DNA of 64,000 nucleotides, from NCBI GenBank assembly GCA_027405735.1, contig JAPEHQ010000003.1:186001-250000 (forward strand), written 5' to 3'. Origin of the DNA: Mucor racemosus (lineage: Eukaryota; Mucoromycota; Mucoromycetes; Mucorales; Mucoraceae). The notes under the pieces are model-generated. The model was given only the letters and a program-made list of their open reading frames with translations, had not been told where the DNA came from and searched no databases. Shown here one piece after another: positions 1 through 64,000 of the stretch (its first letter is position 1; each line of letters begins with the position of its first letter). The translations under genes were made by a program, and so were the position numbers.

Positions 1-1
1 T

Positions 2-1442
2 GTGACTCAGACATCCACAAGAAGCAATGAGATCAACAGCAGAATTGCAGCATTGATTGACCAGAAGACCACAATAGAGAAAAGGTTGAAGGACGCTCAA
101 ATTACACTTAATAAATATCTACTTGGTTCAGAAAGTGCTTCTCAACTGAAAAAAAAATGGAATGATGAAAATATAGATAGAGACTCGCTGCATAAAGAGA
201 TACAAGTGGCCAAGAAAAAGAAGAGACAATTGATTCAAGAAGTAGTGAAAGCAAAGCAAGAACTGTCCAGTGCCAATAATGACATCTACAAGCAGAGATA
301 TGACGCTACCTCCTCTGCTGAAAGAAGACAGATAATACCAGTCGAGCCCAACAAACCTTGCCATCACAAGGTGGAGGAGTGTATTATTGATCAAAAAGTA
401 GATGAAGACCAACTTGTATTTTCAGGGACAGATAACGGTATTGTTAATGTTACTGAGACAGTTGCTTTTGGTGTCGATAGGTTGAAATATCATCTTCGTT
501 TGTACAATCGCTTTCAAGTATTACAAGATCAAGGTAATTTAATGCTCGTTGATATCTTGCTTGTGGCTAATTTTCAATGCACAAATTTTAGAAGACGCTT
601 ATATGGAAGAGAAAGAAGACGCTCAGTTGAAGAAATTGCCCACATCATTCAAGGTAAGGAGTGCCGCCCTCCGCCAACATAGTGGTCTTGCTTCTTTTTC
701 GTCTTCGCTCAATAGAAGAAAGCGCCTCACAGTCTTAGGTCAAAATGTTGCTGATCTTGAAAGCGATCTTTCTGAGTCCAGTATACAGCAATGTGGTACA
801 ATTGATGAACTGGATGCAACATTCACTCGCCATTCTCAAGCAAAGTCATGTATTCGTCAATTTTACTTTTCAAGATCGAGTGCTAATAAAAAAAGACGAT
901 TAGAATTAACGAAAAATCGATTTTATGATAGACTTGCATCAAAGGAACGAAAATTTACGAAAGTATCGTCCCCTATTATGTTTATTGGAGATCGTGGACA
1001 TGCAATCAGGTCTCCTATTAAAGGACATTTGCGATTTGGTGGATATTGGAAAGAACTGAGACATTCTCGATATACGCCTACATTGATTACTAATGAACAC
1101 AACAGTTCTCAGACCTGCCTTTGGTGTTTCAGCAAATTATCACATCCGTATACTGCAAAAGATGGTACAGTCAAGAAGACTAATGGGTCATTCATTTGTT
1201 TGAACGATGCCTGCCCAAATAAGTCTGTCGTCATGAGCAGGGATTGTCTTTCTGCATTAGCGATTGGCCTCGCTGGTGCTGCTCAGCTTATGCTTGGTTA
1301 CACCTTTCCTTGCTTTGATCCAAAAAACACAACAGCGAAACAAGCAATGTTTTCTCAATTAGCTCTGGTATTTTCGGATAGAAAACAGCAGACAAGCTGG
1401 CCCTCCGTTGGGGGTAGTACGACGAGAGCTTCGGCTCTTTGA
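2..1442 (+). CDS. Fanzor (eukaryotic TnpB-like RNA-guided nuclease), 5'-partial, two exons
   Basis: The coding segments are 2..533 and 592..1442, with a 58-nt GT-AG intron (534..591) whose removal joins the two frames; about 460 residues are visible and the 5' end lies outside the window. The C-terminal half has the TnpB/Fanzor layout in order. A RuvC-I aspartate lies in FSGTDNGIVNV (GAT at 431-433). A RuvC-II glutamate lies in TNEHNSSQTC (GAA at 1095-1097). A zinc ribbon of CxxC (CLWC) and Cx4C (CLNDAC) follows, then a RuvC-III aspartate in MSRDCLSALAIG (GAT at 1242-1244). All three acidic residues are intact. The N-terminal part is lysine-rich and probably helical, as expected for a nucleic-acid-binding REC/WED region. 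Proteins of this family are guided by an RNA encoded at the 3' end of their element to cut double-stranded DNA. The family call rests on motif order and spacing; activity is inferred. No in-frame ATG marks a start here, so the gene is treated as truncated by the window edge. Confidence 0.87.
1398..1442 (+). ncRNA. candidate guide-RNA scaffold (fRNA/omega-RNA-like) hairpins at the Fanzor 3' end
   Basis: Two adjacent hairpins occupy the last coding bases. Positions 1401-1405 (CCCTC) pair with 1410-1414 (GGGGG, one G-U pair) around a 4-nt loop. Positions 1425-1429 (AGAGC) pair with 1434-1438 (GCTCT) around a TTCG tetraloop. The stretch is far more GC-rich than its surroundings. In TnpB and Fanzor loci the guide RNA overlaps the 3' end of the ORF and runs into the element end, so position and structure fit. 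The RNA itself, and any guide starting near 1443, are inference. Confidence 0.38.
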
Positions 1443-2087
1443 GGTAAGTTTATATTCATTAGACATAACTCAATACTAAATCAATTCATTCTTTAACCTT
1501 CTAAATTCAAATTCACCTTTGGTAAGTAAAATCCTTCTACATTTGTTACCCAGTCAACTAATCAAATCTCTCTTTCCTTTTTGAACTACTTAGCTTGCTA
1601 TACCCTCTCAGTATTTTCGATCCATGCTCTATTGATGGTAAAATAAATGTAAGGTTTTATCTCAAATAAATGACTTTTTAACAGCTTGATTTGTGATCAA
1701 GATAAAATCAGCTGAAGCGGCTTTAAAATTACTATACTACGCTTTTGAAAACAATTTCTTCGATTATTAAATGATTACATCTATTTTTGCTTATTCATAT
1801 CACGTTCTTAAATAGAGTAAAAGTTCCTCGTAACATGGCAATGTCTTATAAATGTGTGGCCAACCAATAGAATAATCTGTAAATTTCATAATCCTTACAG
1901 AATATTCAGGAAAATGGATTAAATAACCGCATCTTTTAGTTTTGAGATTATTCAGCTAATCCTTTAGGGTTTAACATCGGGGACAAACATTAATAAGCCT
2001 TGGGTTTTTGCCCAATCATCATGGTTTATCATGCCATTAGTAATAATCTCCCATGAAGAAAGAGGAAATATAAAAAAAATTTCTTGG
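1443..2087. other. intergenic, AT-rich
   Basis: No convincing coding region, RNA gene or inverted repeat was seen. The right end of the Fanzor-bearing element should lie in the first part of this stretch, but no terminal repeat could be matched because the left end is outside the window. Confidence 0.5.
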
Positions 2088-2095
2088 TATAAATA
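2088..2095 (+). promoter_or_regulatory. TATA box of the thioredoxin gene
   Basis: TATAAATA lies 73-80 nt upstream of the thioredoxin ATG, followed by a pyrimidine-rich stretch (TTTCTTCTTTTTCTTCTCC) typical of a fungal transcription start region. Confidence 0.55.
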
Positions 2096-2167
2096 TAGCT
2101 ATAACTGAACGCGTTACGAAATTTCTTCTTTTTCTTCTCCAATTTTATATTAAAAAATACCTAAAAA

Positions 2168-2553
2168 ATGTCTTTCCAAGAACCCAAGAATCTCGAAGAA
2201 TTCAAGCAATTGATCAACCAAGACAAGCTTGTCGTTGTTGATTTCCATGCTACCTGGTGTGGTCCTTGTAAGTTGATTGCTCCCAAGCTCAAGAAGTTTG
2301 CTGAACAATACGCTGATGCCATCTTTGCCAAGGTTGATGTTGATGATGTTCCTGTAAGTATTATTAAAAGTGATTGGTAATCAAAAAGGGAAACATGATG
2401 CTAATTCTTTTATAAAAGGATGTTGCTGCTGAATGTAAAATCCGTGCTATGCCTACCATCTTGTACTTCAAGAACGGTGAGCAAGTCGGTGAGGTTGTTG
2501 GTGCCAACGCTGTCAACATTGAAAACAAGATCAAGGAAATTCTTAAATTGTAA
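2168..2553 (+). CDS. TRX1: thioredoxin
   Basis: Exons 2168..2353 and 2419..2553 flank a 65-nt phase-0 intron (GTAAGT...AAAAG) and give 106 residues, the normal size of a cytosolic thioredoxin. The active site WCGPC has its cysteines at about 31 and 34, preceded by the usual VVVDFHAT strand. The cis-proline motif MPT and the C-terminal [11 protein letters not shown] helix lie in exon 2. Thioredoxin reduces protein disulfides using electrons from thioredoxin reductase. There is no signal peptide or presequence, so it is probably cytosolic or nuclear. An AATAAA lies about 75 nt past the stop codon. A paralogue with the same intron position lies about 0.7 kb downstream. Confidence 0.95.
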
Positions 2554-2688
2554 AGCCCATTTTAATTCAACTCTGTTTGCTTTAATAATTGTTTTTTTCT
2601 GTAATTTATATCCTACAATAATTTGGAAACAATAAAAACTCTCTATTTTTTTTTTTTTTTTTGTCTACTATTGTGAATTAAAATGATG

Positions 2689-2889
2689 TACACCTTTCGC
2701 CAAAATGATGTCGCAAAAAAAAAAGGTAAAGTGTCGCGCTTTTAAATAAAAGAGTGTCGTATGTCTTTAGAAAAGAATGTCACACTTTTTAAATAAAAAA
2801 TTCCGCCAATTCAACAATTTTTAGCTATCTTATTTAAAAGCGTGACACTTTACCTTTTTTTTTGCGACATTATTTTGGCAAAATGTGTA
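2689..2889. mobile_element. mariner-type MITE, about 200 bp
   Basis: Terminal inverted repeats of about 60 bp face each other. The left arm runs from TACAC at 2689 through GTCGC, an A-run and GGTAAAGTGTC to CTTTTAAATAA near 2750. The right arm is its near-perfect complement, from TTATTTAAAAG near 2830 to GTGTA at 2889. The ends are flanked by TA, the target of Tc1/mariner elements. There is no coding capacity. The element sits between the two thioredoxin genes. Confidence 0.75.
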
Positions 2890-3236
2890 TTGTTTGTCTC
2901 GGTTTACACATAATAAAAAGCCTTTTTCTAACATGATGATGGACTTTTCCATGCATTAAAAATAATCATTGAAAACTGAAACTTACCGGACTTGATCTGA
3001 TCAAGATAAGATTATTTTTGGATATTCTTATGCTATGAATTATCACTTGTCATCTGGACAAGCCCGACAAATCCTGCACAAACAACATTGTTTATTATAT
3101 ACCACATTTGGCCAACACTACAATGAATATATATTGTGGGAAGAAAAACGCTAAAAAGGATCAAATTTATGCAAAAATGAATGATCAAAAGCTTTCAAAT
3201 GAGGTGCATTCATGCTTCTCTATTTTCTTCTTTAAA

Positions 3237-3628
3237 ATGTCTTTAACTGTTAACAATTTACTTGAATTGGAACAATTAGCTAATCATAATGACAAAAAGC
3301 TTTGCATTGTTGATTTTCATTCAACAATCTGTGGCCATGGCAAAACAATATCTCACCAGCTTGTAAATCTAGTCAAGAAGTATGGCCCCGAGAAGGTTAT
3401 ATTCATAAATGTGAATGTGGATGAACAAATTGTGAGTAATATGCTTTTATATTATCCGATTATCCTCTAAATTTCATGTATTTTGCATAGGACGTTGCAG
3501 CTAGATACAATATCCGTGTTCTACCTACGATAGTTTATCTCAAAAAAGGTGAAATTGTTGGTGAAACTGTGGGTGCCGACTTGGACAGTATTTCGAAAGA
3601 GCTGGAACAGCAATTGTTGGTTTTGTAA
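3237..3628 (+). CDS. thioredoxin-like protein with degenerate active site
   Basis: Exons 3237..3431 and 3491..3628 give 110 residues with a thioredoxin fold pattern: IVDFHST strand, VNVDEQI, then DVAARYNIRVLPT with the cis-proline, and GETVGADL. The active site reads ICGHGK instead of WCGPCK: the tryptophan, the proline and the second cysteine are lost, so only one redox cysteine (about residue 32) remains. The phase-0 intron is at exactly the position found in the upstream thioredoxin, which points to a tandem duplication. An in-frame upstream ATG at 3108 would add 43 residues with no thioredoxin similarity; the 3237 start is preferred because it aligns with the paralogue. Dithiol reductase activity is unlikely; a monothiol or binding role, or slow decay, is possible. 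Confidence 0.82.
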
Positions 3629-4076
3629 TTCTAAAACCTTTTGAAACCTTATGCAGCTAGTTTCCTCGTTTTATTTTTAATACTTTAATGACAGATATTA
3701 CAATAAATATGTCACATGGTAGTCGCATTTGATTTCACTTGATAATGTAGCTCTAATCAGTTTTTTAACTCAATCATAATTAAACTTTTTACAAATTGGA
3801 AGGAGGGAAATATCATCGATTTCTTATGCTATGACACACTTGCGTACTGTAACTAACTTTCTATCATTTGTAACAATGCCTCGAAAAGCCAAAGTTTTCG
3901 TATAGTCAACATACCTTTTTCATGTTGCCCATACTTTCGGATTTAGCTCCTAGTCACAGAAGCAATTATACATATTATGACTCTACGCAAATCAAAACTA
4001 CTCAAATTGCATTTAAAAACTTGGGTTTAAAGGGGCTTTTCCGATTTCTGTACCTTTATTTCTCATATACTGTATA
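3629..4076. other. intergenic
   Basis: About 450 bp between the thioredoxin-like gene and the GNAT gene. A poly(A)-signal-like AATAAATA occurs near 3702. Nothing else was recognised. Confidence 0.5.
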
Positions 4077-4628
4077 ATGTCAGTAAGCAACAGCAAGTAT
4101 TCTAACGTTAATATCCTTCATTTGACAGAACCAAATCAATTGGAACTGGCCTATCACGTTCGTCGTGAAGTTTATGTTGTTGAACAAGGTTATTTGCCAA
4201 ATGTTGTCACAGATGAGTATGTCTTTTATAATTTATTTCAACACAGTGACTGATGTACATTAAACAGAGACGATCCTGATGCAGAGCATTGGGCTGCAAT
4301 TGCAGACAAACATAATGAAGACGGCTCTATTGAGCTTAATCATTCAATTGGAACTATTCGACTGGTTCGTATTTCAGAAAATGTAGCTAGATTAGGTCGA
4401 GTTGCAGTTTTATCAAATGCTAGAGGACTTGGTGTTGGTCCAAAATTGATAAAAGAGTTTATTGAATACTGTAAATCAAATGGATACCATACGATTTATT
4501 TGCATGCCGTTACAGAGAAAAAAGGGTTTTATGAAAAATTGGGATTCGTCGTTGAAGATGGCGATCATGAAGAATTTGAAGAGGATGGTACTCCTCATAT
4601 CCGCCTTTGGAAACGTAATATAGTATAA
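4077..4628 (+). CDS. GNAT-family N-acetyltransferase
   Basis: Exons 4077..4216 and 4268..4628 (51-nt intron, GTATGT...CAG) give 166 residues. The order of motifs is that of the GCN5-related fold: an N-terminal VRREVYVVEQGY segment, an IGTIRLV strand, then VAVLSNARGLGVGPKLI containing the acetyl-CoA pyrophosphate-binding RxxGxG loop, and a C-terminal YLHAVTEKKGFYEKLGF motif B followed by HIRLWKRN. It resembles single-domain acetyltransferases of the ElaA/YjgM sort, whose substrates are mostly unknown, so no substrate is proposed. The ATG is chosen because the first exon reads in frame from it into the conserved core. Confidence 0.88.
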
Positions 4629-4756
4629 ACGTGTCAATACCACTTACTGTCGCCGTCTAAACCGCTCAGACTACATTTCTACTACCGTATCAGACATGAT
4701 TGCTCTATTACCAACTATATACTCTATGCATTTAATTAAACCGATGTATTTAAACT

Positions 4757-7140
4757 AGATAAAAGTGCATTCATTTTGTAGTGGAAATTGCAACATTTTG
4801 ATGGATAGAAATTACAGGGCCAATATGTTGTATTTGCCTCAGGATTTTCAAAAGGGGTTAAAAGCATATTTCATCAAACTTATTTAGATGTTAAATACTC
4901 ACCATATGCTATTATTAGTATCGTCTTGTTTTTTTATTCAATTGCTGTATTATTAAAAATCAAGCTTTTTATTGCTTGCTGTATAACAATGGCAGTGGGA
5001 TATTTCTAAGTTTAGATTGACATTTATCATAAGGCGTGCTGATGATATGTTTGATACTACTGTAAATGGAACCAGTTAATTTAATTTATGGAATTTGAAT
5101 GCAAATACTGAGGAACTATTTGTAAGTACTTAATTTGGTTCTGTTAACGTATTGAATAAATTGGCTTGAGACACAGACAACAAAAAGGTAGCAATAGGTT
5201 CCAGCGATGGTCATGTTTATGTTTATAATATTGGAGAGGTAAGACTAAAACTTAATGTAAGTTACCTCTAGCGCAATAATTATAAAGTAAGACTATATTA
5301 TCATCAAATAAACTACCATGCAATATTACTATATATAAAGATTTACAGCAATAAGTTTGAATCAAATGCTTACAGCATTGTACATTCTTGAAAAAGTTCT
5401 CAAGTATTATAAAATCTCTTATTTTTAAGACTTACAAGGCTTATAAGCGGAATATTAATTTCAAAAATTATTTTTGTCCAGATCATCAATTTTGACATTT
5501 TTAAATTTTTTTTTTCTGATTTTGCAAATCTAGAGTTAATTATACTACCAATTATAAAAACAAGAAATATACACATATACAACATTTAGCGCTCTATTTG
5601 CTTAATAAAAAATGACGAGCATTTTTATTGCAAAATATAACATGAAAATCCTTTAATCAAAAAACCGTTTTTGGGCCAAAAGTACAAAGTTTCGTTACTT
5701 AACATTTAATATTAAGCTTTTATAAAATGCGTATTGGTCATGGCTACAATTCTCTCTCACAATGTAGTATATTTAAACGTTGATTTTGGTATCAAAATTT
5801 GATTTTTCTGTTTTTTTATCAAAATCATGAGTGTTGGTAAGGATAAAATGAGCCCCGAAAATGTCCGCTACAAAGTCTGAATTTTCAGACCGTACGTGGT
5901 TAAATAGAAGAAAAGTAAAAAAAAAAAACGCTTTTTTATTTAAAATTTAGATATATACCATAGTATAATAGACGTAGCCATTCAATCTTGCTGTGGTCAA
6001 TTACGGTGGTGCTCTACGGACTCGTTTTTGCAACTTTTTCAATAAATGTATGATATGACAGATGGTTTTTCTGGTAGAAAAATGCATGTTTCTATGATAA
6101 CAGATATTGCCAATTTTGTTTAGTTTATGGGTTGATGCGCTTTAATTCTGCTTTTACATTGGCTGAAATGTGCAATTTAGCAGCGTTTTAATTGCACTAA
6201 ATAATGTAAAGCTTTGAAAATCCTTTTCTACGTGTGTTGTTTCTCTCTTTCTGTTTTTATATTCCAAGGATATTATTCACCGTTTGATAAGGCATATCAA
6301 GCTATGAAGCTGGTATTCTTTTCTTTTATTTGAATACACATGCTAACGTAAGGGACTAATGTTTTTAATATAGGTAGCAGAGTAGCAGTCTATATTAGAG
6401 ACTGATATTTTCATTTAACCGCATTCTAAGATCAAATATCATTATTTACTACTGTATTGTTGGGCATATTTCTTGATGATTACCAGATCAAGTCGAAGGC
6501 AATAACATTTATATCTACTCAATGAAAAGCTGGAGAACTGGCTACAAACTTGTTGTAAATGTATGTAATAAAGAAAGATAAGTACGTGAGAATTGGTCAA
6601 TCTTTATTAAATATAAAAACGAGATGGGGAAATCAAATGAAGGGTGAATGTCTACTGCTATTTATATTTGATTTAAGGATTGCTTACACACCTGTCTAGA
6701 ACAGTATTCTCATACTAAAATTTAGTGTCAATCCTCACTTATGCTAATGTAATTATATTCAGATATAGATGATCAGTCTAAAGTCTTTAGTTGCTCTTGG
6801 CAACACTAATTATTAATATTCTTTACTTTCTATCTTTTATTGTAAGTCTAGATTATCAGAACTTAGGTTATGTGATTATCAGGGTAATCATTTACAGTGT
6901 TTATATGACGACACATATGCTAAATATGTTAAGGCATAGTTTATTGTCATATTTAAACTACGATTTAAGGTACATTTATATATGCAAATACAACAAAACT
7001 CACGAAATGTTCCAGAAAAGTAATGAAATTTGAAATGATATAAAATCACAAAAAAACAATGATCTAATGTCTTGTATAATAACCATAGTCTTGATCGTAG
7101 CTATACTTGAAAACAAATACCTTTACAGCTGACAATCGTA
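4757..7140 (+). repeat. dispersed repeat family A, copy 1 (inverted relative to the other copies)
   Basis: The sequence from about 4757 to 6650 is the reverse complement, at roughly 90% by eye, of material at 7920-9760, 19400-20880, 52430-53560 and 54440-55930. The segment 6900-7140 matches 51960-52140. Landmarks are the shared core GACCGTACGTGGTTAAAT at 5889 and a WD40 gene fragment at 5091-5238. Copy 1 and copy 2 (from 7918) form a large imperfect inverted repeat. The best-conserved parts are non-coding. Confidence 0.8.
5091..5238 (+). pseudogene. WD40-repeat gene fragment in repeat A copy 1
   Basis: Translation near the end reads KKVAIGSSDGHVYVYNIGE, a typical WD40 blade edge (GSxDxxVxVx), directly followed by a GT-AAG donor at 5239. 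An upstream piece reads WNLNANTEEL, followed by a GTAAGT. An in-frame stop (TGA where other copies have TGG) shows it is not functional. The pattern recalls the U5 snRNP 40-kDa protein (SNRNP40/Spf38), but the parent gene is not in the window. The fragment recurs in all five A copies. Confidence 0.6.
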
Positions 7141-7504
7141 AACTAAAATAGTAGTAAGTTTAAAGAAGGTTAATTTGTTTAACTTTTATGCGTAATAAAG
7201 TAACATTTATAATATTAGATTTGGCTTGCATATAAATTCAAGCAGTAAGTATTATTTAAGTTTATGTTCGAACAAAAACCACTGTTGCTTTAAACATTAT
7301 AGCCATAAAAATATTTACAAATGATGATGATAATCATAAATATATTGGTTCTTGCATGTATTCCTCTACATCAACAACGTATTGAATTGTATTACTGTCT
7401 ATAATCTATATTAATAAAAGCAAATGTAATTTAAAAACCTATTATTCCAGTAGAGTATGCAATGGAATTTTGAGAATGACACGATGCTCATGTAGAAACC
7501 AATT

Positions 7505-7815
7505 TGTGCCCATACGATCAGCTCGTTAGGCTCATGGTCAGGTTTTACTATTATGCACAAATAGGGGTAATGACATGCTTATGGGTGATTTTACTATTAT
7601 GCACACATGGGATTATTGTCCTGCATATGGACAAAATCTATAATTCTGCACATACAGGCTTAGCGTTGTGCCCGTGTGCAGTTTCTTTTGTTGTGCCCAT
7701 GTGCATTCTGTTATCTTTTTAGCCATATTCAGCGGGCAGAACAGTTCAGTCTATAATGTGCAGCCCACCTGCTGGGCACAACAAAATCATCTTGTGCAGC
7801 ACAGGTCGGCCGTAG
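7505..7815. repeat. cluster of short TGTGCCCATG / CTGCACA motifs
   Basis: At least nine variants of TGTGCCCATG, TATGCACACATGGG or their complements occur in about 300 bp, ending at the shared boundary motif CGGCCGTAGTG. Shorter versions occur at 19330-19400, 54350-54440 and 58500-58580, always just before the same boundary. The motif cluster looks like the subterminal part of a family A unit. A reading frame across 7504-7722 is a by-product of the repeats and is not called a gene. Confidence 0.5.
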
Positions 7816-7921
7816 TGTATGAATATGATGTAAATCAATGATCTTCATTGATTTACTATAACACTAATTATAAACTGAGACCTTCTTGGATGTGAGACCT
7901 ATGATGAGTATCAACATAATA
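7816..7921 (-). repeat. fragment of a chromovirus LTR
   Basis: About 105 bp align, at roughly 85-90%, with the right half of the 220-bp LTRs at 11477-11696 and 18882-19101 (shared ATATGATGTAA, TTGATTTACT and GGATGTGAGAC). The rest of the LTR, including its TATA box, is missing. It separates the motif cluster from family A copy 2. Confidence 0.65.
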
Positions 7922-8717
7922 AGCGCAATTAAAACGCTGCTAAATTGCACATTTCAGCCAATGTAAAAGCAGAATTAAAGCGCATCAACCCATAAACTAA
8001 ACAAAATTGGCAATATCTGTTATCATAGAAACATGCATTTTTCTACCAGAAAAACCATCTGTCATATCATACATTCATTGAAAAAGTTGCAAAAACGAGT
8101 CCGTAGAGCACCACCGTAATTGACCACAGCAAGATTGAATGGCTACGTCTATTATACTATGGTATATATCTAAATTTTAAATAAAAAAGTGTTTTTTTTT
8201 ACTTTTCTTCTATTTAACCACGTACGGTCTGAAAATTCAGATTTTGTAGCGGACATTTTCGGGGCTCATTTTATCCTTACCAACACTCATGATTTTGATA
8301 AAAAAACAGAAAAATCAAATTTTGATACCAAAATCAACGTTTAAATATACTACATTGTGAGAGAGAATTGTAGCCATGACTAATACGCGTTTTATAAAAG
8401 CTTAATATTAAATGTTAAGTAACGAAACTTTGTACTTTTGACGCAAAAACGGATTTTTAGTTAAAGAATTTTCATGTAATATTTTGCAATAAAAATGTTT
8501 GTTACTTTTTATTAAGCAAATAGAGCGCTAAATGTTGTATATGTGTATATTTTTTGTTTTTATAATTGGTAGTATAATTAACTCTAGATTTGCAAAATCA
8601 GAAAAAAAAAATTTAAAAAATGTCAAAATTGATGATCTGGACAAAAATAATTTTTGAAATTAATATTCCGCTTATAAGCCTTGTAAGTCTTAAAAATAGG
8701 AGACTTTATAATACTTG

Positions 8718-9446
8718 TGCAGTAAATTACGATGTGATTTACTAAAATAAAAAAATATAAAAAAATAAAAGCAGTAGAAATACAATTATAATCAGCTAAA
8801 GTTTTTATTACAAAAGATTTCTGAAAAGTTAAAATAATTGAAAAGTATGAGGGTATTTATAGTAATTTGGAGAACTTGGATACCATCAGACTTGAATGGA
8901 TGTATATTTAGTAATCTTCCAGTTTTGAGTACATTGCTATTGATTTGATATTTTAAGGGGTAAATTGTATAGAGCATTGACCATAAGGGATTGTATGTCA
9001 AGTGTGACAATATCGACATTTTGGGAAATGGTTGTTTTTGTTTATTTCTGTTATATCTATTTTATGTAACCTTGATTTTTTAAGGGGTAGTTTTTATATG
9101 CTTGAATCTTATTTATATTGATAGTGCAACTACGATATATATGAGTAGTTGACTAAATTGATATCTTTGTTTATTATCATTATTGATTTGGATAGAATCC
9201 TGTTTTGATATATATGTCATTTGTGTAATTGATTGCGCCGTGATCAAGGGTGCTATCATCTACACGACATGTATGGTTCAAAAAGGGTATTTCATATTTT
9301 TAGCATGCGTTTGTTATTGTGTTCAATTGAAGCGTTTGTTTATTATCGTTGTTCACATTTCAAGTGGCATCATATTTTATGAGCGACACTTGAAATTTAG
9401 GTTGTTTTTATTTTATCAAGCGTTTTTAGTAGGTAATTCCACTGCA
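8718..9446 (-). mobile_element. solo LTR, 729 bp
   Basis: The insert begins TGCAGT and ends ACTGCA, and is flanked by the direct 5-bp repeat ACTTG (8713-8717 and 9447-9451). The intact site in other A copies carries a single ACTTG. On the minus strand a TATAAATA (near 8853-8860) precedes an AATAAA, as expected for U3-R. No internal region remains, so it is a solo LTR. A long reading frame at 9183-9452 has no recognisable similarity and is not called. Confidence 0.78.
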
Positions 9447-9613
9447 ACTTGAAAACTTTTTCAAGAATGTACAATACTGTAAGCACTTGATTCAAGCTTA
9501 TTGCTGTAAATCATTATACAAGTTAATATTGTGTGGTAGTTTATTTGATGATAATATAGCCTTACTTTATAGTTATTGCGCTAGAGGTAACTTACATTAA
9601 GTTTCAGTCTTAC

Positions 9614-9716
9614 CTCTCCAATATCATAAACATAAACATGGCCATCATCGCTGGAACCTATTGCTACCTTATTATCCTCTTTGTCCCAACAAGCCAATTT
9701 ATTCAATGTTTTACCA
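9614..9716 (-). pseudogene. WD40-repeat gene fragment in repeat A copy 2
   Basis: The minus strand reads LNKLACWDKEDNKVAIGSSD then DGHVYVYDIGE, ending at a GTAAGA donor. It keeps the WD40 blade pattern without an internal stop, but is only one exon long and has no flanking partner exons. Confidence 0.6.
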
Positions 9717-9788
9717 GAACAAACTTACTTTTGACCTATAAAAATTGATTTACTTGTAAAATCAATTATTAATTAATAATAACAAGCT

Positions 9789-10453
9789 TGCAATAAAATT
9801 GAAGTAATTTTATAAAAATGAAAAATAAAATAAAAAATAAAAGCGTTGATAAATACAATTATAGTCTTTCCACGGTTTTATTGTGATTAAAAGAAATCTG
9901 AAGAAAAAGAATGATATCTTCATAAAGTATGCTATATTTATAGGAATTGTAAAATAGTGGATGTTTGTGTGTTGATGCCTATTTTACAGGTGTTCAATCA
10001 TAATTTCTTCTATTGACATTCTTTTATAAGATACTTGGTTGAGATGTTGATACTTTGTTTGATATGATAGAATATCATTAGATGGATGTTGATCTTTCAA
10101 CATTCCAGTTATAATTTAAAGTGCAACTGAGCTTATTTTTATGGGATGTGATTCCTTATCTAGAATTACTACAACTGCGATTTTACGAGCAGGAGTTTTG
10201 GAATATATTATTAATGCAAAATAAGTACAGCTTTATATCATAGGTGTCGTGTTGTAGAAGGTTGTATTTTGATCAGAAATACTTCCTTTTACTGGCACCA
10301 GGCACCAGCAATATAGAGTTTTCTCGTTGTGCTTATTGGGATCTGATTGGAACTCAGTCCTTATGGAGCGAGATTCAGGTACAAATCGAGATCAGCTATT
10401 TTTCTGAAATGACAATGGCGACTTTGGTCTATACAAGGTGTCATTTCATTGCA
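9789..10453 (-). mobile_element. solo LTR, 665 bp
   Basis: It begins TGCAAT and ends ATTGCA, with the 5-bp target duplication AAGCT (9784-9788 and 10454-10458); copies without the insert read AACAAGCTAATAAG. The minus strand has CTATAAATA near 9934 and AATAAAA further on, at nearly the same distances from the LTR end as in the 729-bp solo LTR, so the two are probably related families in the same orientation. Confidence 0.76.
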
Positions 10454-11476
10454 AAGCTAATAAGTAATAATTATGGTGTACCTTTGAGAGTTGGTAGTGA
10501 TATACAAGCCAACGTCTCCTTTTTCTCTTCTTGGCTGTTGTTGGCCACTAAATCACAATAAATATTTTTTAGAACTAAATAAATTAACATGAGTTTATTC
10601 ATTCATTTAAATCAAGTTAATACTATACGTACTTTTATAATCACCAATTTTTCAGCAGGTAGATATCGATTTTAGACCAAAGAAGTATTAATTATAACGT
10701 AGATAGTAGAACAAAATGACGAAGCCTTGGATGCTTTTTTGGTTGAAGAAAAATATTATAACGCGCTCTAAAATTTACAGTTAATAATTCATTTCCAAAT
10801 AAACAGTAGGAAAAACATGTGCTTGTACCTGCTACTTGATTTCAGGTTATAAAAAAATATTAGTCTTTTTGTTGTAGCTTTAAACGTAAATAAAAGAGCT
10901 GAGGAAAGAGTAGGGAAGAAAAAATATTTTGTGCATTGTTACGGAAAGAAATTTACAAAGGCATAAATACTTTTAATGTTGCCAAACAGGTCGTTATCGT
11001 TGTTCCCATTTGGTCTCCAAAAGGAGAACATAGGTAATGTGGAACAGATAGAGATATTCACGGAAAAAAAGTATAAAAAAACAATAGGAATTCGACTAGA
11101 TAACATTAGGGTTTTATTATCAAGTTAAATTCTACTTGAGGACTTTTGTAATAAATAAATGTCCTTTTTATATAGTTTTCATCAGAGTGATTAGGTAAGC
11201 ATTCCTAGGTTCATACATAGCCAATAATATCCCTTTTCAGACATAAATCTTGATAGTAACCAATCGGTGTATTCATAGAGTTCATGGGTCCTTGATCATA
11301 ATGGTGTGATTAAATCCACATTATGTTGATTGGTCTTTAACTATAAGTTGCTAGGATAGAAGCTTGGTAGAAAATTTATATTAGTATGAATCAGCATATA
11401 TCATTTAGTAGTTTAATGTCTATTCATGTCAGCTGTACTTTAATTGAGAATCAGATAAAATGGAGATCAATATAGT

Positions 11477-11696
11477 TGAAATGTCAAAAGAGTCTATATA
11501 AATAATCTTGCCAGAATATTACACTTTTATTAACAATACATCCTTTGGATGTATTTATATACATTAATTATAACTATTACTAGGGTTTTACTATCTGAGA
11601 ATATGATGTAAGTCAATGATCCACATTGATTTACTGTAACACTAATTATAGACTGTGACCTTGGATGTGAGACATAGGATGAGTATTGACATAACA
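11477..11696 (-). repeat. 3' LTR of the chromovirus
   Basis: 220 bp, TG...CA ends, identical as read to the other LTR. On the minus strand TATATAAATA is followed by AATAAAAG, giving a compact U3-R promoter and polyadenylation signal. Confidence 0.95.
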
Positions 11697-11967
11697 CCAC
11701 CCCACACCAACATAAGAATTATGTGATAAAGATAGTTGTAGTTGTTGTAATTTGTTGTAGTTATAATTTGTGTATAGGCTGCTTGACATAACGTGAAAAA
11801 AAAAGAAAAAAAGAAAAAAATAAAACGGCAATATTGTTGATGTATAATAATGTACTTCTTGTTGATTGATCTTGCTCTATACATTACTATAAACTTGCAA
11901 ATTAGATATTCAGGGGCAACCATTAAAAACCTCACATTTCAAAAACCCAGTGGGATAAAAGGAAATG

Positions 11968-12413
11968 CTAAAAGGAAAAGGTATAGCCTTCATCTAACAT
12001 GTAAATAACATCTTTTGCTAATAATCTTTCACGCATCTTCTTGGATTTATCCTCGCGTGTAGCAATCTTTCTTGTATTAATTGATTTAGGAGCTTGCTTT
12101 CCTTTACCATTAGATTGCGTATTAGCATCTACTCTCGCCCAATAATGTTTGATAACATCAGGAGAATCAAATGACGCTGGTGGCTCCCAAGAGTCATGAT
12201 CTTCTGTGAAATTCTTCCATCTTACCAAATACTCGTAATTGGGTGGAGTTCCTCTATGATTTATAATAGCTTGTACTTCATACACATCTGAGTTATCTTC
12301 CTTTGCATCATTTGTGCTGATCAACTTGATCTGTTGTGTAGGTACATCTCTAGCTAAGAATGTATCAGTTTTATCGGTAAGAATATAGCTTCCATTTTTA
12401 GTTATTCCATGTA
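11968..12413 (-). CDS. chromovirus pol C-terminus: end of integrase and chromodomain (separated by transposon)
   Basis: This is the last part of the pol frame, cut off from the rest by the mariner insertion at the TA dinucleotide. It opens with the integrase C-terminal barrel (NGSYILTDKTDTFLARDVP) and continues into a chromodomain: YEVQAIINHRG, then YEYLVRWKNF and HDSWEP with the aromatic residues that normally bind methylated histone tails, then VIKHYW. A basic tail follows (TRKIATREDKSKKMRERLL). In chromoviruses this domain directs integration to heterochromatin. The reading frame continues from the pol segment upstream if the transposon and one TA are left out. Stop at 11968. Confidence 0.85.
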
Positions 12414-14058
12414 CAGTGACCCCCAAAACTGTCCCAATGTTTCTTAGTTTTAAGTTTAGTATGATTTTCAGGTACAACAAATATATTTAAAGTACGACAT
12501 ATTTTATATATTTCGGAAGATCAATTAATTTCCTTTTATATTAAATTAAAAAAATCTCGAATTTTATTGGTCAATTGAATTTATACCCAATTTGGGACAG
12601 TATATGCATTGGGACAGTTTTGAGAGCCATTTTTGATTTTTAGATAATCGATGATTGTAGAACCATAATTTGCACTAGTATCTTGAGCGCTTGGAAATCA
12701 GTAAATAAACACCTAATTGGGTAAAGAAAATAAAAAAGATGCATATTTCATATACAGATTCTGGTGCTTTGGCCTATTGAAAATTAATATGAAAAAACTT
12801 CAGGAGAATAAGGAGAATGATGCCATTAGTCTTTTAAACACCGGTAAATCAGTGCGCCAAGTTGCGGAAATATTGCATGTAGGTAAGCCTGTTGTGGAAA
12901 AAATTAAAAAACGGTGTTGCACAAGTTTGGGTGTGTCTAAAAGGGGTCGACTTAAATTGCTGTTTGAATCTGATGAAAGGTTTTGTGTTCGCCAAGCAAC
13001 AAAAAAAGCAGTCAAAAATTCAAGTAACATTTTAAACTACTTGAGAGTAATTTCGGAGTTAATAAAAGCCCGGAAACTGTCCGAAATCGCTCCGTAGGGG
13101 GAGCATAGGAGCAATTATCAAGCCTAAAAAACCTATGCTGTCTCCGGCTAATATTAAAAGGCGTTTAGAATGGTGTCATCTTCGCAAGGATTGGACTTCC
13201 GACGAACGGAAAAGGGTGATTTGATCAGATGAGACCAACATTAATAGATTTAACTTAAATGGAAGAAGCTGGCTTTGGATTTGAGACGGTGATAGCTTGA
13301 AATCTAATTATGTGAAGATGACCGTTATAGATGGCGGTGGGAGTGTCATGTTTTGGAGGGCCATTACGTATGCCGGAGTTCGATAGATATGCAGAATTGA
13401 GGGTACTGTGGATCGACATTTGTATAAACAAATCTTTGAAGACGATTTGGAGCGGACTTTCAATTTTACTTTGGATAAATTAGGCCTTCGTCGTGATCAG
13501 ATCATTTTCCAGCATGACAATGCTCCAAAGCATACGTCAAATTTAGTCAAGGAATATCTATTGGATCAAGACTATGAAGTAATAAATTGGTCTCCGCTAT
13601 CTCCTGACTTGAATCCGATCGAAAATATGTGGATCTTATTAAAGAGGAGGCTTAATGAGTACAAAACAGCGCCCAAATGAATCCTTGATCTTTCGGAGCG
13701 TGTAACTGAGGTTTGGTACAACACCATTAAACAGGAGGAGTGCCAAAAAGTTTTTGATAGCATGCCCAATTGTGTGAAAGTATATTTGGAAAGAAACGGC
13801 CTTTGGACGGACTATTAAATAGGATTATATTTTTTCCCGCGTAAGCTCTCAAAACTGTCCCAATGCATATGCTGTCCCAGACAGGGTATAAATATAGCGG
13901 ACCAATGAAATTCGAGATTTTTTTAGTTTAATATAAAAGGAAATTAATTGATCTTCCGAAATATATAAAATATGTCGTACTTTAAATATATTTGTTGTAC
14001 CTGAAAATCATACTAAACTCAAAACTAGGAAACATTGGGACAGTTTTGGGGGTCACTG
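12414..14058 (+). mobile_element. Tc1/mariner element (DD34E), 1.65 kb, inside the chromovirus pol gene
   Basis: The element starts CAGTGACCCCC and ends GGGGGTCACTG and is flanked by TA on both sides (12412-12413, 14059-14060). The terminal arms are nearly identical inverted repeats of about 230 bp (12414-12645 and 13830-14058). Each arm holds the motif AAAACTGTCCCAATG twice, once at the outer end and once, inverted, at the inner end, so each arm can fold back on itself. The transposase between them is dead. Confidence 0.92.
12789..13818 (+). pseudogene. Tc1/mariner transposase pseudogene (DD34E)
   Basis: The N-terminal helix-turn-helix (NDAISLLNTGKSVRQVAEIL) is in one frame. The middle and C-terminal parts, recognisable by SDETNINRF, FQHDNAPKHTS and SPDLNPIENMW, lie in other frames. 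Counting from the Asp of QHD to the Glu of PIE gives 34 residues between them, the DD34E signature, and all three acidic residues remain. It is broken by at least two frameshifts (near 13045 and at an apparent 8-bp duplication near 13100-13113) and by at least four in-frame stops, the last at 13678-13680. Transposase of this class cuts and pastes DNA at TA targets. This copy cannot make a protein. Confidence 0.88.
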
Positions 14059-16470
14059 TATATAAAATGGGCCTTCATAGTTAGGATCAGTTTTCCTATT
14101 CTTATTTTCTATATTCTTGATCATTACAGTAGATCCAATTGGATAAGGTTTCTCCAAGATTCTATGTCTCTTTCTAAAGTAATTACTATCCTTATCCTGT
14201 GTCTTTAGTATTTGGTCTCTAATTGCTGGAACAATAATTCTATCAATTAAATCGAGCTTCTTTTTAAATGCTTCCACATCGATTTCTCTTTCATGAAGTG
14301 TAGGTTTATCTCCTCGATAATCCTTAAATTCATTAGGTGCTCTATGAAACATTACCATGAATGGCATCATTCCATGTAGTCTAGATCTATGTACATTTAA
14401 ACTTAATGCTGTTCCATTAAGGTACAAATCCCAATCTTTACTACGACCTTCCAACATCTTTATAATTATTGTTTTTGCAGACTTTACTGCAGCTTCACAG
14501 CAACTATTACCTTGAGGCGTAAATGGTAAACTTGCTCTATTCTCAACCTCAGCATGTTTAAGTATCTTTTCAAGTAATTTATTATGGAATTCTGCACCTC
14601 GATCATGACCAACGATACGTGGGTAGCCGAACAATGAAAAGATAGATACCAATTCCTTTGCAACAGTAGTAGCTGATTTATCTGGAATTGCACGTAAGAT
14701 AATAAATCTCGAGAATAGATCTAGCACTACTAATATAAAATTATTTCCCCTTGGTGTAGTGCAATCAAATCCACCTAGATCAAATACAACATGATCCATT
14801 ATCCCTTCAGGAGCTTCTTGCTTTGGTGGATGGTAGACATGCTTAGCTAAATTGAACTGTCTGCATTTATGGCAATTTGATATATATTTCGTAATATCTT
14901 CCCTTAAGCCCTTCCAATGCATATTCAAATCTTGGTGTATAACTTGCTCCATTGCATGAATACCGAAATGCCCAAGTAAATGTGTTTTTTCTAATATAGT
15001 TTGCTTTTCTTCATCACTTGCAGGTGTTTCATAAACATCTAAATGACTAACGCAGAATAATAACTCTTCGTTCTTATTCTTCAATTTGTTTACATACGCC
15101 GTCAATTTAGCGTTATTAAAAAGATCAGAGGTTTCCCTCGGAATGATTACTTTTGGTGATCCGGAGATAACGGAAGTATCGCATGAAATAAGGTTATCAT
15201 GTGCTTCCTTAAGTTTATCTTTCCCCTTATTCACAACATGTAATTTCCTCTTTTTCTTTTCTTCTACTACATTGTCTACTACATGCTTTCTCTTTCCTTT
15301 AACTTTTGTATCAATATCTTGTTTAACTAAATGCTTTTCATTAACATGTTTTTTAATTAAACGCTTATCACCACTCTCCACCAGCGTATTGTATGGCCAG
15401 AAAAGACGCGACAAGGTATCAGCCAAGATATTGTTAATACCACTACAAAAGGTAATATCAAAATCCATTTCAAAAATTGTATCATAATAGTTCTCAACCA
15501 TTCGATCCAATTTAGGTTGCGAATGTAGAAATAAAATACCACGATTATCCACAAAGAGATGGAATCGTCTTCCATACAACCATTGATGGAACTTTTTAAA
15601 TGCATAGACAACTGCAGCTAATTCTCGTTTGGAACTTCCCCATCTTTGCTCTGATGGACTCAAACTGCGTGCAATAAAACCAAGATATTTTATTTTATTA
15701 CCAATAACTTGATACATTGCAGCGCCAATTGCATAGGCAGAACTATCTGTAACAACACAGATTGGATAATGTAAATTAGGCACACTCAACACTGCTGAGC
15801 TGACTAATAATTCTTGCAATTGCTTCATTAATTTAGTATGTTCTGGTGTCCATACTTTAGTAATATCAGGTGCATTTCTCAATTTATCTAGTGGTGCTGT
15901 CAACATTGACAAGCGTGGCAAATTAGAACGAAAAAAGTTAATCAATCCTAAACGTGAACTCAATTCACGGCTACTTTTAACGGTAGGTTCCCAATCCAAA
16001 ACATTTGAAACCTTTCGAGGATCTAATGCTAAACCCTCACTAGATAAGCAGAAACCCAATATATAAATGCTCTTTTGCGCAATATGCAATTTTTCAGTAT
16101 TTATACGTAAGTTTGCTTTAGTCAAGCGATCTATAACGATTTTAACTAGTTCTGTATGCTTTTTCAGGTCGTTTTCAGTATGTATAGTGACATCATCTAT
16201 AAAGTGAGTGGTAGTATCACTGATATCAGCAAACAAATTAGAAAGTATTTTTTGTGCGTGCGATGAGACCATAGTCAATCCGTACGGGCAGTGAGAGAAG
16301 GACCACGTCAATCCTTCCATATCAGTGAACGTCAAATACGATCTTGACGATCTGGATATTTTAAATGCATGGAAACATTGCGATAAGTCAATGACAGTAT
16401 AGAGCGAATGCTTCGACATCTTACGATGCAAATCACTTATCAAAGGCAATGGAAAACGTTCAAGTTTTCA
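14059..16470 (-). CDS. chromovirus pol: reverse transcriptase, RNase H, integrase core
   Basis: The frame is open for about 798 codons. From the N-terminus it shows RT motifs YTVIDLSQCFHAFKI and FIDDVTIH (an F-I-D-D version of YxDD), then RNase H (VVTDSSAYAIGAAMYQ, SSKRELAAVVYAFKKF). Next come the integrase HHCC zinc motif (HLLGHFGIH...CHKC) and the DDE core, with Asp in VVFDLGG, Asp in VGHDRGAEF and Glu in CCEAAVKS, giving D35E spacing. The N-terminal fingers of RT are in the preceding frame. The shift between frames lies near 16455-16466 and looks like a single-base loss inside conserved RT sequence, not a programmed site. The C-terminal chromodomain is cut off by the transposon at 14058. 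Confidence 0.9.
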
Positions 16471-18821
16471 GGATCCAACGCATTATTTATTAAACGACAA
16501 TCAATTACCACCCGATGCTCTTTTCCAGTGTATTCACCATCACTATTTTTCTTTCGTACAGTAAAAATTGGAGAATTATGAGGTGTATTAGGTTTTGCTC
16601 TTTTAATCACACCATTTTCTCGCCATTTTTCAACTTGTTTTTGAATAACAGGTCGTAATGCTTCAGCAATTGGAAATTGTCTACGACATGTATTCGCAAG
16701 TGGAGTATCTTTCTTTATGGGCAATGTAATTTCACTACCAGGAATATTACAATATGCTTTAGGACTAATGCTAGTATTTGCATCAATAAATGGTTTCAAT
16801 TCGTCCATCATAATTTTACGTTCTTCTTCAGATCCATAAGGATCTTCATTTGGTTTATAAGGATTGGGTTCAATCTTTGGTATTTCATAACCAACACGAT
16901 CTGACCAATCTGCTGCAATATTACCTAACGTAATACCAACTTTATACAATAAATCCATTCCAAATACGCAATGGACATCATCAAATAAATCAAAAACTTC
17001 AAATTTTGAACGAACAATTTTAGAACCATAATTGATTGTAAGCTCTTCTTCAGTTTGACCCTTACGATCTACTACACTGTTATTTTGTGCTAATTTAATA
17101 ATACCATTTTTATTGCAAATATTTAAATTTAAAAAAGAAACTAATTGTGGTGAAATTGCACTAAATGTGCAACCAGTATCCAACAAAAACCAAGTGTTGA
17201 CCTTGATGCCAGCGCTTGTTTCTAAAATAACAGGTAAATAAAGAAGACCATTAGTGTTCATATTATTATTAGGCATCTTCCTAAAATAATCACTATCAAA
17301 TTGCTTACATTCACTATCAGTATCCATCTTGGATACTTCTTTTTCAGCCTTCTTTGGTGCAATGGTAGCCACAGAAAAATGTTGGCTACTTTCATCATCA
17401 GATGAACTATCATCAGTATCCATAGTAGCAGTGGGCGTTGGTACTATAGATTTCTTGCTTTTGTTTTTGTTATATTTTATGTTTTTTGGGTTTTTCTTAC
17501 ATACAGCTTTATGATCATAGGTAAATGGTGTATACCCACAATCATAGCATTTTAAAGCTTGTCCACTTTTCTGATGAAATTGTCCAGCTCTTCTAGTTTG
17601 GTTTTTGTTATCAAAGCCTTTACTGTAAGGTTGCTGGCGTGGATGCTTATTATTAAATTTGTAGTGACGAGAGGAACTCTGATTACCAGATTGTCGCTGT
17701 TGAACTGCATGAATAATTCGTTGTTCGTATTCTCTCTCTTTGCGACGTTTTTCCTCCTTGTAATAAGTATCACGTCTCAACAAATCATAGACACTTCTAA
17801 GTTGCGAAATAGCGTAATCCAAGGTATTTTTACCTTTTTCTCTAGATTGGGAAATGTTCAACGATACTGGACTATACAAGTCCATTTCCAAACCTTTTAA
17901 CAAGTAATCGGTTAAGCTTGTATCTTCTGTGATACCTGCTAAATCTTTTAAAGTGATAAACTTGTCAATGTAAGCTTCCAAGCTTTCACATTTTTCTAGC
18001 TTCAAGCTTTTCAATTTGCTTAACGCAGCCTTCTTTTCTTCGGCTTCTGAAGCGCTATACTTAGCCTTCAATTTCGCCTTGAATTGACCCCAAGAAATTG
18101 TTGGATGCTGCTCAATCAACTTTCTTGTCCAATCAGCCATGCCAGTTGACATCTTAGGCTTGATGATGCGTTTCCAATGCAACTCAACATTAATGGATCT
18201 TGATTCCAAGACATCCTCAAATTGAGTAAGACAAGCATCCATGCTTTGGAAAATAAATTTTTTTGTATTAAATTTATGGCCTTTCCATTGCATAAATGGA
18301 GTGTCAGAGGGAACCATAGTCAATTCACTACTTGCAACATGATTATTAGCTACATTTTCAAACAATAAATCATAATTGTCTTTTGCCAATCTTAATTGAC
18401 GTTGCAAAAAACTTGCTTGAGTAGCAATATCACTTTTCAAAGGGTGTTGAAGCGACAGAGTGGTAGCTTTAAACAACTTAACCCTGAGCAGTTGGATTTC
18501 CTTCAACATACGTGCTTGATGTTCCTTCCCCAAAGAAGGGCATTCATCAACCTCAAGTTGCAAATCCAATTCACTATCGCTCATGACCGTGTCATTATCA
18601 TAGTGATGAGGAAGAGCGTCCTCGCTCAATTCCCTAGTAATACGAGCGTCTTCGCTCCAAGTATCACCTTCAACATGCAGAGCATCATCATTGCTCAATG
18701 CAGTGTTACCACTTTGTCCCGAAGACAAAGATGATCCCATATCAATATTCATATCAGAAGATACAGATTGATTAGTGGTAGCAGTAGTACCAGTAGTTGC
18801 TTGTTTAATGTTGTTGTTCAT
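16440..18821 (-). CDS. chromovirus gag-protease and start of reverse transcriptase
   Basis: 793 codons from ATG at 18821. The N-terminal third is polar and acidic. The middle matches retrotransposon gag (WGQFKAKLKAKYSASEAEEK, LEAYIDKFITLKDLAG). A cysteine-rich knuckle follows with unusual spacing (CYDC, 8 residues, H, 3 residues, C) in place of the standard Cx2Cx4Hx4C. The aspartic protease active site is LLDTGCTFSAIS. The RT fingers begin with FPIAEALRPVIQKQ and HRVVIDCRLINNAL, after which the frame is lost. Gag, protease and RT are fused in one frame, so no gag-pol frameshift site is needed. The 5' leader between LTR and ATG is 60 bp. Confidence 0.92.
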   Translation of the reverse strand: MNNNIKQATTGTTATTNQSVSSDMNIDMGSSLSSGQSGNTALSNDDALHVEGDTWSEDARITRELSEDALPHHYDNDTVMSDSELDLQLEVDECPSLGKEHQARMLKEIQLLRVKLFKATTLSLQHPLKSDIATQASFLQRQLRLAKDNYDLLFENVANNHVASSELTMVPSDTPFMQWKGHKFNTKKFIFQSMDACLTQFEDVLESRSINVELHWKRIIKPKMSTGMADWTRKLIEQHPTISWGQFKAKLKAKYSASEAEEKKAALSKLKSLKLEKCESLEAYIDKFITLKDLAGITEDTSLTDYLLKGLEMDLYSPVSLNISQSREKGKNTLDYAISQLRSVYDLLRRDTYYKEEKRRKEREYEQRIIHAVQQRQSGNQSSSRHYKFNNKHPRQQPYSKGFDNKNQTRRAGQFHQKSGQALKCYDCGYTPFTYDHKAVCKKNPKNIKYNKNKSKKSIVPTPTATMDTDDSSSDDESSQHFSVATIAPKKAEKEVSKMDTDSECKQFDSDYFRKMPNNNMNTNGLLYLPVILETSAGIKVNTWFLLDTGCTFSAISPQLVSFLNLNICNKNGIIKLAQNNSVVDRKGQTEEELTINYGSKIVRSKFEVFDLFDDVHCVFGMDLLYKVGITLGNIAADWSDRVGYEIPKIEPNPYKPNEDPYGSEEERKIMMDELKPFIDANTSISPKAYCNIPGSEITLPIKKDTPLANTCRRQFPIAEALRPVIQKQVEKWRENGVIKRAKPNTPHNSPIFTVRKKNSDGEYTGKEHRVVIDCRLINNALDPENLNVFHCL

Positions 18822-18881
18822 TTTAGAATAAAAAATAAGATAAATTTGTGTAATAAAAGTTTTTTAGGTAGATTAAAAAAA

Positions 18882-19101
18882 TGAAATGTCAAAAGAGTCT
18901 ATATAAATAATCTTGCCAGAATATTACACTTTTATTAACAATACATCCTTTGGATGTATTTATATACATTAATTATAACTATTACTAGGGTTTTACTATC
19001 TGAGAATATGATGTAAGTCAATGATCCACATTGATTTACTGTAACACTAATTATAGACTGTGACCTTGGATGTGAGACATAGGATGAGTATTGACATAAC
19101 A
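18882..19101 (-). repeat. 5' LTR of the chromovirus
   Basis: 220 bp, identical as read to 11477-11696. It drives transcription of the minus strand. The bases that follow on the minus strand (18881 downward) are a T-run and AATCTACC; no TGG that would start a tRNA primer-binding site is seen. Confidence 0.95.
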
Positions 19102-19130
19102 ATAGTGAATAAATATGTACATATTCCACA

Positions 19131-21756
19131 GGTAGAACTCTTCAAACCCTAAATTTCAAATTGATATATCTCGTCAATAAGGCAATTTTGTTAAATCAGA
19201 GTAACTCACATCTGCTTTAAACCATTCAAGTTATCTTCGTTATTAATTATATTGTAATTGATATACTTTTATAAATTGACTAAAAAACCTTGATCTCATT
19301 GCTCTGCTCATCTAGGCTGCCTGATCTGCACAAAAGTTTTATTATTCTGCCCATGTGTGCAGATCATTATGCCCATGGGAAGCATAGTTCGGCCGTAGTG
19401 GTAGAAAAAGAATTCCAAGGCTTTACATTATTTAGCGCAATTAAAATCTTGCTAAATTGCTTATTTCGGCCAATGTAAAAGCAGTATTACAGCACACGAA
19501 CCACAAACTAAACAAAATAGACAATACCTGTTACCATAAAAACATACATTTTTCTATCAGAAAAACCATCTGTCACATCATACAATCATTGAAAAACAGC
19601 AAAAGCGAGTCCGTGGAGCGACGCCGTAATTGAGCATAGCAAGATTAAATGGCTAAGTCTCTTATACTATGGTATATATCAAAGTTTTAAATAAAAATGC
19701 GGTTTTTTTCAACTTTTTCTTATATTTAACCACGTACGGTCTGAAAATTCAGACTTTGTAGCGGACTTTTTCGGGACTCATTTCATCCTTACCAACACTC
19801 ATGATTTTGATAAAAAAACAGAAAAATCAAATTTTGATACCAAAATCAACGTTTAAATATACTACATTGTGAGAGAAAATTGTAGCCATGACTAATATAC
19901 ATTCTATAAAAGCTTAATATTAAATGTTAAATAATGAAACTTAGCATTTTTGGTCCAAAAACGGATTTTTGATTAAAGGATTTTCATGTAATATTTTGCA
20001 ATAAAAATGCTTGTTAATTTTTATTGAGCAAATAGGGCGCTAAATGTTGTATATGTGTATATTTTATGTTTTTATAATTGGTAGTATAATTAACTCTAGA
20101 TTTGCAAAATCAGAAAAAAAAATCTAAAAAATGTCAAAATTGATGATCTGGACAAAAATAATTTTTGAAATTAATATTCCGCTTATAAGCCTTGTAAGTC
20201 TTAAAAATAAGAGACTTTATAATACTTGAGAACTTTTTCAAGAATGTACAATGCTGTAAGCACTTGATTCAAGCTTATTTCTGTAAACCTTTATACTTGT
20301 TAATTGTATGGTAGTTTATTTGATGATAATATAGTTTTACTTTATAATTATTGCGCTAGAGATAACTTGCACTAAGTTTTAGTCTTACCTCTACAATATT
20401 ATAAACATAAACATGGCCATCGCTGGAACCTATTGCTACCTTTTTATCTTCTTTGTCTGAAACTAATTTATTTGATGCGTTACCAGAACCCACTTAAGTA
20501 CTTACAAATTGTTCCTCGGTATTTGTATTCAAATTCCATAAATTAAATTAACTGGTTCCATTTACAGTAGTATCAAACATATTATCAGCTCGCCTTATGA
20601 TGATAAATGTCAATCTAAACTTAGAAATATCCCACTGTCATTGTTATACAGCAAGCAATAAAAGCTTGATTTTTAATAATACAGCAATTAAATAAAAGAA
20701 AAAGACGATACTAATAATAGCATATGGTGAGTATTTAACATCTAAATAAATTTGATGAAATATGCTTTTAACCCCTTTTGAAAATCCTGAGGCAAATACA
20801 ACATATTGGATATTGGTCCTGTAATTCCTATCCATCAAAATGTTGCAATTTCCACTACAAAATGAATGCACTTTTTATGTATCTTGACCTCGATGTACAT
20901 TATTGGATATCAGTTTCTTACCAGTTGTATTTTCTCTGATTCACTAATATCCGGTCATATTGAAGGATGATTTGTAGTATTGCCAAAAAAAAAGAATGAA
21001 TAATTCAAGATTTTTCTGCATATGAGATTATGCGATTTAGTAGCAATTATTGTATTTAACTATGCTTCTTGAGCCTATTGATGTTAATCATAATTATTAG
21101 TACTTTCATTCAAAAAAAGTAAGCTTTTCTTTATACATTTACATTCACCCATTTAGTAAATGACATTGAATTTATTATACGTTATATCAATCAGCCAACG
21201 TCATCTTGATTCAATACATTTGACAATTATATGCCTAAATTACACTTGAGCCACCAGGTGTTGCCACAAAAAAATCTCGTATAGGTAAGTGAAGCATCGC
21301 AATTTGAATCATTTTTTTGTGTTCATTGATCTGAGCTGTCTCACATATTCATATATCTCTGGTCTCTGCATTAACCATATTTATGTCTGTTTAATTTATT
21401 AACTGAAATACATTAAACGCCAATATTGTACTTGATAAAACGCCTTACTTTATTGCGAGTCAACGCAACCAATTTGATGCTAGTTTAGCATCAGCAGTTG
21501 AATAAGATAAATTTGAGATTAGATGACCACCCCTTTAAATAGTTTTGCATACCATCATGAGCTAATAATTGACCGTTATTATAGATACGCTAACCAAGGG
21601 TTGTTAGTTAACTCTAATGGACGAATGATTTGATTTGCAGTATAAAAAATATTAAAATTAAATAAATATAGCAATTGAATGAGCAAGAGATTATAAGCCA
21701 TGTAAGTTGGTATAATTGAATTGTTTCAAGCGCTTTGAATTGAATACGCCTTTACT
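19131..21756 (-). repeat. dispersed repeat family A, rest of copy 2 and tandem copy 3
   Basis: 19131-19405 completes the copy 2 unit (GATCTCATTGCTCTGCTCATC, boundary CGGCCGTAG). 19406-20390 repeats the non-coding core, a WD40 fragment follows at 20389-20500, and 20500-21756 matches 55560-56787. The order equals that of 54180-56787, so the two blocks are segmental copies of one composite repeat. Confidence 0.78.
20389..20500 (-). pseudogene. WD40-repeat gene fragment in repeat A copy 3
   Basis: The minus strand reads KKVAIGSSDGHVYVYNIVE before a GTAAGA donor, the same blade as in the other A copies with point differences. It is an isolated exon and not expected to be functional. Confidence 0.58.
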
Positions 21757-22150
21757 TTTGGCCTATGTTGTATTACCAAAAACCAATATTTTTTTACGAG
21801 ATAAAATTCGTTGGGTAGACGTTAATGAGTACTATCCCATGGTTTTAGCTTTGCATACCAGTCATCCCTTCATGGATCTCTATACCACAAAAAGTGCTCT
21901 CACAAAATTTATAAAAAAAATAAAAAAAAGTCTTCACAACAATCCAAAACCTAGTTATCCTGGTAGAGAATAAAAAATAAAGTAGACTTTACTTAATAAT
22001 CATCATTGCAATACCTTAGTATTTTCTCGACTTATTTTCATTTCAAATGCGGTTTCTCAACTTTAAGCTGGCCATTTCTGCATCATTCAAATTTATGAAA
22101 CAATCACTATTATAGTAACCATCCTTGCTTTATTTAATAAAATCGGTAGC
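21757..22150 (+). repeat. dispersed repeat family B, copy 1
   Basis: This segment matches 39030-39400 in reverse complement (shared CATCCCTTCATGGATCTCTA and CAAATGCGGTTTCTCAACTT). Where it starts, family A copies diverge, so it is a separate unit. An 85-codon frame covers part of it (21716-21973), but the other copy does not keep it open and it resembles nothing known to me. Confidence 0.65.
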
Positions 22151-22840
22151 CGGGACAATGTTGAATGGATGGGCACGGTTCTTCAAAGTAAGTTTCTACT
22201 AAAACTGACCGCCAGTATATATACATATATATGTGAAAAAAATAATGTTGAGTCCACAGCATTGCGGCTAATTCTTATTGAATATGCAGCTAATATTACG
22301 CAGATAGTATGCACATATTACCGTACAACGGAATATGGTGTGGTAAAAGGATCATATCATGTTGCGTAATACGGTGGTAAACCTCGCATATTACCTGCAT
22401 ACTCCAACGTTCTACTCAAAATTTGATGCTTTCTACTGCCTCTCTACATTTCTAAATCTTTTTTATTTGCTTAGTTTGGCTATATTATTACCATAATATT
22501 ACACCGTAAATACACCACTACCACTACCACTGATTTATCAGAATATGTTTATGTTAAATAAAACTAGAAAATTTAATCAAGTAAAGAGATTTCCATTTAT
22601 TAAAAGGAAATAAAGAGGGTTTATATACTAATTGAGTTGAGAGAAATTATGATGTGATAAGGATTATAGGTGTTATCTGTTATACTAATGTGGCATGATG
22701 GTGGAACATCATGCTTTAATCCCATGCTGTAATATCATGCTGGAACCGTGGTTCCGTTGATGCTTAATAAATTTGAATTTCGGTTCCTGAACTATTGTTT
22801 TACTTTTGGATTTGACATCCGGTCAAGAATGATACATCAA
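22151..22840. other. intergenic, nothing recognised
   Basis: AT-rich sequence with no supported gene. Short repeats such as CATCATGCT and ATCATGCTGGAAC occur near 22700. Confidence 0.4.
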
Positions 22841-22998
22841 CCACTACGGAAAAAATAATGTAATTTTTGATTTTTAACATAATTTAATTAGGAAAACCAT
22901 GATAACATTAAATAATATAAACAAATGATAACACTTACGCACATTCACGTACATATTAATTAATGTTAACATATTTTTAGATTATTTTTTCTGTGGTG
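22841..22998. mobile_element. small MITE-like inverted repeat
   Basis: The left end CCACTACGGAAAAAATAAT pairs with the right end ATTATTTTTTCTGTGGTG with two mismatches and an end offset, about 158 bp apart. The CACTA start recalls CACTA/EnSpm ends, but no clear target duplication was found. Confidence 0.42.
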
Positions 22999-23102
22999 TA
23001 CTATTGGTGTTTACACGAGAAAAAAACATAATTTTATTTGCTAGTAATCCCTTCAATTTTAATACATACTTGTTTATTACTGGCCTGTATTTAATTGTAT
23101 TA

Positions 23103-23555
23103 CAGTAGTCGCGCTATATAAGGCTAGGATTTTTGAAAACTTTTTTTTTAGCAGGGAAATAGCCTTATTAGCCTTATTTTATATAAGGCTGTGCTAAAAA
23201 AAAATAGCCTTATTCAAAACGCCACGAGGAGCAAAATAATCGCAAAGATCAGATTGCTTTGATATTTCTAGATCTTCAGATGATGTCTAAAATTAACCTG
23301 ATTGCCAAACAAAATTGATATTTGTAGTTTACTACATTACATATTTGGATAATGGGAATGGATGAGATGAAAAGGAAGGTATTAAAAGATGGTCTGTGCG
23401 TCCCGACATAACAAGTATGAAAATAGCCTTAATACATAAATTGGACTGTTTTATATACCACAGTCATCCACTTTATTTATATAAGGCTATGCTCTTCTAT
23501 ATAATAAGGCTGAAAACCTCTTCCAAAAAGTCAGCCTTATATAGCGCGACTACTG
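23103..23555. mobile_element. pogo/mariner-like non-autonomous element, 453 bp
   Basis: Perfect 23-bp ends: CAGTAGTCGCGCTATATAAG plus GCT at the left and the complement at the right, flanked by TA (23101-23102, 23556-23557). The motif ATAAGGCT or its complement recurs at least six more times inside, mostly near the ends, like multiple transposase-binding sites. There is no coding capacity. Confidence 0.8.
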
Positions 23556-23557
23556 TA

Positions 23558-25440
23558 TTATCCAGATGTGAGTGCTTCATTGGATAATTTACTATTAATG
23601 TTATTAATTTAATGGGTTGATTCAACATCTATTACTTAGATCCTTTACTTTCACTGGGCTTATATTGTTTGTACTCTTTATGATAATTCAATAAAATCAC
23701 TTTTTTTGGGTCTAGATTAATAGAATAATGGGGTAAAAAAATTTATTTGGAAAAATGTACAAAAATTTATAGCATATATTATACTAAATTGGTACCCATT
23801 CGACTACTTCTAGATGAACCTCAGCCAGATCCAATACACGCACTAACCTTTACAACAATACAGACAACACAATTATTATAGAAGAGCATATCATTAGATA
23901 TAGAAGTAGTCGCTATACAAGCCTTCTTTAAGAGTGGATAAACATGTAAATAAATTACTAACATAGCACTTCAAAATAAAGGACTTTTCCGGGTAATGCC
24001 AATTTATACCAGATATCCAAATTTATACAGTATATTGATAAACACATATTTGCAAGATTTATTTTAACTTTATTACTTTCAAACAATTGGAGGAAATCAA
24101 GATATTTATCAGAGTATCAGAGAAGACGATATACAGCAACCTTAAAGGCTACATAATTTCAGATTAATTTATTTCAATATAAAGATGATACTTTAAAAGA
24201 ATATTTATTACCTTATGTAGACAGAGTTTATATGGTTTGGCTAATATAAATCAAGGATCAAGTCAGTTCCTATTCATATAAAACAATATAAATTATGTAC
24301 CAACTTGATAATTTTTGAAGAAATTAAGTCAACAATCAGGGTCCCGTGGTAGTTTCTTCTAGCGTAGTAAATTTTTTTTAATAAACATGTATCATGATTA
24401 TTATATGGATTTATGAACAAGAGATTTTGGTGAATAAGATGAAGACAACCTAATAAAATGTTGTAAGCATTAAAACCAAAAGTCGAACTACTATCATACT
24501 TAATTTTTTCAGCTCAACAAATTAAAAGGTTCGAAACTAAGAAAAAAAATAGATCCACAGCTCATTTATAAATCCCTGAGTGTGGTTTTAAAAAAAAAGT
24601 GTTTTTTATTATTATAAATTTGAATACTGTATGTGATCCACATTTTTCCCTATGGTCACCCTTCCAAAAAAAAATGCCGAAGAATCTCAGGACGCGGCTA
24701 TTTAATCATTTTTTCAGGCTGCCAATTTCTAGAAAAAATTACCGGACAGTCCGAACGCGGTTGTTTAAATATCTCAAATAGCTGTGAGATGCAGGTACCG
24801 AAATTTCATACAAAAATTAAGGTTCAAATGTATAACTAACTAATTATTCAAAGACTTATTTTATCTTTTATTTATGTAAAGTGTAAAATACCACATATAG
24901 CATTAGTCTAATAAAGCGAGGTTTAACTTAGGAAGTATAATGAAATGGTATGTGAAATGCACAAGATTTAGAATAAATATTGTAGCAAGGAAAAATGTAT
25001 AATTTAATAAAAAACTTGTTAAATTAAATCACGCACAAAATTGAAGATCATTTTTATTTAATATCAATAATTTGCCCTATTTTTATACAAATTCTATATT
25101 ACATTTATCCGTTAGATCAGTATTAGATCGATTATATCTTTCTGGCATTCCATGTCAGATCAATCTATTTACATTAGTAACACAGCACATCCAAGTTGAG
25201 CTTATTTTATATAGCTAAATCCAACAAGTGGATATATCTCACATATCCCGTTTCTTGGATCTTACTTTAGAACAATAAGAACAATCAAGAATGTTGCCAC
25301 AGATCAGTTAGCTGACTTCTTATCAATAAGGATTACAAATCAAAAGGTTCATTATTTTACAAATAATCGGTGGGTGCAACAATCAAACTGTGTCGTAATC
25401 TTAATCAAGGAATGAACCCAGATCTGTGGATGCAACAATA
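23558..25440. other. gene-free AT-rich region
   Basis: No frame with recognisable similarity was found. Overlapping short frames at 24599-24839 have no family signature. No tRNA-like cloverleaf was recognised by eye. Confidence 0.4.
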
Positions 25441-25990
25441 ACATGAATGTAAAAAAAAGCGTTGCTCAATATAACGAATATTTTGAAACCTACTACAAAA
25501 ATGTCAAAAAAATGAAAAAAAAAGTTCTTGGAGCTTTTTCATACTGATATATGTTATAGAGTACTTTAAAACAAGTAAGTTCTATTATTAAAAAGAGTTA
25601 ATATAGCTTAATGTTTTGTAAAGATATGAAGGCTCAAAGTTTTTAACTTCTAGCAGTGAAATACGTGTAAAAATCTGAAACATTAGCACTGAAAAATTAA
25701 TACCAACTGTAAAAAATAGGATATTTCTGGATACTCATTTTTGGATCAAAGTTGGTTATCTCAGGTACGTTATCATATAGTTTCCTCTTTGTGTTATTCA
25801 ATGAAAAAAAAAAGCAGAGCAGAGATGAAAAGTCGGACCCATGTTTCAAGGGAAAAGCAAGGGGTTTTACGCGCTTTTAAGTCTTTCATGAGATGTAAAA
25901 TAAATTCAGGAATAAATAGCATAATGAAATCAATTTATATCTGTTCAGCAATATCTAAGGTATATTCTAAAAGTGTCTAATATGAGATCA
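25441..25990 (+). repeat. dispersed repeat family C, copy 1 (partial)
   Basis: Matches 37420-37890 and 59700-60190 in the same orientation, at about 80-85% by eye (shared TACAAAAATGTCAAAAAAATG, ATATGTTATAGAGTACTTTA and GAGTCTTTCATGAGAT). Only the right part of the family is present. Confidence 0.65.
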
Positions 25991-27004
25991 GTTATAGAAA
26001 AGAGGGCATGTTCCAGTTTTGAAGATATTAAACTGATTTAATTTTCGAAAATTTATTTTCTTCCAAAAAACTTACGAATCAAATTCATTGAATATATGAA
26101 GTATACCGTTTTCAAAGATGCAAATTAGAACTCGAGGTATTTTTGGAGTTTCTATTTTTGTACTCATAGAGAATTAAGTCTTTGATAACAGGAGATGACC
26201 GTATTTAATTGTTATGTAAGCTCGTTTAAAGATTGTATAAATCTTGAATTTAGAGTATTCGCTTGTGTGCCCATTTTATTGACTAAGAGAATCACACTGG
26301 AACCTGATATGTTATGCAGTACCTCTGAAAAAAACTCTAAAGCTTGTATTTCATTTGTTTGCTCACAGTTACCATATTTCGTTTATTGTTCAGTTGTTGA
26401 AAGCATTACTTAATAGTGATATCAAACTTTTGCATTGAAATCTTAGTGATTAGACTTCAAAAGGATCTTTTGTTGTCCAGGTGTCGAGTTCTCATGTGAA
26501 TATGTGAACAATGTACTTTTAATGTTTCCATCTATGGATATTTTTTATTTAATATATTACTTATCCATCTAAGCCCTTGTTTCGTCCACTAGGATCAATA
26601 TATTTGCAACTGTCGCTTATAGTGTTTTGTGTTTATACCAAAAACGATCAAGTATCCTTGTCAAAAAGATAAGATGAGATAATGTAACACATATAATATT
26701 ATCATGCGATTACAAAATGAACTATATGTATGCCATGTATCACATACTACAAAGCACAAATCTAATAATTCTCTTCCCAGGTTCAAGCTGTGTTCGAAAT
26801 AATAAGGGCCGTGGGTGAAACGCTTACTTGAAATTCATGTAAAATGAAATGGTCTGAATATCACATGGCAGCAATCAAAAAAAGCTTGCTAATACACAAT
26901 TATTTTTTTTTCTCCACACACAACAATGTTCATAACAATAATGATATTTATATATTGCCCCCCCTGAAATTTTCACCTTCTTTTCTTCACCCTTTTGATA
27001 TACG
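25991..27004. other. intergenic, including the upstream region of the carnitine acetyltransferase gene
   Basis: No gene was recognised. A pyrimidine-rich stretch (CACCTTCTTTTCTTCACCC) lies just before the ATG at 27005, and TATTTATATATT at about 26946 may act as the TATA element. Confidence 0.4.
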
Positions 27005-29005
27005 ATGCCTTCATCACCACCTACTTTTAGTTTGCAATATACACTACCAAAATTACCAGTGCCTTCACTTGAAGAATCATGCTCACTTTATTTGAAATCC
27101 ATCATTCCACTCCAGTCACCACAAGAGCATGAAAAGACTAAAGCTATTGTAGCGGATTTCTTGGCCAGTGATTTATCAAAATCTTTGCAACAACGATTGA
27201 TCGATATTGATCGTAACTCACCTAATAACTGGTTAGATGATAACTTTTGGTTGAAAAAGGCTTATTTGGAATGGCGTGAACCTTTAATGGTGAACAGTAA
27301 CTGGTACATTCTTGGTCAAGTTGATGCTGGTCATCCAAAACAACTATTGGCTCATAATGGAGTTCAACCTCATAAATTATTCTCTAAATTTCAAATTAGT
27401 CGAGCTGCTCATATGATCCGTCGAGGTTTGGAATACAAGGAAATCATTGATAGACAAGAGTTACCTGTTGATATGATGAAGGGATCCAAAGCTCAATGTA
27501 TGTGGCAATATAGCCGTATCTTTTCAGTTACTCGAGTTCCTTTGTATCATTGCGATACACTTGTTCAAGCAGATGCTAAATCTATTCGTCACATTGTTGT
27601 TCTTTTACGCGATCAAATTTATAAATTGAATGTTTATAGAGAACTTAAGAAAGACATTTGGGTGTTACTTACAACTGAAGAAATTGAAACGTAAGTTTTA
27701 TAATGTGTGTATAGAAAGCAATTATGATTAACATTAAATTGCAGTGCTCTCTTGGAGTTGGTAGCTCATGTAGAGAATTTGTCTCAACCTTCACCTCCTA
27801 TTTCTTTATTGTCTTCATGGCAACGCGACCGTTGGACTATTGCTCGCAACCATCTATTAGCTTTAGACCCTAAATCTCATCGCCAAAATCTTAATATTAT
27901 TGAAGAAGCATTATTTGCCGTTGCTTTGGATGATCATTCCAATGGAACTGATAATGCTTCCTGGACCAAAACTATGTTCTGTGGTCATCAAGGTTTAGGC
28001 AATGGTCATAATCGCTGGTTTGACAAATCTTTTACATTAATTGTTGAAAATAATGGCATGTGTGGATTCTCTGGCGAACATTCGCCTGTAGATGCTTTGA
28101 CTGTAAGTTATATTTTTGATCATATGCTTCAAGTGCCTACGCCTGGAAATCATACCCATGAATTTGTATACCCCAATAAAACTGGATTCAAGCCATCAAT
28201 TGCAACTTCATTTGAGCATCTTACTTTTACTACTGATGCTACGTTAAATACATATTTAGTCGAGGCTCAAAAGACCGCAGATGCTACTGCTGCTTTATCT
28301 GATTCCAATGTATTGGTATTCAAGGATTTTGGTACTAATTGGGTCAAGAAAGTAGGCCGTGTTCCTCCAGATGCTTTTTATCAAATGGTTCTTCAATTGG
28401 CTTATTACCGTATACACAACAAGGTAACAGCAACATATGAAACAGCAGCTACTCGTAAATATCTTCACGGTCGTACAGAAACTATTCGTACTCTCAGCGT
28501 TGATAGTAAGGCATTTGTGGAAGGATTTGATAATAACAATCTTACAGCCAAAGAAAAGTATGATTTATTAGCCAAGGCAACATCAGCTCATCGAACATAT
28601 ACTCAAATTGCAAGTAATGGACATGGTTGCGATCGTCATTTACTTGTATTGCGTTTATTAAATGCTGATCATCAAATGTTGAATGCACAAAATGAATTAG
28701 AATCTGTCTCCATGCATCCTATCTTTACAGACCCTATTCATGCTGAATCACAAAAATGGCGTCTTAGTACTTCTGGTCTTCATGCAGGTATTCGTTTAAT
28801 GGGAACTGGTTTCGGTACTGTATATCCTGATGGTTATGGTATTAATTACATGGCTGCTCCAACACTGGTCAAATTCGGCATCGAATCGAAACGTGTGCCT
28901 GAAACCGTCAGTACCGAGAAACTTATGCAAGTAATTTATAAAGTACTCAAAGATATGCAAAGCGTTTGTGAACAAGTTAATAATAGCAAAGATGCCAAAT
29001 TGTAA
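27005..29005 (+). CDS. CAT2: carnitine O-acetyltransferase with C-terminal PTS1
   Basis: Exons 27005..27690 and 27745..29005 (54-nt intron) give 648 residues, close to fungal Cat2. The choline/carnitine acyltransferase family shows in the N-terminal LPKLPVPSLEESCSLYL, the catalytic histidine at about 341 in GFSGEHSPVDALT, the CoA/carnitine-binding segment KDFGTNWVKKVGRVPPDAF, and the STS motif in RLSTSGLHAG followed by GFGTVYPDGYGINY. The enzyme moves acetyl groups between CoA and carnitine so they can leave peroxisomes and enter mitochondria. The C-terminus is AKL, a standard peroxisomal PTS1 tripeptide; yeast Cat2 also ends in AKL. No clear mitochondrial presequence is visible from the first ATG. 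The cytosolic Yat forms are an alternative, but the AKL favours the peroxisomal type. Confidence 0.9.
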
Positions 29006-29179
29006 ATAGGCATTTTCTTTACTGCTACTACCACTACAATTTCTATTACACTTTATTATTAAAATTAAATTATTAGCATTATGTAAAAAGAAAAAAAAAA
29101 AAAAAGAAGAAATCAGGGAAATCAAAGGATGGCGAGGTATTATTAAAGAATTAATATATTAGTATGCGTTGTAATGTTG

Positions 29180-29208
29180 TTATATATATATATATATATA
29201 TATATATA
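29180..29208. repeat. (TA)n microsatellite
   Basis: About 14 TA units lie between the convergent 3' ends of the acetyltransferase and arrestin genes. Confidence 0.9.
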
Positions 29209-29233
29209 CTGTTGTTACAAAATGAGATGTAAT

Positions 29234-31372
29234 TCAAGGTGCTAGGGCGGTTTCAGCTTTATGCTTTTTTCTCAATTCTTTCTGTTCCTTTTTCTTTTTT
29301 CGTTCAATAATCGCCAAAAGATCATCATCATCAGAATCTTCAAAAGATGATGTGTCTGAAGACCCTGATATATATGTTGCTGTAGGAATAGCAGTTGCTG
29401 ATTGTTCTTGTTGTGATTCCTGAATTGAAGTTGGTGGAGACGAACTAGGAGGTAATGGTTCTAGTATATGAGTCGGTACATCATGTTCTAGAATGATGGG
29501 GGGTTCATCTTCACATCTACTATATCTAGAAAGTCTATTATTGTTATAAGGTTGTTGTGGTTGAACCATCGGACCAGCCAATGGAGGCAAGGAAACCATG
29601 GATTGTCTCGAGTTACTGTAGTATTGATAACCATTGCTGCCTTGACTACTATTTCTATTTATATTGTTATTACTATATAAAGGATAATCCGTTGAATAAA
29701 CTGATGAAGTTCTATTATGACCCATTGAATTGTTTCCATTATAATAGGATGGTAATCTATCTGGTGAAGATAATGTAGTTGACTGAGACACATTTCTAGA
29801 TAAATTATTTGATGATTGGCTATATTGATGTTGTTGATAATATTGCTGCTGCTGCTGTTGTTGTTGTGGTGGTGTTTGCAGTTGCTGCTGCTGCTGCTGT
29901 TGTTGTTGCTGTTGTTGTTGTTGTTGTTGATATTCCCAAGATCTACTAGACTTCCATGAAGAAACAGAATTATGGGATCTATTTGAAGCTTTCGAAGCAA
30001 CCGAATCCGAGCGACCCACCAAATCATCATTATTCGATATAATAGAATTCCTTTGAGTAGTGGTTAAAGTAGATGTTGAGCTGTTATTTGTGTGCCACGA
30101 CGGTAAGATGTTTGAAGAATTTCGTACCGAAGATTGGTCATCAACAGAGCAAGTTCTCAAAGATTCTATATCATCATCGTCATCGTCATCTTCTTCATCA
30201 ATACCATTTATTTGTACAGAATCTTCTATTTCATGAGCAAAAGCATCATCATCATCATCAATAGGTACAGCAGCACGAGGCCAAGTGCCTATGACAATAG
30301 GCATATCCAAAGTACATGTACTTTTGTCACTAAACGATACTGATACGCGGACCTTATAATGAAAACGTAGCACTTTGTCTTTATATCTAATAGAAGGAGG
30401 TGTTGAAGTTGGAATCAATAACTGACAAAGTATAAATTGCTGATAAGTTGATGTTTTTATATCCATATCATATTGGGTTGATCGTAGCACTGTTTCCTTG
30501 AATACAGTGTGTCTACTTGTTCTGATTTCTACTGTTCGCACAAGGTCTACTGTCACACCATTTTTACGTGAAAATGATGTAAAATGATCAATATTAACTT
30601 TAAGAGGAACAATATCACCTTTCGATTTCAAAGACGGGTTAGTTGAGTTTTTATCTTCATCATCGTAATATTTTTTTCTGGGCTTTGTTACCTCTTGTGA
30701 AACCAAGGCGAGGCATCGATGCTCTCACCATGCATTTTTGGTTGTACTTTGCTTTTGGCAGCATAATATCTTGACTTTTTTCTTGAGGTATTTTAAATTG
30801 GTCCTTTTCAATATCAATATATTCTAATAACGATACGGCATATTCGACTTTTGGACATAATGATTCTGGTATCATGGGTCTATCCAATAATGCATTTATT
30901 GTATACCGAATATGGCCTTTTTTACCAAACTATATTTTGGAATTAATTGACCAATATGTCGTATTATGTTTATATACACCACTTACCTCCATAGAACTCG
31001 GTAAATTCAAGTTTTTAGGTACAATGAATTGAAAAGGAAAGCTATGTTCAGAGGCATCGAGTGTTGTTTGTTTTGGGCTAGTGCTGTTTGGGTATACGGA
31101 AAGAACAAGTGTATTCTGAAAGATTGTATTCGTTTCCTTTTCTTTCAAGTGTATATATACTTCACCAGAAAACTTTAGCTGTATAGAATTTACTTTGATG
31201 GCACTTTTAGGATGAATAATGACAAGACCTGTATATATTTTAGTTTTTCATCTTGTCTCGGCCAGTTTTATTTTTTATTTATCTAACCTTTTATCGTTTC
31301 ACCAGGAAAATAGAATTTTTCTTCTTCAAGACGTATGTCAAGTATTTTGTTTGTCAAATGTCGTGTCAGCAT
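29234..31372 (-). CDS. arrestin-domain protein (ART/alpha-arrestin type)
   Basis: Minus-strand exons are 31372..31288, 31228..30987 and 30929 to about 30700, plus a final exon ending at 29234. Two introns (59 and 57 nt) are clear. The third junction is ambiguous: GTGAGA at about 30729 with AAAG or GAG acceptors gives a 37- or 46-nt intron. The arrestin N-domain shows in LEEEKFYFPGETIKG and GLVIIHPKSAIKVNSIQLKF, then HSFPFQFIVPKNLNLPSSM. The arrestin C-domain is in the last exon (DIVPLKVNIDHFTSFSR, RFHYKVRVSVSFSDK). A long disordered tail carries acidic runs, a polyglutamine tract (about 29840-29935) and a serine-rich end. Alpha-arrestins recruit ubiquitin ligases to membrane transporters. No canonical PPxY is seen; LPSYYN may be a weak substitute. 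About 660 residues. Confidence 0.82.
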
Positions 31373-31388
31373 AAATGAAAGTTATATA

Positions 31389-31389
<1 letters not shown>

Positions 31390-31423
<34 letters not shown>
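31390..31423. repeat. poly(A) homopolymer, 34 nt
   Basis: An uninterrupted A run 17 nt upstream of the arrestin start codon (poly-T on the coding strand). It is probably a nucleosome-free promoter tract. Its length should be treated as approximate because homopolymers are error-prone. Confidence 0.85.
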
Positions 31424-31426
<3 letters not shown>

Positions 31427-32615
31427 AGCTAAAAGAGAAGAAAAAGGAAACTTTTTTTTTCATGTTTGTCTCAAATAAATTTAGGCTAAAAATATGTTGT
31501 GTAAACTACTGATCATTACAGGGAAGTTGGCAAAGAAATTTAAATCACCATTTGCCAAGCGCCTTTAAGCTGATTGGCAAATCCAATTATACATGTTGTT
31601 TGTAATAACATGGCTTAAATGAAAACAAAGCATTGTGATTATAACAATAAAGATTCTAAAAAAGAAGACGGTAAAATGCCATAGTTTCGTAAAAAGATAA
31701 TGGTAATAATCATGAAACCCAGAAAATGATAAAATCACATCCCAACATTAAGGCATATTTCTCACATTTTTTTTTTTTTTTTTTTGTTATAAAAAGTTCT
31801 TCTTGCATCTTATAAATGCTTCAAAGTCTTTTGTTTGAATATTCCATCACAATGTTTCTTTGTGTCTTGATCTTTTAAACTTTATGCACAAAAACAAAAA
31901 TTTACTAAATTAATATATATATATAATCAGGGAATATGCACAATTTTTAATCATTGCTTGAAACAATAGAATGTTGGGCTGATCAATACACAAGCTATAA
32001 AAGAAAATGTCAATTTAATGATGGTAATAAATGCCATTGTGATCAAATATTGATGCATTTTAGCAATTATACATGCTGAAACATTGAAGAGTTTAAAATT
32101 GATCTATTCTCTAAACAGTAATTTTATAGAAACTATGTTGCCTATTAAATGTTGATTTGATTCTTTAAAATTTCATTGTTTATTAGTGAATTGATTGGAA
32201 ATTTAGATGCATTTAATAAAACGAATACAAATGTTGTAGTAAATGTATACCAAATGTGCACTACATTGCTTGTGACGTTTTTAGCCTATAATTGATGAGT
32301 TTGATTAGGGTTTAGATACAGAATGATTAGCAGTTGTGTGTGCGTGCGTGTGTGTGTGTGATGTGTTCTGCGTGAGGGAGAGAATAAGTGAGCAAGTGTG
32401 TGTGTGTGTGTGTGTGAAATCTGCAGTCTGTATCCTTTCTATATAAACGTTATCTTTTTTTTTTCTTTTTTCCTTTTTCCTTTTAGTTTCTTTCCTTTTT
32501 CTATCTTTTCTTTTATTATATCCATAATCTACTCGATCAACAATATAGCTTTGACAATACAAAAAAGATAGAAAAAGCCCCTGTTTTTTTTTATCAACAC
32601 AATATACACAATAAT
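31424..32615. other. divergent intergenic region between arrestin and VPS9 genes
   Basis: Contains homopolymer T runs (for example 31769-31785), a GT-rich microsatellite (32335-32416) and a pyrimidine-rich stretch (32450-32520) close to the VPS9 gene start. No gene was recognised. It serves two divergent promoters. Confidence 0.5.
32335..32416. repeat. (GT)n microsatellite, interrupted
   Basis: Two GT runs separated by GATGTGTTCTGCGTGAGGG-type sequence. It lies about 200 bp upstream of the VPS9 gene. Confidence 0.88.
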
Positions 32616-35413
32616 ATGACTCTTCCTTTCTTTCAAAAAACAGGAGTCAAGAAAAAGAAACCAGTTACAAATGAATCAATATCTTCACCCTCATCGTCTT
32701 CAACATATCCAACACTTTCATCATTAATACAAAAGACGAATGTCAACGAAACAACCATTATCGACCCTTTAGAGCCAGAGGAAATAGACGAGAACTTTTT
32801 CTATAAGCATATGATGACTCACTTTCATTCACTATTTTGTGAATCTGCAATTGTTTGCATACCACATTCAAAATCTATTGAAGGTCTTGTAATAACAAAA
32901 GATATCATTGGTAAAATATATAATTTTATTTGCATGAAACGGTATACTTATTTTATATATGTTTTTCTTATTTTCCCCTTTTTAATCCCTGTTAATCCCT
33001 CAAGAAACGCATTGTTTTCAACCATCCCCTTACTTTTGTGGGCAATACATGGCAACTAAACAAAAACAAAAAATCATTGCGCTTGATTTTCCTATTATAA
33101 CAACCACTATAGGTAATTGAAACAAATAAAATTTGGGAATTTAAATTAAAAATCATTTAGGCTTTAAAGAAGAACGAACTGTACATATCATGGCCGAAGA
33201 ATCAGTTTATCTAAAAAATAAAAAGATTAAATTATTATCGATAGATCGATTATTAGAAGGAGAACCGCCGGTAAGATAAAATCTCTTTACTATAAATAAG
33301 GCACTAATTTATACAACAAACACTAGGCATATCACCATCATCATAAGCATGCTATTACCATTCCACCTGTTCGTAACTCTAGAACGTAAGTCATACAGTC
33401 TATGAAACTCTAATCATTATCCTTAAATGTGTGTAACTCCTTAATTTTATTTCTTCAACAGTGATTTGGAATTTTTAAACATGTTTTCCGAAAATCTGGA
33501 AGCACTTTATGAATTACAGATTGCAGTACAAGAATTTACAGATTCATATGTATATATTAAAGGCTACAATCGATCTACGGTAGAGAGAATACAACACATG
33601 TATATGAAAACTTACAGAGTAAGTGCTTGATTTCATATGTATGCAAATAAAATGCTCATTTTTTATCATGTATTTATAGACAATATTACAGAGAAATAAA
33701 TTACTGCAAGAATCATGTCGTACACCATCAGAGCACGATCAATTTTTAGAATTAGTAGAAAAGTGAGTAATTTATTCTTTGCATCTCTACAACGCTAATT
33801 TCTCTTTATGTTTAAACAGTGTTGTAATGAGCTTTTTACACAAGAAAATATGGATACAATCTTTACAATCACTACTAGCATCACAAGATAATTATTTAGA
33901 TACAATTTGCTACACTTACTCAAACGTCACCTTATCGCAATATTCACTTCGTTATCCAATATCTGAAATGCGTTTGTCTTGTTTTGATGAAGCAATTACC
34001 AATTTCAGAAGATTAGATTCTGATAGTAGTAATGTTGAACCGTATAAATCAACATTGAAACAGCTTGCATTTACCCCGCTTGAGAAACTAGCTGTGCTTA
34101 AATCCACATTGGATTTGATATCTTCTGCTGTTCGTGATTATATACAAGATTTTGGCAATGGTATTAGTGGTGAGTTATTATCTTTCTATACATTTTCTCT
34201 TACTTAACAACATTTTATAGATACATCCGTTACTTCTGACGAAATGATTCCATTGCTTGCGTTTGTAATTGTTCAAAGTAATGTGCCTAGAATTGCCAGT
34301 TTAGTTTATTATATGCAATACTATAGATTGGCAAGAATGGCCGAAGGCTCGGTTTATAGTTTTGTTGTCACTACAATGAAAAGTGCTTGCGAATTTTTAA
34401 AGGATGACCCACTTTCATTGAATGATATTGGCTCTGTTTCTTCATCACATTCTTCCACTACTTCACCTCAAAGTCTTCGATCAAGATCCACTTCATTTAG
34501 TTCTTTGAATAAACCAAACAGTGCACCCCCTCAACATGTCAATTCCGCCCGATTTTCCTTAAATCACAGAAAATCGCAAAGTGCAGATTTGAATGGACTC
34601 GTGAGTGATTTAAATATCAATCATCATTACCACCACTCAGCCTTAGAAAAAGACATGATGATGGATCCTCGTATCAGTGTTGATGAAAGTGACGATTATG
34701 ATGATCATTGCAGTACAGGTTCAAGTAGCAGTAGCAGTCGTCGCAATTCAGCTATTCTTCGACCCCATATTGTATTACCTAATCCTCGTCATACAGAAAA
34801 TCGAAAAAGCCTAGATATACCAAATGACTGGTTGCTACCAAATAGTAATACACCACGCATGACAAGTAGTAATAAAAATTACTATCATCCAAATAGATAC
34901 AAGCCTTCTCGAAACTTGGGTTCGTCAAGGCCAATGATATCTACAACATTTCCATCTTTATCCAATTCTACACCATTACCAATAGACGGGTTACCTTCGT
35001 CACAGCAATACCAATATCAAAAATCATCTCCAACTCTACAACCGCCATCACTTCCAATATCACCACCACCTCAACAGCATAATCATTACCATCATCATTT
35101 ACCCTCTGTACCTTCCATTTCCTCAGTGGCAGATATACCTAAATTAGGCAGATCATTAAGTGCATCTACGGTAGTCAGAAAGAGAATTTCTCAACAACCC
35201 CCTAAAGTAATTACTATTCGAGATCGAATTTCTTTTGATGGAAACCAAAGACCAGCATCAATATGTTTAGATACGAGGTCGCTTCACAGTATTGAAGATG
35301 GTGGAGAAGAGTCAGAAGAATTGATGGGAGACTTTTTGCTAGGGCTAAGTAAAATAGATGAAAATGTAGTGGGCGGAAGAACAGGTTCATTCAAGACATT
35401 CAGGCGAATGTAA
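32616..35413 (+). CDS. VPS9-domain protein (putative Rab5-family GEF)
   Basis: Eight exons keep frame at every GT/AG: 32616..32910, 33005..33112, 33161..33270, 33327..33385, 33462..33618, 33680..33762, 33820..34169 and 34221..35413, giving 784 residues. The VPS9 core spans the exon 7/8 junction: LAFTPLEKLAVLKSTLDLI, then SDEMIPLLAFVIVQSNVPRI, YYMQYYRLA and SVYSFVVTTMKSACEFL. This domain loads GTP onto Rab5/Vps21 GTPases in endosome traffic. The N-terminus is serine-rich and the middle helical (exons 5-6). The last 330 residues are low-complexity, rich in Ser, Pro, His and Asn, with basic SRSTSF-type stretches that may be phosphorylated. No ubiquitin-binding CUE domain was recognised, so it is not a plain Vps9 orthologue. 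Confidence 0.87.
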
Positions 35414-36499
35414 TAACCAAGTAATACATATACTCATACATATACATATATCGTACATATAATAAATTATTATTCTTGTTAGTTTTTGTTAAAAAAAAAA
35501 TGTTTGCAAGAAAAGGGTACATTTACCCAAGGATATAGCTCAGAGTTCTTATTAAGAGTCTTTCGAAGGGTTTTTTGTTATTCCCAAGGAAATAGCGTAC
35601 GCTTGGAAAAGGCCAAGACCAAGTCCAATATGAAATGTATGCAAATCAACAATAAAATCTTGCATATATCAATAAAAATGCGAAATTTCAATTTATCAAT
35701 TACTTTAAATGATAATCATTGAGAGGATTGTAGCTTCGAAGCTTATTTTTTTATGGATTTTGGATTTTGGCAGTTTATGAACTGCAGGATCATTTTTTAA
35801 AACCATCATTTTTATTTAGACTTTACGCCTTGCTGCATATTTTCGATTTTTATCATAGGATCATTCATTTCGGTCTCATTTATATGAAGAGGCTATTATG
35901 TGCCTATAATTATGATAAACTTAAATAAGCCCATCATAAAACAGCCAAAAACACAAATCCAATAAAAACAGTGCAAAAATACCTAATTAATGAGGGGTTA
36001 TTGATAGTTGAATACAGTCCTGTTCGGTGGCTATACGATGGTTGTGCAGAAATCTACAAAAATTACGACGATATACAATAGTTTTACGATAATGGGCAAT
36101 GATATTTAATAATATATATACGGTAATATACAGTAATTTCGAATATACATAATAGCATACGGTAATAAAAATAGATAGCAGAATACTCATAAATGTGATG
36201 CTGCTAATTAGTAGTATATACTAGAAACTACCACTATTCACTATTATTGCATTGCTCGCATCTCAAGTTACATTGGGGTTTTTACAAATTCAAAAGGTTT
36301 TTGAAATCATAATATACCAAATTGAAGACGTGATGCACGCCCTAACGTTCTTATTGATGATAGCATTTCAGAGACTGTAGTAAACTTAGTATTTACAAAT
36401 GTAAAATTTGCTAAATGACCAACCAATTTAATTAATGAAACAAACAGGATCAAGCCTTTTATGTCATATCCTTAACCCTACTAGAGACTAGAGATAGGT
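35414..36499. other. intergenic
   Basis: The AATAAATTATTATTC stretch at about 35460 may hold the VPS9 gene polyadenylation signal. Nothing else was recognised. Confidence 0.4.
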
Positions 36500-37960
36500 T
36501 TTTTGTTGTAGAGTTTTTACGGTTGTGAAAAGTAGGTTTCAGATGATTTCTATGGTTTTTGAGTGCTTTCGTCCAATATTGAATCGGATTATGTAAAATT
36601 TTTAAATAAGATGTATCTTCCCTCTGTGGGCCATTGATATTTGTCCAAAAGTAAAAGATAAAGGTTTAATACTAGAGTATAAGTGCAGCACTTGCCTACC
36701 ATTGAGCAAAATTGACCTAAAATTGATTGTAAAAAATTGAGTACCTAAATTAAAGTATTAATATTTTGTATTCACCAGGTTGATCCAACTGAAACATACT
36801 CTGCATTTTTTATTTCAGTGAAAAATGTTAATTTTTCGTCGAGATAATCAAAATAATATTTCATATTACAGCTTAAAACCTATGATAACTGGGTTCTAAA
36901 ACCAATTTGCAAAAATGATCGAGAAATGATTAAAAAAAACAAAATTGTTTAATAGCTCATGAACTACAAAGTAAGTTGATTTAGTGTTTTAAATGTTTTT
37001 TATACAGTTTTAGATTCTGTATCTATTAAAATAAAATTTAGACAAATGTTTCACATTAAATTTTGCGTAAAATGCAATTGAAATTTTAAAGGTTTTTTGA
37101 AGATACACATCGCTTTTTATAGGCATGTTTTAAATATAATTAATGAACAAAATGCACACAAATATTATCTTTCGATCGAGTCATTGTTGAACCTTCTACC
37201 TGCATTTTTCGTAGAGAAAACGAGGTTTTTATCAATTTTTTTTTCAAATTCAGAATTTGGGATGAGGGTATACAAGGGAAAATTGAGGTTAGAAATGAGG
37301 GTATCTCTTTATACACATTTTTGAGGATATCTCCACGAAAAATCAATATTTCGAAAAAACCCAAATTGGGTCTGAGAGAGCTCAACGAGCTTGATGATAT
37401 AAATGTAAACAAAGCGCTGTTCAATCTAACGGATATTGTGAAATCTACTACAGAAATGCCAAAAAAATGAAAAAAAAATAAAAGTGCTCAGAATTTTTTT
37501 ATACTGAAATATGTTATAGAGTACTTTAAAACATGTAAGTTTTATTATTAGAAACTGTTAGTATAACTTAATTTTTTGTAAAGATATGAAGCCTCAAAGC
37601 TTTTAATTTTTAGTAATGAAATACGCATAAAAATCTGAAACTTTAGCACTAAAGAAGTTATAGTAACTGTAAAAATAAGATATTTCCGGATACTTGTTTT
37701 TGGATTAAATTTGAGCATCCCATGTACAATGGGATATAATTTTTTTATGGTGTTATTTAATGAAAAAGAAGTAGATCAGGGATAAAAAGTGAGGCCCGGT
37801 ATCCAAGAAAAAAGCACTGAACTTTACCTGTTTTGGAGTCTTTCGTGAGATATAGAATAAATTCAAAAATATATAACATAATGCAATCAATTCAATTCAA
37901 TTCATGTCTATTTTGCAGTTTTTAACGTGTACCCTTAAAAGTATTCAGTATGGAGTTAAT
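36500..37960 (+). repeat. dispersed repeat family C, copy 2
   Basis: Collinear with 58790-60250 over about 1.45 kb at roughly 85-90% by eye, and with 41640-42850 in reverse complement. Shared landmarks are AAGATGTATCTTCCCTCTGT, GCAAAAATGATCGAGAAATG and GGGATGAGGGTATACAAGGG. Short frames on either strand differ between copies, so no conserved protein is supported. Confidence 0.75.
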
Positions 37961-39029
37961 AAAAAAAAAGTATGCACTAATTTCAAAACTTACGACAGGT
38001 AAGTGCACTCAATGAAGCTTGACTTCAAAAATTGTTTATTTATCCAAAATAGATCCAAACTTTTGGATGTTTACTAAGTGACAAAAATGCAGAGCAAGTT
38101 GGTTTTACGTATTAAATGTTTTAATTTCAATTTTCGATATTTCAAATCGATCTTTGTAAATTTTCAGTATATGTCTTCCACAAAATTTATAAATTCAATG
38201 ACAAAAGGTACACGAGTTTTGAATTCACAACCTCCTCTCCGCTCGAACTAGTTGTAAAGCACATAAGTTTAGCAACTAGGACCAACATCCCCTCTATGTT
38301 TGCTTTTTTAAACTGCCGTTCTTCTGCTTATCTATTATTTTATTTTTATTGATTTGTGCAATATTGAGCAATTTAACCATATTTTTTTCTTTGTATACAG
38401 TATAATACTACTATTTGTTGGGTATCAGCAGCAATTTAATTTACATAAAAGACTTTATTTCTGATCGAGGTATAAAGAAAATCCTATTCTTTTTGCTCTG
38501 TGCTGTGTAATAATGGGAGATAATATAATAACACCAACATTGGCTTTATTCACAAAAAGTATAATATAGTTAAATGTTTCAGTAGGAACATAGTTAATAA
38601 ATACAAAATAACGCTACGTACAATATATATACAAAAATTGATAATAACCATTTAATACATATTTGCTTTCCAAATTGCAAAATCACAATGTACGCTTGAT
38701 ACATTCCATAGTTTTCAATTTTTATAGTTATAACGTTCCCTCTTTTCTATAAGTACCCCCATACAAACCACTTTTGAGAATACATCTTAGACATTACTCA
38801 ATAGATATAAATTATTCGGATTTTATTACCTAATCTTAAGTTTATTTTGTACCTCACGAAAGACGATCGGCTTTATTACTAGAAAAACCAATGGTAGAAG
38901 AAAGAACCAAGAGCTTCTAGGACTTGGATTAAAAGACTATTTATAAAAATTAAATTTTAATATGAATTAGAAATGGTAATGGCTTCAAAATTGGCTGTTT
39001 AATATCCTCGAAAACCTATTATCCCGGCT
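37961..39029. other. gene-free AT-rich region
   Basis: No gene was recognised. The stretch 38750-39020 shares words with 41430-41560 (CTATTGGTTTTTC / GAAAGAACCAAGAGCTTCTAG type), in opposite orientation, so more low-copy repeat is present. Confidence 0.4.
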
Positions 39030-39400
39030 ATAAATTTTATTAAATGAAGCAAGAATGGTTACTATTATAATAGTAATTGCTTTATAAATTTGAATGATGC
39101 AGAAATAGCCAGCTTAAAGTTGAGAAACCGCATTTGAAATGAAAATAAGTGGAGAAAATACTAAGGTATTGCAATGATGGTTATTAAGTAAAGTCTAGAT
39201 TATTTTTCATTCTCTACCAGGATATCTAGGTTTTGGATCGTTGTGAAGACTTTTTTATTTTTTTATAAAATTTGTGAGAGCACTTTTTCTGTTATAGAGA
39301 TCCATGAAGGGATGACAGGTATGCAAAACTAGAGCCATAGGATAGTACTCATTAGCATCTATCTAACGAATTTTACCTCGTCAAAAAATATTGATTTTTG
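39030..39400 (-). repeat. dispersed repeat family B, copy 2
   Basis: Reverse complement of 21757-22150 at about 90% by eye. Flanked on the right by family C-like words (GAGGATATACAAGGGTGAAT at about 39464). Confidence 0.65.
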
Positions 39401-41639
39401 GTCGAGAAAATTGAGGTTGAATGATTGATTTTTGGTGATACAAAGAAGGATCAATTTTGGACGAGGATATACAAGGGTGAATTTTCGCCGACCAAAAAAA
39501 ATGATGAAAAAAAATTAAAATCCCCACGAAAAATAGGGCTACAGCTACGAATAAATACTCATTCTGTAGATAATTTTGTTGCGCATAATGTGAAAAGAAA
39601 ATACTTTAGGGTTGCATTTGAATGAAGGGTACTTTCTAATCAAAAACTGTTAAAATTTGACATTAAATTTACTAGAGATTTTATGAGAAAAATAATTCCA
39701 AAACCTACACCAATCAATTCAAAATTAAAAACTGAACCTAAAACATTTAATACGCTAGTTCAACTTACTATGCATTTTGGTGAGCAATTAAACCTACAAG
39801 GTTTTTTTTGGATTTTTTTGGATTTTTTTTCCATTTGAACACTTTTTTGAATTGAAGCTCAGCCACATATGCATATCTGATTTTACAATTTTATATGGTC
39901 ATATTCAAAATCGGAGCGTGCCCCCATTTCAATAGATAATCAGGAAATGAAAAATGTAGGGCTATATTTGAGATGCTATAGAATCTTGCCAAAAGAGCTA
40001 TTTCTATTCATGCTGATTTCTCAGCGAGTATAAGGGTTTCAAATGCGAAACACTTGCTTTTACCTCGCTTAAAAACTCAACCTAAGATGCCAAATATCTC
40101 GAGATTTTAATAAGCTTGCATTTAAAGGTTTCTATGCTAAAACTTCTTGTTTTTCAATGTTTTATTACATATTAAAGTTTCAGGGACGGTTTTTTTTGGG
40201 TAATTTTTGGACCCCTAAACCTTGTAATTGTAAATCCTGTTTTGTTTTGTTTTTTCTTTTTGTAGTTTAACAATTTGGAGAATTTTCACATTTTTTTTAC
40301 AAAAGTATCGCTAGGAATCAGGCAACCAAGTTTTCTGGGGTAAAATTGGCTGCTGAAAACGAATCTGCAATTTATTTTATTGTATCTATCAATTTCGCTG
40401 AGATGTTTATGCTATAAATTTTGCTGGAGGTTAGTATATACGCCTATGACGACAATCCTTAAATTTTATTATAAAGCCTTACTTTAACATATAATAAAAG
40501 TTGTTGAACAATGCATTCCTCATATTTCGCTATATAATTTTAAATTACAAGTCTGGTTTCAACAATTTTAGTTTTAAGCTGTAAATTTGCAAAATAATAC
40601 TGGAGATTAGGAAATATTTCCAACAATTGACAAAAAACGGAATGGTTACCGTCACATGTGTATTAAATGGCTTTTGTGGGTCATCCAATGCTGAGTCGAT
40701 TTATGGTTTCAAATAAAGGAATTTTCTCTGAAATTGTTTCATAAATACTAATTTTTTGTGCATCGTAGGTTTGCATTTAAGTCTAACTGATGTATCAGAA
40801 GTTTACCCAGATGTAGAAATCCAGGTACAATTATTAAAATTCAACATGACATGACATTTAGAAACTCATACTAAATGTCATACCTAACCACTAGCATTAA
40901 CAACGAATACCAGGAAAACTCAACAACACTTGACAACTATGGAACATAGGCAATCCTAAAACGTATTCAAATGATACAATCACATATTCTCAATACCACA
41001 AATCCCATTATGCATAATTTGTTGCCACGTCATATCAAGTACCTCAATACCCGGCAATTAATTAATAACATTAATAATCATATAACTATCTAGAAAACAT
41101 ATAAATATGACGTATCAATGAATGAATAGAATGTATCTTTTAGCAGAGTATTTTTTATGTTAATATCTTTTGATATAACATCGGGAAATTAGTTACATTG
41201 CATTTAAAAGCTCTGTAAAAGCTTTGGACATTTACAATAGTCAGAAATACCAAATTTGTCAGACAACTGGTTATTTGTAAACCTCGAGTACACAGCATTA
41301 CGTCTTTTTCCAAGTCGTTTTTTTTTATCCCTCAATTTTATGCTAATTTGCAGCTTTATTTACGCTATTTTGCGTGATTGTAAGCGCATTTTTGATAGAG
41401 TAACGATACTATCGGTTTTCGAGGATACTGTATTAAACAGCCAATTTTGAAGCCAATTCCATTTCTAACTCATAATAAAACTTAATTCTTATAAATAATC
41501 TTTTAAACCAAGACCTAGAAGCTTTTGATTCTTTCTTTTACCATTAGTTTTTTTTAGTAATAAAGCCTATGTTCTCCATAATAAATGTTACTAGTCTTTA
41601 TTGTTATTTTTTCTATAAATAAGATTGCATGTATCCATA
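39401..41639. other. gene-free AT-rich region
   Basis: No coding region or structured RNA was recognised. Contains simple GGATTTTTTT repeats near 39800. Confidence 0.4.
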
Positions 41640-42850
41640 AACTCTCACAAATATCCGGAATTATCCCATTTTTTACAGTTGCTACAGTAGCAGTTTTTTT
41701 ACTCTTGTCATCAAGCTCGTTGAGCTCTCTTGGATCCAATTTAGTTATCTTCAAAATATTGATTTTTCGTGGAGATATTTACAAAAACGTGCACAAAGAG
41801 ATATTCTCATTTCTAGCCTCAATTTTCCCTTGTGTACTCTTGTTGCGGGGGTAAAATTGTTGAGTTATTTTTGAGTAGATCTATGTAAATTGAGCGACTG
41901 AAAGTTTTTATTAAAGTTAAGCTAAGATTTGACCTGTTCAATGTTATATTGCAACTGCAAAATTGAATTATTATTATTATTATTTTAGAACAGATAAAGA
42001 AAAAGAAAATTATACATGTGAGATTTGGTTATTTATATTAAACTTATTTGTTATTGTTATACTATTTTGTATTGTCTCTGTTTTTCATTTCACCACACCC
42101 TCATCCCAAATCCTGAATTTGAAAAAAATAACAAAAACCTCGTTTTCTCTACGAAAAATACAGGTAGAAGGTTCCGCAATGACTCAATCGAAAGGTAATA
42201 TTTTTGTGCATTTTTTTTATTAATTATATTTAACACATGCTTATGAAAAGCGATGTGTATCTTCAAAAAACCTTCAAAACTTCAATTGCATTCTACGCAA
42301 AATTTAATGTAAAACATTTGTTTAAATTTTATTTTAATGGATACAGAATCCAAAACTGTATAAAAAACATTTAAAACACTAGGTCAATTTACTTTGCAGT
42401 TCATGAGTTATTAAACGATTTTGTTTTTTTTTATTATTTCTCGATCATTTTTGCAAATTGGTTTTGGAACCCAGTTATCATAGGTTTTAAGCTGTAATAT
42501 GAAATATTATTCTGATTATCTCGACGAAAAATTAACATTTTTCGCTGAAATAAAAAATGCAGAGTAGTTTTCAGTTGGCTCTATCTGGTGAATACAAAAG
42601 ATTGACACTTTAATTTAGGTGCTCAATTTTTTACAATCAATTTTAGGTCAATTATGGTCAATGATGGGCCAATGCTGTGCTTATACTCTACTATCAAGCT
42701 TCTATTTTTGGACACATACCAATGACTCATAGAGGGAAGTACATCTTATTTGAATATTTCACGTAATTCGACTCAATATTGGGCGAAAGCATTCGAAAAC
42801 CATTTGGAAATCATTTGAAATTTATTTTTTACAGCCGTAAAAAACCAACA
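41640..42850 (-). repeat. dispersed repeat family C, copy 3 (inverted), with an insertion
   Basis: Reverse complement of copies 2 and 4. The match is interrupted at 41841-42097 by sequence absent from the other copies, at the point where they read GATGAGGGTATACAAGGG. Confidence 0.72.
41841..42097. mobile_element. candidate solo LTR or small insertion in repeat C copy 3
   Basis: 257 bp beginning TGTTGCGGGGG and ending TTTCACCACA, absent from the two other full C copies. Flanks ACTCT and (A)CCCTC resemble a degraded 5-bp duplication. No coding capacity. The exact class is uncertain. Confidence 0.4.
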
Positions 42851-43796
42851 ACAAAAATTCTATCGTCGAATTTTGATCCCAATAACCCCGATAATTATGT
42901 GGGAGTAGGTACACATTTTTGATATAATAATCTCAAAAGGTAATAACTTCCGCAACCTACTGTGTGTCGAAAAAATCATCGCTGAAACGCATCTATAGCT
43001 TATTGCGTATTTTTATTGAAAACAATTAAGAATATAATCTCTATGAATACTGACCAAATTAAGCTACCAAACTACATGGACATAGGTATAAATAGATACT
43101 ACAAGTATTTCAGATACTAGCTTCCATGAGTCATTGTGTGCATACGATAAGTTTGAACAACTAGTTGGTTACCTGTTATTTACACTAACTGAGGTCCGAA
43201 AATACATCAATTCTCGCCGAATATAGATCCAAATGAGCTCATGTTGCAACAGTAGGTACATCTACGGTGCATCCTGTAATGATCCAGTTACATTACAAGC
43301 AAATCTCATATATAAATAACAACGAAGAACAGATATACACAATAAAAAATGAAATAAATAAAAGTCTCTCAATCACATGTTATAATGTAAAGTGTATACG
43401 ATATAAATATGAAGTTTCTCCAATTGAAGAAGTGCCCTTTGTCAAATTTGAAAATAAAATGTAAAAAATCATACTCAATCCTGCTCTCTTCAATATAATT
43501 TACCATAAAATATATTAACAATGATTTAAATCGTACTATAATACTACAATATATACTACACTTGTATCCAAATAAAAATCAAATAAAAATAAAAATGGAC
43601 AGCATTATGAGAAACACGTAATTGGCCCAACAAATCAAAAAAGTTTGGAACACTTTGGGATATCAGATTAAGTTTTCGATTTGAAAGGAGTAACGAATCA
43701 ATTTAAATACAGTTGTGAGGTAAAAGCTATCTTGATTTTTATTTATACAGCAAAAAATTAAAAGAAATAATGATTAATCGTTAAATTATTGATGAG
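42851..43796. other. intergenic
   Basis: No supported gene; a 65-codon frame at 43267-43464 has no recognisable features. The right end is the 3' flank of the WW-domain gene. Confidence 0.4.
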
Positions 43797-44780
43797 TTAC
43801 CAGCCGTGCTTTTTGCCAGCGACAGGAGGGTTGTAACTACCGGGTCCACCAAATCCACCAGGCCCGCCAAAACCTCCTGGTCCATTCGGGCCGCCAAAAC
43901 CTCCAGGTCCATGACTACCATTATGGTCATTACCGCCATAACCATGGTTATTATGCCCTCCTTGATGTTCATTGCGGCCGCCATGACTTCCACCACCAAA
44001 TCCAGCAAAACTACCAAGCGAACCGAAACCACCAGATGGAGGAGGAGGAGGTTGATATTGATTTTGATTTTGATACTAAATGAAACATTTTTCTTAGAAA
44101 CAAATGACGAAAAAAAAAAAAAAGAAAAACTTCGGCAACTTACTTTGGGTTTATTGAAATATTTTCCTGCAGCATAACTATAAATTAGAAATAGTTAATA
44201 TTATAGATCATTTCTTTAACCAATTGATCTAACCTACCCGATCAAACCACCAGTAATAGCACCACCAGAGAAGCCTGATAATAATTATTTATGTCAGTTG
44301 ACACTAACTTTTTCTCCTATTTAATCTATTTTTTTTTTTTTTTTTTTTTGCCAAGAAATCATACCTGAAAATACTTTGCCAATACCTCTATCAGTACCAT
44401 CAGGATTCAATTCGCCTGTGGGAGTACCTTCTTGTGTTGGATAAGCAGTTGCGACTGCGGCGTTAGGAGATACACCACCTTGTTGAGGATATGGTGATGA
44501 TTGTTGAGGATATGGTGAGGATTGCTGAGGGTAACCACCGCCATAACTAGAAGCTTCTCCAGCGTTACCCATACCCGCTTCAGCTGCTTTTGATATTCCA
44601 TTGGGAAGTTCCCATTGTGTTGTTCCAGTTGCTTGTTCGACGTAATAATAGCGTTGTGCAGTTTCATCCCAGAGAGCAATCCTAATCAATTGGACAAGAG
44701 TGTTAATGTTTGAATGATACCTTGATTCGAATTTGTACAAACCATCCGGGAGGAAGTTGAGGAGGAGGACCTTGATTCAT
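43797..44780 (-). CDS. WW-domain, glycine-zipper protein (Wwm1-like)
   Basis: Minus-strand exons 44780..44743, 44681..44365, 44274..44238, 44177..44144 and 44075..43797 give 234 residues. The first intron (61 nt, GTTTGT...TTAG) splits the TGG codon of the first WW tryptophan; removing it restores LPPGWIALWDETAQRYYYVE with tryptophans at 13 and 36 and QWELP. The middle has YPQQSSPYPQQ repeats. A short glycine-zipper stretch (GGAITGGLIGYAAGKYF) follows, then a tail of GGFGGP-type repeats with histidine and asparagine. WW domains bind proline-rich ligands. The N-terminal WW and glycine-rich tail recall yeast Wwm1, which interacts with metacaspase, but orthology is not shown. It lies 147 bp downstream of the Ubp2-like gene on the same strand. 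Confidence 0.85.
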
Positions 44781-44927
44781 TTTGTTTAATTTTGTACAAT
44801 TAGAAAAAAGAAGAAAGAGAAAAATAAGAAGGCCAGCATTAAATTGCCCTTTTATATGGACAAAAATAGAAGACACTGATAATATAGTTTATTTAAGGCT
44901 CAGTTGACATAATCAAACTTTATTTTC

Positions 44928-47900
44928 TTATGCATCAATTGGTTTAATTGTTTCTACGCAATCATCCATTTTAGTTGCATCAACATATACCAAGAAATAT
45001 GGGTTTGCAGTAGATCCAGTTGTATCATTCAATATTTCAGTTTCAGGTACTTTGGTGACTAAAGAATCATTGTATTTCCACCATTGGTCTCCTTTATGAT
45101 CATAAATATAAATCCAATAATGGCCGTAATTTGCTTGCCCTTGATGAATAAATACAGCATGTAAATTATAAGCCAATTTGGAGTAATCACTGTATTGGTT
45201 TTGAATCTTTTCCTTGAGCAATTGAATATTGGTTATACCATCCTGAATCAATCGTTTCTTTTCATCTGCTTCTTTTTGTAATAATCCCAATGCCACTTGG
45301 TAGTTTTCTTCTTCCTCTGCTGAGCATTCCAAACTGAAATCAAATAAAACTTGTCGTGTTGCTTCCAACATGTCAGGAATTGGCATTTTACATTTATCTG
45401 ATTTTGCATATTTATCAACTTGTTTCTTGTATTTATTAAGCTCATTTCTCCATTCGGCTACTTGTGCTCTTCTATCCTTTAATTCCTCGAAATTATCATC
45501 TACATATCGATCAAGATAAATAGTTTTTTCCAATTGAATGTAAGCATTTGATTTATATACATTAGCTGTTGCTCTGTCGAATTGAACTCGTTGTACTAAA
45601 ATTTGAAGAATAGGAGGAAATGATTTGACTGTAACTTCGCGTGTTGCTTCATGACCACCTTGAAAGTTCTCAACCTGATCTGCAAAGAAATATTCATCAA
45701 GACCATCATAGAGATCTTTACTTTCAGATGCATCAACAATAACGTGAGAAAAGTCTTCTTCCATTTCTTTCTTTACAACTTTATATGTCTTGTTGTCGCA
45801 GTATGATAAAATTTGTCGAGCTTTTCCATAAAATGTTTGTCGAACCATATCATCAACCTGCTCACCATCTTCAGTTTTATGCAAAGGCTTAAGGGCAGCT
45901 TCCACCAAATACATGACATTTCCCATACATTCAGTAACATCCTGTTGTTTGCCAAACATCATTGTATCAACGCTAGGCCTTTCTCTGGGTTTAACAGGTG
46001 CTGTATCAGTAGATGAGCTCGGCATTTCGTTCTTTTCGTCAGTTAATGCATGTTCGATTTCTTTTGTAGAAGCTATATCATGATAAGCAGGTGGTGGTGA
46101 ATCAGGGCGGATATCTTCTTGTATAGGTGTTGTGTTATCTCTTTCAGTACTTATACCATCGCTTTCAATTTGGGGCACAATATCTAGAGCATTTGAAAAA
46201 GAATTGCTAATTTCTTCGGCTGTGGTCATATCAACATCTACGGGTTCTGTGCGGTCGCCTGTAATTGTAGTGTTGGATTTTGTTGGATTAGATTCGGCAA
46301 CTGTTTCCATTTGAACATCAGTATCATTGAAAGCGTGCTGCTCTTTTTGTGAGACATTTGTGGTTGTGTCGTCTTCGTCTTCGTCTTTCTCATTAAGTAG
46401 AGCCATGTAAGCTAAATCAGTTTGGGGCGATATAGCCTTTTCATTTGTTTGTTGAAGATTAAGAAAAAGCTCTTTCAAAAGTCCAACGACTACAAGACAG
46501 ATTATAAACAAGATGTCAACATGTATGAAACCTATTTTGCCTACTTACATTTTTTAGCACGACGAATTTCTGATTGATCAACTTCAATACCGCCAATTTT
46601 CTTGGGTTCACTATTCTCATCTTCAATATACGCTTCAATATCAATCATTGTATTACGAAAAGGTAGCAAGGTATAGTAATACTGCAAAAGACTGTTAAAG
46701 TAGCATGTGTTTCCTATATTATTCAACCCAACAGGTCTGTTAAATGATGGAGTAATACGCCATGAAGAATATTGAAAATTGGGTGAGTAATAATGATCCC
46801 TAAAGCCCATTCTCTTTTCTTTATATACCATAAATTGATATAAAAAAAGAAAAGAAAGAGAGAGGTATATTGCAATTTGAAGCTTTGTTAAATACACTTA
46901 CGTAGACTGCTGGCTATTTATCATATGTGCAGGCACTAATAAAGTTGAATCAATAAATCATTGATTTATATGCTTTCGATATTATTTTACCTCCCATTAA
47001 ATCTTTCACAGACTTAGCATGTGTAGATGATGTTATCCCCTTTTCTTCTTTCAAAAATTGAATCAGTTCAGAACTATTTCTTGCAATTGCAATTGTTTTG
47101 AGTTTGTCTTGAATTGTACTCTTTTCCAAAGGCTCATCTGATAATTTAACCTTATATAATCCTGTTAATAGCCCATCGTCTGCTGTGTCTGCTGTCACTC
47201 CAAAATATGCGTATGCGTCTCCAATATCGTTTCTACCGATTTTACCCTGGCTACGCTCGCATGCGATCAAAGTCTGTAATAATACTGAATTCGTCTGGTT
47301 GGTAATAATCATTAAATTATCCATAGCATCGTATTCATCCATAATAATCGATGGCTCGCTAATAATTCTTTTATACGCCCACGAAACTAAAGTATCCGAT
47401 GCTCCTGATGTCAGACCAAATGAGGCGTATGCCTTGTTGAGATATTCGTTGCTGGAAGTAAATCGATTTTCAAGTGATGGCACAATGCCAAGTAATTGTT
47501 GCATATCAGCAGTTTTTACTTTTATATTAGCTTCTGCAGCTATCATGGGTACAGTGGTGGAACCTAATTCCTGTCTTAACATGTCTAATGATACAATAAT
47601 CTCTTGTTGTAACTGTCTCAAACGTTGCTCAGCAGGCGAACCAGCCTCAATGTCTGGCGCAATAAAAAAATTGTCTTCCAAATGAAATCCAATATCTTCC
47701 AGTAATGCTTGGCTAATTAAGAACATTTGCCACAGTTTAATATAATAATAAATTTCATTTTGAATCAACATCTTACCTGCCATCACTTAACCCAATACGA
47801 GATAAGAAATTTGGATTTACTGAATTAATGTTTCGTTTGACGCCACTTAATAAATCCTTAATGTAAACCAATACTGTATTATATGTACTAACAAGGGTAG

Positions 47901-48477
47901 GATCTTGTTCTCCTTTTTTTTGCATCATATCAGCAAATGATCTAGCTTTCGATCTTGTAGCTTCTAATCGTTTCAGCACAGCCATTGACACTACAGGATC
48001 AATGAATTCGGTGGCTATTGCGTATTGACAACCACAACAGTAGTATCCGCCCAAGCTTTGTGAGTGATAATGATGGCATAAATAATTTGGTGCTGAGCAC
48101 TTCTCGGCGGCCTCCATACTGTGTTCAACTTGCAACCAAATATGGCAAACTTGGCAAATATATCGAGATGTTTTATTGTTCTCAATTCTAACCAGATTTT
48201 CATCTATATTCATCGTTTCTATCAAATCATCTTGAGCCAAAGATACTGGAGTTTCGGAAGCGGTAGTGGTCATATCCATATTATCTTCTTCACTGCTGCC
48301 TTTTTCGACTATCAAACTTTTGAAAACGTGCTTATGGTCACTATGAAAAGTTTCTAAATGAACTAATAGTGCCATAGGTGAGTAGCATGGACAGCCTGTC
48401 AAAGTCATGGCTTCATTTTCCACTTGTGTAGTTGTGGCTACTCTACGAGGAGGTAAAGCAGGTATCTCTGTCGACAT
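44928..48477 (-). CDS. UBP2: ubiquitin carboxyl-terminal hydrolase, Ubp2-like (USP25/28 class)
   Basis: Minus-strand exons 48477..47777, 47712..46991, 46935..46902, 46811..46549 and 46489..44928 give 1093 residues, a size similar to yeast Ubp2. Introns are 64, 55, 90 and 59 nt; the third exon is only 34 nt. The N-terminal third has cysteine/histidine pairs (CPCYSP, CQVCHIW, YYCCGC) that may bind zinc. The Cys box is GLNNIGNTCYFNSLLQ with nucleophile C522. The His box is YGHYWIYIYD with H1030, and D1048 lies in KYNDSLV. Between them is an acidic, phosphorylation-prone insert (about 600-770) and a coiled-coil region (about 915-1000), as in Ubp2/USP25/28. Ubp2 trims K63-linked ubiquitin chains and opposes Rsp5. 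The third acceptor (AAGAG) was chosen because it keeps frame. Confidence 0.88.
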
Positions 48478-49810
48478 GGTGATCGAATAAATATTGTTTT
48501 TGTTCAAAAAATATGCAAAATAAAAAGAAAATTTTGCTTTATCCACGTAGTTGCAGGTGTTAGTACCTACGATTTTACACGGACTTGCAAAACCGTATCA
48601 ACCAACAATGAAGCTACTAAATGTAGCTTCGTGACGTTACCACTTGTTGAAGTTTATATCGCAAATGCATCAATCAATCATAAAAGTTTGTTATTGGTAT
48701 AGGTGTAGATGCCCAAACAATATTAGTATAATATTTGAATGTTTGTTAGAGTAATTCTCGTGAAAAATCGAGTGAACTTTTACCGTATTTTTGTCGAGAG
48801 AAAAATATGGAAACCCGACATGTTATTTTTCAAGAGATTTATCTATAGAATTTAAGCCATTGAAACAGTCAGTAAAGACATTTTGATGTGAAAAAGTATT
48901 TAAAGTATATATTTTAATTTTTTTTTCGGCAAAAATATAATCATTATTCTACTTATTTAAGCCTTTCCTTGGAATGAGCATGAAGACACTTGACTTCGGG
49001 GGTTCAATTTCCTAAACTTGAAATCATCAAACTTCATCCCTGTATGGCATTTTCGTAAATAGATTGGCAAGACGCATAGTAAGCAAAATTCAGTTCAAGT
49101 TCATTATATTTAATCCATGATGTTAAGTCTGATTGTTCAATAATTTCACTAAAAATTAGAGAATTTCTACTACCAAGATTAGCTGTTTTCACCAACAAAA
49201 CCTAAATTTTTGCTATTTATTTCAGGTTTTTGCAGCAGGAACAGTGAGTCCATAGTTTATTGCCGACAACCAAAATCATCCGAATCATGTGTTTAAGTTG
49301 GTTTTGAAGTAATACATATATACATATAAAATGCAATGATAAACTAAACATGTGCTAACTCTGAAAAGAAAATTAAGATATCTATCTTTTGAAAAAAAAA
49401 TCTTAAATTTGTACCATGCTAGTTTAGAATGAGAAAATGTTTGATACCCTCTTTTTTCTGCAAAGCTTTGTTATGTTAGGTTACGACAATGACGACTATA
49501 TAATAGCAATTTCATATGGTCGACACACAAATCCTTATTATTTGAAAATCACGTTAAAGAAACATAAACTATTATAATGTTTTGATTATTGTTATATACA
49601 TGGAATATTTCTTTTAATGTTATTTTGTTTGAATTCTTGATAGAACAACTGTCAGATTTTTCAACTCCCAGGTTTAGTTTCTTTTTTTGACACGCTGGTA
49701 TTCAATTCCAAAGAGCATAACTTCGCATTTCTTGTTTTCTCGTTGTAGTTCTCACCTTTCCTTTCCTTTCTTAACTATATCACCCCTGGCTATAGTTAAC
49801 GTATACAAAT
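48478..49810. other. divergent intergenic region
   Basis: About 1.3 kb between the divergent Ubp2-like and Mgr2-like genes. No gene was recognised. A pyrimidine-rich tract (CCTTTCCTTTCTTAAC) lies close to the Mgr2-like start. Confidence 0.45.
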
Positions 49811-50220
49811 ATGGAGCCTTCGACTTTTGAAAAAATGAAAATGGGTGCTGCTATGGGCGGTACTGTTGGATTATGTATTGGTTTTGTATTTGGCAGCATT
49901 AGTCTTATGAGGTAAATTGGACCATGAAAAAACAGATAGATAACTTTCATGTTTTGTTACTAACTTGAATTATCGTAGATTTGGTGCAGGTAACAAAAGC
50001 CCCATCAGTATGTTGAGTCAATATATGATTGGATCCGCTGCTTCTTTTGGATTTTTCATGTGTAAGTTGCTGTTGGATAGTATCTTGAATATAAATGTTA
50101 TAATAGCTAATTTTCCATACATGAAAAGCCATAGGTTCTGTTGTTCGATCAGAAAATCGTTTTCCAACCTCGAATATGAGCTTACCCATCATTATAAATC
50201 AACGTCGAATGCTGGATAAT
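49811..50220 (+). CDS. MGR2: Mgr2/Romo1-family mitochondrial inner-membrane protein
   Basis: Exons 49811..49911, 49979..50061 and 50129..50220 give 91 residues. Family motifs are KMGAAMGGTVGLCIGFVFGS (first glycine-rich membrane helix, about 9-30), LMRFGAG, then MLSQYMIGSAASFGFFMSIG (second helix) and SVVRSE. The third exon acceptor (GAAAAG at 50128) was chosen because it restores the family's MSIGS-R-E sequence across the junction. Mgr2/Romo1 is a small two-helix protein that gates lateral release from the TIM23 translocase; in animals it affects ROS levels and the YME1L protease. The tail after residue 70 is not conserved. Confidence 0.92.
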
Positions 50221-51885
50221 AAGATTAAATACAGTAACGAATAGACTATATAAATTGTATCCTTTGGGAAAAATGCACTCATGTACATATCATATCAATT
50301 ATCCATGTGTAATACTACTACAGCGTAACAATTTAAACTAATAAAACTGCAAAGTTTGGATCAATGTTCGTAATCTGTATACATCTGGGATTAATAATGG
50401 CTTGTAACTCACATGTACTTCCATTTACTGATTACATATTTGGTGTACAATATGCACATTTTAGTGGTATGGGCAGCGCTTGAAACCAAAATATGGATAG
50501 GATCAATTTCCAGATCTTTTTTTCATAATATCGACTGATAACAGGTTGATTTGATCAACCATTCAATGGACAATAACTATTTGCAAGGGCATTATTTTCT
50601 GTGTATATGCAAACGCATCTATGTTATCTGATTCATTTATTTTAATTATATATTCACTTGGATGTAAAACTGAGAATCAGAGAAAATGAATATCCATTTG
50701 ATAGACTTCATATAATAACGCATATCTAGACATATACCATATGTTTCTATGAAAAAAAAAATGCCTTTCTCACACCTCATAAAGATGAAAAATGCAAAGT
50801 TACATGATTTTTGATTATTGAGATTTCTACTAATTTCAAGGATTTTTGACATTGTAATACACTAGATTAAACGTGATAGCATTTGCATCATATTGAATGT
50901 GTTTAAAGCCTCTAGAACTCTTAGCATATATCCAAAAAGATTGCAAAATGACAGACGATCCAAATTCCTAGAACAATCAGCATTAGACCTTTTCTTTTGT
51001 ATTATTTCTTTTAACGTTTAAGCACGCATCAGATATCTGGCTTTTATCTGGATTGCCTCACTTAATTCTAGCTACATTTTCTGGTTACTTTGTTTTATTT
51101 AAATGGAGGAAGAGGGAGTTTCACTCAAAAACGGGTGCTCTACTCCTTCAAAAACAGCTGTTAGCTAATGAAATCAAGATATGGTATTTGTATATTTACT
51201 GCGCATTAAGTACAACTTTAAAATTTAATTTCGAAACATTATTTGATTTCATAAAAAATTTCGAAAAATATCTAAAACAACCCTTACAAAATAGTTGAAA
51301 AAGTAAGCGTTTCCATTTTCCCATCCTCACACCAACTAAAGAAGAAGCTCAAACTTTACAATTCTGTGAATAAATCCTAGACGTATCTATTATTGTAACA
51401 GGAGCTCATTTGGACCCATATTCGTCTAGAACTGGTGTGTTTACTGGCCTTAATAGGTGCAAATAGCAGGTTGTAATAGATCAATTGGTTGTCAATCTGG
51501 ATATATAAAATGGAGGATCATATGAATGACTTTGATTCTATGATCGGTTATGAGAGGTTGGTGTTACTAATTGTAATTGCTATTACTAGTATACGACTAT
51601 TACCTATGATTGATTATACAGGGTTATATAATAATTGGTTATAAGTAACAATGATAAATAAGTAATAATATATATTTATTTGGATTGTGGTTATAAATAT
51701 AAAAAGGGAGAAGGAAGAACAGATAAGTTCACTGATGTGCAATTGATCTGTTCTTGGTTGTTATTTATATATGCGATTTGCTTATGTAATGTAGCTCGAT
51801 CATTACACAGGTAAGCAACTTGTTGTTCAAACTTACCGATTGTACAATGACCCAGGGGCGCTAATATCTGAAAAACTTTTAGTCC
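50221..51885. other. gene-free region with a possible LTR fragment
   Basis: No gene was recognised. The stretch about 51551-51813 starts TGTTACTAATTG, holds TATAAATATAAAAAGG and ends CATTACA, which resembles a short LTR, but no target duplication or second copy could be found. Confidence 0.35.
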
Positions 51886-52143
51886 CTATTCATGGCCTAT
51901 ATCCATGTAGAATGGCAGCGTACTTGGATAAGTATTCATAGAGAATTTATTTATTGTTTTCAGTAAAAGTGCGCAGTACACTATACAGCTGTAAAAATAT
52001 TTGTTTTCAAGTATAGCTATGATCAAGACTATGGTTATTAGGCAAGACATTAGATCATTGTTTTTTTGTGATTCTATATCATTTAAAATTTCATCATTTT
52101 TCTGGAACATTTCCTGAGTTTGTAGCCTGCTATAGCTTTTCAT
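51886..52143 (-). pseudogene. coding-like fragment with one hydrophobic segment in repeat A
   Basis: The minus strand reads SRLQTQEMFQKNDEILNDIE then a hydrophobic run LMSCLITIVLIIAI. The copy at 6990-7135 carries the same words but is broken by a stop. The helix-plus-tail-anchor shape could come from a SNARE-like gene, but no family can be assigned. Confidence 0.35.
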
Positions 52144-53433
52144 TGATGAGTAGATATAAATATCATTATTGCCTTCGATTTGATCTGGTAATCAAGAAAT
52201 GCGTCCAGCAATACAGTAGTAAATAATGATATTTAATCTTAGAATGCGGTTAAATAAAAATATCAGTCTCTAATATAGACTGCTACCTATATTAAAACCA
52301 TTGGTCCCTTATGTTAGCATGCGTATTCAGATAAAAGAAAAGAACGCCAGTTTGATAGTCTGATATACCTTACCAAAGGTGAATAATATCCTTGGAATAT
52401 GAAAACAAAAAGAGAGAAACAACACACGTAGAGAAGGATTTTCAAGGCTTTACATTATTCAGCGCAATTAAAACCCTGCTAAAGTGCACATTTCAGCCAA
52501 AGTAAAAGAAGCATTACAGTGCATCAACCCATAAACTAAACAAAATAGGCAATATCTGTTGTTATCATAGAAGCATGCATTTTTCATTTTTCTAGCAGAA
52601 AAACTGCCTGTCATATCATATATTCATTGAAAAAACTGCAAAAGTGAGTTCGTGGAGCGACGCCGTAATTGAGCATAGCAAGATTGAATGACTAAGTCTC
52701 TTATATTATGGTATATATCTAAGTTTTAAATAAAAAAGCGTTTTTATTTTAACTTTTCTTATATCTAACCACGTACGGTCTGAAAATTCAGATTTTGTAG
52801 CGGACATTTTCGGAACTCATTTTTATCCTTACCAACACTCATGATTTTGATCAAAAAATAGAAAAATCAAATTTTGGTACCAAAATCAACGTTTAAATAT
52901 ACTACATTATGAGAGAAAATTGTAGCCATAGCTAACACAAATTTTATAAAAGCCTAATATAAAATGTTAAGTAATGAAACTTGGCATTTTTGGCCCAAAA
53001 ACGGTTTTTTGACTAAAGGATTTTCATGTAATATTTTGTAATAAAAGTGTTTATTATTTTTTATTGAGCAAATAGAGCGCTAAATTCTCTATATGTGTAT
53101 ATTTTTTGTTATTATAATTGGTAGTATAATTAACTCTAGATTTGCAAAACCAGAAAAAAAAAATTAAAAAATGTCAAAATTGATGATCTGGACAAAAATA
53201 ATTTTTGAAATTAATATTCCGCTTATAAGCCTTGTGAGTCTGAAAAATAAGAGATTTTATAATACTTGAGAACTTTTTCAAGAATTGGCAGTGCTATACC
53301 CACTTGATTCAAGCTTATTACTGTAAATATTTATGCATGTCAATATTATGTGGTAGTTTATTTGATGATAATAATATAGTTTTATTTTATAATTATTGCG
53401 CTAGAGGTAATTTACATTAAGTTTTATTCTTAT

Positions 53434-53540
53434 CTCTCCAATATTATAAACATAAACATGGCCATGGCTGGAACCTATGGCTACTACCTTTTTGCCCACT
53501 TTGTCCCAAGCCAATTTATTCAATGCTTTACCAGAACAAA
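53434..53540 (-). pseudogene. WD40-repeat gene fragment in repeat A copy 4
   Basis: Same single-exon WD40 fragment as in the other copies. Here the donor has changed from GTAAGA to GATAAG (CTTATC on the plus strand), and the frame is altered by small changes near 53480. Confidence 0.52.
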
Positions 53541-54443
53541 CTTACTTTTGACCTATAAAGATTAATTTATTAGTAAAGTCAATTATTAATAACAAGCTAA
53601 TAAGTAATAATTATGGTGTACCTTCTTTGATAGTTGGTAGTGATATACAAGGCAACATCTTGTTTTCCTCTTCTTAGCTTTTGGCCACTAAATAGAAATA
53701 AACGCTTTTTAGAAACTAAATAGTCTAACATGAGTTGATTCGTTCATTCAAATCAAGTCAATACTATACATATTTTTATAATCACCAATTTTTCAGCAGG
53801 TAGATATCGATTTTAGACCAAAAAATCATTGATTATAACATAGATAATGGAACAAAATGATTAAGTCCTGGACGTTTTTTTTGTTCGAGAAAGATATTAT
53901 AACGTGCCGCCCTAACATTAACAGTTAATAATTTATTTCCAAATAAACAACAGGAAAAACATGTTTTTGTAACTGCTACTTGATTTCAGTTTATAAAAAA
54001 AATATTAGTCTTTTTGTTGTTGAAGTTTTAAACGTAAATAAATAACTGAGGAAAGAGTAGGGAAGAAAAAAGATTTTGTGTGTTACAAACAGGAATTTAC
54101 AAAAGCATAAATACTTTTGATGTTACCAAGCAGGTTGTTATCGTTGTTCCCATTTGGTCCCCGAAAGAAGAACATGGACAGAACTCTTTCAAACCCCAAA
54201 TTTCAATCGATATATCTCGTCAATAAGGCAATTCTGTTTTTAACCATTCAAATTATCTTCGTTATTAGTTATATTATGATTGATATACTTTAATAAATTA
54301 ACTAAAAAACCTTGATCTCATTGCTCTGCTCATCTAGGCTGTCTGATCTGCACAAATTTTTTATTATTCTGCCCATGTGTGCAGATCGTTATGCCCATGT
54401 GTGCAGATCGTTATGCCCATGGGAAGCATAGTTCGGCCGTAGC

Positions 54444-56789
54444 TGTTAGAAGAGAATTTCCAAGGCTTTACGTTATTTAGCGCAATTAGAACCTTGCTAA
54501 TTGCTCATTTTGGTCAATGTAAAAGCAGCATTGCAGCACACAAACCACAAACTAAACAAAATAGACAATACCTGTTGTTATCATAGAAGCATAATACATT
54601 TTTCTATCAGAAAAATCATCTGTCATATCATAGATTCATTGAAAAACTGCAAAAGCGAGTCCGTGGAGCGACGCCGCAATTGAGCATAGCAAGATTGAAT
54701 GACTAAGTCTCTTATACTATGGTATATATCTAAGTTTTAAATAAAAAAGCGTTTTTATTTTAACTTTTCTTATATCTAACCACGTACGGTCTGAAAATTC
54801 AGACTTTGTAGCGGACATTTTTTGGGGCTCATTTTATCCTTACCAACACTCATGATTTTGATCAAAAAATAGAAAAATCAAATTTTGGTACCAAAATCAA
54901 CGTTTAAATATACTACATTATGAGAGAAAATTGTAGCCATAGCTAATACAAATTTTATAAAAGCTTAATATAAAATGTTAAGTAATGAAACTTGGCATTT
55001 TTGGCCCAAAAACGGTTTTTTGACTAAAGGATTTTCATATAATATTTTGTAATAAAAGTGTTTGTTATTTTTTATTGAGCAAATAGAGCGCTAAATTCTC
55101 TATATGTGCATATTTTTTGTTATTATAATTGTTAGTATAATTAACTCTGGATTTGCAAAACCAGAAAAAAAAAATTAAAAAAATGTCAAAATTGATGGTT
55201 TGGACAAAAATAATTTTTAAAATTAATATTCCGCTTATAAGCCTTGTAAATCTTAAAAATAAGAGATTTTATAATACTTGTGAACTTTTTCAAGAATTGA
55301 CAGTGCTGTACCCACTTGATTCAAGCTTATTACTGTAAATCTTTATACATGTTAATATTATGTGGTAGTTTATTTGATGATAATAATATAGTTTTATTTT
55401 ATAATTATTGCGCTAGAGGTAATTTACATTAAGTTTTATTCTTACCTTTCCAATATTATTATTAAGCATAAACATGGCCATCACTAGAACCTATTGCCAC
55501 CTTTTTGCTGTCTGTGTCCCAAGCCAATTTATTCAATGCGTTACCAGAGCCAACTTAAGTAGTTACAAGTAATCGTTCCTCAGTATTTGCATTCAAATTC
55601 CATAAATTAAATTAAATGGCTTCATTTACATTAGTATCAAACGTATCATCAGCACGCCTTATGATAAAGGTCAATCTAAACTTATAAATATCCCACTGTC
55701 ATTGTTATACAGCAATAAGAAATTAAAAGCTTGATTTTTAATAATACAGCCATTGAATAAAAAGCAAGATGATACTAATAATAGCATATGGTGAGTATTT
55801 AACATCTAAATAAGTTTGATGAAGTATGCTTTTAAACCCTTTTAAAAATTCTAAAGCAAACACAACATCTTGGTCCTGTAATTTCTATCCACCAAAATGT
55901 TGCGATTTCCACTACACAATGAATGTAGCTTTTATCTATCTTGACCTCAATGTACAATGTTGGGTATCAGCTTTTTACCCGCTTTATTTTCTCTAATTCA
56001 TTAATATCCAGTCATATTGAAGGATGATTTGCAGCACTGCCAAAAAAAAAAGAAGGAATACTTCAATAGTTTTTTGCATATGAAATTATGGGACTTAGTA
56101 GCAATTATTGTACTTAACTATGCTTGTTGAACCTATTGATGTTAATCAGAATAATTAGTACCTATATTCAAAAGTAAGCTTTGCTTTATACATTTACATT
56201 CACCCATTCAGTAAATGACATTGCATTTATTATTTGTTATTATATCAATCAACCGACTTCATCTTGATTCGATACATTTGGCAATTAAATGCCTAAATTA
56301 CACTTCGGTCACCAGGTATCGCCACAAAAAAAATCTCGTACAGGTAGACGAAGCATCACAATTAGGGTCATTTTTTTATGTTCATAGATCTGAGCTCTCT
56401 CTCACATTCATATATTTCTGCATGAACCATATTTCTATCTGTTCAATTAACTGAAATGCATTAAACGCCAACATTGTACTTGATAAAACGCCTTACTTTA
56501 TTGCGAGTCAGCACAGCTGATTTGATACTAGTTTAGAATCAACAGTTGAATCAAATAAATTTAAAATTAGACAACCCCTTTTAATAGCTTTGCATATCAT
56601 GAGCTAATAATGGACCGTTGTTATAGATACGCTAACCAAGGATTGTGAGTTAACTCTAATGGACGAATGATTCGATTGGCAGTATAAAAAAATATTAAAA
56701 TCAAATAAATATAGCAATTAAATGAGCAAGAGATTATATACCATGTAAATTAGCATAATTAAATTGTTTCAAGCGTTTTGAACTGAATA
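54444..56789 (-). repeat. dispersed repeat family A, copy 5 (tandem to copy 4)
   Basis: Starts again at the boundary motif with the non-coding core (54470-55290), then a WD40 fragment, then the segment 55560-56787 matching 20500-21756. It is interrupted at TA 56788-56789 by a DDE transposon. Confidence 0.8.
55446..55552 (-). pseudogene. WD40-repeat gene fragment in repeat A copy 5
   Basis: The minus strand reads LNKLAWDTDSKKVAIGSSDG then HVYA and a stop. The WD dipeptide and blade pattern are the clearest of the five copies; a 5-nt change after the blade breaks it. Confidence 0.58.
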
Positions 56790-57690
56790 ACGTGCCACCA
56801 GCTTTAAATCTGTGTAAACTTTAATTTTGTTTCAATTTTTATTTATTTTGGAACTCCGTCATTTCAATATATATATTTTTTTTGGAGGCATCTCATGGCA
56901 GATAATGTAGCTCATTTGTTATTTGAGAGATTGAGAAGTATAATAAGTTTAAACAAACATTTTATTTTTATAACAAATCTTTAGGAATTCTAAATTTTCT
57001 GTGAGATAAATATTTTTTTTGACAAATTTCTTAACTTCTTGGACAACTTCTCTACATTTGCTATAAGCTTCGATGTAGTCCATCGACCTTCTGAAATAAT
57101 GTCTGATTTGAGTCAGGTTACCAGAGGTATCCAGAAAAGAATGGATGTTTTTCTCCAGAGACTTGAATGTATAGTCACATCGCAAACGAGCTTCCCTCTT
57201 GGCAGCACCACAGTACATTTTGATCCAATTGCATTCGCAATGGTACTTTGGGTATCAGTAAAATGATTTTATAATAAAAATAACTATTAAAGTCATAATA
57301 ATTGTTCATAAAGGTTTAAATAATGATTGTTATGGCTCTGATTTATTATATCTTTATTTTTCGGAAAGTTGATAGCGAAAATGCTGATTTCACGCATTGC
57401 TTACGTAAGCTGGGTTTAAGGTAAGGAGGTTATGTGTCACAGAGTATCCTTGTTTCAAAAGTTACCCTCACCTAAGAGCACACAGCTTAAATTTTGAAAT
57501 ACCGTCTATTTTCAAGGGCTATCAACAGAATGCTTTTATAGTAAAATTAAGTATTCGAGCCATAACAATTGTTTACAAAGGTTTAAATAATGATTGTTAT
57601 GGATTTTTTTTATTGTATCGTTAGTTTTGGGTGAGTTGATAGCTCTTAAAAAAAGTTAAAATTTGTGCAGGTTTAAAGCTGGTGGCACGT
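56790..57690. mobile_element. DDE transposon remnant, 901 bp, TA target duplication
   Basis: Perfect 19-bp inverted ends ACGTGCCACCAGCTTTAAA (56790-56808 and 57672-57690) with weaker pairing beyond, flanked by TA (56788-56789, 57691-57692). The empty site is seen in copy 3 (GAATACGCCTTTACTTTT near 21740). Inside, the segment 57296-57340 is repeated at 57558-57602 (TTTAAATAATGATTGTTATG). TA targeting places it with Tc1/mariner/IS630 elements. Confidence 0.85.
56949..57251 (-). pseudogene. C-terminal remnant of a DDE transposase
   Basis: The minus strand reads CNWIKMYCGAAKREARLRCD then YTFKSLEKN and IRHYFRRSMDYIEAYS. This looks like the last part of an IS630/Tc1-type transposase downstream of a PELNxIExxW-like motif, here degraded to YHCECNWIKMY. 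No catalytic aspartates remain, so the element is non-autonomous. Confidence 0.5.
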
Positions 57691-57692
57691 TA

Positions 57693-58580
57693 CGCCTTTA
57701 CTTTTTTTGACCTTATAAAAATTGATTTATTAGTAAAATCAATTCACAAGTAATGATTATGATTTACCTTTGATAGTTGGTACTGGTATACAACAAGATA
57801 ACATCTTGTTTCCCTCTTCGTGGTTGTTGGCCACTAAATAGAATCAAACGTTTTTTAGAAACTAAATAGATTAACATGAGTTTATTCATTCATTAAAATC
57901 GAGTCAATGCTTTACAAACTTTTATAATTACCAATTTTTCAGCAGGTAGACATCGATTTTAGGCCAAAAAAGCATTGATTATAACGTAGATGATGGAACA
58001 AAATGACTAACTAGCCTTGGATGCTTTTTTCGTTTGAGAAAGATATTATAACGTGCCCTAACATTAACAGTTAATAATTTATTTCCAAATAAACAATAGG
58101 AAAAACATGTACTTGTAACTGCTGCTACTTGATTTCAGTTTATAAAAAATATTAGTCTTTTTGTTGTAGTTTTAAACATAAATAAAAGAGCTAAGGAAAG
58201 AGTGGGGAAGAAGAAAGAAAAATAATCCTAAATCAGTCAATTTTGTGTGTTGCAAACAGAAATTTTCAGAGGCATAAATACTTTTAGTGTTGTCAAACAG
58301 AAGAACATGGACAGGACTCTTTCAAACCCGAAATTTTAAATTGATATATCTCGTAAATTAGGCAATTTTGTTGAATCAGAGTAGCTCACATCTGCTTTAA
58401 ATCATTCAAATTATCTTCGTTATTAATTATATTATGATTGATATATTTTAGTGAATTGATTAAAAAAATTTGATCTCATTGCTCTGCTCATCTGGGCTGC
58501 CTGATCTTCATAAAAGTTTTTATTCTGCCCATCTGTGCAGATTACTATGCCCATGGGAAGCATAGCTCGGCCGTGGTGGT
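57693..58580 (-). repeat. family A downstream segment, extra copy
   Basis: Matches 53560-54443 and 10454-11037 plus 19131-19405 (shared CAATTTTTCAGCAGGTAGA, AATAATTTATTTCCAAATAA and CTCATTGCTCTGCTCATCT), ending at CTCGGCCGTGG. It continues family A copy 5 beyond the transposon. Confidence 0.75.
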
Positions 58581-58789
58581 ATAAGAAAAATAAGACAAAA
58601 TTTAAAAAAAATAAGCAGTGAAAATTTTCTTATTATTTTCCTTAATGAGGCACAATTAAGACAATTAAGAGATTTTTTTTTCATAGTGACAGTAAGTTGT
58701 AGATGTTGTCCTTTAAGATCAGCGAGTCAAAAGATGATATGTTCCTATTCCCATGTAAAAAGGGAGGTTATTAAAATCAAAATTCGCTG

Positions 58790-60250
58790 AAATAGGATTT
58801 TTGTTGCTGATTTTTTACGGTTATAAAAAGTAGGTTTCAGGTGATTTCCAAATGGTTTTTGAGTGCTTTCGCCCAATATTGAATCGGATTTCGTAAAATT
58901 TTTAAATAAGATGTATCTTCCCTCTGTGGGTGACTGATATTTGTCCGAAAGTAAAAGATAAAAAATTTAATACTAGAGTATAAGTGCAGCACTGGCCTAC
59001 TATTGAGCAAAATTGACCTAGAATTGATTGTAAAAAAATTGAACACCTAAATTAAGGTGTTAATCTTTTGTGTTCACCAGGTTGATCCAATTGAAATTTA
59101 CTCTGCATTTTTTATTTCAGCAAAAAATGTTAATTTTTCGTCGAGATAACCAGAATAATATTTCATATTACAGCTTAAAACCTATGATAACTGGGTTCTA
59201 AAACCAATTTGCAAAAATGATCGAGAAATGATTAAAAAAAACAAAATTGTTTAATAACTCATGAACTGCAAAGTAAGTTGAACTAGTGTTTTAAATGTTT
59301 TTTTTACAGTTTTGGATTCTGCATCCATTAAAATAAAATTTAGATAAATGTATCACATTAAAGTTTGTGTAAAATGCAACTGAAATTTTGAAGGTTTTTT
59401 GAAGATACGCATCACTTTTTATAAGAATATGTTAATTATAATTAATGAAAAAAATGTACGAAAATATTACCTTTCGATCAAGTCATTACGGAACCTTCTA
59501 CCTGCATTTTTCGTAGAGGAAACGAGGTTTTTATCAATTTTTTTTTCAAATTCCGGATTTGGGATGAGGGTATACAAGGGAAAATTGAAGTTAGAAATGA
59601 GGGTATCTCTTTGTGCACGTTTTTGTGGATATCTCCACGAAAAATTAATATTTTAAAGAAAGCTAAATTGGATCCGAGAGAGCTCAATGAGCGTGATGAC
59701 ATGAGTAGAAAAAAACTGCTACTTAATTTAAAGAATATTTTGAATTCTACTACAAAAATGTCAAAAAAATGAAAAAAAAATAAAAGTGTACAGAATTTTT
59801 TTATATTAAAATATGTTATAGAGCACTTTAAAACAAGTAAGTTTTATTATTAGAAAGTAATAGTATAGCTTAATTTTTTCTGGAGATATGAAGCCTCAAA
59901 TTTTTCAATCCATTAGCAGTAAAATACGCGTAAAAAAATCTGAAACCTTAGCACTGAAAAATTAATACCAACTGCAAAAAGTAGGATATTTTTGGATACT
60001 TGCTTTTGAATTAAAGTTGAACATCTCAGGTACAATGTCATATAATTTTTTTAGAAACTTATTTAGTGAAAAAAAAAGTTGAGCAGGGATGAAAAGTGAG
60101 ACATAGTTTTCAAGGAAAAATAGTAAATTTTACGTGATTTTGAGTCTTTCATGAGATATAAAATAAATTTAGGAATATGTAACATAATACTGCCAACTTA
60201 TATATATTAAATAGTGTCCAAACGTATCATAAAAGTGCTTAGTATGGTGA
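58790..60250 (+). repeat. dispersed repeat family C, copy 4
   Basis: Collinear with copy 2 (36500-37960) over its whole length. Short frames on both strands are not kept between copies. Confidence 0.75.
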
Positions 60251-60577
60251 AAATTGAATTTCTTCTAAAGCGGCATCTACTACACAATTTTTCATTACTC
60301 AAATTTGCTAACTTTAGGGGATCTCCCCTCTAAAAGTACAAGTAAATATCCAGTTAGGGATGATAAGAATAATCCATATACAATATTTAGGATATAGTGC
60401 AGATTCCAAATTACAGTACAGCTCTTATTGCGAAACAAACATGAGATTTATAAATTGTGAAATCACTGTATAAATATTCAAGCAATATGAAGTATAGTAT
60501 AAAATTCTGCTTTTTATATAATAGTGAATAATCACGTATATATATATATAACATTGTGGATATAAAATTGATAATGC

Positions 60578-60578
<1 letters not shown>

Positions 60579-60608
<30 letters not shown>
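60579..60608. repeat. (TA)n microsatellite
   Basis: About 15 TA units in the 3' flank of the RhoGAP gene. A shorter TA run lies at 60538-60550. Confidence 0.88.
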
Positions 60609-60611
<3 letters not shown>

Positions 60612-60730
60612 ATATAGTTGGACCTTAGTGTATGCAAACAGTTTATTTCCGTATTATATGTAAGAGTAGATATTTATTAATTAGTTATTAGCTTTGGTAT
60701 GTGTATATATTTGTATCATACGTATTGTTT

Positions 60731-62411
60731 TTAATACAAGGGTTGAATTTGAGGCTGCTGTTGCTGCTGCTGCTGTTGGAATATAGATTGCCTGGCACTA
60801 TTTCTCTCATTTGGTTCTACTATTGTAGCATTAAACTTGATGCAATCACTGTCATTATTAACAGTTGAGGGAGATGCGGGTTGACTACTACCTCCGTTAT
60901 TTGTGTTATTGCTACGAGAAGATGCAGTCCTTCTTTTATTACTGATAATAACTTCTTGAGGTATCACAATGGTAGGGTTTTCTTCCTCTCTAGTCTTCCA
61001 ACTTTGCAATGTTTTGACGTATTTAGTAGCTGAACTACTGCTTAATAAGAACGATTGCGATTGTTGATTTTTATCTACAAAACCACCTCCGCTACGATGG
61101 TCCACTTTAAGATCAAAATTTTCAAATGTTTTGATCAAATCGTGCGATTCGGTGAATTCTAATTTACTAAAATCAATCAACATTTTCTTTTCTTGCTGAC
61201 TAAATGGCGATGTCCACAGCGATAATGGATCTATTTTGTGATGCTTGATATTTGGAGGAGAATGAGCAGCCATGTTGGGTGCCTGAAAAAAAAAATAGTA
61301 AATTAGACATAAATTGAAATGATTATATAATAACAAAATTACCTTTTTGGTATCGTTATTTGTCGTGTTGGTACTTGTATTCGTAGAAAGTACAGGACGA
61401 ATATATTTTTGTGATTTGAGAGGATTAGTCAATGTAGTAAAGACTTCAGGATAAGACATCATAAACTCAAATATTCTGATCCAGGTATTGCTTTCCTTGA
61501 TCAATTCCAATTGAAGCAATTCATTTGGCTTATAAAGCAACGTTGCTGTAGATTTATTACCATATGCTAATTTGTTGCGACTTCCTTGCTGTTTCTTGCG
61601 CACAACAGCACCTAATAGTAATTCACGTGCTCTACGGAAAAGTTGTTTATTCAACACGACTGGAAGTGACGTATAAGAAGAAGAACAGGATCTACTGTTG
61701 TTATTGAAAGAATAACATGCCGATGGATTTTGTTTGGAATCAGGCAAAAGCTGTGATACAGCGTCAATGCGAACGCATGTAGGTGCAAATATAATGGCCA
61801 AAGATTCAATTGACATTTGATTTTTTTCTTGATGTTGCTGAATTGAGTGAGCAACTTCAAACAGAAATTGTAGTAAGTGTAAATGTTCATGAGGTAATGT
61901 TTTACAAATTTCTTTCAATCTTCTTTTCAATGTTTCTTTTGTGCATTTTTCCTCGTCTATATGTAAATATGTTAATTCCGTTAATTTTTTGTTGCATGCT
62001 CAAGATATTTCTACCAAAGATTTTTATAAATAATGGTTGGTAATTTCTGGGTATCACTGGTTCAGGTAATTGCTGTAAATACCGTTTAAACAATGCAGCC
62101 AGCGAATGTGTTGATATGGTTGAAGGGAGTTTAACTAAAAATGGATTGTGATTTTCCTCAAATTGTGTTTGTAATTGATTTACAGTAGCTGTTGAACCTG
62201 ATTTACGAAATATACCCTCAATATCTAGGCCTATAGGAAAATCTTAAGATCGACAAATGCATAGAGGGAAATATGTGTATTTACCTTTTTCTTCAATTTC
62301 ATGAAAACATTTGCCCAAGATACCGGGAATTGATAAACCAGATGGAGTTGTAAAACTTGAGCGAGCCAATGCTGTAACAAGTGGTGAACCAAATAATAAT
62401 GGTGATTGCAT
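60731..62411 (-). CDS. RhoGAP-domain protein
   Basis: Minus-strand exons 62411..62285, 62230..62015, 61956..61343 and 61282..60731 give 502 residues. The third intron (60 nt, GTAATT...TTTCAG) has a length divisible by three and no stop, so the unspliced reading is also open; the flanks support splicing. The RhoGAP domain fills about 20-200: IPGILGKCFHEIEEKGLDIE, the arginine finger R51 in GIFRKSGS, SLAALFKRYLQQLPEPVIP, and SIESLAIIFAPTCVR. It stimulates GTP hydrolysis by Rho/Rac/Cdc42 GTPases, which control polarity. The C-terminal half is disordered and ends in a short polyglutamine tract. No BAR, PH or C1 domain precedes the GAP domain. Confidence 0.9.
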
Positions 62412-62692
62412 TTCTGTTGTAATAAAGTCAAATTGAAAGAGTAAAAGATAGAGAAAGAAAGAGAACAATAAGACCCCCAATTTTCTTCCCTCAAATGTCT
62501 GATAAACATCACTTTCATCTTTATATTTAGACTATCAGTTGCCTTTCTGTCAATCCATAGAGTGAGCTTCTTACTCGGAAAATTATCCTCAAGCGTCCCT
62601 TAATATTTTTTCGCCTATTTTTAGTCATTTCATGATCCAACAGGCATTATTTTTGGGACTCCAAACGGTCACATCAAAACAAAGCATTTTAC
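62412..62692. promoter_or_regulatory. divergent promoter region
   Basis: 281 bp separate the divergent start codons of the RhoGAP and OB-fold genes, so the two probably share a bidirectional promoter. No specific factor site was recognised. Confidence 0.45.
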
Positions 62693-63297
62693 ATGAACAG
62701 AAAAGTTTCTCCTTTAAAACCAGTTGATATAATTTTAGTCATGGAGTCTCAAGAATACAAAATTGTACAAGTATCTACAAAACCTTTATTTTTTAGAAGA
62801 TGTAAATGCGGTAGTTTTACTACTCCTGTGATTATGAATGATTTTGAACAAGGGCAAGAGGCATTTTACTGCGATAGTAAATGCAAAAAAGTGATTACAG
62901 ATTTGAAGACTTCATATTTGCTAAAATTAGTTGTACTGGATGTTTGTAAAAACAAGTTGGAATCAATCGTTGCATTTGACAAAGCGGTTGCTGATTTTAT
63001 TGGATGTTGTCCAAAAGAGTATTTAGAGGTAAATTTCATACAGGGAAATGCAAAAATATGCAGTGTTAATAAACCTTTCTCCTCGATTTGTAGTTTTTGA
63101 ATCAAGATAAATTGCTAAGCAAAAAATTGGAAGAACAACTAGTAGGCATGTATTGTTCAGCAAGGTTGGAAAAACGAGGAAGGGATTCAATTAGAAAGGC
63201 TAGAAAACTCCAATTGCTTTACACAGATAACATCGATTTAATTGATATAATCAGAAAAACTCCAAATGAAATTCATTTTGATGATTCCATACTATAA
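62693..63297 (+). CDS. small zinc-ribbon OB-fold protein (RPA1-C/MEIOB-like)
   Basis: Exons 62693..63028 and 63094..63297 give 179 residues. Four cysteines (C37, C39, C60, C64: CKC and CDSKC) form a zinc-ribbon pattern, followed by SYLLKLVVLDVCKNKLESIV and AFDKAVADFIGCCPKEYLEF. This resembles the C-terminal OB fold of replication protein A large subunit and of the meiotic protein MEIOB, where a zinc ribbon precedes LxLxVxD and FxxxAxxLxG. Such folds bind single-stranded DNA. The usual proteins are far longer and have several OB folds, so this is either a stand-alone paralogue or part of a gene whose upstream exons I do not see; only 281 bp separate it from the RhoGAP gene. Confidence 0.6.
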
Positions 63298-63489
63298 GGA
63301 AACACTCGCTTTATACCCTATGCTACGCACACTCACATTTGTTGAATAAATTTTCTATTTATTTTGTTTATCCGATATCCATTGATTGGCCTATACACAA
63401 ACCAGTGCTCCCTCCTTTCGAAAAATTTTTTATTATTTGTCGAGAAAAAAAATGCGGAAATGAATTAATCCTTCTCTTTCTCTATCATT

Positions 63490-64000
63490 ATGGCTGGTAT
63501 CACTGTCAAGGACGTCAACTCCCACTGTAAGCAATCCTTTTTAATGTTTATTTATTCCATTAGTGTTCAGATAAGAAGAGAGATGTTGTAAAGAAAAAGA
63601 GAATGTTTGCTTTCATGATGGGAAAAAAAAACGAGGGGAGAAAATAGAAAAGAAATGAAAATTTTTTTATTATTTACTCGGTCAAAAAAAAAAAAAAAAA
63701 ATAACTCATGATTAGATGTATTCTTCACATCATCGAGGTCGTATACTCTTTTTATTTTTTCTAGCAGTTTCTGTATAACATTTCTGTTCTATCAAAAAGA
63801 TACGAGATGTTTAAAGAAATCACGAAAAGAGTATTTGGGTGGCTTGGCATGGCTTGAGATCTTTATGAGTCAATATGCTTGTAGTATCCTCTTTGTTCAA
63901 CATCAGCATCATCATCCCTCTCTCTCTCTCTCTCTTATCAAGGACACACGTACAAACAAAGACATATATTAATACAATTGTTATTTTCATATAGCTTTCA
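63490..64000 (+). CDS. RPS19: 40S ribosomal protein S19 (eS19), 3'-partial
   Basis: Exon 1 (63490..63526) encodes MAGITVKDVNSH plus one base, the conserved start of eS19. A 468-nt intron follows (GTAAGC at 63527, TTCATATAG ending at 63994), and exon 2 opens with CTTTCA, giving S-F as in the family's HxFI. The rest is beyond the window. eS19 is a structural protein of the small ribosomal subunit needed for 18S rRNA maturation. A long first intron just after the start codon is common in fungal ribosomal-protein genes and contrasts with the 50-90-nt introns elsewhere in this window. A (CT)n run lies in the intron at 63917-63935. Confidence 0.85.

Follow-up and report, generated by a model that had tools for sequence, protein, structure and literature searches.

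The window, a 64,000-nucleotide stretch of the Mucor racemosus genome (G000:C3:186001-250000), starts within a non-autonomous 4.6-kb mobile element, designated family F, whose 1166-residue Fanzor-like protein is a likely RNA-guided RuvC nuclease and which was probably spread in trans by a CryptonF recombinase acting at a shared CAGTA core. What is new is a highly diverged, double-length lineage that is under purifying selection, together with a defined core and modules that are joined at this core. The evidence comes from the structure of the gene, from the copies of the element and its relatives in the searched genome (53.2 Mb in 54 contigs), and from comparison with annotated proteins.

Structure of the gene

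The original prediction described positions 2-1442 of the window as a spliced Fanzor gene. Both open frames are present and the splicing is real, but the region is only the 3' part of a three-exon gene for a Fanzor relative of twice the normal size, and the contig continues upstream. The L006 locus adds 7 kb upstream (window position = L006 position minus 7000). In L006 the exons are at 4830-6224, 6279-7533 and 7592-8442, separated by introns of 54 nt and 58 nt, of which the 54-nt intron lies upstream of the other and outside the window. The start codon is 2.2 kb upstream of the window. Thus, the upstream extension that had been suggested for recovery of the N-terminus yielded a full spliced protein of 1166 residues, about twice the usual size of Fanzor1, in a Crypton-type element.

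The 58-nt intron was borne out. Its excision at window positions 534-591 (GTAATT...TTTTAG) fuses the two frames into one, which ends with TGA at 1440-1442. The introns are supported on three grounds. First, the removal of both gives a single open frame in 18 of 21 aligned copies of the element. Secondly, the related family G encodes a protein of 1195 residues in a single exon that lacks both introns. Third, relatives from Mucor and Rhizopus align over the exon joint. The coordinates of the features are collected in Table 1.

An earlier start of the gene, at a 58-codon open reading frame (L006 4443-4616), was considered and dropped. This frame is readable in all 21 aligned copies, with its Met codon changed in L014 and a 3-nt deletion in L021. 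The relatives P0002-P0004 begin at the residue that matches Met1 of the 1166-residue protein, and the upstream frame was therefore kept out of the gene model.

Table 1. Features of the family F element at the start of the window, with the corresponding splice-donor-like motifs of families E and G
Feature	Position in window (or locus)	Strand	Observation or basis
3' part of exon 2 (whole exon, L006 6279-7533)	1-533	+	Coiled-coil stretch and RuvC-I strand; frame runs upstream to L006 6279
RuvC-I codons D-N-G; Asp850 of TDNG is a candidate catalytic residue	431-439 (Asp850, 431-433)	+	D850, N851 and G852 invariant in 7 of 7 aligned giants
58-nt intron, GTAATT...TTTTAG	534-591	+	Splicing in silico, copies, family G
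Exon 3: RuvC-II, C4 zinc ribbon, RuvC-III and stop	592-1442	+	Listed other copies 97-99% identical at full exon length
Glu1052, candidate alternative catalytic Glu, six residues ahead of the zinc ribbon (EHNSSQTCLWC)	1095-1097	+	Motif alignment
C4 zinc ribbon	1116-1214	+	CLWC at 1116-1127; CLNDAC (Cx4C) at 1197-1214
RD of RuvC-III; Asp1101 (1242-1244) is a candidate catalytic residue	1239-1244	+	Motif alignment
Non-coding 3' region, where a candidate guide-RNA scaffold may lie (putative role)	1443-1608	+	GGTAAGT straight after the stop
Right CAGTA core, end of the element	1609-1613	+	Limit of copy similarity and read junctions
Splice-donor-like motif	F, 1443-1449; E, L046 3132-3138; G, L049 4839-4845		By sequence

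Copies of the element and selection on the protein

A search of the genome with the protein and the 3' end identified 23 right ends of family F, each beside a copy of the gene. The copies are about 98% identical from about L006 4001 to about 8614, where the similarity ends (at 8604-8622 in most copies and at 8646 in one). Agreement of this degree that ends abruptly therefore indicates a 4.6-kb mobile element present at separate sites. Its left CAGTA core lies some 3 kb before the window begins, at L006 4003-4007. Family F appears to have been recently active. One copy (L033) is split by an insertion of about 400 bp that by eye is SINE-like: it ends in poly-T, contains a tRNA-like box and has a duplicated flank of about 17 bp.

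For the dN/dS analysis 21 of the 23 copies were aligned; the copies on C17 and C4, broken up by an insertion or spread over two loci and carrying an insertion or stops, were omitted. An uninterrupted protein of 1166 or 1169 residues is encoded by 18 of the aligned copies, and three are broken. The 889 coding differences from the window copy comprise 468 synonymous, 419 replacement and 2 stop-creating changes. The pooled dN/dS was 0.24, with values of 0.12-0.53 per copy that are not independent, as each copy was compared with the window copy. Variants found in a single copy gave 0.415 and shared variants gave 0.235. The intact frames and the low dN/dS thus indicate that the protein was selected while family F spread. 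The same figures bear on the explanation that the gene is a dead Fanzor relic whose frame is open by chance. The three broken copies and the insertion or stops in the copies on C17 and C4 would agree with such decay, but the 18 intact copies, the pooled ratio and the count of two stop-creating changes make it highly improbable.

Relatives and sequence motifs

The protein searches, in which the best 8000 and the best 7993 candidates were scored, give a lower bound for the number of relatives. Among the matches listed, at least five annotated proteins of 985-1129 residues align at 28-46% identity, and at least two further fragments come from Parasitella parasitica. The sources among these matches are Mucor, Rhizopus and Parasitella, and also Gilbertella, Helicostylum and the like; P0002 is from M. 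circinelloides.

The layout of Asp, Glu, CxxC...Cx4C and Asp that had been predicted for this protein is present in full and in the Fanzor/TnpB order. TDNG and the equivalent of Glu1052 are kept in all seven of the giant proteins aligned, including the 1195-residue protein of family G. The C4 ribbon and RD stand at the published Fanzor/TnpB spacing in the six giants that reach that far; P0004 stops short of the ribbon and fails the motif tests that depend on it. Bao and Jurka (2013) defined Fanzor/TnpB proteins by the long motif D-X(125,275)-[TS][TS]xx-C4-X(5,50)-RD (PMC3627910), which was found in six of the seven giants examined, that is, in every full-length one. An alternative Glu six residues before the zinc ribbon is a further criterion for Fanzors (PMC10711439); E1052 is invariant in the seven, and E..[TS][TS]..C..C occurs in all except P0004. 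In addition, the spacing between G1016 and E1052 is 36 residues, the same as between G500 and E536 of Fanzor1, where it is extremely conserved (PMC3627910). At RuvC-I, DPG is near-exclusive in Fanzors (PMC10711439); all seven giants have DNG at this site. A shuffle test covered the signature downstream of the first Asp: among 20,000 shuffled versions of the protein, the Glu-CxxC block by itself turned up 11 times and the ordered Glu-CxxC-CxnC-RD signature never.

Profile and structure comparisons

HMM searches against TnpB/Fanzor profiles, which the original prediction had put forward as a check, did not support it. The Pfam model PF07282, with a cut-off of 26.3 bits, gave 13.3 bits for the exon-3 frame of the window and 13.5 bits for P0002, both correctly placed, and no match for P0003, P0005, P0006, the family G protein and one exon 3 of the sister family E. 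The controls P0010 (37) and P0012 (31) were above the cut-off. The NCBIfam TnpB models had no match to five giants; two canonical controls matched these models, yet below the cut-off (29.5 of 100 at best).

Profiles were also compared with each other, using a canonical set of 11 Mucorales proteins that matches the solved SpuFz1 (8gkh) at E 6.6e-10. The whole-protein comparison with this set gave P 0.038 and a probability of 1.4%, with only the Glu-CxxC block aligned. The hhalign comparison of the C-terminal part with canonical Mucorales Fanzors gave P 8e-4 with a probability of only 24%, over 18 columns on the Glu and CxxC; this score was reached by none of 200 column shuffles and not by the reversed profile. 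A sequence search of the PDB with the giants returned three chance-level matches, none of them related, and no relative was found among 137 pattern matches in viral contigs.

Structure prediction had also been proposed. The two AlphaFold models obtained are too weak to judge the RuvC fold: they have a mean pLDDT of 56.6 and 54.5, with values below 50 over most of RuvC in both, and Foldseek found no match at E<=0.001 with the second, in which RuvC is modelled at this low confidence. The weak AlphaFold model of P0002 has a long, mainly helical N-terminal part.

Set against the refuting condition of the original prediction (no HMM or structural match to the TnpB RuvC fold), these results neither refute nor confirm it, and the C-terminal profile comparison does place the Glu-CxxC block on that of canonical Fanzors. 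Membership of the giant protein in the Fanzors is thus only partly established. The motif order, the alternative Glu and the transposon context uphold the TnpB/Fanzor identity that was first proposed, whereas DNG in place of DPG and the sub-threshold PF07282 score do not. The protein is called Fanzor-like here because it agrees with the motif definition, differs at one fingerprint residue, and has a RuvC fold that is predicted from its sequence motifs.

Element ends, the CAGTA core and the Crypton composites

CAGTA occurs at both ends of most copies of families F and E, although L015, L016, E13 and the E copy on C17 each have a single-base change at one end. The F and E ends that were read are short direct repeats and are not inverted repeats of each other, an arrangement that characterizes CryptonF elements. 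Terminal inverted repeats of the MuDR/Mariner type were absent from these ends and present in family G. In most F copies the left end is CAGTATCTTCACCCTGAG..., after which these 42 bp or so recur in inverted orientation to form a palindrome. This palindrome (L006 4003-4160), the sole inverted repeat found in F, includes an inverted core that abuts the element body; its middle is inverted in some copies and deleted or collapsed in others.

The first 124-130 nt of the F left end recur at three other places with 95-98% identity, and a 62-nt piece is found at a fourth place, on C19, with nothing else in common. The three places are composites of about 7.6 kb (L042+L046, L043+L048 and L047+L044), in which a tyrosine recombinase is followed by a second giant Fanzor family, E. 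In the one composite scanned, NDC10_II (4.9e-42) and GCR1_C (1.2e-23) identify a CryptonF recombinase, with the layout described for CryptonF in PMC3212892. The right ends of the composites, ATACC-N4-CAGTA, match the right-terminal ATACCN4CAGTA of F. Exon 3 of family E is present at 13 places with 95-100% identity. Composite E26 has an internal CAGTA at the point that corresponds to the start of stand-alone E elements, and the composites thus have the appearance of a Fanzor element with a Crypton docked at its core. All three composites have an interrupted recombinase frame, each where another copy reads on, so an intact present source of the recombinase was not found among them. The F element encodes no tyrosine recombinase with GCR1_C and in this respect is not a CryptonF.

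Crypton-type left junctions were read in 19 of the 23 F copies, the others being L017, L025, L031 and L033 (the junction of L033 lies outside its locus). L025 and L031 do not have the Crypton-type left end, L017 has only its inner part, and L031 has the left end of family E; left ends have therefore been exchanged. Because the left end of F is common to a CryptonF-type element beside family E, trans-mobilization by a Crypton is the best explanation for the spread of F. The shared ends and core suggest that F, which has no transposase of its own, would be excised and inserted at CAGTA by a CryptonF-type tyrosine recombinase, probably acting in trans. Recombination at the core would leave CAGTA at both ends, often with 4-5 further target bases duplicated, and a circular F would carry the junction ATACCCTCTCAGTA joined to TCTTCACCCTG.

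Another Crypton-like recombinase was noted at about 40 places (G000 C1, C2, C4, C5, C8, C11, C13, C19 and others). It is mostly a 412-residue frame with 33-34% identity to the recombinase of the composites and very similar scores, and several of these places form pairs about 2.9 kb apart.

Family G and the probable role of the protein as a passenger

In family G (L049-L051) the same protein lineage lies between inverted repeats, CTTGAATCTTGCGAGTATAATA, the left of which is cut short in one copy. The flanks have 8-bp matches, by eye, in all three copies, not always flush with the ends. A PF07282-positive Fanzor, L011, adjoins part of the inverted repeat of family G. A single lineage of proteins found between two kinds of ends that are unrelated is most readily explained as a passenger that moves from one vehicle to another, and not as a transposase; such behavior has already been reported for Fanzor1 in general (PMC3627910). 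The opposing explanation is that the 1166-residue protein is the transposase of a new kind of element and that it resembles Fanzors by convergence at the zinc ribbon. A transposase would account for the facts that the 4.6-kb element has no other large gene, that this gene is under selection, and that neither the library HMMs nor the structure search confirms homology to TnpB/Fanzor. It is nevertheless improbable, as the lineage lies between CAGTA-core ends in F and E and between inverted repeats with 8-bp flank matches in G, and as the ends of F are common to a tyrosine-recombinase element.

Target-site traces

The bases before the left core are AA in all 19 F copies in which a Crypton-type left end was read, and the base before the left core is T in all nine E-only copies read (of 10). 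The F copy L031, with its E-type left end, has TT, and the composites E26, E13 and E12 have AA, TT and AT, respectively. A clean Fanzor-specific target-adjacent motif was spoiled by L031 and the composites. The right-terminal tetranucleotide was suspected to be strictly coupled to the base that precedes the left core, but C21 and C1b break this rule and it was rejected. CAGTA also precedes the flank at an occupied right end, and a functional target-adjacent motif would therefore need to include bases further upstream; the candidate is the left-flank motif, AACAGTA for F and TCAGTA for E.

At least four bases after the core are equal at left and right in 7 of 9 E-only copies and in 6 of 20 F and composite copies (17 F copies and 3 composites with both ends parsed), whereas shuffled pairings gave expectations of 1.8 and 1.9 (fraction 0.00035 each). 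These duplications resemble the ATAATTNNNN(N) duplications of MCi-2 (PMC3627910) and would fit a strand exchange that spans the core plus a few unmatched bases and can be resolved in either direction. Empty sites were searched for with a 3255-nt query in which the flanks of 21 copies (18 F and 3 composites) had been joined. The best 40 of 97 candidates were scored; all were at the copies' own flanks and none was an empty site, which does not amount to a negative result.

The right end and the putative guide RNA

The 3' non-coding region of the element is conserved among copies. Rfam had no match in window positions 1200-1800, and no helix was common to the minimum-energy folds of the four right ends folded, two from F and two from E. 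In a step proposed from the motif order and from what is known for SpuFz1 (PMC10432273), the Fanzor-like protein, together with a guide RNA made from the right end and the adjoining flank, would cut sites that lack the element, and the cutting of such empty sites would favor retention or homing of the element.

The splice-donor-like motif of F, E and G is 0-4 nt past the stop and reads GGTAAGT (GGTAGGT in E). A branch-site-like ACTAAT is near the right end in the copies shown. The PF07282-positive Fanzors L007-L009 have CAGGTAAGT about 75 nt past the stop, and L011 has none within 170 nt. These motifs would allow for an intron in the 3' UTR that spans the presumed guide-RNA region. A more far-reaching proposal, which we regard as doubtful, is that in a double-length Mucorales Fanzor lineage CAGTA is at once the Crypton crossover core and part of the target-adjacent motif, that modules dock, swap ends and travel together, and that the stop-adjacent splice donor of the three families would part the guide-RNA region from the mRNA.

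Comparison with known systems

The giants resemble Fanzor1 proteins (SpuFz1, GtFz1 and PpFz1, the last from the Mucorales fungus Parasitella; PMC11423790) in the Asp, the alternative Glu six residues before the C4 ribbon and the RD, and in their occurrence in eukaryotic transposons and fungal hosts. They differ in length (1166-1195 residues versus 600-700 for the majority of Fz1; PMC11423790), in having DNG and not DPG, in scoring below the Pfam cut-off, and in the long, mainly helical N-terminal part of the weak P0002 model. IS607/Fanzor2 elements are similar in that a passenger RuvC-type protein is carried in an element moved by a site-specific recombinase; here, however, the recombinase is of the tyrosine and not the serine type, the core is another one and the protein is a giant. 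CryptonF elements share the GCR1_C tyrosine recombinase (in the composite scanned), the short terminal direct repeats and the absence of classical terminal inverted repeats, whereas F has no recombinase and is a passenger element carrying a nuclease-like gene.

Crypton-like and MuDR-like elements that carry Fanzor1 have been known from Mucorales since 2013, as MCi-2 and MCi-4 (PMC3627910). Families F and E are like MCi-2 in the near-constant Fanzor 3' module, the swapped 5' ends, the Crypton remnant and the duplication of a core plus 4-5 variable bases; MCi-4 has terminal inverted repeats with 9-bp duplications (PMC3627910), and here such repeats occur in family G. The core is ATAATT in MCi-2 and CAGTA here, and here the 5' differences were traced to core junctions and both CryptonF domains are recognizable. 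It could be argued that the element is merely a new copy of an ordinary Fanzor1 element of the MCi-2/MCi-4 type, as MCi-2 combines 5' regions that have been swapped with part of a Crypton transposase and with ATAATTNNNN(N) duplications (PMC3627910), and as P0002 is from M. circinelloides. This is unlikely, because Bao and Jurka left MCi-2 unclassified and the available excerpt of their paper describes no CAGTA core, trans relation or protein of this size (PMC3627910); the distinction from MCi-2 is drawn from its published description. Among the matches listed from the Fanzor, Crypton and Mucorales literature, in excerpts that exclude supplements, no description of the giant lineage was found beyond the 2013 families and PpFz1 (PMC11423790).

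A strongly diverged lineage of about 1200 residues, under selection in recently spread elements and missed by the Pfam model, would widen the size range of Fanzors. The role of Fanzors for their transposons becomes directly testable, since intact copies are numerous, the core is defined and each family has its own flank preferences. The modular junctions could also explain, in concrete terms, the "fuzzy 5' ends" of MCi-2, for which no cause had been given.

Neighboring sequence in the window

Downstream of the element, a two-exon thioredoxin-like gene and then a second frame with a thioredoxin-like stretch, both named by eye, are at window positions 2168-2553 and 3108-3470. A palindromic MITE-like repeat with arms of 35-39 nt is at 2689-2889 (L006 9689-9889), just past the thioredoxin-like gene.
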